A stretch of 35,965 bases of DNA from Oligoflexia bacterium (GTDB taxonomy: Bacteria; Bdellovibrionota; UBA1018), in assembly GCA_903881565.1 (NCBI GenBank), contig CAIRTR010000042.1:1-35965 (forward strand). Direction: 5' to 3'. This document shows, in pieces, positions 1 to 35,965 of the stretch; within the stretch, counting starts at the first letter, position 1; each line of letters begins with the position of its first letter. The notes below the pieces were generated by a model. That model was not told the origin of the DNA. It did no database searches and was given only the letters and a program-made list of their open reading frames with translations. The position numbers and the translations under genes were made by a program.

Positions 1-387
1 ATAAGGATCAGCCTTGCGATCAGCCAACACAAAATAGGCGCGAAACAAGGTCTTTATAATCTCCCAGAGACTCAGGGGCATTTTCCGATTTCTTCCCCCT
101 CGCAAAATATAGCGCGCTTTCGAATCCTTATTAACCGGCACAAGATCCAACCCAAGTTCATCACAAAAATCCTGAACCAAAGGAGTGCGCAAAAGCGAAT
201 GCGCTCCCGTTTCAGAAATTCCACGCTCGAGCTGCTGAGTGCGAATAAGCCCCCCCGTTTGAGTCTGAGCCTCAATAAGGGTCACCTCAAAGCCTGCACG
301 ATCCAAATGATAGGCGGCAAGAAGTCCAGAAATTCCAGCACCAACTACGGTCGCTTGACGGACCTCGAAATTGAGGGTTCCCAACAT
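1..387 (-). CDS. hemY: Protoporphyrinogen oxidase (HemY/HemG-type FAD enzyme), partial
   Basis: The first 129 codons of an FAD-dependent amine-oxidase-fold enzyme; the gene continues past the left edge of the window. A Rossmann dinucleotide motif (VVGAGISGLLAAYHL, about residues 14-28) is followed by the acidic residue ending beta-2 (LIEA, E39) and the TGGLIRT stretch typical of protoporphyrinogen oxidases. Family knowledge: oxidises protoporphyrinogen IX to protoporphyrin IX, the step before ferrochelatase. The ATG at 387 has an excellent ribosome site, AGGAG, that overlaps the TAG stop of hemN, so translation is probably coupled. It is the last visible gene of the heme operon. A related FAD oxidoreductase such as a phytoene desaturase is possible from the N-terminus alone, but the operon context strongly favours heme synthesis. 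Confidence 0.85.
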   Translation of the reverse strand, partial: MLGTLNFEVRQATVVGAGISGLLAAYHLDRAGFEVTLIEAQTQTGGLIRTQQLERGISETGAHSLLRTPLVQDFCDELGLDLVPVNKDSKARYILRGGRNRKMPLSLWEIIKTLFRAYFVLADRKADPY

Positions 388-395
388 AAATTCTC

Positions 396-1778
396 CTAAA
401 TTGTTCGGCTAAAAAGCTTTGTCGACGGCGCCTTGCGGGTCAGTCGAGCATCAAAAGCCATGCAGATGTTACGCAAGAAGGGAATCCCCGCGGGCTTCAC
501 AACACACGAGCGCGCCCCTACTTCCATCAATCCGTCACGCACAAATTCTGAAAGCCGATCCGTTACAGACTCCAAATAGGGCGTTTGAAGGGAGGAATCC
601 GACCAATCCGTCTTAAAACGAGTCATGATATTGAGAATATGCCGTCTCAAAACCTTGTCTTCTTCGTCTAAAACATGTCCACGATGAATCGGGAGCTCCC
701 CTTTTTCAACGCGAGCCATGTAGGTTTCCACTAATTTTTCATTCTGAGAAAACACATCCCAGCTATCACCAATGGACGAAACGCCCAACCCAATCAAGGG
801 AGCCACTTGCCGTGAAATATATCCCATGAAGTTACGATGAAGCTTCCCTTCCACACACGATTTCCAAAGCGAATCACTCTCCAAGGCAAAGTGATCCATC
901 CCGATTTCGCGATAGCCGTTTTCAGCTAAAAGCCTGCGGCCTGTTTCATAAAGAGCACGCTTGGCATCCGGATTTGGCAGATCATCTTCTGTAAACCTGC
1001 GCTGACCTGGCTTAATCCATGGGACATGTGCATAGCCATAAAATGCAATGCGATCCGGGCGCAAGCGACACACGATCTCCATCGTATCTTCAATGCTCTT
1101 AACCGTTTGAAAAGGCAGACCATAAATCAAATCGTAATTGACCCCCGTAAACCCAAGCTCGCGCGCATCATCCGTCACGCGACGCACTTCTTCTTCAGAC
1201 TGGACTCGATGAACAATGTCCTGAACTTTAGGATCAAAATCCTGAATCCCCAGACTGATGCGCTTAAACCCAAACTTACGGAAAACCTCAATCTGCTCTT
1301 TACTTGTTACACGCGGATCCGCTTCAAAAGAAAATTCATGCTCTGTGGTTCCCTTAACCTTGGAGAACAATCCATCCAACAAAATTTCTAATTCGGCGGG
1401 CTCTAAGAAGGTCGGCGTGCCTCCACCCATATGAAACTCAGTCAAACTCACTGACGGACCCGAACCACCCAGTCTCCCTAAGCGGTTCAGCGTGTAATCC
1501 CACTCCTTGATCAAGGTCTTGATGTAAGGCTCGACTACACCGCGGCTCCGGGTCACTCGCGTGTTACACCCGCAATAGGTGCACAGCGCGCGACAAAATG
1601 GAATATGCACGTAAAGCGCCGCGCCCACTCCCTTATGTTCATTCTCCTCAAGGGAGCGCGCCACACTGGAGATCCATTGATCTTCGGTCGGACTGGTTTC
1701 CCAATAAGGCACGGTGGGATAACTCGTGTAGCGAGGGCCCGGGACATTATATTTTTCTAACAGTTGGGAAATATTCAT
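396..1778 (-). CDS. hemN: Oxygen-independent coproporphyrinogen III oxidase (radical SAM)
   Basis: 460 residues, the full length of bacterial HemN. The radical-SAM cluster motif CRALCTYCGC places cysteines at 62, 66, 69 and 71, the same numbering as the E. coli enzyme, preceded by the HIPF motif; MGGGTPTFL follows near residue 117, and the C-terminal HemN domain is present. Family knowledge: uses two SAM molecules to decarboxylate the propionates of coproporphyrinogen III to protoporphyrinogen IX in the cytoplasm without oxygen. Its ATG overlaps the hemE stop by 4 nt (ATGA), indicating translational coupling, and hemY follows after 8 nt. The N-terminal YNVPGPRYTSYPT stretch is typical of true HemN rather than HemW. 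Confidence 0.96.
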   Translation of the reverse strand: MNISQLLEKYNVPGPRYTSYPTVPYWETSPTEDQWISSVARSLEENEHKGVGAALYVHIPFCRALCTYCGCNTRVTRSRGVVEPYIKTLIKEWDYTLNRLGRLGGSGPSVSLTEFHMGGGTPTFLEPAELEILLDGLFSKVKGTTEHEFSFEADPRVTSKEQIEVFRKFGFKRISLGIQDFDPKVQDIVHRVQSEEEVRRVTDDARELGFTGVNYDLIYGLPFQTVKSIEDTMEIVCRLRPDRIAFYGYAHVPWIKPGQRRFTEDDLPNPDAKRALYETGRRLLAENGYREIGMDHFALESDSLWKSCVEGKLHRNFMGYISRQVAPLIGLGVSSIGDSWDVFSQNEKLVETYMARVEKGELPIHRGHVLDEEDKVLRRHILNIMTRFKTDWSDSSLQTPYLESVTDRLSEFVRDGLMEVGARSCVVKPAGIPFLRNICMAFDARLTRKAPSTKLFSRTI

Positions 1779-2818
1779 TTGAACATCTCACGCTGAAGAC
1801 GAAGGAAAAGTCTTACGTTTTCTTCTGGCGTCTTCGGCAGCACACCATGCCCCAATCCACAAATCCAGCCCTTGCGCATTTCAGGACCTAATTCCAGTAC
1901 GGCGGTAAATCTCTCGCGCAATTTTTGTTCAAGTTCCGCCGCAGGCAAAAACAGCCAGTGCGGATCGATATTGCCCTGAATCGCCCATTCTTTACCAAAT
2001 TCGCGGAGTACTTCGACCAAGTCCTGATTCCAATCGACGCCCAAGACTTCAAAAGGCAAGCCGCGAAGCGCTCTCCAGTATTCGGGAGTCGTTTTCTTGG
2101 AGTAATAAATAATCGGTGTATCCGGACACTGTTTCCGTACCGCTTCCATCAAGCGTTTCAGTTCGGGCACAATATGTGCGCGATAGACGGCGGGATCAAA
2201 TTCTCCAGCACAGGTATCAAAGATCGCCACGGCATCAGCACCTGAGCGGGCCTGCATCACCATGTTTGCGACCAAAAGATCATGAATCTTGTCAATAAAA
2301 GCGTGGTAGCGGCCGTCGTGAATTCCGGCCCGAGCCGAATCCAAGACACCTTGGTGACTCCCCTCAACGGCGTAACAAAAGAGGGTGAGTGGCGCGCCGA
2401 CAAAACCTAGCAGCGCTTTCTCGGGAGAGAGTTCTTTACGAATCAAGGCCATCGCTTCGCCCTGATAACTCAGTTCTTTGACCTTCTCGGCTCCGCCCGT
2501 GAGCTTCTCCGCATCTTTTACGCTATGGAGATGCCAATCCAACTTTGGGCCCTCATCGTATTTCAAGCCCATGCCCATCACTTCCAATGGAAACAAAATA
2601 TCCGAAAACAGAATCGCGGCATCGAAGTCAAAATCGCGAATCGGACCCATGGTCGTCTCACAAGCAATCTTGGGAAGTTTGCAAAGCTCAATGAACGTGA
2701 AATTCTTCTTCAGCGCCTGATAATGCGCGTGATAGCGCCCCGCCTGCCGCATGAACCAAACCGGCGGGCGCGAAGTGTTTCGGTGATAAACGGCCTCTAG
2801 CAATAGTTTCTTCTGCAT
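1775..2818 (-). CDS. hemE: Uroporphyrinogen decarboxylase
   Basis: 347 residues, normal family length. The signature PVWFMRQAGRY at about residues 19-29 supplies the substrate-binding arginines, and FSDILFP near residue 71 contains the conserved aspartate; the GNIDPHWL and GLGHGVLPKTPEENV stretches are further family hallmarks. Family knowledge: removes four acetate carboxyls from uroporphyrinogen III to give coproporphyrinogen III. A good ribosome site (AGAGGA) precedes the ATG. It starts 11 nt after the response-regulator stop and overlaps hemN by 4 nt, so it belongs to the same minus-strand unit. Confidence 0.97.
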   Translation of the reverse strand: MQKKLLLEAVYHRNTSRPPVWFMRQAGRYHAHYQALKKNFTFIELCKLPKIACETTMGPIRDFDFDAAILFSDILFPLEVMGMGLKYDEGPKLDWHLHSVKDAEKLTGGAEKVKELSYQGEAMALIRKELSPEKALLGFVGAPLTLFCYAVEGSHQGVLDSARAGIHDGRYHAFIDKIHDLLVANMVMQARSGADAVAIFDTCAGEFDPAVYRAHIVPELKRLMEAVRKQCPDTPIIYYSKKTTPEYWRALRGLPFEVLGVDWNQDLVEVLREFGKEWAIQGNIDPHWLFLPAAELEQKLRERFTAVLELGPEMRKGWICGLGHGVLPKTPEENVRLFLRLQREMFK

Positions 2819-2829
2819 AAATTATCCTC

Positions 2830-3573
2830 TCATTCCATTAACTGATATCCGACTCCGCGCACACTGCGAATGACTTGCGGATTTTCGGGATCGATCTCTA
2901 CAAAACGCCTCAGTCTCATGACAAAGTTATCAATCGTGCGTGGACTCGGAAACTCATTCTCCGACCACACATGATTCAAAATTTCATCGCGGCTCACCAC
3001 TTTTCCCCGCCGCTCAACCAGTAATTTGAGCAGCGCACACTCCTTATGAGTCAAGGGATTGGTCGTAGCTCCCACGCGCGCTTCAAAGCGTGAAAAAGAA
3101 ACAACGGCTTCTCCCACCTTCACTTCATCCGTCTGGCTCTCAGGCGCTTGCGAAAGGTAGCGCGCCCGCTTCAGCCCATTTTGAATACGAAGAAGGAGTT
3201 CCTTATAATGAAAGGGCTTCACCACGTAGTCTTCAGCTCCCAGCTCCAAGCCCCGCACACGATCTTCGGGGTTCCCATGGGCGGTAAGAAAAATCAGCGC
3301 CGCCCCAGGCTGTGACTTGCGAATCTCCTTTGCCACGTCAAAACCTGTCCCATCCGGGAGGGTGACATCCAAGAGCGCAAGTTCAAATTTCCGCTGAGAA
3401 ATCTCAAGCCGCGCCTCGCCGACGGTTTGGGCCCACGCAATCTCAAAGCCCTCTTTGCCCAAGCGCTCAACCAGCGTCAGGCCCACATTACGCTCATCTT
3501 CCAAAACTAAAATGCGAGCGGTGTTTTTCTCAGACACTTGCTTCACCGCCCTTGAATCGAAGACGGGCTTCAA
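2830..3573 (-). CDS. OmpR/PhoB-family response regulator within the heme operon
   Basis: 247 residues with an N-terminal receiver (about residues 20-132) and a C-terminal OmpR-type winged helix. The acidic pocket LEDE, phosphoacceptor ALLDVTLPD (D69), the TAHG switch residue and VVKPF (K119) are all intact, so it should be phosphorylatable. The C-terminal domain carries the usual LTHKECALLKLL and GVGYQL landmarks. It overlaps the upstream kinase gene by about 44 nt if the ATG at 3573 is used. A GTG at 3537 would trim this to 8 nt and remove a 12-residue tail before the receiver fold, so the start is uncertain. Sitting between hemL and hemE, it may regulate this operon, but no target is shown by the sequence. 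Confidence 0.93.
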   Translation of the reverse strand: MKPVFDSRAVKQVSEKNTARILVLEDERNVGLTLVERLGKEGFEIAWAQTVGEARLEISQRKFELALLDVTLPDGTGFDVAKEIRKSQPGAALIFLTAHGNPEDRVRGLELGAEDYVVKPFHYKELLLRIQNGLKRARYLSQAPESQTDEVKVGEAVVSFSRFEARVGATTNPLTHKECALLKLLVERRGKVVSRDEILNHVWSENEFPSPRTIDNFVMRLRRFVEIDPENPQVIRSVRGVGYQLME

Positions 3574-4486
3574 AACCAGCGCCTCCGGTGACTACCGGCC
3601 CAAAAGCGGCACTCCCGCCCATGCGTTTCATCAAAACGCGGATTAAATACAGGCCAACGCCTGCGCCCTGCGAAGTAGCGCCTTTTTGAAACAGCTCACC
3701 CAAGTCCTGCGCCCGACCACTCACGCCTTTGCCGTTGTCCCTAAAACTGATTTCAACATAGGCGCCCTTCTTTGAAGACGACACCTCGATTTGAAGCTGC
3801 TCTTGCTTTGAATGCCGATGCGCATTCTCGATAAGATTTCTGAAAATGATCTGAAGAGCGCCCGGATCGGCTTCGATTGAAAAATCTTCAAGCTTCAAAC
3901 TAAACTTCCCGCGATTTGATGTCTCACTCCGAGTAGCCAAAAAATGCGCAAGCCACCCTTTGATCTGAAGTGGCTGAGGATAAAGAACGCCACCACCTTC
4001 GACGCGTGCCAACTCCAAAGTCGTCTCAACCTGGCTCTCCATCCGAGCAGTATCCTCCAAAAGCCTCGCAAGGACATCCTTCTGGGAAGGATCTTCGGCA
4101 ATGGATTCAGCCTGCAGGCGAATACTCGTCAGGGGTGTTCGCAATTCGTGAGTCAGAGAGGCGAAAAAAGCGTGAATGGATCGGGCCCGCAACTGATCAC
4201 GCCAATAAAGCCAAAACATTACGGCCGTTCCGACAAGGAGCAACCCCATGTAGGTTGTCGATTCCCACTGAATCATCCGCTGCATTTTGGCCCAATGCTC
4301 TTGCGCATTTCCTGCGCCCATTCCGGCGTAGGATTCGAGCTGCGCGATTCGACGCGCTTGCGAATTAACGAGCCTGGCCCACCATCCTCCCAGCATGAAG
4401 ACAAAGCAAAACCAAACAAGCTGAACACCGAGTATGATCTTCATTCGCCTGTTTGATGCTGAGAGAAGGCCAACTTGTTTCTTCAT
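3530..4486 (-). CDS. Sensor histidine kinase, partner of the adjacent regulator
   Basis: 318 residues. Two membrane segments (about residues 17-38 and 79-96) flank a short periplasmic loop of roughly 40 residues with no recognisable sensor domain. HisKA follows with the H-box SLTHELRTPLTSIR (H113), then an HATPase domain with the N-box NLIENAHRHSK, G1 FRDNGKG and G2 GAGVGLYLI. Every catalytic landmark is present, so it should be an active kinase. There is no HAMP domain. It starts 10 nt after the hemL stop and overlaps the regulator, so the pair is translated as part of the heme operon. An internal ATG at 4444 (MKIILG) is an alternative start. The stimulus is unknown; the small loop suggests a membrane or redox cue, or a partner protein. 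Confidence 0.92.
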   Translation of the reverse strand: MKKQVGLLSASNRRMKIILGVQLVWFCFVFMLGGWWARLVNSQARRIAQLESYAGMGAGNAQEHWAKMQRMIQWESTTYMGLLLVGTAVMFWLYWRDQLRARSIHAFFASLTHELRTPLTSIRLQAESIAEDPSQKDVLARLLEDTARMESQVETTLELARVEGGGVLYPQPLQIKGWLAHFLATRSETSNRGKFSLKLEDFSIEADPGALQIIFRNLIENAHRHSKQEQLQIEVSSSKKGAYVEISFRDNGKGVSGRAQDLGELFQKGATSQGAGVGLYLIRVLMKRMGGSAAFGPVVTGGAGFEARLRFKGGEASV

Positions 4487-4496
4487 ATTTACTAAA

Positions 4497-5783
4497 TCAG
4501 ACCTCCGAAAAAGCTTTCTTGAATTTTTCTAAGTGCTCATCCGTATGCGCAGTGGACATAAAAGAAACCTCATAGCCACTCGGAGCCAAGTAGATCCCCT
4601 TCTCCAAGAAGGCGTGAAACGACTTAGCGTATCGTTCTTTTTGCGTTGCTGGCGTCTGCTCAGGCGTGCGAACAAAACCATCGGGGGTTTTGACGTCGCC
4701 CAAGATCGACCAAAAGATCGAGCCATAGTTCTGAACTTTAAGCGCAATTCCACGATCACGTGCGATGGATTCTAAGTTTCGCGCCAACTTCTCGGTCCGC
4801 TCTTCAAGCTTCTTATACGGATTCTCGCGCTTAAGCTTCTTGAGCATCGCAATCCCCGCACACATCGCTACAGGGTTGGCGCTCAAAGTTCCGGCCTGGT
4901 ATACGGGGCCCGCCGGCGCAACCATATCCATCAAATCCGCACGTCCGCCGTATGCTCCGACAGGAAACCCGCCGCCGATCACTTTGCCATAAGTCACCAG
5001 ATCAGGACGCAGTCCCGTGCGTTCCGCCATTCCGCCAAACGCCACTCGAAAGCCGGTGATCACTTCGTCAAAAATCACGAGACTCCCCGCTGCGCGCGCC
5101 AAGCGACAAAGCTCCGACAAAAAGTTATCTCTTTGCAAAAGCAGACCATTATTAGCAGGAATCCCCTCGACGATCACCGCCGCGATATCTTTGCCATGCA
5201 TTGAAAAAGCAGATTCCACGGCCTTCAAATCATCCAGCGGAACCACAATCGTTTCAGAGGCCACACCATCGGAAACCCCTGCGCTATCAGGAGAAGCCAT
5301 CTCGGCAAGACCCGATCCTGCACGCACGAGCATCGAATCCACATGGCCATGATAGCAGCCATCAAATTTCAAAATCTTGTTTCGCTTCGTCGCTCCACGA
5401 GCAAGGCGCAAAGCAGCCATCACCGCTTCGGTGCCTGAATTCACAAAACGAACCTTCTGTACCCAAGGCAGCGCGCCCGTCATGAGCTCGGCAAGCTCCA
5501 ATGAATAGGGCTCTGCCGTTCCATAGGACCAGCCACGCCCAAGAGCACCGTGAACAGCTTCAGCGATCTCTTCATCTTGATGACCAAAAAGCATCGGGCC
5601 CCAAGACATACAAAAATCAAGGTAGCGATTGCCATCCACATCAAGGAGCTCAGCGCCCTTTGCGGATTGAATAAAGCGAGGAGTTCCACCCACACCACGA
5701 AAACCGCGGACCGGCGAATGCACACCGCCTGGGGAAACTTTTTTTGCTCTCTCAAACATCTGCTCTGATTGTTTTATCGCCAT
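4497..5783 (-). CDS. hemL: Glutamate-1-semialdehyde 2,1-aminomutase
   Basis: 428 residues, the usual length for this class-III PLP aminotransferase. The N-terminus carries SPGGVHSPVRGF, typical of HemL. VNSGTEAVMAALRLAR binds the cofactor phosphate, VIFDEVITGFR (D239) contacts the pyridine nitrogen, and TYGKVIGGG places the PLP lysine at 267, close to K265 of E. coli. Family knowledge: converts glutamate-1-semialdehyde to 5-aminolevulinate, the second C5-pathway step after HemA. The ATG has a GGAGGG ribosome site and lies 35 nt after hemB. The gene order HemA to HemL shows the organism uses the C5 route, not ALA synthase. Confidence 0.97.
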   Translation of the reverse strand: MAIKQSEQMFERAKKVSPGGVHSPVRGFRGVGGTPRFIQSAKGAELLDVDGNRYLDFCMSWGPMLFGHQDEEIAEAVHGALGRGWSYGTAEPYSLELAELMTGALPWVQKVRFVNSGTEAVMAALRLARGATKRNKILKFDGCYHGHVDSMLVRAGSGLAEMASPDSAGVSDGVASETIVVPLDDLKAVESAFSMHGKDIAAVIVEGIPANNGLLLQRDNFLSELCRLARAAGSLVIFDEVITGFRVAFGGMAERTGLRPDLVTYGKVIGGGFPVGAYGGRADLMDMVAPAGPVYQAGTLSANPVAMCAGIAMLKKLKRENPYKKLEERTEKLARNLESIARDRGIALKVQNYGSIFWSILGDVKTPDGFVRTPEQTPATQKERYAKSFHAFLEKGIYLAPSGYEVSFMSTAHTDEHLEKFKKAFSEV

Positions 5784-5818
5784 AATCCCTCCATATAACC
5801 TCTCGGTAATTTTCCGGC

Positions 5819-6847
5819 CTATTTACTGACTTTGATCCACTCTTGCGCAAACCGTGCGCCGTACGTAATCACCATCGAAGCGCCCGCTCGAAAAAATGCC
5901 GTCCACGCTTCAACATGGGCCGCCGGTCCCTGCATCAAGCCTTGCTGTGCCAAGACTTCGATTGCGGCAAATTCACCACTGACTTCGTACACCGCCCATG
6001 GCTTTGGAATTTCCTTGGATAAATGCGCCAGGACATCCAGATAGGGCATCCCGGGCTTGACCATCAAAATATCTGCACCCTCTTCAGCGTCCCGTAAAGA
6101 ACTCAAATAGGCATCTTTAGGCGAGGCTGGATCGATTTGATAAGTCGCACGATCCTTCAGCATCGCCTTGCCCACAGCGCCCTTAGGAGCCGAATCCGCG
6201 GCTAAACGAAACGGTCCGTAGAACTTCGAGTGAAACTTCGCCGAATAACTCATGAGCAAAGTTTTTTCCAAACTCGTGTCATCTAAAGCGCATCGAATCG
6301 CCCCGATCCGACCATCCATCATATCACTGGGTGCCACACAATCCGCTCCGGCCTGAGCATAGGTCACCGCCGCTCTGGCTAATTGCTGCACGGTCGCATC
6401 GTTTTCGACATGATCGCCTTCGGCGCTTAGGATTCCGCATTGACCATGCTCGGTAGAAGAGCAGAGGCAAACATCTACAGCCAACCAAAGATCAGAGCCA
6501 AACTGTCGTTTCAACGACTCAATGGCTTTGGCTGTAAAGCTAAAATCAAAGTTATTGAGATCCTTTTTAGCAGGCACGCCAAATAGCAGAAGCTTGTTCA
6601 CTCCGACCTTCAAGTCGGCTTCGGTTTGGCGCAACAAGGTTTCAGGCGTTTCACGATAAGTGCCTGTAAGTCCCGGCACGACTTCACGGCTTGAAATTCC
6701 ATCCACGACAAAACAAGGCTGAATGAGTTGTTCGACACCAAAATGAACTTCGCGAACAAGATCTCGCGTGAGGGGATTTTGTCTCAGTCTTCGCAACCCA
6801 AGCCCAGCGCCATAGCCTTCTACATTTACTTTTAACTTCTGATCCAT
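5819..6847 (-). CDS. hemB: Delta-aminolevulinic acid dehydratase (porphobilinogen synthase)
   Basis: 342 residues from the ATG at 6847, chosen because AGGAG lies 8 nt upstream; a GTG at 6856 is the longer alternative. The zinc-binding cysteine motif DVCLCSSTEHGQCG is complete (C127, C129, C137), marking the Zn-dependent class, and the two Schiff-base lysines are in SYSAKFHSKFYGPF (K203) and ILMVKPGMPYLD (K264). Family knowledge: condenses two 5-aminolevulinate molecules to porphobilinogen. The start overlaps the end of the hemC-hemD gene by 16 nt, consistent with coupled translation. Confidence 0.97.
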   Translation of the reverse strand: MDQKLKVNVEGYGAGLGLRRLRQNPLTRDLVREVHFGVEQLIQPCFVVDGISSREVVPGLTGTYRETPETLLRQTEADLKVGVNKLLLFGVPAKKDLNNFDFSFTAKAIESLKRQFGSDLWLAVDVCLCSSTEHGQCGILSAEGDHVENDATVQQLARAAVTYAQAGADCVAPSDMMDGRIGAIRCALDDTSLEKTLLMSYSAKFHSKFYGPFRLAADSAPKGAVGKAMLKDRATYQIDPASPKDAYLSSLRDAEEGADILMVKPGMPYLDVLAHLSKEIPKPWAVYEVSGEFAAIEVLAQQGLMQGPAAHVEAWTAFFRAGASMVITYGARFAQEWIKVSK

Positions 6848-8388
6848 TTTTTCCACTCCTCTAACGACGGGAACAAAACAGGACTAATTCCCTGTGACTT
6901 GAGAAACTGCGCTGTTTTTCCAGGTCCACAAGCATGCTCGGCCGTCGGCGAAACAAACGCTTTGTAACGCTCATATTGGGAACCGCTCCCCCAATAAAGA
7001 TGAGTCGCTTTTTCGAGTTCTGGCACATTCTGTAGATCAGCCTTAGGAACGCGGTAAGTGGCTATTGCAGTAGCTCCCGTCGCAACATCATTCCACGGTT
7101 CTAGCGCGTCTTCGTGTGTGAGTACAACCCAGTCTTTTTTTGTATCAAAAGCAGGCAGCCCCAAAACGGCGGGAGCCATCAGCTGTTTGCCATATTCAAT
7201 TCCAAATCCTTCGGTACAACCTTCAACCCAGATTCCGCGAGCCGCAAGTTGCTGCCAGGTACGAACACCCGGAACCCAAACACGCCCACTTTGAACGACA
7301 CTCACAAATCCATCACTGAGTGCCCGTGTATGGGCGATGAAAAAAGAACGCCCCTTATAAGGAGTGGGATCGAGATGATCAATCGGCGAAGGAGCAGCCT
7401 TGGATCGGCTCTCTGTACTCTCCCAGGCGACCACAGCTTTACCGCCTGGTGCTTTAGGTGAAGCAGGAACTTTCCAACGAGCTTCATCGACAAACTCGCC
7501 ATTGGATTTTCGACCCCGAATATAGAGTACCGTTCCGAGTCCCTCGAAGGTTGCAGCTGACGCCCCAAACTTTTGATGACAACCGCCACCCCAATCCGCC
7601 AGGATTTGTCGCTCCATCTCAACTTGATCCACCGAAGCCGAATCTTGAAGTTTTGATACCGCCGCAATCACGTGCTGATCTTGCTTGCGACATTCAATGG
7701 CTAATGCGCCCTGGCCTGGGGCTGTCGGGTTTTCGCGCAACGGGAGAACCATCCAGCGAAGCCCTGAAAGCAGGCGCTGAAGTTCGGGCCCACCTGCGGA
7801 ATCTCGTGACAGTCGAATCAACCCAGCTAACGCGAGCACCACGCCATCCAAATGTCGTTCGGATCCTTCGGTTTCATGCACGCGACCTAGACGCGTGTTC
7901 ACATTGCCCCGAAGTTCAACGAGGTCAACCTGAGGCGCGGTCTTGCCAAAATGGGGAAGCGTCTTTTCCAAGAACGCGGGCAGATTCTCTTTTCGTCTCG
8001 GAGAAGAAGTTCCGATTCGAATCTTCTCTCCGGACTCGAGCTTCTGCATCACGCGTGGGCCATAGAGAATCACGTCGCGTGAATTCTCTCGCTTAGGAGT
8101 GGCGACATTCATGAATTCTGTGGGGCGCTCTAGACTTAAATCCTTAAGCGAATGAACCGTAAAATCTACGGCGCCCGTTCGCAAAGCCGCATCGAGTTCT
8201 GCGACAAAAAATTCTTTACCTTCGATTGATTGAAGTGAAACGTCGAGAATTTTATCACCACGCGTATCAATTCCAACCAGTTCAACTTTTGCCCCTGGAT
8301 TTAAGCGCTCAACTTCGCGAGCAACCCAAGAACTTTGCGCCCATGCAAGTAGGGAACGACGAGTACCAAGCTTCAATGAGAGAGTCAT
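6832..8388 (-). CDS. hemCD: Fused hydroxymethylbilane synthase / uroporphyrinogen-III synthase
   Basis: 518 residues, about 200 longer than a normal HemC. Residues 1-310 are porphobilinogen deaminase: LGTRRSLLAWAQS at the N-terminus, catalytic aspartate in VHSLKDL (D83), IGTSSPRRK, ELRGNVNTRL, PAPGQG-like TAPGQGALAIE, and the dipyrromethane-cofactor cysteine in GGGCHQKFG (C270). Residues about 345-518 resemble HemD: a RGIWVEGCTEGFG segment and a C-terminal HACGPGKTAQFLKSQG like the HemD 'GPxTAxxLxxxG' element. The HemD half is the weaker assignment because that family is poorly conserved. No separate hemD is visible in the window, which supports the fusion. Together the halves would turn porphobilinogen into uroporphyrinogen III without releasing the unstable linear tetrapyrrole. 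Confidence 0.88.
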   Translation of the reverse strand: MTLSLKLGTRRSLLAWAQSSWVAREVERLNPGAKVELVGIDTRGDKILDVSLQSIEGKEFFVAELDAALRTGAVDFTVHSLKDLSLERPTEFMNVATPKRENSRDVILYGPRVMQKLESGEKIRIGTSSPRRKENLPAFLEKTLPHFGKTAPQVDLVELRGNVNTRLGRVHETEGSERHLDGVVLALAGLIRLSRDSAGGPELQRLLSGLRWMVLPLRENPTAPGQGALAIECRKQDQHVIAAVSKLQDSASVDQVEMERQILADWGGGCHQKFGASAATFEGLGTVLYIRGRKSNGEFVDEARWKVPASPKAPGGKAVVAWESTESRSKAAPSPIDHLDPTPYKGRSFFIAHTRALSDGFVSVVQSGRVWVPGVRTWQQLAARGIWVEGCTEGFGIEYGKQLMAPAVLGLPAFDTKKDWVVLTHEDALEPWNDVATGATAIATYRVPKADLQNVPELEKATHLYWGSGSQYERYKAFVSPTAEHACGPGKTAQFLKSQGISPVLFPSLEEWKKWIRS

Positions 8389-8409
8389 AGTGTTCCTGCT
8401 TTATCAGAA

Positions 8410-9402
8410 TTAAGCGAATGCCGCTAGATCTTCCCAACCATGGGGAATCGAAATCGAAGATCCCAGAGCCCGAAGAATCGCACGTTCCTGACACGCCGAA
8501 CGAGCACGTCCAATCTGAAGCGAGCGAACATCCCCTTGCGAACGCTGAAGTTCAAAAACGTCATCTAACGCGACAAATCCACGCTCAGAATTATTGTGAG
8601 CGGTCATCTCGTCCAAAAACTGCTCCCGTGTTCCACCCAAATGGAGATAGACGCCGCGTTTTCCGCCACTGGCCCACGTCTGATAAAGCTCAAGATCAGA
8701 CATTCCGGCAGTGCCGCCCACAGGAATGCACACGATAATATGATCTGCTTGCGCAAGCGCTGCCTTAAGGTCAGCGACGATCTCAGCGCGAATCTCAAAG
8801 CGAGTCGCAAGCTCTGTCTTAAGTTCAAAAGTTTTTTCTTCGCTACGATTCCAAAGCAGGATTTGTGAATCTCCCAGGAATGGCGCAACCGAGGCTCCCA
8901 ATTGCCCTGCTCCAATCACCAAAACGGTCTGACGATCACTCGTTCGGCTTCCATCGCGAATCAGTTTTCGCGCGAGAGTTCCGTAGGATGAACCGCCCAG
9001 GTGCTCAAGGTAGCGGGAACGAATTTCTTTAGTGTCTTCAAAAAGTCGCTGAATCCAGGGAGAAACTTCTTCACGGCATGCCTGGGTCATTTTGGAATTC
9101 GCAAGAGACTCTTTCCAGGCTTGTTTAAGTTGGCCAAAAATATCGGTCTCACCAATGATCTGGCTTTCGAGACCCGTGGCGATTCGAAGAAGAAACTGAA
9201 AGGCTTTTTCGCCGCTAAAAATTTCCAAGTAGGGCTCGAGGTCGACACGATTCCAGGCGAAATCATTTGAAGCAACCCAAAGCATTCTTTGGCAGGAATC
9301 CAGGAAAAACGCGCCCGGCAGCAAATCGGCGCCGACCAAATTCATGCGTCTGATGTCTGAAGTCTTGCGGAGATGAAAAACCTGCAAAGATTCGATTCTC
9401 AT
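8410..9402 (-). CDS. hemA: Glutamyl-tRNA reductase, short form
   Basis: 330 residues from the ATG at 9402; an ATG at 9444 would add 14 residues. The 9402 start makes the N-terminus (MRIESLQVFHLRKTS) align with the usual first strand and 'NHKTAP' loop. The catalytic cysteine sits in LDSCQRML (C37), and VLVIGAGQLGASVAPFL is the NADPH-binding Rossmann motif. Known enzymes run to about 415 residues with a C-terminal dimerisation domain after the spinal helix; here the protein ends soon after, so most of that domain is missing. Family knowledge: reduces Glu-tRNA(Glu) to glutamate-1-semialdehyde and is normally the regulated first step. It is the first gene of the heme operon. Confidence 0.9.
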   Translation of the reverse strand: MRIESLQVFHLRKTSDIRRMNLVGADLLPGAFFLDSCQRMLWVASNDFAWNRVDLEPYLEIFSGEKAFQFLLRIATGLESQIIGETDIFGQLKQAWKESLANSKMTQACREEVSPWIQRLFEDTKEIRSRYLEHLGGSSYGTLARKLIRDGSRTSDRQTVLVIGAGQLGASVAPFLGDSQILLWNRSEEKTFELKTELATRFEIRAEIVADLKAALAQADHIIVCIPVGGTAGMSDLELYQTWASGGKRGVYLHLGGTREQFLDEMTAHNNSERGFVALDDVFELQRSQGDVRSLQIGRARSACQERAILRALGSSISIPHGWEDLAAFA

Positions 9403-9469
9403 ATCTAGATGTAAAATACCTGAGTCGAGCAACCTAATTGTCATAGAACTGTCAGTTTTTGAAATAAAA

Positions 9470-9518
9470 ACTTGCCGGCAAGTAGCTGATTTTATGTTGT
9501 TTTTTTATACACTGTCAC
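9470..9518 (-). promoter_or_regulatory. Candidate heme-operon promoter with palindromic operator
   Basis: On the minus strand GTGACA (9518-9513, 5/6 to the sigma-70 -35 consensus) is followed after 16 nt by CATAAA (9496-9491, 4/6 to -10). The predicted start point lies near 9484. Directly over it is the perfect 14-bp palindrome ACTTGCCGGCAAGT (9470-9483), and a second, 11-bp palindrome AACTGTCAGTT lies at 9447-9457. The arrangement is what an operator for a repressor would look like. The elements are seen directly; their function is inferred. Confidence 0.45.
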
Positions 9519-9579
9519 AGGCCCACCCAAAAAGACTCCCCCACACACTCCTTCATCGATTTTCTCCGCAAAACCATTG

Positions 9580-11331
9580 ATGATTATACAAATGCTATCG
9601 ATCTCACGTGACGAGCTCACTCAACACTTCAGGAAAAGCGCCACAAATTCAAGCCATGTGGTCTGGCTCCTCTCTAAGGAAATCCTAACTTTCGAAGCCT
9701 CCAATGGGTGGGTGTTTGGCTATAAGCAATTCGGAGGCGTCACCCTCTTTGCTTTGGAACCCCTCATCCCTGGAGCGCCATCCGAGTTCAAAACAGAGCA
9801 TCTTGCTCAATTCAAAGAGGCCTGGGCCGAGGTCACGAAGGCACTCCAGATTCAGATTTCCCTCTTTATCGGAATTTATGGTCCCTTCTCCAAATTCTTG
9901 CACGAATTTGGCTTTCAGACTTTCAAAGCTGGCGAAGAGCCCTGGGTGAATATCGGAGATTGCATTCCCCAAGGTAACGCCGGCAAGGGCGTGCGCTCTG
10001 CCCGCAATCACGCCATCAAAGCCGGACTCTATGTCGAAGAATGGTCCCCTGAGGAGTTGGCCAATTCTCTGGAGAAACGCCAAGAAATCCTGACGATCTT
10101 CGAGGAGTGGAAAAGTAACCACCCCATCGCGCTCGACGGCTTTCTCAACTTCTGCGATCCCCTTACTCCGATCGAAGGGCGACGCACTTTTGTGATCCTT
10201 CGCGCGGGGCGCGCGATCGCCTATTTGATCGCGAGCCCGGTACCCGGTATTAATTCCTATTTTCTTGAAGATCTCATCACTCGAAACCACGCCCCAAAGG
10301 GAACGGGCGAGCTTATCACTCTGGAAGCCCTTGTGGCCCTTCAAGATACTCCGGCGTTTTCCGCAAGTTTAGGCGTCGTGGGCCTAAGCACTCATAGCCG
10401 AGAGGACTCCCATAATCTTCCACACGCGATCCATGTTCTTACACAAAAAGTACCGAAACTATTGCGCCGGCTCTATAATTTTTCGGGTCTCGAAATCTAT
10501 CGTAAACGCTTCAAACCCCATCGTTGGGAAACGATTCACCTGGCTCTTCATAATAATAGCCAAGATTCAGACTCGCTCGCTTGGATCAAGGCTTTGGTCG
10601 CGATGCTGCGGGCCTTCAATCCGATTCTGCGGATACGAGTGAAGTGGATTATTCAAAGTTTCATGGGACCGATTCGAAAAACACCGATCACCCTTTTCGC
10701 TACGACGCTGTGCCTGGCGTCTTTTGGTGGCATCAATCACTTTGGCGTGATCCCCCCGGATATTCTCGCTCGATTCGGGTTCAGTGGCGATGCGCCCCTT
10801 CTGCATTGGCCGCTGCGAAGTTTCATCAGCGATTTTCTATTTTTTGATCCGTGGCATTTCGTGTTTTCGGCACTCCCCTACATATTCCTCGTCGCCTGGG
10901 TCGAAAAAAGTCATCGTCGTAACTTTGCGATCAGTCTGGTCCTTGGTGTGAGTATATTTGATGACATCCTAAATCAATTGGGCCTCATCACGCCGCTTCG
11001 GTATTTCAGACCGCTGCTCTTCAATGATCTGGTTGCATTTAAGGATGTGGGCTGCTCCTTAGGCGTAGCCACTCTGCTGGGCGTCCAACTTTGCCAATTC
11101 CGTCGGGTCCGGGAGCCGCTTTTTGCAATGCTTTCGATCGGACTTCTCTTAGGGCTCGTCTTCTCATCCGCAAAGCTCCATCACCTGGTGATGAACCTCA
11201 ACCATCTCCTGTTTTTGTCGATGGGCTTTCTCATTGGCAAACTGGACTTCTCTTACCAACGACATCTCAGTCGGAAGGTGGCCAGGGGCAAGCCTCCGGT
11301 AGCGCGAAGCGTACGACCTCCGAAGCAATAG
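9580..11331 (+). CDS. MprF-type aminoacyl-phospholipid synthase domain fused to a rhomboid-like membrane domain
   Basis: 583 residues from the ATG at 9580 (TTG at 9577 and ATG at 9592 are alternatives; no clear ribosome site). Residues about 1-330 match the DUF2156 / phosphatidylglycerol lysyltransferase fold of two tandem GNAT-like units: GEEPWVNIGD, then GKGVRSARNHAIKAG, and later YFLEDLITRNHAPKGTGELI. Family knowledge: such domains transfer an amino acid from aminoacyl-tRNA to phosphatidylglycerol, altering surface charge. After residue 360 come about six hydrophobic segments. In MprF the membrane flippase is N-terminal; here the membrane part is C-terminal and resembles a rhomboid, with HWPLRSFISDFLFFDPWHF, a GCS motif (S494 on the 584-residue numbering) and a late NLNHLL histidine (H543). 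The rhomboid call is by eye only. It is monocistronic and tail-to-tail with the next gene. Confidence 0.7.
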   Translation: MIIQMLSISRDELTQHFRKSATNSSHVVWLLSKEILTFEASNGWVFGYKQFGGVTLFALEPLIPGAPSEFKTEHLAQFKEAWAEVTKALQIQISLFIGIYGPFSKFLHEFGFQTFKAGEEPWVNIGDCIPQGNAGKGVRSARNHAIKAGLYVEEWSPEELANSLEKRQEILTIFEEWKSNHPIALDGFLNFCDPLTPIEGRRTFVILRAGRAIAYLIASPVPGINSYFLEDLITRNHAPKGTGELITLEALVALQDTPAFSASLGVVGLSTHSREDSHNLPHAIHVLTQKVPKLLRRLYNFSGLEIYRKRFKPHRWETIHLALHNNSQDSDSLAWIKALVAMLRAFNPILRIRVKWIIQSFMGPIRKTPITLFATTLCLASFGGINHFGVIPPDILARFGFSGDAPLLHWPLRSFISDFLFFDPWHFVFSALPYIFLVAWVEKSHRRNFAISLVLGVSIFDDILNQLGLITPLRYFRPLLFNDLVAFKDVGCSLGVATLLGVQLCQFRRVREPLFAMLSIGLLLGLVFSSAKLHHLVMNLNHLLFLSMGFLIGKLDFSYQRHLSRKVARGKPPVARSVRPPKQ

Positions 11332-11340
11332 TCGAAAAAC

Positions 11341-13296
11341 TCAATACTGGCTCCGAAGCGTTCCGTCACCCAAAAGTACCGTATAATAAGTTCGTTTGCG
11401 CCCCATATATTGATTTTCACCCACCGCTTCTATTTGTTGAGTGATAAACTGCTCTTGCGCTCGGACTGAATTCAAATAGCCCTTTCCCGCGTCTCCTCCT
11501 TGTAGAAACGTCTGAGTGACTTGCTCATAAAAACCATTGCCGCCTAAGAACGAGAGCCCGAAATGCACTAAACCTCCAAACCGGAACAAATACACAGAGC
11601 CTGTATCGGGATGGCCCGTCGCCGGATCGATATTGGAATTCATACATCCGTGATTTACAAAAAAGAGGATATTTGCAGCGCTATTCTGATCTGCCAGTTG
11701 GATCATGGAACTCATATCCGCGTACGTGAAGTCCTCCTCGGGCATGAGCTTATGAAAGGCGTGACCCCCTTCATAAGAATGAATCATCAGCGTTCCGTAT
11801 TTATATGTTTTTCCAAACATCGGAACACCTTGCGAGCTCGTTCCAGCTGAAGCAAAGAGTTGACTCAAGTAAACGTTCCGATCAAACGCCTCCATGGTTG
11901 AGGGCTGAGTCACCCCTTCAGAGGCCAGAAGCTGAAACTTCTCCTGGGCTTGATCAAAGAACTCACCGTCATTGAGCCGAATCATATTGGCTTTAGGGTC
12001 CCATTTCTTGGTCCGAAACAGGTGATTGCGACTAAAATAGTTTGAAACAAGCGTAAGCTGCTTTGAAACTTCAATCGCGGCGGGTTGATTCATTTTCGTG
12101 GTCAGTGGAACAATCTGATCCACGGTATAAGGAGACCCCGTTTTATTGCCTAAAGAAATTCTTTCAACCACTAGAACGGGATTCTTCTGGAAGTTCTTGG
12201 CCTTAATCCAGCTCCCGCGATCCCCTTGCAGATTCATCACGACTTGATAGGCTCCTGACTTTTTCACAGCCGTTAATACTTTGATCCCAAAATGAGGGAG
12301 CGATCCGACTTCGTCGCTCGTCTCCGCATCGTGAATCGTTTGAATCAAGGGCAAATCGGTAGAACTTTGGGAGGACTCCACGAGAGACGGCCAACTCGTT
12401 CGAATACGATAGGCGACTCCTTTTTGTAGAGTTACGTTCGCGAGGGTTACCGTAGGGATCGCTCCTGTGTCATCGTTAAAGCCCATGCCGCCGATCGCCC
12501 GCTCTGCGTCGATTCGAGAGACCCAGAGTTCAGGAGAAGCGAAATATAAATCCTTCTTCGAGTGCTCAATATTGTAGTGATCTAGATCATCTAAGAGATA
12601 GTAACTTTTCAATTTGGCGGGTCCCATCTCCGTGTCAACTTTTAGAGGCGTAGTCGTATAGGCTTTATCCCAATTTCCATCCATATCTCCCAATACGAGG
12701 TCCGTATAATAGATCAACGGGTCAGAGGAGTCCTTGCATCTCACTGTCCCTCGAGCGGTAAACACACGCTCGCAAACTTGTTGAACCAGGAGTGCGTAAG
12801 GGAACTTTCCGATGAGCACTACCCCTTCAATGTGGGACTTCTGATAAACATCTCGAATTAACTGGTGAAGCGCTTTGGGGTTTTTGTAAGCAAGGTCCGT
12901 GGAGGCTACGTTGATCCGGGTGACCTGCATCCCTTCATTTTGAATGTCGAGAACGTATTGATCGATTTGCGAACGGATGAGCTTTTTCTGGTCGTCACAA
13001 GGATTACGATCCTGCAGGGCACACGCCAAAAATCCCCAGGCAGTCCAAAACAGCGTGTCCTCCATGAAAACCGGATCAACAAGGACGAGAACGTGTTTCG
13101 TATGAATCTTTGAGGGAACGAAATTCTGTTTCGCAGCACCGAAATCGTCGCAAATCTTCGCACGTCCACTGATCCAGCAATTGTCTTTGCGTACGAGGGG
13201 CGTGGGAAATCGCCCGCGGCTGGAGTCAGCAAAACTCTGAGTTGCAGAGGAGCCTAGAACCAGACAAACAGAAACAAGCCAATATAAGCGTCTCAT
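11341..13296 (-). CDS. Exported gingipain-like (peptidase C25 fold) protein
   Basis: 651 residues beginning with a signal peptide (cleavage likely after SFA, near residue 23). Several features match the C25 caspase-like fold: GVVLIGKFPYALL (residues 158-170), then LVLGDMDGNWDK, a 'SPELWVSRIDA' strand (254-264) like the family's 'D..vGRiP', ILFFVNHG (543-550) for the catalytic histidine, and a C-terminal LLGDGTLR like the family's 'GDPTLR'. About 130 residues (270-400) interrupt the fold with beta-rich sequence. Where gingipains place the catalytic cysteine strand, this protein has LSFLGGNGF with no cysteine; the only nearby one is C551 just after the histidine. It may be inactive or use a shifted nucleophile. 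The ribosome site AAGGGC precedes the ATG. Confidence 0.6.
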   Translation of the reverse strand: MRRLYWLVSVCLVLGSSATQSFADSSRGRFPTPLVRKDNCWISGRAKICDDFGAAKQNFVPSKIHTKHVLVLVDPVFMEDTLFWTAWGFLACALQDRNPCDDQKKLIRSQIDQYVLDIQNEGMQVTRINVASTDLAYKNPKALHQLIRDVYQKSHIEGVVLIGKFPYALLVQQVCERVFTARGTVRCKDSSDPLIYYTDLVLGDMDGNWDKAYTTTPLKVDTEMGPAKLKSYYLLDDLDHYNIEHSKKDLYFASPELWVSRIDAERAIGGMGFNDDTGAIPTVTLANVTLQKGVAYRIRTSWPSLVESSQSSTDLPLIQTIHDAETSDEVGSLPHFGIKVLTAVKKSGAYQVVMNLQGDRGSWIKAKNFQKNPVLVVERISLGNKTGSPYTVDQIVPLTTKMNQPAAIEVSKQLTLVSNYFSRNHLFRTKKWDPKANMIRLNDGEFFDQAQEKFQLLASEGVTQPSTMEAFDRNVYLSQLFASAGTSSQGVPMFGKTYKYGTLMIHSYEGGHAFHKLMPEEDFTYADMSSMIQLADQNSAANILFFVNHGCMNSNIDPATGHPDTGSVYLFRFGGLVHFGLSFLGGNGFYEQVTQTFLQGGDAGKGYLNSVRAQEQFITQQIEAVGENQYMGRKRTYYTVLLGDGTLRSQY

Positions 13297-13474
13297 GCCC
13301 TTAGGTTATCGCAAAAGGGGTGCCAATCTTACGGATCGGGCGTGCGAAAAAACGTCTAAAGATCAACCACCTAAATCTAGGGCCTTTTCGTCTATGCCAA
13401 AGAAAATCCCGACTGTCTAAAACTTTTACAACCGTTCCTTCCCGACTCAAAACCTAACCTTGATTTAAACCAAT

Positions 13475-13491
13475 CATTCCCAAAATGAATG
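13475..13491 (+). promoter_or_regulatory. Candidate LysR-type box upstream of the LysR gene
   Basis: CATTC and GAATG form a perfect inverted repeat separated by 7 nt, giving the T-N11-A pattern that LysR-type regulators often bind. It lies 20 nt before the preferred ATG at 13512, where autoregulation would be expected. The 10-bp palindrome ATGCATGCAT overlaps its right arm (13489-13498). Function is inferred from position and pattern only. Confidence 0.3.
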
Positions 13492-13511
13492 CATGCATGT
13501 ATTCTCATTCT

Positions 13512-14387
13512 ATGGAACTGAATCATCTCCGAACCTTTTTTGCCGTAGCCCGCGAAGGCGGATTTACTCGTGCTGCCCAGACCCTTCGGGTCCAACAACC
13601 AGCCGTGAGCAAGTCGATCTATTTGCTGGAAGAAGCTCTTGGAATTCTGCTGCTGGAACGCAGTCGAACCGGAATCCGCCTCACGCAAGCCGGGGGATTG
13701 ATTTATCAATGCTGTGAAAAAATCTTTGCAGGAGTCGAGGAAATCAAAGTCATCGCCAGTGCAGAGAAAAAGGAGTGCAAAGGTCCGTTACTTTTTGCCG
13801 CCTCGGAGATGGTCGCCGTCTATCTGATTCCACCCCTTCTTAAGGGATTCCTTAAAGAGTATTCCGATGTCCAACCCCGTTTTTTCGCGGGAAACTCGTC
13901 ACAAATTTGTGCAGAACTCCTCGAAGGAAAAGCAGATTTTGGGATGTTTTTCACCAAGATCGAAGACGAACGCTTTGTGACCAGCGAATTGGCAAAAGTT
14001 CCTGTCGCCCTCGTTGTGGCCACCAAATATCGAAAAAATAAGGACGTGATGAATTCATACGTCTCTGCGCGCACCCAAGATTATCCGAAAGCCATCGTGG
14101 AGCGCGAAATCAAAATCCTCAGCGGCTTTGGCCTTAAGTATCCCCCAAAAATTGAGACCAACAATTACGACTCGCAAAAACATGCTGTCCTTTCGGGATT
14201 GGGCTGCAGTATATTGCCCATGTACATGGTCCAAGACGAAGTCAAAAAAGGGTTGCTGCATGTTTTGGCAACTCCACCAGAACTTGCCTATACCCTGAGG
14301 CTCGTCATTCGACGAAACGCGGTACTGTCTCGCAACTCCCGGGTGTTTCTAGACTATTTTCGTAAAGAGATTGGGAACCGGGTCTAG
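13512..14387 (+). CDS. LysR-family transcriptional regulator
   Basis: 291 residues from the ATG at 13512, which gives the canonical N-terminus MELNHLRTFFAVAREGGFT; an ATG at 13485 would add nine residues not expected in the family. The winged helix covers residues 1-60 (AAQTLRVQQPAVSKSIYLLE is the recognition helix region), followed by an effector-binding domain of the periplasmic-binding-protein type from about residue 90. Neither start has a good ribosome site. It lies upstream of two small heme-binding-motif proteins in the same direction and divergent from the C25-like gene, either of which could be its target. The effector is not recognisable. Confidence 0.92.
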   Translation: MELNHLRTFFAVAREGGFTRAAQTLRVQQPAVSKSIYLLEEALGILLLERSRTGIRLTQAGGLIYQCCEKIFAGVEEIKVIASAEKKECKGPLLFAASEMVAVYLIPPLLKGFLKEYSDVQPRFFAGNSSQICAELLEGKADFGMFFTKIEDERFVTSELAKVPVALVVATKYRKNKDVMNSYVSARTQDYPKAIVEREIKILSGFGLKYPPKIETNNYDSQKHAVLSGLGCSILPMYMVQDEVKKGLLHVLATPPELAYTLRLVIRRNAVLSRNSRVFLDYFRKEIGNRV

Positions 14388-14472
14388 AACCAATAAGGTT
14401 TCGCCATAGATTGTCGGAATTGCGACATTTATCCCTCCAAGGCGTATGCTCTATGCTGGGAGAGAAGTAATA

Positions 14473-14823
14473 ATGAAAACCCCCGCGCTATTGATAATTT
14501 TTCTAATTTTGATTCCGATCCTCCTCAGCAGCTGCCTTGGCACAAGCTCAAGCAGCTCAACGGATTGTGCCTCAACATCTAATTCGTACAGTTCGATTCA
14601 GACCAACATTTTGACGCCAAAATGCATTTCCTGCCATAGCACGTTTTCGACTTATGCGGGGCTTACTGCGGGTAGTTCATATGTGGTATCTGGAAATTCG
14701 GCACAGAGCGGTCTTTATACAGTGACCAATTCTGGGCAAATGCCTAGAGGAGGATCGAAACTCTGTGCAACTGACATCGCAGCGATCAAGGGATGGATCG
14801 ACGATAAGGCGCCGAATAATTGA
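14473..14823 (+). CDS. Small lipoprotein with one c-type heme motif
   Basis: 116 residues from the ATG at 14473, selected because GGAGAGAAG lies just upstream. A hydrophobic N-terminus ends in a lipobox-like LLSSC (C21), so it is probably a lipoprotein. A Ser-rich linker leads to CISCH (51-55), a single CxxCH heme-attachment motif, then a region with a methionine in GQMPRGG that could be the distal ligand, and a C-terminal IKGWIDDKAP helix typical of small cytochrome c domains of the planctomycete type. It probably carries electrons or senses redox in the periplasm. It ends 32 nt before the next gene, another heme-motif protein, and the two are probably one operon. Confidence 0.8.
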   Translation: MKTPALLIIFLILIPILLSSCLGTSSSSSTDCASTSNSYSSIQTNILTPKCISCHSTFSTYAGLTAGSSYVVSGNSAQSGLYTVTNSGQMPRGGSKLCATDIAAIKGWIDDKAPNN

Positions 14824-14855
14824 TATCACATAGAAACAATGAGAGAATCAGTTTC

Positions 14856-15302
14856 ATGAAAAGAATTTTGCGCGCCTCTCACAAGACACTGATGTTCACT
14901 CTCATTCTAACAACAACCGCATGGGCAGAGGATTCCCGAATCAACGCTGCGTACAACACTTCAATCAAACCCATTTTCCAAAAAAAGTGCTTTGACTGTC
15001 ATAGCAACAAACCCACCTTCCCTTGGTATTACGCAGTTCCCGGAGTCAAGCAGCTGATCAATCACGACATTGAAGAGGGCCTCGAAGAAATGGACCTCTC
15101 AAAGGACTTTCCCTTTGCGAGTAAGGAAAACAAGGCGCAAGCCAAGCTTCTCAAAGACCTCAAAGAAGAAATCGAAAAGGGCGATATGCCGCCATTCACT
15201 TATCGAATCATGCACACAGACTCGAAAATTACCGTTGAAGAAAAACTTCTGATCAGCAGGTGGGTTGACGAATCAGTTGAGTTGCTTGAAAAAGTCCACT
15301 GA
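14856..15302 (+). CDS. Periplasmic heme-binding domain protein (Haem_bd type)
   Basis: 148 residues from the ATG at 14856, which begins a clear signal peptide ending in TAWA. CFDCHSNKPTFPWYYAVPG (45-63) contains one CxxCH motif followed by the 'P.Y....P' spacing of the Haem_bd family, then a NHDIEEGLEEMDLS segment and MPPFTY, again typical of that family. Family knowledge: these are small c-type heme proteins of uncertain role, often beside other cytochromes. It follows the lipoprotein cytochrome by 32 nt and converges on the next gene with 12 nt between stops. Confidence 0.82.
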   Translation: MKRILRASHKTLMFTLILTTTAWAEDSRINAAYNTSIKPIFQKKCFDCHSNKPTFPWYYAVPGVKQLINHDIEEGLEEMDLSKDFPFASKENKAQAKLLKDLKEEIEKGDMPPFTYRIMHTDSKITVEEKLLISRWVDESVELLEKVH

Positions 15303-15314
15303 CGTTTTAGAGCC

Positions 15315-16172
15315 TCAAAAGTCTTTGCCAAAGACTATCATGAGCCGTCTCTCCGGTTCGCCACCGTATGAATAATACAAACCCTCGGCACTCACGCCCA
15401 AATTCATCTTTTGCTCAGAGAATCGATACGCAGCCGTAATCTCCGGCATATCAACCGCGAGGGATTCACGGGTCAGAATTCGCTGTTCAGAGACCGAAAT
15501 ACCAATCGTTGGAGAATTTACTTGAAGCATTCCCCCATAAACAAGTCGAAACCCGCCGTTTCCCAGTGTCCCAAGGGAGGCTCCGGCCCGGCCTATCAAG
15601 AGAGCACTCCAACTTGCGTCTGAATCAAATAACTTAAAGTGAAGCCCCGCAGAACCAACCAGCGGAGCCCACTCGATATAATCTCTGCGACCATCCAAAG
15701 TGTTGGCGCTGAATCGGAGATTGCTCACCTCATAACCCAAGTAGGGTGAGATCCAGTTTTCACTTTTTGTCGTCAAGGCCACCAACGAATGACCATCCGT
15801 GAACCTACCTACGATCCCCAGGCCTGTTCCCAGCTCGAGGCGAAAATGGGTAATCCCGTACTGAGAGGATTTTTGAATACAGTGGGGCGCTTCAAAAGTA
15901 GGGACCAGAGGATTCTTTAACCCTGTGTTTGAAATCACAAAGCCATATTCACGTTTCGCGCCCTTCAATTCAGGCGAATCCGCCGCACCTAAAGAGCCCA
16001 CGAAACCACCAATGCCGGCTACTCGATTTGAATCAAAGTAGGGAAAAACGCCGAGAAAACATTCTGGTTTTCGTGGCTTAGCCTTCAAATCTGAACCAGC
16101 ACTCGCCGCAAGAGGCAAAGCAAACGCAAGCAAGACGAATCCAAAATGGAGTGGGGTGTAACGAAGGGGCAT
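15315..16172 (-). CDS. Exported protein, probable outer-membrane beta-barrel
   Basis: 285 residues with a signal peptide (hydrophobic run to ASA near residue 25). The mature part alternates hydrophobic and polar residues, is glycine-rich, and ends in phenylalanine (VFGKDF), as outer-membrane beta-barrel proteins do. No enzyme motif or known family was recognised. AAGGG precedes the ATG as ribosome site. The nearby heme-binding proteins converge on it from the other strand, so a shared role is not implied. Confidence 0.6.
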   Translation of the reverse strand: MPLRYTPLHFGFVLLAFALPLAASAGSDLKAKPRKPECFLGVFPYFDSNRVAGIGGFVGSLGAADSPELKGAKREYGFVISNTGLKNPLVPTFEAPHCIQKSSQYGITHFRLELGTGLGIVGRFTDGHSLVALTTKSENWISPYLGYEVSNLRFSANTLDGRRDYIEWAPLVGSAGLHFKLFDSDASWSALLIGRAGASLGTLGNGGFRLVYGGMLQVNSPTIGISVSEQRILTRESLAVDMPEITAAYRFSEQKMNLGVSAEGLYYSYGGEPERRLMIVFGKDF

Positions 16173-16637
16173 GGACCCTTGATTTACCTAGGTTTTGACC
16201 TACGCGCAAGCGATCAAAAACGAATTCGGATACCCACCTACGGGACTTCTTTTAGGCGAATCCTAGGTCGCCTCAGTCAAAAGCTTCGTTAAACACAAAA
16301 CGACTGCGATAACGGCGGGAGTGAATCTAAAGCGTGGAAAAAGCTGACTGGAATCAAAGGCCCACACGCGACATCACGGTTCCGGTTGAGCAGTTTTCAA
16401 GACCTGCCACTTCTTCAAGCGAAAGATCCTTGAGTACCAAAGTACAACTGCGGATCAGACATTCAGCGCCGCTTGAGCTGCAATCGTCAGTTTCTCAGGA
16501 CGAGCAGAGAAAAGGTTCCAAAAAAGAGAGATTTTATTTTGAAGGGTAGAACACAGCTTAGATCATAAGGGTTTTCGGTGCCAAATCGCACTTTCGACAC
16601 CACCACCAACTCTTTGAGTCAGCTTTTGCAAAGCAGA
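16173..16637. other. Intergenic stretch of 465 bp with a decayed sigma-factor fragment
   Basis: No intact gene is supported here. The sequence holds a short palindrome ACCTAGGT at 16186-16193 with a partial second copy (CCTAGGT, 16262-16268), and the remnant of a sigma-70-like region 4 on the minus strand (see the separate entry). A 71-codon plus-strand reading frame from a GTG at 16334 overlaps that remnant and has no recognisable product. The rest shows nothing that could be named. Confidence 0.5.
16354..16497 (-). pseudogene. Relic of an ECF-type RNA polymerase sigma factor, region 4
   Basis: Between an upstream in-frame TGA (16497-16495) and a TGA at 16356-16354 the minus strand reads 46 codons. 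The last 24 or so, LVLKDLSLEEVAGLENCSTG followed by TVMSRVGL, match the region-4 helix-turn-helix of ECF sigma factors (consensus 'LxDLxxLSxEEVAxxLxCSxGTVxSRLxR'). The reading frame stops just where the recognition helix continues with RAR/RGR in intact proteins, and no region 2 lies upstream in any frame. It is therefore read as a degraded fragment. Resemblance is by eye. Confidence 0.45.
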
Positions 16638-17339
16638 TTATTTCTTCGTCTCAAAACCCAAAGCAGCACAGTCAGCTGCCGAGAACTGCCCCTGCGGATG
16701 CCGTACGCCCTGCTTATCAATACAGTAAACTTGCGGAGAAGTACTCGAGGGCTTCACCGAACTCGCGCGCTCCATCTTCTTTTGAATCGAATCTGACTCA
16801 CTCACAGGCGCCACGAGCTGAAGTTTCGAAATCTTTTCCGCGACCTTCTTCGCATCCAACACTGGATCCACATCGCGATCCACCGACACAATCGTGAGCG
16901 CGGGACTGATGATGAACGTCCAGCGCTTGGACATTTTTAGTACGGGCATTTTCGAACCGTAGAGCTGAATAACCTTGTCGTCAGGGTCAGCTAGAAGCGT
17001 GAAGTTCAATTTGTGTTCAGTGTGAAATTTCGCCTGATCTTCGACACTGTCACTGCTGACCCCATAAACTTCGGCGCCCAACTTGTGGATCGCTTCAATA
17101 TTGTCCCTAAACGCACACGCCTGTTTCGTGCAACCTGGCGTGCCCGCTTTCGGGTAAAAATAGAGCACCGTCCACTTGCCTTCGCGAGATTGAAGCGCAA
17201 AATCTTTTCCGTCGTGGGTTTTAGCCGTAAACAGGGGCGCTTTGATGCCCGGCTGCAATTCGACTTTGTCAGAAGCAAACGTCAAACTAATCCCAAAAAA
17301 AACCAACAAGCCTAAAACCAAAACAGTATTTTTTGTCAT
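16638..17339 (-). CDS. Periplasmic Bcp/PrxQ-type thiol peroxidase with Cys-containing tail
   Basis: 233 residues: signal peptide (about 1-23), then a peroxiredoxin domain of the Bcp class. AGTPGCTKQAC holds the peroxidatic cysteine C70 and a second cysteine five residues later (C75), the 1-Cys/2-Cys PrxQ arrangement. GVSSDSVEDQAKFHTEHKL and FTLLADPDDKVIQLYG are diagnostic. Family knowledge: reduces hydrogen and organic peroxides. Most Bcp proteins are cytosolic and about 155 residues; this one is exported and has a 45-residue C-terminal extension with two more cysteines (VYCIDKQGVRHP and AADCAALG), perhaps a disulfide pair. It lies 29 nt downstream of the barrel-like gene on the same strand. 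Confidence 0.9.
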   Translation of the reverse strand: MTKNTVLVLGLLVFFGISLTFASDKVELQPGIKAPLFTAKTHDGKDFALQSREGKWTVLYFYPKAGTPGCTKQACAFRDNIEAIHKLGAEVYGVSSDSVEDQAKFHTEHKLNFTLLADPDDKVIQLYGSKMPVLKMSKRWTFIISPALTIVSVDRDVDPVLDAKKVAEKISKLQLVAPVSESDSIQKKMERASSVKPSSTSPQVYCIDKQGVRHPQGQFSAADCAALGFETKK

Positions 17340-17368
17340 ATAATTATGGAGCCTGATTCGCCGCTGTT

Positions 17369-18346
17369 TTACCAGCGACTGAGCACGCCAAACATCGCCT
17401 GAAACGCATACGCATTCTGTTCGACATTCTCCACGGTATTGCGAACATTATAAGCCTTATAGACGACAAAATTGGCCGAACCAAAAGCCGAAAAGTGCTT
17501 CGAAATTTCATACTCGAGATCCAAAGTGGTTTTTGAACCTATGCGGTGCTCGCCATTGATTTCTTGATACTGATCCTGACAACTCGTGTACATCCCGGGA
17601 CCCGTGTACACTCCACTATAAAGCGTACCGCTGTTGTACATGTCAGAGTTTGAGACATAGTTGGTGCTGCAATAAGTTCCCGTATATTTTTTGTCATCGA
17701 TCACGCTGAAGCTATCAATCTTTTCTCCCAACGCGACTCTGAATCGATTGCCAAAAACAGCGCCGATTTTAGCATCGATTGCGACGGTAGACATTGCGCG
17801 CAGATCGCCCGCGACGGGGACAATTCCGAAGGCTAGAAAATCAACTGCGGTCGAAGCAAGCAATCGCACTTGCGCTGAAACTTGCTTATCCCAATCCGCC
17901 CGGAAACCCAGAACCGTGATGCGAGCGAGCAAGTTGTTACCGAGAGCAAGATTGCGCTGAATATCAACTCCGCCAATCGTTGCCCAACCCGAATAGTGAG
18001 TTTTTCCATCGAAATCCGAAATCCCTTCACCAATCTCTAGCGCGTTGAAATCAATATCAAGGTAGCCGACGCCATTACCGCCTGCCGACATATCCGCGCG
18101 AAGTCGCGCGACCACGATACGATCTGAGATCTTGACGCCATCAAACTGAAGGCGAAGCAAAACTTCAGCATAATGATCGCCGCCAAGGCTCGCAAACCCT
18201 ACTCCAACCGTCGCTCCAATGGTCTGATCGGCGGAATCGCCGCCGACTTCAATCATTTCGCCTGAATCCGCGTGTCCGGCCTTTGCCCAGCCCAAAGCCA
18301 ACCCAAAACCCAAAATACAAGTCGCCCTAAACAACACGCTCTTCAT
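17369..18346 (-). CDS. Exported beta-barrel-like protein of unknown function
   Basis: 325 residues with a signal peptide (cleavage likely after GHA near residue 26). The mature chain is rich in glycine and alternating hydrophobic residues, with a tyrosine/serine/glycine-rich insert around residues 223-255 containing two cysteines (YCSTNYVS and SCQDQYQE) that may form a disulfide in an external loop. It ends LSRW, the terminal aromatic expected of outer-membrane barrels. No family was recognised. A strong AGGGGGT ribosome site precedes the ATG. It is followed after 29 nt by the periplasmic peroxidase gene and may share its transcript. Confidence 0.6.
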   Translation of the reverse strand: MKSVLFRATCILGFGLALGWAKAGHADSGEMIEVGGDSADQTIGATVGVGFASLGGDHYAEVLLRLQFDGVKISDRIVVARLRADMSAGGNGVGYLDIDFNALEIGEGISDFDGKTHYSGWATIGGVDIQRNLALGNNLLARITVLGFRADWDKQVSAQVRLLASTAVDFLAFGIVPVAGDLRAMSTVAIDAKIGAVFGNRFRVALGEKIDSFSVIDDKKYTGTYCSTNYVSNSDMYNSGTLYSGVYTGPGMYTSCQDQYQEINGEHRIGSKTTLDLEYEISKHFSAFGSANFVVYKAYNVRNTVENVEQNAYAFQAMFGVLSRW

Positions 18347-18436
18347 AAATACCCCCTAAATAAAAAAACCTTTAAGTTGGCGGGTTGATAACAAAGCAGA
18401 GGCATTTTCGAAAGGGTTTTGTTAGATTCATTACCA

Positions 18437-19189
18437 ATGGACAAAGAGTGGGAAAAAACGCGCGTTTTTGCCGACGGCGCAAGCTCCGGCAACCCGGGCC
18501 CCGGGGGCTGGGGCGTGGTGATTTTCGGAATCAATGGCACCGTCGTTGAAAAAGGGGGGTTCCACCCTCTGACCACCAACAATCGCATGGAGCTTCAAGC
18601 CACGATCGAAGCCCTTCGCGCGATCCCCCGAGATCAAGAAGTCGAGATCTGCACCGACTCCGCCTACGTCATCAATGGAATCACCGGCTGGTGCTTCGGC
18701 TGGCGCCGCAACGGCTGGAAGACCAAAGAGGGCACCGAGGTCCTCAATCGGGAGTTCTGGGAGCAACTATTTGCCTTAGTTCAAGGTAGGAAAATTAAAT
18801 GGACCAAAGTCAGAGGCCATGCGGGCATTCCAGGCAATGAGCGCGCCGATGCAATTGCCGTTTCATTCTCAAAAGGACCCAGAACTACCTTATATTCAGG
18901 TAGTAGATTTGGTTATGACATCATCCCCGAACTGCCCGCCAACCCAGACGAGGGCTCTAGCGCGCCTCGGAGCTCAAAGTCGCAGCAACCCAAGCAGCCC
19001 GCGTTCTCCTATTTAAGCATGGTCGGAAGCTCTGTCATGCGCCACAAAACCTGGACCCAGTGCGAGCGGCGGGTCAAAGGGCAATCGGGTGCGAAATTCA
19101 AGAAGGCGCTGAGCGCCGAAAACGAGAGCGAGATCCTGCGCGGATGGGGGATTTCGGCTAGTGCTGCGGTTTCGGACGACCCGAGTTAG
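18437..19189 (+). CDS. rnhA: Ribonuclease HI with C-terminal viroplasmin-like domain
   Basis: 250 residues from the ATG at 18437; a TTG at 18419 is possible but unneeded. Residues 8-145 are RNase HI with the full DEDD set: FADGASSGNPGPGGWG (D13), MELQATIEAL (E52), TDSAYV (D74) and GNERADAIA (D138), plus the VRGHAG histidine loop. Family knowledge: cleaves the RNA of RNA-DNA hybrids. A roughly 100-residue extension follows; residues about 190-240 contain G..V..TWTQCERRVKG.SGAKFKK, which resembles the viroplasmin (caulimovirus VI / RNase H1 hybrid-binding) domain. That domain is normally N-terminal to RNase H. It would raise affinity for hybrids or duplex RNA. The extension call is by eye. Confidence 0.88.
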   Translation: MDKEWEKTRVFADGASSGNPGPGGWGVVIFGINGTVVEKGGFHPLTTNNRMELQATIEALRAIPRDQEVEICTDSAYVINGITGWCFGWRRNGWKTKEGTEVLNREFWEQLFALVQGRKIKWTKVRGHAGIPGNERADAIAVSFSKGPRTTLYSGSRFGYDIIPELPANPDEGSSAPRSSKSQQPKQPAFSYLSMVGSSVMRHKTWTQCERRVKGQSGAKFKKALSAENESEILRGWGISASAAVSDDPS

Positions 19190-19200
19190 TTTAGAGGTAC

Positions 19201-19234
19201 TTCCGATTTTTGCACGCCTACGCAAGAATCGGAA
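19201..19234 (+). terminator. Strong hairpin after the RNase HI gene
   Basis: Arms TTCCGATTTTTGC (19201-19213) and GCAAGAATCGGAA (19222-19234) pair over 13 bp, with a single G-U wobble in RNA, around an 8-nt loop. It begins 12 nt after the rnhA stop. No T tract follows, so it is not a classical intrinsic terminator; it may protect the 3' end or act bidirectionally. Confidence 0.5.
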
Positions 19235-19239
19235 CCACT

Positions 19240-19276
19240 TATCGATATTAGTGTGATACCCTAAATCAAGAGGGTA
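19240..19276 (+). promoter_or_regulatory. Shared upstream motif and hairpin over the ribosome site of the DUF4143 ATPase
   Basis: TATCGATATTAGTGTG (19240-19255) matches 14 of 16 bases of a motif before the other ATPase gene (24852-24867). Immediately after, TACCCT (19257-19262) and AGGGTA (19271-19276) form a hairpin whose right arm contains the GAGGG ribosome site for the ATG at 19281, so it could hide that site. The pattern is visible; regulation is inferred. Confidence 0.4.
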
Positions 19277-19280
19277 ACCC

Positions 19281-20450
19281 ATGCCACACCAAAGACAACG
19301 CACACTCACGCAATCAATTCTCAAGCGCTTGAAACTGTGGCCGGCACTAGGCATTCTTGGCGCTCGCCAGACAGGAAAGAGCACTTTGCTTCGCGAGATT
19401 CTTCCCCCTTTCGCTGAACTTGAGTACTTCACGATGGACTCTGCGAATGCGAAATCACGAGCCGAAAAATCCCCTGAATCCTTTGCCGAGCCTTCAAACC
19501 ACAAGACAAAGATCATTGATGAAGTTCAAAAAGTCCCGGCCCTTTTCGACGCCATAAAACTGCACATTGATCAAAAACGCCGACCGGCGACCTACATCCT
19601 CAGCGGCTCAACCCAGTTCTCTGATAAGAGCGGAATTCGAGAAGCCCTTACCGGGAGAATTGGCCTACTCTACCTTTATCCTTTTTCGCTTTCAGAGATT
19701 CACTCCAAACCATTGGGACAATACTTCTTAAAAAAGGGGCAATATAAGACCCAAATCAAACTTGAGGAGTTTAATCGCAAGATCGAAAAAGGCGGAATGC
19801 CCGGTTTCTTTCACCTTCATGCGCAACACGAATACGACAGCACCGCACAACTTTGGGTCGAAACGACCTGTTACCGCGACCTAGGCAAGGTTTTGAAAAA
19901 GAACTTTGACGGAGACTTGGCTCTCTCGATTTTCACGACGCTGGCCCAAGTCGCATCCCCCACCGCAAAAGACGTGGCTGACCACCTCGAGATCGATCCC
20001 CGAATCGCCAAACGCTATCTTGATGGATTCTGCGAAATTCTGGTCCTCAAGAAGCTCTCGCCTCATGCCAAGAGCATTGGACAGCACCATTACCTCTTCA
20101 TCGATTCCGGAATCTGTACCTATCTCGGCGGATCAAGAGCACTTGCCCTCAGATGCCATGTCATGATTGAAGCACTCAGCCTGTTCGAATCCCAGGGACT
20201 CAATCGTCCTCAAGTCGAATACTATCACTCGACCAAAAGATCTTATGTTCCCCTCCTGTTTTCTTGGAAAAACGAGAAGAGATTGATTGCCGTTCAAATC
20301 TCCGATCGCGAATCCCCGACTCTTGGAGAAGTTAAATCGCTCGAGAGTTTTTCCCAAAAACTCGACATTCCGGTGCGCTCAATTCTATTGAGCCAAGCGA
20401 GCACAAGCTACGTAGAAAAGGGAATCGAGTTTCATCCTCTTCGGGGTTAA
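19281..20450 (+). CDS. AAA ATPase with DUF4143-type C-terminal domain
   Basis: 389 residues. Walker A GARQTGKST (27-35), Walker B TKIIDEVQKVP (D80/E81) and a sensor strand YILSGSTQF define the AAA_14 ATPase class; the SGSTQF, GRIGLLYLYPFSLSEI stretch is a hallmark of the family. The C-terminal part matches DUF4143, a winged-helix plus PD-(D/E)XK-like fold, with ADHLEIDPRIAKRYLDGFCE as the helix-turn-helix. Family knowledge: abundant orphan ATPases in bacteria and archaea, often horizontally spread, function unknown. The stop overlaps the stop of the following opposite-strand gene by 4 nt. No partner gene is evident. Confidence 0.9.
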   Translation: MPHQRQRTLTQSILKRLKLWPALGILGARQTGKSTLLREILPPFAELEYFTMDSANAKSRAEKSPESFAEPSNHKTKIIDEVQKVPALFDAIKLHIDQKRRPATYILSGSTQFSDKSGIREALTGRIGLLYLYPFSLSEIHSKPLGQYFLKKGQYKTQIKLEEFNRKIEKGGMPGFFHLHAQHEYDSTAQLWVETTCYRDLGKVLKKNFDGDLALSIFTTLAQVASPTAKDVADHLEIDPRIAKRYLDGFCEILVLKKLSPHAKSIGQHHYLFIDSGICTYLGGSRALALRCHVMIEALSLFESQGLNRPQVEYYHSTKRSYVPLLFSWKNEKRLIAVQISDRESPTLGEVKSLESFSQKLDIPVRSILLSQASTSYVEKGIEFHPLRG

Positions 20451-20806
20451 TCCCACTCAAAAATCTCACGCCTCGGGACCTGCTGCCTTGAAGGCTCCCG
20501 CACAGCCTGAGTCCGCGCCCCGATTTGCCCGCGCAGATCCCCTGGCAACCCCGCAAGCAACCGACGCAACAACGCGCGAAGCTCTGGGACGTACGCGCAG
20601 TCGGGATTCCAACCAAAAACCTTTGAATTACCTTTTTTTGAGGTAATAACTAGGCTCGCGCGCTCGAACTTCTGAAGTTGGCGCTGCACCTGACTCACGG
20701 GAAGCTTATACTCGCGCGCAATCCCCAGGGCGTAACCCTCACCTCTCGCCTCAAGAAAAACGAGAACCTTCTCAGCCGTTGCGTTTCCGAAGAGTCCTGT
20801 CCACAT
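20447..20806 (-). CDS. Winged-helix DNA-binding protein (ArsR-like)
   Basis: 119 residues. An N-terminal winged helix spans about residues 8-75: TAEKVLVFLEARGEGYALG, IAREYKLPVSQVQRQLQKFE as the helix-turn-helix, and the wing SLVITSKKGNSKVFGWNP. This exact style of domain often sits next to or fused to MNT-type nucleotidyltransferases, but none is present here. The C-terminal 45 residues are Arg/Gln-rich and of unknown role. It is divergent from the arginase gene with a 113-bp spacer, so it could regulate itself and the arginine operon, and tail-to-tail with the DUF4143 ATPase. Function beyond DNA binding is not established. Confidence 0.75.
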   Translation of the reverse strand: MWTGLFGNATAEKVLVFLEARGEGYALGIAREYKLPVSQVQRQLQKFERASLVITSKKGNSKVFGWNPDCAYVPELRALLRRLLAGLPGDLRGQIGARTQAVREPSRQQVPRREIFEWD

Positions 20807-20842
20807 CGTTTCATACTATTTCTCTGCCCCTCATTTGTCTAC

Positions 20843-20854
20843 CCTCTAAAGAGG
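20843..20854. promoter_or_regulatory. Inverted repeat between the winged-helix gene and arginase
   Basis: CCTCT and AGAGG flank a 2-nt centre in the divergent intergenic region (20807-20919). A TATATA-like element at 20896-20901 lies just before the arginase start and may be its -10. The repeat is a candidate operator for the divergent winged-helix protein. Short and unproven. Confidence 0.25.
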
Positions 20855-20919
20855 TAAATCCGCGTTTTTGCCACCTTTTTGTTGAATCCCCCCCTTATAT
20901 ATGTGAAGACTACAAAGCT

Positions 20920-21903
20920 ATGTCCGCCAAAGAATTAAATAAAAAAGACTCCGCAAAAATCTCGCCTGCTAAACAACGCATTTCACTCATCGGTGTTCCT
21001 ACCGACATCGGAGCGAGCCACCGAGGTGGATCGATGGGCCCCGACGCCCTCCGAGTCGCAGGTCTCGAGCAAGCTCTTCGCTCTCTCGGTCGCGACGTAA
21101 TCGATCGCGGAAACGTGACCGGCCCCGTGAACCCCATGAAGCCGCCGACGGACGGCTACCGACACCTGCCCGAAACCATTCAATGGAACCGCGCCGTGCG
21201 CGATGCAATGTACTCGACTCTGAACTCAGGAGAGTTTCCCGTCCTCATGGGCGGCGACCATTCTCTCGCTATTGGCTCGGTTGCAGGAGTGGCGCGCTAC
21301 TGCAAAGAGCGCGGAAAAAACCTTTACGTGTTTTGGCTCGACGCTCACGCCGACTTTAATACGCCGAAAACTTCGCCTTCGGGCAATATCCACGGAATGC
21401 CTGCCGCTGTCCTCTCGGGCTTTGGTCATCCTTCGATGCTCGAAATCGGCTTCACCACACCGATTATTGAAGCGAATCATATTATCCAAATCGGAATTCG
21501 CTCCGTGGACGCGCATGAAAAAATTGCGGTCGTCGAAAAAGGGGTCAACGTCTTTGACATGAGACAAGTTGACGAAATCGGGATGCGCGCGATTATGGAA
21601 AAAGCGCTGGGATTGATTCCTCGTAAGAATGCCCACCTGCATGTGAGCTTTGATGTGGATTTTATCGATCCCACGATCGCTCCCGGCGTAGCAACGACCG
21701 TTTCGGGCGGTCCCAATTATCGCGAAGCTCAGTTGTGCATGGAAATGATCCATGACTCAGGCTTGGTTGGCTCTTTAGACATCGTCGAAATCAATCCCGC
21801 TTTCGATCAGAATAACAAAACTGCCGAACTTGCGGTGGAACTCGTCGAAAGTATCTTCGGCAAACAAATCCTCGCACGAAATCCATTCTTGGCTCAATTA
21901 TGA
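20920..21903 (+). CDS. rocF: Arginase
   Basis: 327 residues from the ATG at 20920; an upstream GTG/ATG extension encodes unrelated sequence and is rejected. The dinuclear manganese ligands are all present: GGDHS (H114), LDAHADFN (D141, H143, D145) and SFDVDFIDP (D245, D247), with DIVEINP (E290) in the active site and the GASHRGGSMGPD substrate loop near residue 31. Family knowledge: hydrolyses arginine to ornithine and urea. GADRGGxGP-type variation distinguishes it from agmatinase, and the following ornithine aminotransferase supports arginase. Its TGA overlaps the next ATG (ATGA), so the two are coupled. Confidence 0.95.
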   Translation: MSAKELNKKDSAKISPAKQRISLIGVPTDIGASHRGGSMGPDALRVAGLEQALRSLGRDVIDRGNVTGPVNPMKPPTDGYRHLPETIQWNRAVRDAMYSTLNSGEFPVLMGGDHSLAIGSVAGVARYCKERGKNLYVFWLDAHADFNTPKTSPSGNIHGMPAAVLSGFGHPSMLEIGFTTPIIEANHIIQIGIRSVDAHEKIAVVEKGVNVFDMRQVDEIGMRAIMEKALGLIPRKNAHLHVSFDVDFIDPTIAPGVATTVSGGPNYREAQLCMEMIHDSGLVGSLDIVEINPAFDQNNKTAELAVELVESIFGKQILARNPFLAQL

Positions 21904-23102
21904 AAACAAAAGACTTCATTGCACAATCAGCAAAATACAGCGCAAACAACTACAACCCACTCCCGGTGGTTATCGCCAACGGGGATGGCATCTGGGTTTG
22001 GGACATCGAGGGCAAAAAATATTTGGATTGCCTCAGCGCCTACTCGGCCTTGAATCAAGGCCACTGTCATCCCGAAATCATTCAAGTCCTGATCGAGCAA
22101 GCGGGACGCGCGACCCTCACCTCACGCGCCTTTATGAATGATCAGATGGGCGATTTCCTTCAAAAACTTTGTGAAATGTGTGAAATGGAAATGGCGCTCC
22201 CCATGAACACCGGCGCCGAAGCCGTGGAAACCGCGCTCAAAGCCGCCCGTAAGTGGGGCTATCAGGTAAAGGGCGTTGCCGCGAATCAAGCCGAGATCAT
22301 TGTCTGTCGTGATAATTTTCACGGACGAACGATCTCGATCGTGAGTGCTTCAACCGAAGAACAATACCGCGACGGGTTTGGACCTTTCACACCGGGCTTC
22401 AAAGTCATCGACTTCGGCAATGCTCAGCAACTTGAAGCGGCAATCACCCCGAACACGGTGGCCTTCTTAGTAGAGCCAATCCAGGGCGAAGCCGGGATTC
22501 TCGTCCCACCTGAAAGCTACCTCACGGAAGTGCGCAAGATCTGCTCGAAAAACCGCGTGCTCTTTATCTTAGATGAAATCCAAACCGGCCTGGGTCGCAC
22601 CGGAAAACTCTTTGCTTATCAGCACGAAAAGAATGCAAAGCCTGATGCTCTGATCTTGGGGAAGGCTTTAGGCGGCGGCGTTTATCCCGTCTCTGCGATG
22701 GTGGCTTCACGCGAAGTTTTGGGCGTTTTCAAACCCGGTGATCATGGCAGCACTTTTGGCGGTAATCCACTTGGCTCAGCCGTGGCTCGCAAGGCGCTGG
22801 ACGTTATTTTGAAGGAAAAACTCGCCGAAAATTCGCAAGAGCTTGGCCAGTATTTCATGAAACAGCTTCGCGCGATCGCCTCCCCGCACGTTAAAGAGAT
22901 CCGCGGCAGGGGCCTGTTTATCGGAATCGAAATCAAGACTTCATCCGGCCCCGCTCGCCCCTTCTGCGAGCGCTTGATGGACCTGGGCGTACTCGCCAAA
23001 GAAACTCACGCACAAACGATTCGCCTGGCCCCCCCACTCATTATCAAGAAAAAAGATATCGATTGGCTGGTCGAGCAGATTAAAGAAGTTCTAGAAGCTT
23101 AA
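21900..23102 (+). CDS. rocD: Ornithine aminotransferase
   Basis: 400 residues, the family length. The N-terminal YSANNYNPLPVVIANGDG is characteristic of ornithine:2-oxoacid aminotransferases. MNTGAEAVETALKAARKWGY holds the phosphate-binding loop, FILDEIQTGLGRTG the pyridine aspartate (D225), and LGKALGGGVYPVSA the PLP lysine (K255). Family knowledge: converts ornithine plus 2-oxoglutarate to glutamate-5-semialdehyde plus glutamate. It overlaps arginase by 4 nt and is followed 43 nt later by the semialdehyde dehydrogenase, so the three enzymes form one pathway. Confidence 0.96.
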   Translation: MKTKDFIAQSAKYSANNYNPLPVVIANGDGIWVWDIEGKKYLDCLSAYSALNQGHCHPEIIQVLIEQAGRATLTSRAFMNDQMGDFLQKLCEMCEMEMALPMNTGAEAVETALKAARKWGYQVKGVAANQAEIIVCRDNFHGRTISIVSASTEEQYRDGFGPFTPGFKVIDFGNAQQLEAAITPNTVAFLVEPIQGEAGILVPPESYLTEVRKICSKNRVLFILDEIQTGLGRTGKLFAYQHEKNAKPDALILGKALGGGVYPVSAMVASREVLGVFKPGDHGSTFGGNPLGSAVARKALDVILKEKLAENSQELGQYFMKQLRAIASPHVKEIRGRGLFIGIEIKTSSGPARPFCERLMDLGVLAKETHAQTIRLAPPLIIKKKDIDWLVEQIKEVLEA

Positions 23103-23145
23103 TGAAGGTTAATTCTAACTTCGGCTTATTAAGGAGAACGAAAAT

Positions 23146-24777
23146 ATGTCAGATGCGAAATTTCAAGTCCCCACCCCGATCAATGAACCCATTCGGCAAT
23201 ACGCTCCCGGCGATGCGAATCGCGAATCATTAAAAGCTCGCCTCAAATCGATGGCGGCCGAAAGACTTGAAGTTCCTTGCATCATCGGGGGCAAAGAAGT
23301 TCGCACCGGCAATAAACGCAAAGCCGTGATGCCGCACTCTCACAAAGAAGTGCTGGCCGAGTTTCATTTAGCCGGAGCCACCGAAATGCGCATGGCCGTT
23401 GAAGCCGCTGCGCGCGCAAAACCGGAGTGGGAAGCCATGCCTTGGAACGAGCGCGTCGCGATTTTCTTGAAAGCCGCAGAACTGCTCGCCGGTCCTTACC
23501 GCGACAACCTGAATGCTTCGACCATGCTCGGGCAATCCAAGAATGCGTTTCAGGCTGAGATCGACGCCGCTTGCGAACTCATCGACTTTTTCCGATTCAA
23601 TGCTCACTTCTATCAGCAGATTATGGAGCAGCAGCCCATCTCTTCGGCCGGCACCTGGAACCGAATGGACTATCGTCCGCTTGAAGGGTTTGTGCTCGCG
23701 GTGACTCCATTTAATTTCACATCGATTGCAGGTAATTTGCCTACCGCTCCCGCGCTGTGTGGGAACACGGTGATTTGGAAACCAGCCAACACGCAGATTC
23801 CATCGGCTTATTATCTGATGAAATTATTCAAAGAAGCGGGCTTCCCTGATGGCGTCATCAACTTCCTGCCTTCGGTTGGCGCTGAAGTCGGGACCACCTT
23901 GCTCCCCTCTCCAGAATTAGGCGGGATTCACTTCACAGGCTCGACCAACACTTTTCAGTCCATGTACAAAACAGTGGGCGAGAATATTGACAAGTACGGC
24001 TCTTATCCTCGCATCGTAGGCGAGACCGGCGGAAAAGATTTTATTTTTGTGCATCGCTCGGCTGATCAAGAGGCCGTCGTGACCGCAATGGTTCGCGGAG
24101 CTTTTGAATATCAGGGGCAGAAGTGCTCAGCGGCGTCTCGCGCGTATGTGCCTCGCAGTCTTTGGGCTAACATCAGCAAGGAGTTAGCAGCGCAGGTTTC
24201 AGCCCTTAAGATGGGCGATGTACGCGACTTTAGAAACTTCGTAAACGCCGTGATTGATGAGCGCGAGTTCAAACGCATCTACTCATATGTGGAGCACGCG
24301 AAGAATTCGTCGGACGCCAAGATCCTGGTCGGCGGAAAAGCCAGTTCCGAAGTAGGCTACTTTATTGAGCCTACCGTGATCGTCACCGAAAACCCTGGCT
24401 ATAAGAGCATGGTTGAAGAGATCTTTGGACCGGTGCTTACGATCTTCGTTTATGACGACGCAAAACTTGATGAAGCTTTGAAATTCTGTGACGAAAGCTC
24501 ACCCTATGCTTTGACCGGCGCCGTGTTTGCGCAGGATAGAGCTGCGATCACCCAGATCAGCTCACGACTCAGACACGCGGCTGGAAACTTCTACATTAAT
24601 GATAAGCCTACGGGTGCAGTCGTTGGGCAGCAGCCTTTCGGTGGCGCGCGCGCTTCGGGGACAAATGATAAAGCGGGCAGCGTGTTGAATCTTTATCGTT
24701 GGCTCTCGCCTCGGTCAATCAAGGAAACGTTTGTTCCGGCCAAGGATTTTCGTTATCCGTTTATGAATGCGGAGTAG
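23146..24777 (+). CDS. pruA: L-glutamate gamma-semialdehyde dehydrogenase (P5C dehydrogenase)
   Basis: 543 residues, the length of the stand-alone (ALDH4A1/RocA-like) class. TPFNFTSIAGNLPTAPALCG, VGETGGKDF (E293) and EYQGQKCSAASRAYVP (catalytic C327) are the dehydrogenase motifs, and KPTGAVVGQQPFGGARASG near the C-terminus is typical of P5C dehydrogenases. Family knowledge: oxidises glutamate-5-semialdehyde to glutamate with NAD+. A good ribosome site AAGGAG precedes the ATG. With rocF and rocD it completes arginine to glutamate; no proline dehydrogenase domain is fused. Confidence 0.96.
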   Translation: MSDAKFQVPTPINEPIRQYAPGDANRESLKARLKSMAAERLEVPCIIGGKEVRTGNKRKAVMPHSHKEVLAEFHLAGATEMRMAVEAAARAKPEWEAMPWNERVAIFLKAAELLAGPYRDNLNASTMLGQSKNAFQAEIDAACELIDFFRFNAHFYQQIMEQQPISSAGTWNRMDYRPLEGFVLAVTPFNFTSIAGNLPTAPALCGNTVIWKPANTQIPSAYYLMKLFKEAGFPDGVINFLPSVGAEVGTTLLPSPELGGIHFTGSTNTFQSMYKTVGENIDKYGSYPRIVGETGGKDFIFVHRSADQEAVVTAMVRGAFEYQGQKCSAASRAYVPRSLWANISKELAAQVSALKMGDVRDFRNFVNAVIDEREFKRIYSYVEHAKNSSDAKILVGGKASSEVGYFIEPTVIVTENPGYKSMVEEIFGPVLTIFVYDDAKLDEALKFCDESSPYALTGAVFAQDRAAITQISSRLRHAAGNFYINDKPTGAVVGQQPFGGARASGTNDKAGSVLNLYRWLSPRSIKETFVPAKDFRYPFMNAE

Positions 24778-24811
24778 CTGTCTGACCGGCAGGTCCAAAT
24801 CTAACTACAAG

Positions 24812-24834
24812 TCGTAATTAGTCAATAATTACGA
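24812..24834 (+). terminator. AT-rich hairpin after pruA
   Basis: TCGTAATTA (24812-24820) and TAATTACGA (24826-24834) form a perfect 9-bp stem with a 5-nt loop, 34 nt after the pruA stop. It is AT-rich and lacks a T tract, so it is a weak terminator candidate. It might instead be part of the control region of the next gene. Confidence 0.35.
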
Positions 24835-24851
24835 TATCAAACGCTAAGCTA

Positions 24852-24914
24852 TATCAATATTAGTGAGTTTATCTAATTATTGTAATATCGCTAATTAGAG
24901 TATATACTCACTAA
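24852..24914 (+). promoter_or_regulatory. Promoter region of the second ATPase with nested inverted repeats, leaderless
   Basis: TTGTAA (24880-24885) and TATACT (24903-24908, 5/6 to -10) are 17 nt apart, so transcription should start about 24914-24917, at the ATG itself. There is no ribosome site, which fits a leaderless mRNA. TTAGTGAGT (24860-24868) and ACTCACTAA (24906-24914) are a perfect 9-bp inverted repeat, and TCTAATTA (24872-24879) with TAATTAGA (24892-24899) is a second perfect pair nested inside. The motif TATCAATATTAGTGAG (24852-24867) is shared with the other ATPase gene. The right arm ends 2 nt before the start codon. Confidence 0.5.
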
Positions 24915-24916
24915 CA

Positions 24917-26104
24917 ATGGACCCCATCAAGAACCCGTACTCGCCCGGCGCAGGGACTCCTCCTCCAGAACTTGCTGGCCGCGATGATCTAAGAAACTCA
25001 ATCCGTATTGCGATCGCACGGATACGCATCGGCAACCCCGCAAAAAGTATCTTGATGGTTGGATTGCGCGGCGTCGGAAAAACTGTCCTCCTGGATCAGA
25101 TGCGCAATGATGCCGAAGCAACCGGGGTACATACCGTTCGAATGGAAGCGCCCGAGGGGCGATCGCTTCCAGCCATACTTGCGCCGCAATTGCGGCTGGC
25201 CTTGCTTCGCCTTAGTCGCGTCGAAGGGGTCAAAGAAACCGCCACACGAGCGCTGAGAGGACTTGCGGGATTTGCAAAAGCCTTAAAAGTAAAATTTAGC
25301 GATATCGAGGTTGGCTTCGACTTTGAGGCAGAGCCGGGACTTGCTGACAACGGAGATCTGGAACTGGATCTAGCCATGTTACTTGAAGAAGTCGGTCGGG
25401 CGGCCAAACAAGCAAACACCGCTTTAGTTCTCTTTGTTGATGAACTCCAATATGTAGAAGAATCGGAGCTTGCGGCCCTCATTAGCGCATTACACCGCTG
25501 CACCCAACAGAAGTTGCCCGTTTGCGTAGTCGGAGCTGGCCTACCTCAACTTCGCGGTCGTGCGGGCAACGCAAAATCATACGCAGAGAGATTGTTTGAT
25601 TATCCAGTGATTGGTCCTTTGAGTGATTCGGCGGCAGAACAGGCGCTTGTGAAGCCCGCAGAGATCCAAGGAGTGCGCTTCGCACCCGATGCAATTAGAG
25701 AGATCGTTATTCAGGCAAGGGGCTATCCGTACTTTCTTCAAGAATGGGGCAAACATGCTTGGGACGTGGCTCAGGAAAATCCGATCACGCTTGAGGATGT
25801 AAAAAAAGCATCCATCGAGGCGGTCGCGGCTCTTGATGAGAGCTTCTTTCGCGTACGTTTCGATCGTCTTACCCCCTTGCAAAGACGCTATCTTCGCGCA
25901 ATGGCGGAACTCGGCCCAGGCCCTCATCGCTCTGGCGATATCGCCAAAATCTTGGGGCGCGAAGTCTCATCCTTTGGCCCCACTCGAAATGAATTGATCG
26001 GCAAAGGAATGATCTGGAGCCCCAATCATGGGGATACGGCATTTACGGTGCCCTTATTCGATGAGTTCATGAAACGCATCATGCCAACAGGAAATTGGGA
26101 ATAA
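24917..26104 (+). CDS. AAA/STAND-like ATPase with C-terminal winged helix
   Basis: 395 residues. Walker A GLRGVGKT (49-56), Walker B LVLFVDELQYV (D175/E176) and VVGAGLPQL as sensor-1 place it in the AAA_16 / archaeal-type ATPase group, with GRDDLRNSIR as the Box-II-like N-terminal element. The last 80 residues hold a winged helix: LTPLQRRYLRAMAELGPG, then SGDIAKILGREVSSFGP and NELIGKGMIWSP, ending TVPLFDEFMKR. Family knowledge: such orphan ATPases are widespread in mobile gene pools and some act in signalling or defence, but this subfamily is uncharacterised. No ribosome site; see the promoter entry. It converges on the subtilisin gene with 23 nt between stops. Confidence 0.88.
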   Translation: MDPIKNPYSPGAGTPPPELAGRDDLRNSIRIAIARIRIGNPAKSILMVGLRGVGKTVLLDQMRNDAEATGVHTVRMEAPEGRSLPAILAPQLRLALLRLSRVEGVKETATRALRGLAGFAKALKVKFSDIEVGFDFEAEPGLADNGDLELDLAMLLEEVGRAAKQANTALVLFVDELQYVEESELAALISALHRCTQQKLPVCVVGAGLPQLRGRAGNAKSYAERLFDYPVIGPLSDSAAEQALVKPAEIQGVRFAPDAIREIVIQARGYPYFLQEWGKHAWDVAQENPITLEDVKKASIEAVAALDESFFRVRFDRLTPLQRRYLRAMAELGPGPHRSGDIAKILGREVSSFGPTRNELIGKGMIWSPNHGDTAFTVPLFDEFMKRIMPTGNWE

Positions 26105-26127
26105 TAAAGGGGCGAGAAAAACGTTTG

Positions 26128-27753
26128 TTACACTTCCGACGAATACCGCCTTCGTCTCGTCACCAAGAAACCCACGAAAAAGGGAAGTCCCAGACTCACC
26201 ACCGCACCTTGTTTTTCCCAGAACTTCATAGAGTTCTTTTTAGAACGCCAATGACAGCCCCCTGTGACAGAAGATGCCTTTGGCACGGATCTCACCCAAA
26301 GAGTCGTCGCCTTGTGTGCCGCCGAATCTTGGGCAGTGACTTGAAAGCTCCCTTCTTTAAGAATCGTTAGCGCTCCATTGGTATCAATCGAAGCCAAGCT
26401 CGGATCACTAACCTGCCAACTCACCTGTCCATCCGCGCGGTAAGTTGAGAATTCAAACACACTTCCAACAGCAACTGTCATTCTTGATGGCCAAATCTGA
26501 AACTCGTCTTCAAGCGCCGTCATCGCCTTATCCGCATTGAGGTCCCCCGCCGTTGCAAGGACCCCAAGATATGTTGAGCGCTCGTCGATCGAATTCAAAA
26601 CTAGATTTCGCAACTGCAAGGCCGAAAGGGTTGGCTCCTTTGAGAGCGCAAGTGCCGCAACTCCAACCACCATCGGCGTGGCCATCGAGGTCCCACTGAG
26701 TCGACCCCATTTTTCACCTGGCAAAGTTGAGAGCACGTCAGACCCGGGAGCTGCAAGGTCTACAGTTCTTTGTCCTGAGTTCGAAAAACCAGAGAGCACG
26801 CCGTTGGCCGCGGAACTTGCGACCGAGATAATTCCGGGCGAGTCGTAAGCCGAAGGATACTGGGGATTCTGATCGGTATCCGCTGAGCCATTCCCAGCAG
26901 CACAGACCGTGAGCGTTCCATTTTGATAGGCGTAGTTAATCGCATCCCTCAGCGCAAGCGAATTATCCGAACCGCCCCAACTTGCGTTGATCACCCGCGC
27001 GCCATTTTTTGAAGCATAGACAATGGCATCGATCGCAAGCTCCGTGGTGCCTTGGCCATTCTTATCAAGAAACCGGACAGGCATTATACTGACGCTCCAA
27101 TTGACTCCGACCGTCCCAATGCCATTGCCACCTTCGGCACCGATGATCCCGGACACGTGCGTGCCGTGCATATTCTCATCAAGCGGAAAAGAATCGTTGC
27201 CGGAAAAATCCCAACCATTCACATCATCGACAAAGCCGTTTCCGTCATCATCGATCCCGTTACCGGGGATCTCTCGCGGATTTGTCCAAATCTGATTCTT
27301 AAGATCGGAGTGACTCATGTCCACACCCGTATCCACCACTGCAACGACTACGGCATTTGATCCGCTTGAGCCTGTGGAGTGGTTCCATGCCGCTTCAATT
27401 TGTAAGCGCTGCAATTCGAGTTGGTCAGGAAACAAAGGGTCGTTTGGGGTATTGGCGGGAACACTGATCGCATGCCAAATGTAATTCGGTTCTATATAAA
27501 GGTAGAGGCCACTTTTGATCGCTTCCTTAACATCAATGGGACCGACGGTCTCCGCGACATAGAGGTCAACCTCCTTTATATGTCGCTTAATTTTTAGGCC
27601 AACTTTATCAAGAGCGACCTCGGCATCCCGAATTGAAATTTCAGAACGAAACTTTACGAGAAACTTTCCGTCTTTTGCGGGACTCGCAAGCGCGCTTGCG
27701 CTAGAAGCCAGTTGCCCTGCCACAAGAAGTAAAAAGAGAATGATCGTTTTCAT
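26128..27753 (-). CDS. Exported subtilisin-like serine protease (S8) with Ig-like domain and C-terminal anchor
   Basis: 541 residues from the ATG at 27753, which starts a signal peptide (cleavage near ALA, about 23) and has a GGGGGT ribosome site; an upstream start at 27816 would hide that signal. Residues 28-95 form an inhibitor_I9-like propeptide. The catalytic triad is complete: VVDTGVD (D141), NMHGTHVSG (H196) and SGTSMATP (S356). Residues about 420-490 form a bacterial Ig-like (BIG2) domain, with VSWQVSDPSLASIDTNG. The tail has TGGC (497-500), a basic stretch, one hydrophobic segment (about 516-531) and RRRR, a layout like protein-sorting signals. It may be anchored and later released. 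It follows the GGDEF gene by 125 bp on the same strand. Confidence 0.9.
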   Translation of the reverse strand: MKTIILFLLLVAGQLASSASALASPAKDGKFLVKFRSEISIRDAEVALDKVGLKIKRHIKEVDLYVAETVGPIDVKEAIKSGLYLYIEPNYIWHAISVPANTPNDPLFPDQLELQRLQIEAAWNHSTGSSGSNAVVVAVVDTGVDMSHSDLKNQIWTNPREIPGNGIDDDGNGFVDDVNGWDFSGNDSFPLDENMHGTHVSGIIGAEGGNGIGTVGVNWSVSIMPVRFLDKNGQGTTELAIDAIVYASKNGARVINASWGGSDNSLALRDAINYAYQNGTLTVCAAGNGSADTDQNPQYPSAYDSPGIISVASSAANGVLSGFSNSGQRTVDLAAPGSDVLSTLPGEKWGRLSGTSMATPMVVGVAALALSKEPTLSALQLRNLVLNSIDERSTYLGVLATAGDLNADKAMTALEDEFQIWPSRMTVAVGSVFEFSTYRADGQVSWQVSDPSLASIDTNGALTILKEGSFQVTAQDSAAHKATTLWVRSVPKASSVTGGCHWRSKKNSMKFWEKQGAVVSLGLPFFVGFLVTRRRRYSSEV

Positions 27754-27878
27754 GAAGACCCCCGGTTCGCGGGCCTTGGAATACGCCAGCGTTCGAGGCT
27801 TGTCAGCAGTTATCACATGATTGGATGCGTGGTTATGATCATTTAATCAAACCCGCCGCGTCGATTGCAGAACGCAGT

Positions 27879-28889
27879 CTATTTTTTTGCAAGGCTTCTC
27901 AAAAAATCATTGCTGACGACACGGTTCTTGCCATTCTTCTTGGCATAATACATCGCTTCATCCGAGGCCTTGAGAACCTCATCAAAAGTTTGCCCGTCCT
28001 CGGGAAAACTCGAAATCCCCACACTGACTGAGACTTTCCCCAGCGGCTGAAAAGACGCAAAATCAAAAGCCTCTGTTTCGATGGCGACGCGAATTCGCTC
28101 TGCCAACTCTGTCGCGCCCTTCCAATCTACCTCAGGACAGAGAATGGCAAACTCCTCTCCGCCGTAACGAGCGGGCAGATCACTTGCGCGACACTTGCCC
28201 TGAAGAACACCCGCCAATCTTCGCAGAAGTGCATCGCCGGCGGGATGGCCGTTCCTATCATTATAGTGTTTGAAATTATCGATATCAAAAAAGATGATCG
28301 CATAGTTGCTGCCGTAACGAATGGAGCGAGAATGCTCCACTCCCAACTGCGCTTTGAAGTGTCTGAAATTAAACAAACCTGTCATCTCATCAACCTTCGT
28401 CATCATCGACAACTTGCCATTTGCAATCTGGAGCTCAGTTAGCAACTCCTTCATCTTGCTCTCCGCTTCAACTCGAAAAGTGATGTCCCGAACAATGACC
28501 TGCAAAACGCGCTCAGAATTTGAGAGATCCAAAGGACCGGCCGTCACTTCGACAAACATCCCGTCCTTTTTTGGCTCTGTCGAACCCTCAGCAACCGGCG
28601 CAGAGATCACGAGCTCGCTTTCAAATTTTCTAGGGTAATAACGCCGCGCAGCTACACGCAAACCTTTTTCGACTTCGTCTCTTTTTGGCTCCTTCACAAG
28701 ATCCAGGAAGTTCTTACCTAAAAACTTCTCAGCCCCGTCACCCAGCGCTCTTTCGGAGGATGGGTTGTATTCGAGGATCTGGTAGGTCTTTGTATCCAGC
28801 AAAAAGGTCATATCCCAGAGTCTTTCGAAGAGATCCGTATAAGCGGCAAGACGGGAAGGGAGTGAAGGGGTGGCGGTTTGAGTTTCCAT
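27879..28889 (-). CDS. Diguanylate cyclase with PAS domain
   Basis: 336 residues, no membrane segment. Residues about 16-140 are a PAS domain (LWDMTFLLDTKTYQILEYNP, then a PAC-like VIVRDITFR), followed by a short coiled coil and a GGDEF domain. The active-site loop reads GGEEF (243-247), an active variant, and FFDIDNFKHYND supplies metal ligands. The inhibitory I-site RASD (234-237) lies five residues upstream. It should make cyclic di-GMP from two GTP and be product-inhibited. Its PAS domain may sense a small ligand or redox state. Divergent from the ABC operon by 134 bp. Confidence 0.95.
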   Translation of the reverse strand: METQTATPSLPSRLAAYTDLFERLWDMTFLLDTKTYQILEYNPSSERALGDGAEKFLGKNFLDLVKEPKRDEVEKGLRVAARRYYPRKFESELVISAPVAEGSTEPKKDGMFVEVTAGPLDLSNSERVLQVIVRDITFRVEAESKMKELLTELQIANGKLSMMTKVDEMTGLFNFRHFKAQLGVEHSRSIRYGSNYAIIFFDIDNFKHYNDRNGHPAGDALLRRLAGVLQGKCRASDLPARYGGEEFAILCPEVDWKGATELAERIRVAIETEAFDFASFQPLGKVSVSVGISSFPEDGQTFDEVLKASDEAMYYAKKNGKNRVVSNDFLRSLAKK

Positions 28890-29023
28890 TCCCTAAATGT
28901 AGCACGGGCCAAGGCAAATTCCAGCACCTTCGGGCCATGGAGCATTTCGCGGAGCCCCAAAACTAAACTTAGTCGTTTTTTCCACAAGCTTGCTGAGCGA
29001 GTCTTTGGTAACACGGTGGACCT

Positions 29024-29956
29024 ATGAGACTCATCGAATTTGCTTTACCGGCCTTGGTTCTTTTTTCATCTTCTGCCTTTGCGCTTTGTCCTGATCCCAC
29101 GGCCGGGGAAACTTTACAGGATTGTCCCTGGGCCGAAATCGCGCGCGATTTTTCCACCTTCGAAAAAGCTGCCCCGGAGCTTGTAAAACAAATCAGGCAG
29201 GATTCCACATCTCCCCTTCGATCCCTGTGGGGCGAGAGCATTAATTATGATGAACTGGCAAAAGGAGTTATTTTATCCTCAGAAATTCTGCACAAGCTCG
29301 AGACGCTCTTTGGGGTGCCGCAATCACCTTCAAGAACTTACGATCTGGATCGCTCTATTGCGCACGCAGGGCTTGAGCACACTTACGGTTATCTCTTTAG
29401 TTTGTTGAAAACGTCGTTTGGTTACAAGCGCGCTCGCTGGGTGCAAGGTGAAATCGAAAAGGGATTCGGGCTAAAGGCGGGACTCTTGAGCCCACGGACC
29501 TCCGAAGGGACGTTATTTTCAAATGCCAGCGTGTTTTTCGGGAAAATCGCGTTTCGAAAATCACCAAAAGAGAACGCGTTTCTTGAAAAGTCGGCTGGTG
29601 GAGCTGCGCAATCAATTCAATCCTTCAATGTAGGCGCCCTTCGAACCACACGAATCGAAGAAGTCATCGAAATCGAAACGCCCACAGTAGGGAAACGCAA
29701 AGTTCTTCTACGAACGGATTTAACTCCGTTTACAAAAGGAGCCAAGGAAGAAGGATGGCTGCTGATCTATTCAGTGGTCGATCCAGAGATCGGTGGGGCT
29801 CGCCTCATCACGGCATTCCCCATCAAAGCGGATTTCGCTCTTAATCTTCTTAAACCTGAAAACTTCGGCTTCAGAAAAGAACTCACTACTCGCTACAACG
29901 GATATATTCGGGGTCTCAGTGGGAAAAACCTGCCCGGCAATAGAGCCCTACAGTGA
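29024..29956 (+). CDS. Exported protein of unknown function, first gene of the ABC operon
   Basis: 310 residues with a signal peptide (SSSAFA then LCPDP). Two early cysteines (C22 and C34) in LCPDPTAGETLQDCPW could pair. The rest is mixed alpha/beta: a helical half with YDLDRSIAHAGLEHTYGYLF and a strand-rich half with FNVGALRTTRIEEVIEIETP and RLITAFPIKADF. No known family was recognised. The GTG start of the ABC ATPase overlaps its stop (GTGA), so it is co-translated with the exporter and may be a periplasmic partner or a substrate. Confidence 0.7.
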   Translation: MRLIEFALPALVLFSSSAFALCPDPTAGETLQDCPWAEIARDFSTFEKAAPELVKQIRQDSTSPLRSLWGESINYDELAKGVILSSEILHKLETLFGVPQSPSRTYDLDRSIAHAGLEHTYGYLFSLLKTSFGYKRARWVQGEIEKGFGLKAGLLSPRTSEGTLFSNASVFFGKIAFRKSPKENAFLEKSAGGAAQSIQSFNVGALRTTRIEEVIEIETPTVGKRKVLLRTDLTPFTKGAKEEGWLLIYSVVDPEIGGARLITAFPIKADFALNLLKPENFGFRKELTTRYNGYIRGLSGKNLPGNRALQ

Positions 29957-31029
29957 GCCATCACAAAAGTTCGCCGATCATCCAAGCCAAAAACCTCTCT
30001 CGCAGCTTTCGTTCGACAAAAAAGAAGGCGGGATTAATGGGATCTTTGGGGCTTCTGCTGAAACCCGAAATCCAAACGCACAATGCTCTCACCGATGTGA
30101 GCTTTGAGATTGAGGCCGGCTCCTTTACTGGACTCATCGGGGCAAATGGCGCAGGAAAGACGACTTTGCTCAAAATCCTTTCCGGCCTTATCCCTCCTTC
30201 TTCTGGGGAGGCCTTGGTTTTGGACGAAAACCCGTTCAAACGCTCGATGAGCTTTCGCAGGCAGATTTCGCTCGTCATGGGCCAAAAGGCTCAGCTCTGG
30301 TGGGACCTTCCCGCGGTGGACGCCTTTGATCTTCTACAGGCCATTTTTGAAATTCCAAAGAAGACCTATCAAGAGCGCCTCACCACACTCACTGAACTTT
30401 TGGATGTCACGCGCCTTTTGAACACCCAAATCCGCAGACTCTCGCTGGGAGAGCGGATGAAGATGGAACTCATTGGAGCGCTTCTTCATTGGCCAAAGAT
30501 CATCTTCCTGGATGAGCCCACAATCGGTCTTGATATCTTGGCCGCTCACAAACTTCGGGAGTTCCTGAAAGTCTTCAATCATAAAGAGAAGGCAACGATT
30601 ATCCTCACTAGTCACAACATGGACGATATCGAACGGCTTTGCTCACGGGTGATCATTCTCCGGGCGGGTAAAACCATTTACGATGGCACGCCCACTGGAC
30701 TTACGAACGAGGGAGAGCGCCGCCTGCGCGTCAGGCTGATGCAGACGCCAACTCTTGCTGAACTTTGCCAGATCACGGGACTCCCCGCGGAGCGAATTGA
30801 ATTACAGAAGATCGGCAATGAAGAGGCGAGCGAAAAAAACGAAGGCGAGAGCGAGACCCCCATTCAACCCACTCATGACTCTGTTTTGTTTTCGATCGGA
30901 CAAGAACAAATCGTTGGCGTCCTCCAAGCTCTCATGGGCAGAGTGCAAATCATCGACATGGGCATTGAGCAGCAAAGTCTGGAGCACGTGATCCAGAAAC
31001 TCTATTCGGAAGAGCGAGCCAGCGTATGA
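29953..31029 (+). CDS. ABC-2 type transporter ATP-binding protein
   Basis: 358 residues starting with GTG at 29953. Walker A GANGAGKT (63-70), signature LSLGERMKME (163-172), Walker B IIFLDEPTIGLD (183-194) and switch histidine TSHNMDD are intact. QKAQLWWDLPAVDAF is typical of the ABC_ATPase group that partners DUF990 (ABC2_membrane_6) permeases. Residues after 260 form a C-terminal tail with a charged EEASEKNEGESE insert. It overlaps the upstream gene by 4 nt and the first permease by 4 nt. Probably powers export of a lipid-like or amphipathic compound; the substrate cannot be read from the sequence. Confidence 0.95.
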   Translation: MSHHKSSPIIQAKNLSRSFRSTKKKAGLMGSLGLLLKPEIQTHNALTDVSFEIEAGSFTGLIGANGAGKTTLLKILSGLIPPSSGEALVLDENPFKRSMSFRRQISLVMGQKAQLWWDLPAVDAFDLLQAIFEIPKKTYQERLTTLTELLDVTRLLNTQIRRLSLGERMKMELIGALLHWPKIIFLDEPTIGLDILAAHKLREFLKVFNHKEKATIILTSHNMDDIERLCSRVIILRAGKTIYDGTPTGLTNEGERRLRVRLMQTPTLAELCQITGLPAERIELQKIGNEEASEKNEGESETPIQPTHDSVLFSIGQEQIVGVLQALMGRVQIIDMGIEQQSLEHVIQKLYSEERASV

Positions 31030-31826
31030 GCCTTGGAGTTTTAGGGTGGAGATGGGCCGCCCTTAGGAACGGCCTTCAAGACGCGACCGCCTATCGGATC
31101 GAGTTTTTATTCGAGTTCCTGGGCTCGGCCTTTGTCCCCGCCGCCGTTCAATGGATCGTCTGGTATGCGCTCTTTCAACTCGGGGGCGCCACCACGGTCG
31201 CCGGCATGACCTATGTCGACATGATCCAGTACACTCTGATGAGCGTGCTCTTCACCCAAATTCGCGGAGGCGACCAGGACTTTGAACTTCAGGAAATGAT
31301 CCGAACAGGAGGGTTGAGCAACTACCTTCTCAGGCCTGTCGGCGTCGTGGAATTTGTCTTCATTCGAGGACTCGCCCCTAAGCTTTTTATCGCAGGCTTT
31401 TGTCTGGTGATTGGTTTTGCCATTAGCCTGTTCTTTCCGTTTTCGGCACTGCGAATGCTCGGAGCCATGCTCCTGGCTTTGATGGGAAACATCATTCACT
31501 ACCAATTAGGGGCAGCGCTTTCGACGGTGGCATTTTATTGGGAAGAGGCGTTTGCCATGTTGATGGTGAAGAACCTCATCGTGAGTTTACTCTCTGGCGA
31601 GAAGATCCCTCTGAACCTCATCCCGGAGGCGTATTCTTGGATTTGGAAATCCACTCCTTTTTACCTCTACGTTTTTGCCCCCACCCAGTTTGCGCTGGGA
31701 AGATCGTCCATCACGCAGTTTGCCGGAGAGCTTTTGCTCTCACTCGTTTGGGTTGTGGCATGTTGGGGACTCATCCGGCTGACCTGGGGTTTGAGCATCA
31801 AACGTTATCTGAGCTTGGGAGGCTGA
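31026..31826 (+). CDS. ABC-2 permease (ABC2_membrane_6/DUF990), first
   Basis: 266 residues with about six membrane segments and a conserved amphipathic N-terminus (RNGLQDATAYRIEFLFEFLG). IQYTLMSVLF, then the GGDQDFELQEMIRTGGLSNYLLRPVG segment, is the hallmark cytoplasmic loop of the family, and IPLNLIPEAYSWIWKSTPF near the C-terminus is the second. It overlaps the ATPase by 4 nt and is followed by a paralogous permease 4 nt later, giving a heterodimeric membrane part. Confidence 0.92.
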   Translation: MSLGVLGWRWAALRNGLQDATAYRIEFLFEFLGSAFVPAAVQWIVWYALFQLGGATTVAGMTYVDMIQYTLMSVLFTQIRGGDQDFELQEMIRTGGLSNYLLRPVGVVEFVFIRGLAPKLFIAGFCLVIGFAISLFFPFSALRMLGAMLLALMGNIIHYQLGAALSTVAFYWEEAFAMLMVKNLIVSLLSGEKIPLNLIPEAYSWIWKSTPFYLYVFAPTQFALGRSSITQFAGELLLSLVWVVACWGLIRLTWGLSIKRYLSLGG

Positions 31827-31830
31827 ATCG

Positions 31831-32628
31831 ATGTGGAGCACCTTTAGGCGTTATGCCCGGATCTACGGCGTCCAGATAAAAAACAACTTCGTGCGCGAGG
31901 CCGTGTACCGGACAAACTTCCTCACCTCACTTGCCGTCGACATTGTCTGGATGGTCATCGAACTGAGTTTCTTTTCGATCCTCTACGCCAACACTCCGGT
32001 GCTGATGGGCTGGACCAAACCTCAGGTCTATTTTTTCTTGGGCATCTTCTTCGCCTCGGACGCCCTCTTCACTACTTTTTTTCAACGCAACTTTTGGCAG
32101 TTCTCGGATTTGGTCAACAAGGGTGAGTTGGACATTTTGCTGACCAAGCCGGTGCATCCTGTTTTTCTCGCGCTCTCTCGTTGGATTAATCTGACCAATA
32201 TTTTGAACTTCATCGTCGGCATGGTGATCGCCGTAAGGTTCGCCCCGGCGGCTGGATTCCTGGGTGGGTGGCATTGGCTAACGGTGGCGGCATGGCTCGC
32301 CTTTGGAGTTATCTCGGCATTACTTATTCGGTTCGCTTTTTCGATTTGGGTTTTTTGGACAGAGCGGAGTTGGGCGATATCGAGACTGTATTATCAGTTT
32401 TTCCACTTCGCATCTTTGCCAGACACCCTCTTCCCAAAAATGATCCGTTATCTTTTGCTCACGCTCGTGCCCGTTGCTTTTATTGGGAGCGTTCCGGCGC
32501 GCGCGATTCTTCACGGACTTGAGCCTTCGGAGTACGCATTGCTTGCGGGAGTGCTCACCTTCTTTTTTGTAGCCAACGGATTATTGTGGCACGCGGGACT
32601 TAGAAGGTATCAGAGCGTGAGCAGCTGA
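31831..32628 (+). CDS. ABC-2 permease (ABC2_membrane_6/DUF990), second
   Basis: 265 residues with about six membrane segments, paralogous to the preceding permease. The N-terminus (NNFVREAVYRTNFLTSLAVD) and the cytoplasmic loop NFWQFSDLVNKGELDILLTK match the family. FPKMIRYLLLTLVPVAFIGS and PARAILHG are the usual C-terminal motifs. It starts 4 nt after the first permease. It is the last gene of the export operon, ending 14 nt before the first copy of the GGTCGCC palindrome. Confidence 0.92.
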   Translation: MWSTFRRYARIYGVQIKNNFVREAVYRTNFLTSLAVDIVWMVIELSFFSILYANTPVLMGWTKPQVYFFLGIFFASDALFTTFFQRNFWQFSDLVNKGELDILLTKPVHPVFLALSRWINLTNILNFIVGMVIAVRFAPAAGFLGGWHWLTVAAWLAFGVISALLIRFAFSIWVFWTERSWAISRLYYQFFHFASLPDTLFPKMIRYLLLTLVPVAFIGSVPARAILHGLEPSEYALLAGVLTFFFVANGLLWHAGLRRYQSVSS

Positions 32629-32642
32629 CCCTCAGGCCGAGT

Positions 32643-32658
32643 GGTCGCCGCGGCGACC
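32643..32658. repeat. Palindrome copy 1, GGTCGCCGCGGCGACC
   Basis: A perfect 16-bp palindrome 14 bp after the permease stop and 150 bp before the parA start. Downstream flank GAATCTAATTTA is AT-rich. It is one of three identical copies in 450 bp; candidate binding site for ParB or for the winged helix of ParA. Confidence 0.75.
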
Positions 32659-32695
32659 GAATCTAATTTACCCCGCCCCAAGTTTTTAGGCTTGC

Positions 32696-32717
32696 ATCGG
32701 TCGCCGCGGCGACCGAT
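32696..32717. repeat. Palindrome copy 2, extended to 22 bp
   Basis: The same 16-bp core at 32699-32714 is here extended by ATC on the left and GAT on the right into a perfect 22-bp palindrome. Its centre is 56 bp from copy 1. A possible parA promoter lies about 27 bp further on. The right flank GATTTATT recurs after copy 3. Confidence 0.78.
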
Positions 32718-32743
32718 TTATTTTTCCGAATTCCAAAATTAAC

Positions 32744-32771
32744 TTGCGCCAAAAAACGAACAGCATACTAT
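32744..32771 (+). promoter_or_regulatory. Possible parA promoter
   Basis: TTGCGC (32744-32749) and TACTAT (32766-32771) are 16 nt apart, a weak sigma-70-like pair (3/6 and 4/6). The start would be near 32778, followed by a strong AAGGAGG ribosome site before the ATG at 32809. Weak consensus, so low confidence. Confidence 0.3.
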
Positions 32772-32808
32772 TTGATCAGGTTTTGAATTTCCAAGGAGGG
32801 CATTCACG

Positions 32809-33867
32809 ATGGCATCATTTAAGGATTTACACTTCACACCAGCCGAATTCACAAACACCGCAAAGGTAAATAAACACCTATTTTCAGAGCTCGAAAGCGA
32901 CGGATTGATTCGCACGGTTCGCAAGAGAATCGGAAACGTCGATCGCAAGATGGTCACGCTTGAAGATATGCAGAACTACTTTCGCATCCTTCGCGCGAAC
33001 CCCGATGTTTTTTCACCCGTGTCAACAGACGCAGCTCCGGCTTCAGCGCAAGCGGCAGAAGATGCGACTTCTCAACCGGTCGCCGCGGCGACCAGATTTA
33101 TTCCGCAGCCTCCGAAAAATAAAATTCAGATGCTCTACAATGTGAAGGGTGGCACGGGTAAATCCACCTTGGCAGCTCAGTACGCGATGCGCGCCTCGAT
33201 GCTGGGACTCAATGTCCTGGCCATCGACTTGGATGGACAAGGTCACCTCACCGTGAATCTGGATATTTTGGACGCCCACGAAAGACCCACAATTTACGAC
33301 GTTTTGATCAACGACCTTCCGATCGCAAATGCGGTGATGAATGTCGCACCGGGTCTGGATCTGATTCCTGCGAACCTCGGTTTGTGCAACATCGAGATTC
33401 CACTCAATAACAAGCCGCGTCGTGAATACCGACTATCTGAAGCAATCAAAAAAATTGCTCACAACTACGACCTAATTATTGCGGACACCAACCCTGCAGC
33501 CTCTATCCTTAATAGTTCAATGTTAGTGGCGACCAACTTGGTGAACGTCGTTTGCGCAACAAACCCTCTCTCCTTCCACGGAATGTCTTTGGTCATGGCG
33601 ACCATCGAAGGCATGGAAAGAGAGTTCGGCCACGAGCTCCAAGTGAAGATCATCCCCAATATGTATGATAACCGCGAGGTCATCAGCCAGGAAGTTTTGG
33701 GCGAGCTTCGCTCCCAGTTCTCTGAGTTCTGCACGAAGGCCGTCGTCAATCGAAGCGCCGACCTGAATGAAGCCACCAAACGCCGTACTTCGGTTTGGGA
33801 TGTCAGCACCAAAGGAGTTGCTGCTCAAGACATCAATTCGCTTACAGAAGAGTTAATTCGTAATTAA
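32809..33867 (+). CDS. parA: ParA-family partition ATPase with N-terminal winged helix
   Basis: 352 residues. Residues 1-60 form a DNA-binding winged helix like plasmid type Ia ParA/SopA proteins (FTPAEFTNTAKVNKHLFSEL, then the wing RKRIGNVDRKMVTLEDM). An Ala/Pro-rich linker (70-100) leads to the deviant-Walker ATPase: NVKGGTGKST (K113 and K119), AIDLDGQGHLT (D140) and LIIADTNPAA. Family knowledge: ATP-bound ParA coats the nucleoid and moves ParB-parS complexes; type Ia members also repress their own operon through the N-terminal domain. Chromosomal ParA/Soj proteins lack that domain, so this pair looks plasmid-derived. The third palindrome lies inside the gene and encodes linker residues 90-95. 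AAGGAGG precedes the ATG. Confidence 0.93.
   Translation: MASFKDLHFTPAEFTNTAKVNKHLFSELESDGLIRTVRKRIGNVDRKMVTLEDMQNYFRILRANPDVFSPVSTDAAPASAQAAEDATSQPVAAATRFIPQPPKNKIQMLYNVKGGTGKSTLAAQYAMRASMLGLNVLAIDLDGQGHLTVNLDILDAHERPTIYDVLINDLPIANAVMNVAPGLDLIPANLGLCNIEIPLNNKPRREYRLSEAIKKIAHNYDLIIADTNPAASILNSSMLVATNLVNVVCATNPLSFHGMSLVMATIEGMEREFGHELQVKIIPNMYDNREVISQEVLGELRSQFSEFCTKAVVNRSADLNEATKRRTSVWDVSTKGVAAQDINSLTEELIRN
33078..33093. repeat. Palindrome copy 3, inside the parA coding region
   Basis: The identical 16-bp palindrome lies in the codons for PVAAAT, residues 90-95 of ParA, in the flexible linker between the winged helix and the ATPase domain. Its right flank AGATTTATTCCG resembles the flank of copy 2 (GATTTATTTTTCCG), so the shared block is longer than the palindrome. 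Confidence 0.78.
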
Positions 33868-33916
33868 GACGAGCTAATTTTAAACTAAGTTTATTTAAAA
33901 AATCAGGAGAACTCTC

Positions 33917-34861
33917 ATGGAAGAAAACACCACTCTACCCGAAGCCGCCCCTATTACACCCTCGAACCCGATCAATGAAGCGGGTTCCAAAATCAAGACT
34001 CGCCAGGGAAGCGGTTACTTGAAGCAACTTTATTCGACTGCCCGCACTACTGCAGGGGTTACTCACACCCATTTGAAGAATTTGACGACCTTTCTCGTCA
34101 ACTTCGTCCCTGTTGATAAGGTTTTAGCCTCAGAGCTCCAAGTTCGCGTGCATTTTGATGATAGCGAAATCGAAGGCTTAGCCCACTCCATTAAAATGCA
34201 TGGCGTACTTCAACCGATTCTCGTCGTTCAAGACGGAGATCATTATAAGGTGATCGCCGGTGAGCGCCGTCTGCGTGCTGCCAAAATGGCGGGACTAGAT
34301 CGTATTCCGGCCCGCGTTCTTGCCACCGACGACAAGGCCACTCACGAAATCGCATTGCGTGAAAACCTTGATCGCGTTGACCTCCATCCCATTGAAGAAG
34401 GCGAAGGGTACGTTTCATTGCTTGAAACACAGGCCTATACCAGTCACGAAGGAATCGCCAAGGGCTTCGCCAAACCAAAATCCCGCATCACCGAATGCAT
34501 TGGTTTCACACGCCTTCCAGATGCGACCAAGCAGGAACTTCTTCGCTTAAACGTGAAGAATCGCTCGCTTCTTCGCCAGCTCCTCAACACTCCGGTTGAA
34601 CAACATCAGAAAATCATTGTGGATGCCGCTGGAAAAGAAGAACTACTTGCAGATCCAAGCGCGCTGCCTTCTGAAAAAGCTCCTAAAGAGCCAAAAGCTA
34701 AGAAGCCTGCTGTGGAATTTTCTTTCGTTTCCGACGACAAAGGCCTCAAAATCCCTGGTTTCAAATGGAAAACAGGCGAAGGAAACGAAAAGCTCACGGG
34801 TTATTGCGAAGCTTTGAAGAAGTTGGTTGCGGATATTGAAGAGAGACTGACGAGACCGTAA
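33917..34861 (+). CDS. parB: ParB-family partition protein
   Basis: 314 residues. The N-terminal CTPase/ParB-nuclease fold contains HGVLQPILVV, GERRLRAAKMAGLDRIP (from residue 115) and ENLDRVDLHPIEEGEGY (149-165), the arginine patch and motifs that bind CTP in ParB clamps. A helix-turn-helix follows (about 173-200, SHEGIAKGFAKPKSRITECI), then a charged Lys/Pro linker and an unusual C-terminal domain (about 265-314, VEFSFVSDDKGLKIPGFKWK). The preceding 60 residues form a variable N-terminus. A ribosome site AGGAG precedes the ATG, 49 bp after parA. Its DNA site is unknown, and the GGTCGCC palindromes are the obvious candidates. Confidence 0.93.
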   Translation: MEENTTLPEAAPITPSNPINEAGSKIKTRQGSGYLKQLYSTARTTAGVTHTHLKNLTTFLVNFVPVDKVLASELQVRVHFDDSEIEGLAHSIKMHGVLQPILVVQDGDHYKVIAGERRLRAAKMAGLDRIPARVLATDDKATHEIALRENLDRVDLHPIEEGEGYVSLLETQAYTSHEGIAKGFAKPKSRITECIGFTRLPDATKQELLRLNVKNRSLLRQLLNTPVEQHQKIIVDAAGKEELLADPSALPSEKAPKEPKAKKPAVEFSFVSDDKGLKIPGFKWKTGEGNEKLTGYCEALKKLVADIEERLTRP

Positions 34862-34907
34862 CTGGCTTGAAATAAGATTTACCATCCAAGAAAAAGGGAG
34901 CAGGCAT

Positions 34908-35303
34908 ATGAAGAGCGGTACAATATCGACTTTAATAATGGCATTACTCGCATTGAGCTTCACGGGCTGTGCGACTTATCAGTATGCGAAAAACGTCAAA
35001 ATGCTTTCTTATGACGAGAATGTCGCCAAGGGAAAATCTCTCGGGCCCGTCTTGGGAGAAGACTGCACTTGGACGATTCTCGGCTATAAACTCGGTGGAT
35101 ACCCCAAGCTCGAGCGCGCCTTCGCAAGCGCAAGAAACCAAACCAGCAGTGGCATTACCGACGGGTTTCATAGTCAGAGAAAAGTGAGCACCTCCGACAG
35201 TGCTGTACGATACATGAACAACGTCTCGACGGAATACGATGGATTCAATGCCGGAATCGTCGCAAAGAACTGTCTGATTGTGAAAGGTACAGGATATAGA
35301 TAA
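34908..35303 (+). CDS. Small lipoprotein, TRL-like
   Basis: 131 residues. Lipobox FTGC gives an acylated cysteine at residue 21. The mature part has GKSLGPVLGEDCTWTILGYKLGG, resembling the TRL-like family, and ends with NCLIVKGTGYR. Family role is unknown. A GGGAGCAGG ribosome site precedes the ATG. Its TAA stop overlaps the ATG of the next gene by one base (TAATG), and the two proteins look paralogous. Confidence 0.7.
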   Translation: MKSGTISTLIMALLALSFTGCATYQYAKNVKMLSYDENVAKGKSLGPVLGEDCTWTILGYKLGGYPKLERAFASARNQTSSGITDGFHSQRKVSTSDSAVRYMNNVSTEYDGFNAGIVAKNCLIVKGTGYR

Positions 35304-35632
35304 TGAAAAAGATTCAAATGATAATCATCGCTTCTTCACTAACAGCCCTGCTAGGTTGTGCCACCCCTCGCACTCTCGTGCTCAGAGCACCGGCCGTTTC
35401 TATGACCGAAATTTCCTTCGACGCAGGCGCCAAATTTTCATCCGCAGGGGCGATTAAAAGCCGATTTTGTCCGGGCGATAACGCTTCTACCGACGACGGA
35501 GATCTGAACATCGGTCTCATCGACGAACTGATCGCCAAAGCCCAAAAGACCTCGGGCGCAAAGTATATTGCCAATGCACAGTTTTTCACCCAAGGCAATT
35601 GCATGCTGCTTGAAGGCACGTCGATGAAATAG
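35303..35632 (+). CDS. Small lipoprotein, paralogue of the preceding one
   Basis: 109 residues. Lipobox LLGC (C19) follows a short signal. CATPRTLVLRAP at the start of the mature protein, the FCPGD segment and the C-terminal NCMLLEGTSMK parallel the CAT... and NCLIVKGTGYR of its neighbour, so both probably come from one duplication. The cysteines at FCPGD and NCML could form a disulfide. It is translationally coupled to the previous gene. Function unknown. Confidence 0.7.
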   Translation: MKKIQMIIIASSLTALLGCATPRTLVLRAPAVSMTEISFDAGAKFSSAGAIKSRFCPGDNASTDDGDLNIGLIDELIAKAQKTSGAKYIANAQFFTQGNCMLLEGTSMK

Positions 35633-35965
35633 GCCGGCACTAGGTACGCGAGTTAAGGTTGGTTTTGTCGCGCAAGCAGATGATCAAGAAAGATACGCAA
35701 AGCTGCAATCGCAGTAACGATACAGAGTCGCGCACTCCGCATGTGACCGATTTCCGACAAACAGTCCAAAAACCAGACCAAGCAGTTCTCATCATGAGTG
35801 ACACCTGCGGTTTATGCTGCACCCGAAGCACCCCTCACGCTCATCTCAAGTAGTGATCAACCAAATTCACTAGAAAAAACAAAACCCTGGAAAAGATGAA
35901 AAGAATCCAGGTCTTTTGCTTAAGTTTTTCTAGCGCGATCCGATACTTATAATAGCTGGTGCTAT
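35633..35965. other. Non-coding tail, 333 bp
   Basis: No convincing gene was found. Two overlapping frames of about 63 codons on opposite strands (35640-35853) have no ribosome site or recognisable product. The region ends with the large inverted repeat described separately. Nothing else could be named. Confidence 0.5.
35870..35933. repeat. Nested inverted repeat, possible terminator or RNA element
   Basis: Outer arms CTAGAAAAA (35870-35878) and TTTTTCTAG (35925-35933) pair perfectly over 9 bp; inside them CCTGGA (35886-35891) and TCCAGG (35906-35911) form a 6-bp stem with a 14-nt loop and a T run (TCTTTT) after it. The inner stem plus T run looks like a weak intrinsic terminator on the plus strand. 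The outer pair could be a site boundary. Confidence 0.4.

Follow-up and report, generated by a model that had tools for sequence, protein, structure and literature searches.

Three copies of a 16-letter palindrome, GGTCGCCGCGGCGACC, at a parAB locus of an Oligoflexia bacterium very likely represent the parS (centromere) sites of the adjacent genes, which encode a second, plasmid-like ParABS system; one copy is embedded in parA codons. Comparison of related genomes revealed that selection acts on the palindrome DNA whatever the peptide encoded, as seen from its occurrence in two reading frames and from its fixed wobble bases. Binding by ParB and the function of the sites are inferred, in the absence of binding data.

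A parAB locus with three palindromes

The window, i.e. the whole stretch of DNA analysed here (35,965 nt; contig CAIRTR010000042.1), comprises the following features:

29953-32628, + strand: ABC transporter operon upstream of parA, with an ATPase (29953-31029) and two ABC2_membrane_6 permeases (31026-31826 and 31831-32628), assigned by Pfam
32643-32658, no strand: upstream palindrome copy 1, proposed parS; most relatives also have upstream copies
32699-32714, no strand: upstream palindrome copy 2, proposed parS; symmetry reaches 32696-32717, followed by a T-rich tail, and is terminator-like by scan
32809-33867, + strand: parA, 352 aa; N-terminal winged-helix-like domain (~1-63), disordered linker (~66-100) and Walker ATPase from ~105 (P-loop K113); Pfam AAA_31, E=2.6e-34
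33006-33108, + strand: parA linker DNA (~residues 67-100), the sole part of parA or parB with the motif in relatives
33078-33093, no strand: palindrome copy within parA, GGTCGCCGCGGCGACC, proposed parS; it lies in the linker and corresponds to 'site beta' of relatives; its distance to the P-loop is kept in most relatives
33917-34861, + strand: parB, 314 aa; ParB_N with GERR CTP-binding motif, HTH domain and near-invariant recognition helix 188-197 (KSRITECIGF); Pfam ParB_N, E=5.2e-24, and HTH_ParB, E=2.5e-6

A first-pass annotation, made from sequence alone, had described the in-gene palindrome as the third copy of its kind, read as PVAAAT within a ParA linker free of structural constraint. 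These claims held. The palindrome occupies exactly positions 33078-33093, beginning at the third base of codon Pro90 and ending with codon Thr95 (P-VAAAT), its first base lying 67 nt 5′ of the codon for the Walker-A lysine (K113), and both upstream copies match it exactly. In the AlphaFold model of ParA (pLDDT 82 overall), residues 70-96, located between the folded N-domain (1-63) and the ATPase, are predicted with pLDDT < 50. The same annotation had pointed to an AT-rich flank, GATTTATT, common to the in-gene copy and copy 2. While this is true in the window (with a one-base offset), the flank adjoins only 2 of 172 related sites and was therefore ruled out as a component of the site.

The locus has the sequence hallmarks of a ParABS system: a gene for a Walker-type ParA ATPase (AAA_31 match and Soj/ParA fold match), a ParB with ParB_N (CTPase) and HTH domains encoded directly 3′ of parA, and short palindromic sites near the genes that track ParB. 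The N-terminal winged-helix domain on ParA is also a feature of type Ia ParAs. Fold matches of the ParA model included Soj as well as, over longer alignments, P1 ParA and V. cholerae ParA2, and the nearest solved structures for ParB were M. xanthus ParB (7bnk), Spo0J and Noc; the ParB model was of moderate quality (pLDDT 69, pTM 0.38) and served fold assignment only. Downstream of parB lie two small lipoprotein-like frames (34908-35300 and 35303-35629) without Pfam or NCBIfam matches. With its extended symmetry and T-rich tail, copy 2 (32696-32717) could also terminate the ABC transporter operon.

A window scan returned three palindrome matches against a shuffle mean of 0.19, and none of 100 shuffles reached three. 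Pattern searches of the whole assembly (4.56 Mb, 323 contigs) found these three exact copies only, all at the parAB locus, the in-gene copy 0.37 kb from the upstream pair. The next-nearest matches anywhere in the 4.56 Mb carried two mismatches and were no commoner than those of a reversed control pattern.

A second system on the chromosome

Another ParB in this genome, on contig C232, has canonical TGTTCCACGTGGAACA sites of its own, making the parAB of the window a second system. The canonical parS, TGTTNCACGTGNAACA, has no match in the window, where the palindrome is GGTCGCCRYGGCGACC. Caulobacter ParB residue R173 is invariant among parS-specific ParB variants (PMC7383237); an arginine at the equivalent position, mapped through alignments, is missing in the ParB studied here, with Lys188 found in all 35 sequences. 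In three genomes the second parAB shares a contig with dnaA, at distances of 158 kb (G037), 179 kb (G023) and 309 kb (G047), and the identical three-gene ABC transporter order was found 5′ of parA in 18 of 21 loci. Both observations argue for a stable chromosomal locus rather than a passing plasmid. Elsewhere in the genome, a further ParA-like ATPase frame (G000:C315:7668-8456) matched the ParA alignment with E=1.3e-32.

Co-occurrence of the motif with parB

Among 55 genomes of the order, all 47 with this parB contained GGTCGCCNNGGCGACC, in one to eight copies each, and seven of the eight without the gene lacked the motif (Fisher, 4e-8). The eighth (G042) had three motif copies; a similar parA, truncated by the contig end, starts 145 bp after one of them. 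The reversed control pattern was absent from all 55 genomes. Relatives are mostly represented by draft metagenome assemblies, and site counts vary with the motif threshold.

The sites conform to a proposed 16-bp consensus, YGGTCGCC-RY-GGCGACCR, with RY as the centre dinucleotide in 146 of 147 cases. Where neighbouring sites lay less than 120 bp apart, the commonest spacing was 46-51 bp. Motif copies mostly resided at the parAB locus, yet some genomes also had sites elsewhere or at upstream distances above 1 kb. For instance, GGTCGCCACGGCGACC occurs near the 3′ end of an ftsZ-like gene (L066:1558; G024:C15:30057), where it reads SVATATV, in a genome whose own parA linker site is lost. Two genomes of one genus (L060:1568 in G018 and L061:1520 in G029) carry an off-locus copy at apparently the same place, between CheW-like and AMP-ligase-like genes, suggestive of conserved distant sites. 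In a further genome, GGTCGCCATGGCGACC lies in an mnmG-like gene ~3.2 kb from the canonical parB (L070:1497; G005:C104:26996).

Selection on the DNA of the linker site

Conservation was assessed in 46 related parA genes from 30 genera. Allowing at most one mismatch, the linker motif was present in 39 of these genes and 28 of the genera. At the same threshold, the motif occurred 47 times in 7.0 kb of linker sequence and was absent from the sequences of the N-domain (7.7 kb), the ATPase (33.3 kb) and parB (36.6 kb). Two positions prevail: site beta usually begins 67 nt 5′ of the P-loop lysine codon and reads xVAxAT, and site alpha, often located just past the N-domain, reads GRHGDQ or GRRGDQ (GR[HR]GD[QRH] overall). 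Only the xVAxAT frame was found in 24 genes, only GR[HR]GD in nine, both in six and neither in seven; the GR[HR]GD[QRH] frame was thus used in 15 genes. On the ParA + ParB tree, these frame labels require 12 changes.

The first-pass annotation had inferred selection on DNA as well as on protein. A comparison of synonymous sites across the 46 genes did not refute this idea, and its DNA part was supported by the wobble bases and the second frame. In the 27 genes encoding [VI]AxAT at this place, 155 of 161 third codon positions agree with the palindrome, where the codon use of each genome predicts ~51; taking a single genome per genus, 104 of 108 agree. The free central dinucleotide encodes the middle residue of xVAxAT, which accordingly varies (A, V, T, E or M). 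Two controls from the same genes differ: at invariant residues of the ATPase domain with fourfold-degenerate codons, the most frequent codon is used in a mean of 44% of genomes (maximum 70%), and codon choice is unrestrained across GxGAxxAG, a conserved peptide of the linker. That peptide is present in 25 ParA linkers, though not in that of the window (33006-33108).

The in-gene copy is not essential everywhere, being absent or degenerate in seven of the 46 parA genes. Five of the seven belong to a single genus (g30), in which the in-gene site is decaying (GATCGCC, AATCGCC or lost) while the upstream copies persist and the peptide IAAAT is kept; the in-gene copy is therefore dispensable in some lineages.

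Distant relatives and plasmids

Across 369 genomes of the phylum, only one other ParA of this kind was found (G118/L056), with identities to the present system of 42% for ParA and 28-33% for ParB. Its parA linker contains TTTCGCCGTGGCGAAA, which reads FRRGET in the same frame as site alpha, and TTTCGCCACGGCGAAA lies directly 5′ of its parB. The 5.6-Mb genome has no further copies; both half-sites of this variant are altered alike, and the two copies agree with each other.

Searching plasmids with the L056 ParB retrieved four endosymbiont plasmids, each with a palindrome 2-14 bp past the parB stop codon: GGTCGCCACGGCGACC, which fits the same consensus as the window sites, in CP113872, GTTCGCGGCCGCGAAC in CP113871, GGTCGCAACTGCGACC in NZ_CP104165 and GTTCGCCATGGCGAAC in CP101108, the last with a second copy, GTTCGCCGTGGCGAAC, upstream of parA. 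The four plasmid stretches (40-50 kb each, 31-33% GC) gave no other matches, fewer than 0.001 being expected, and no palindrome copies were found inside parA in these relatives. The palindrome is thus linked to this family of ParBs in more than one phylum. That the chromosomal system arose from a plasmid is the simplest interpretation and a likely one, inferred without a rooted tree. Among ParB relatives in IMG/VR, identity did not exceed 52% over short stretches and was 33-43% in long matches.

ParB as the likelier binder

In the genomes examined, ParA and ParB were always gained or lost together and, consequently, presence or absence alone cannot decide which of them binds the palindrome. 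Like the site itself, the recognition helix of ParB (188-197) hardly varies (0.15 bit per column), whereas the candidate recognition helix in the N-domain of ParA is variable (1.85 bits per column), pointing to ParB as the probable binder, an inference without binding data. Within the ParB helix, Glu193 is kept in all five plasmid-type ParBs; the aligned residue in the canonical ParB of this genome is Asn.

Alternative explanations

The palindromes might serve as operators bound by the ParA N-terminal winged-helix domain. ParA would then repress its own operon as type Ia plasmid ParAs do, with the in-gene copy as a downstream operator. In favour, ParA does have such a domain, the longer alignments of its model are to P1 ParA and V. 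cholerae ParA2, and the upstream copies lie near where the parA promoter must be. However, the candidate recognition helix of this domain varies while the site is constant, plasmid relatives carry the palindrome 3′ of parB rather than at the parA promoter, and some genomes have sites more than 1 kb upstream or elsewhere. We consider this explanation very unlikely.

Next, the palindromes could act in the transcript, as RNA hairpins or intrinsic terminators. Copy 2 indeed has a T-rich tail and a terminator score, and the sequence is able to form a hairpin of 6-9 bp. Yet, of 32 sites that differ from the motif, only one is compensated and the other 31 disrupt pairing, the opposite of what characterizes RNA structure; folding is weak (z-scores of -0.7 to -1.8); and the in-gene copy lies within an open frame and lacks a T tract. 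This possibility was rejected and is all but excluded. Conservation of the peptide instead of the DNA, with PVAAAT as a functional piece of the ParA linker, would accommodate the 27 of 46 genes that encode [VI]AxAT at equal distance from the P-loop and the retention of IAAAT in genus g30 during decay of the DNA site, but is likewise virtually ruled out, as identical DNA is read in the other frame (GRHGDQ) in 15 genes, third codon positions are fixed, and the nearby GxGAxxAG shows the reverse pattern of a fixed peptide and free codons.

Proposed mechanism

Under the preferred parS reading, ParB dimers would bind the 16-bp site through the HTH domain, load there as CTP-dependent clamps and spread across parA and the upstream intergenic region. 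ParB would stimulate the ParA ATPase, thereby moving or positioning this part of the chromosome, and its loading over parA may tune or repress transcription of the parAB operon. As a member of the cluster, the in-gene copy would provide an extra loading site, written through the codons of the ParA linker, which would tolerate it because it has little structure. The system would be related to, and probably derived from, the plasmid family whose parS mostly lies just 3′ of parB. ParB binding, clamp loading with CTP, segregation or stabilization of the replicon, autoregulation and plasmid origin all remain inferences.

A bolder reading holds that these chromosomes carry two complete, non-cross-reacting ParABS systems, the second derived from a plasmid family, with its centromere running through parA and the extended linker perhaps resulting from parS DNA that was inserted and retained. 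The evidence leaves this reading slightly short of being favoured.

Relation to known partition systems

Canonical chromosomal ParABS systems (Spo0J/ParB with parS TGTTNCACGTGNAACA), including that of Bdellovibrio bacteriovorus (PMC10547168, PMC7186360), share with the window system a ParB fold with CTP-binding motif and HTH, clustered 16-bp palindromes near parAB and a Walker ParA. They differ in site sequence and recognition helix; moreover, the window ParA has an N-terminal winged-helix domain, and the window system is a second one beside canonical ParB/parS, with a recurrent site within parA. In-gene sites are known in canonical systems, for instance a B. subtilis parS within spo0J.

The endosymbiont plasmids (Candidatus Megaera, Bandiella and Cardinium; CP113872, CP113871, NZ_CP104165 and CP101108) have the same palindrome or a variant of it, G[GT]TCGC....GCGA[AC]C, at the parAB locus only, as well as Glu193 in ParB and, on three of the plasmid ParAs compared, an N-terminal extension. 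They differ in that the palindrome lies just 3′ of parB (once 5′ of parA), the ParA linker is short and ParB is 27-31% identical. Type Ia plasmid partition systems (P1 ParA; ParA2 of V. cholerae chromosome 2) have the ParA N-terminal winged-helix domain in common with the window system, including the fold match over longer alignments; however, the window ParB is nearer to Spo0J/Noc than to KorB by structure search, and its sites lie upstream of and inside parA.

The repABC replicons (PMC9040568) also have several parS distributed in and around the partition operon, including sites at the repB 5′ end or within neighbouring genes, yet these are plasmid or chromid replicons with repC and another site consensus. 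The repABC parS consensus is GTTN4GCN4AAC. Nucleoid occlusion by Noc at NBS sites (PMC7383237) offers a parallel: Noc is a paralogue of ParB, its recognition helix has diverged, and its own palindrome coexists with ParB/parS on one chromosome. Noc, however, lacks a ParA partner and does another job, and the NBS sequence differs. The papers searched contained nothing relevant on the site sequence or on a second ParAB in these bacteria.

The palindrome thus appears to define an undescribed parS family linked to a specific ParB recognition helix, with Glu193 as the predicted specificity residue, and the locus represents an unusual case of a second chromosomal ParABS kept across ~30 genera. It also provides a clear natural example of a DNA site shaping coding sequence: two frames use the same 16 bp, and a protein motif nearby serves as control. 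If the bolder reading were true, centromere DNA, and not the function of the protein, would determine the sequence of this ParA segment.
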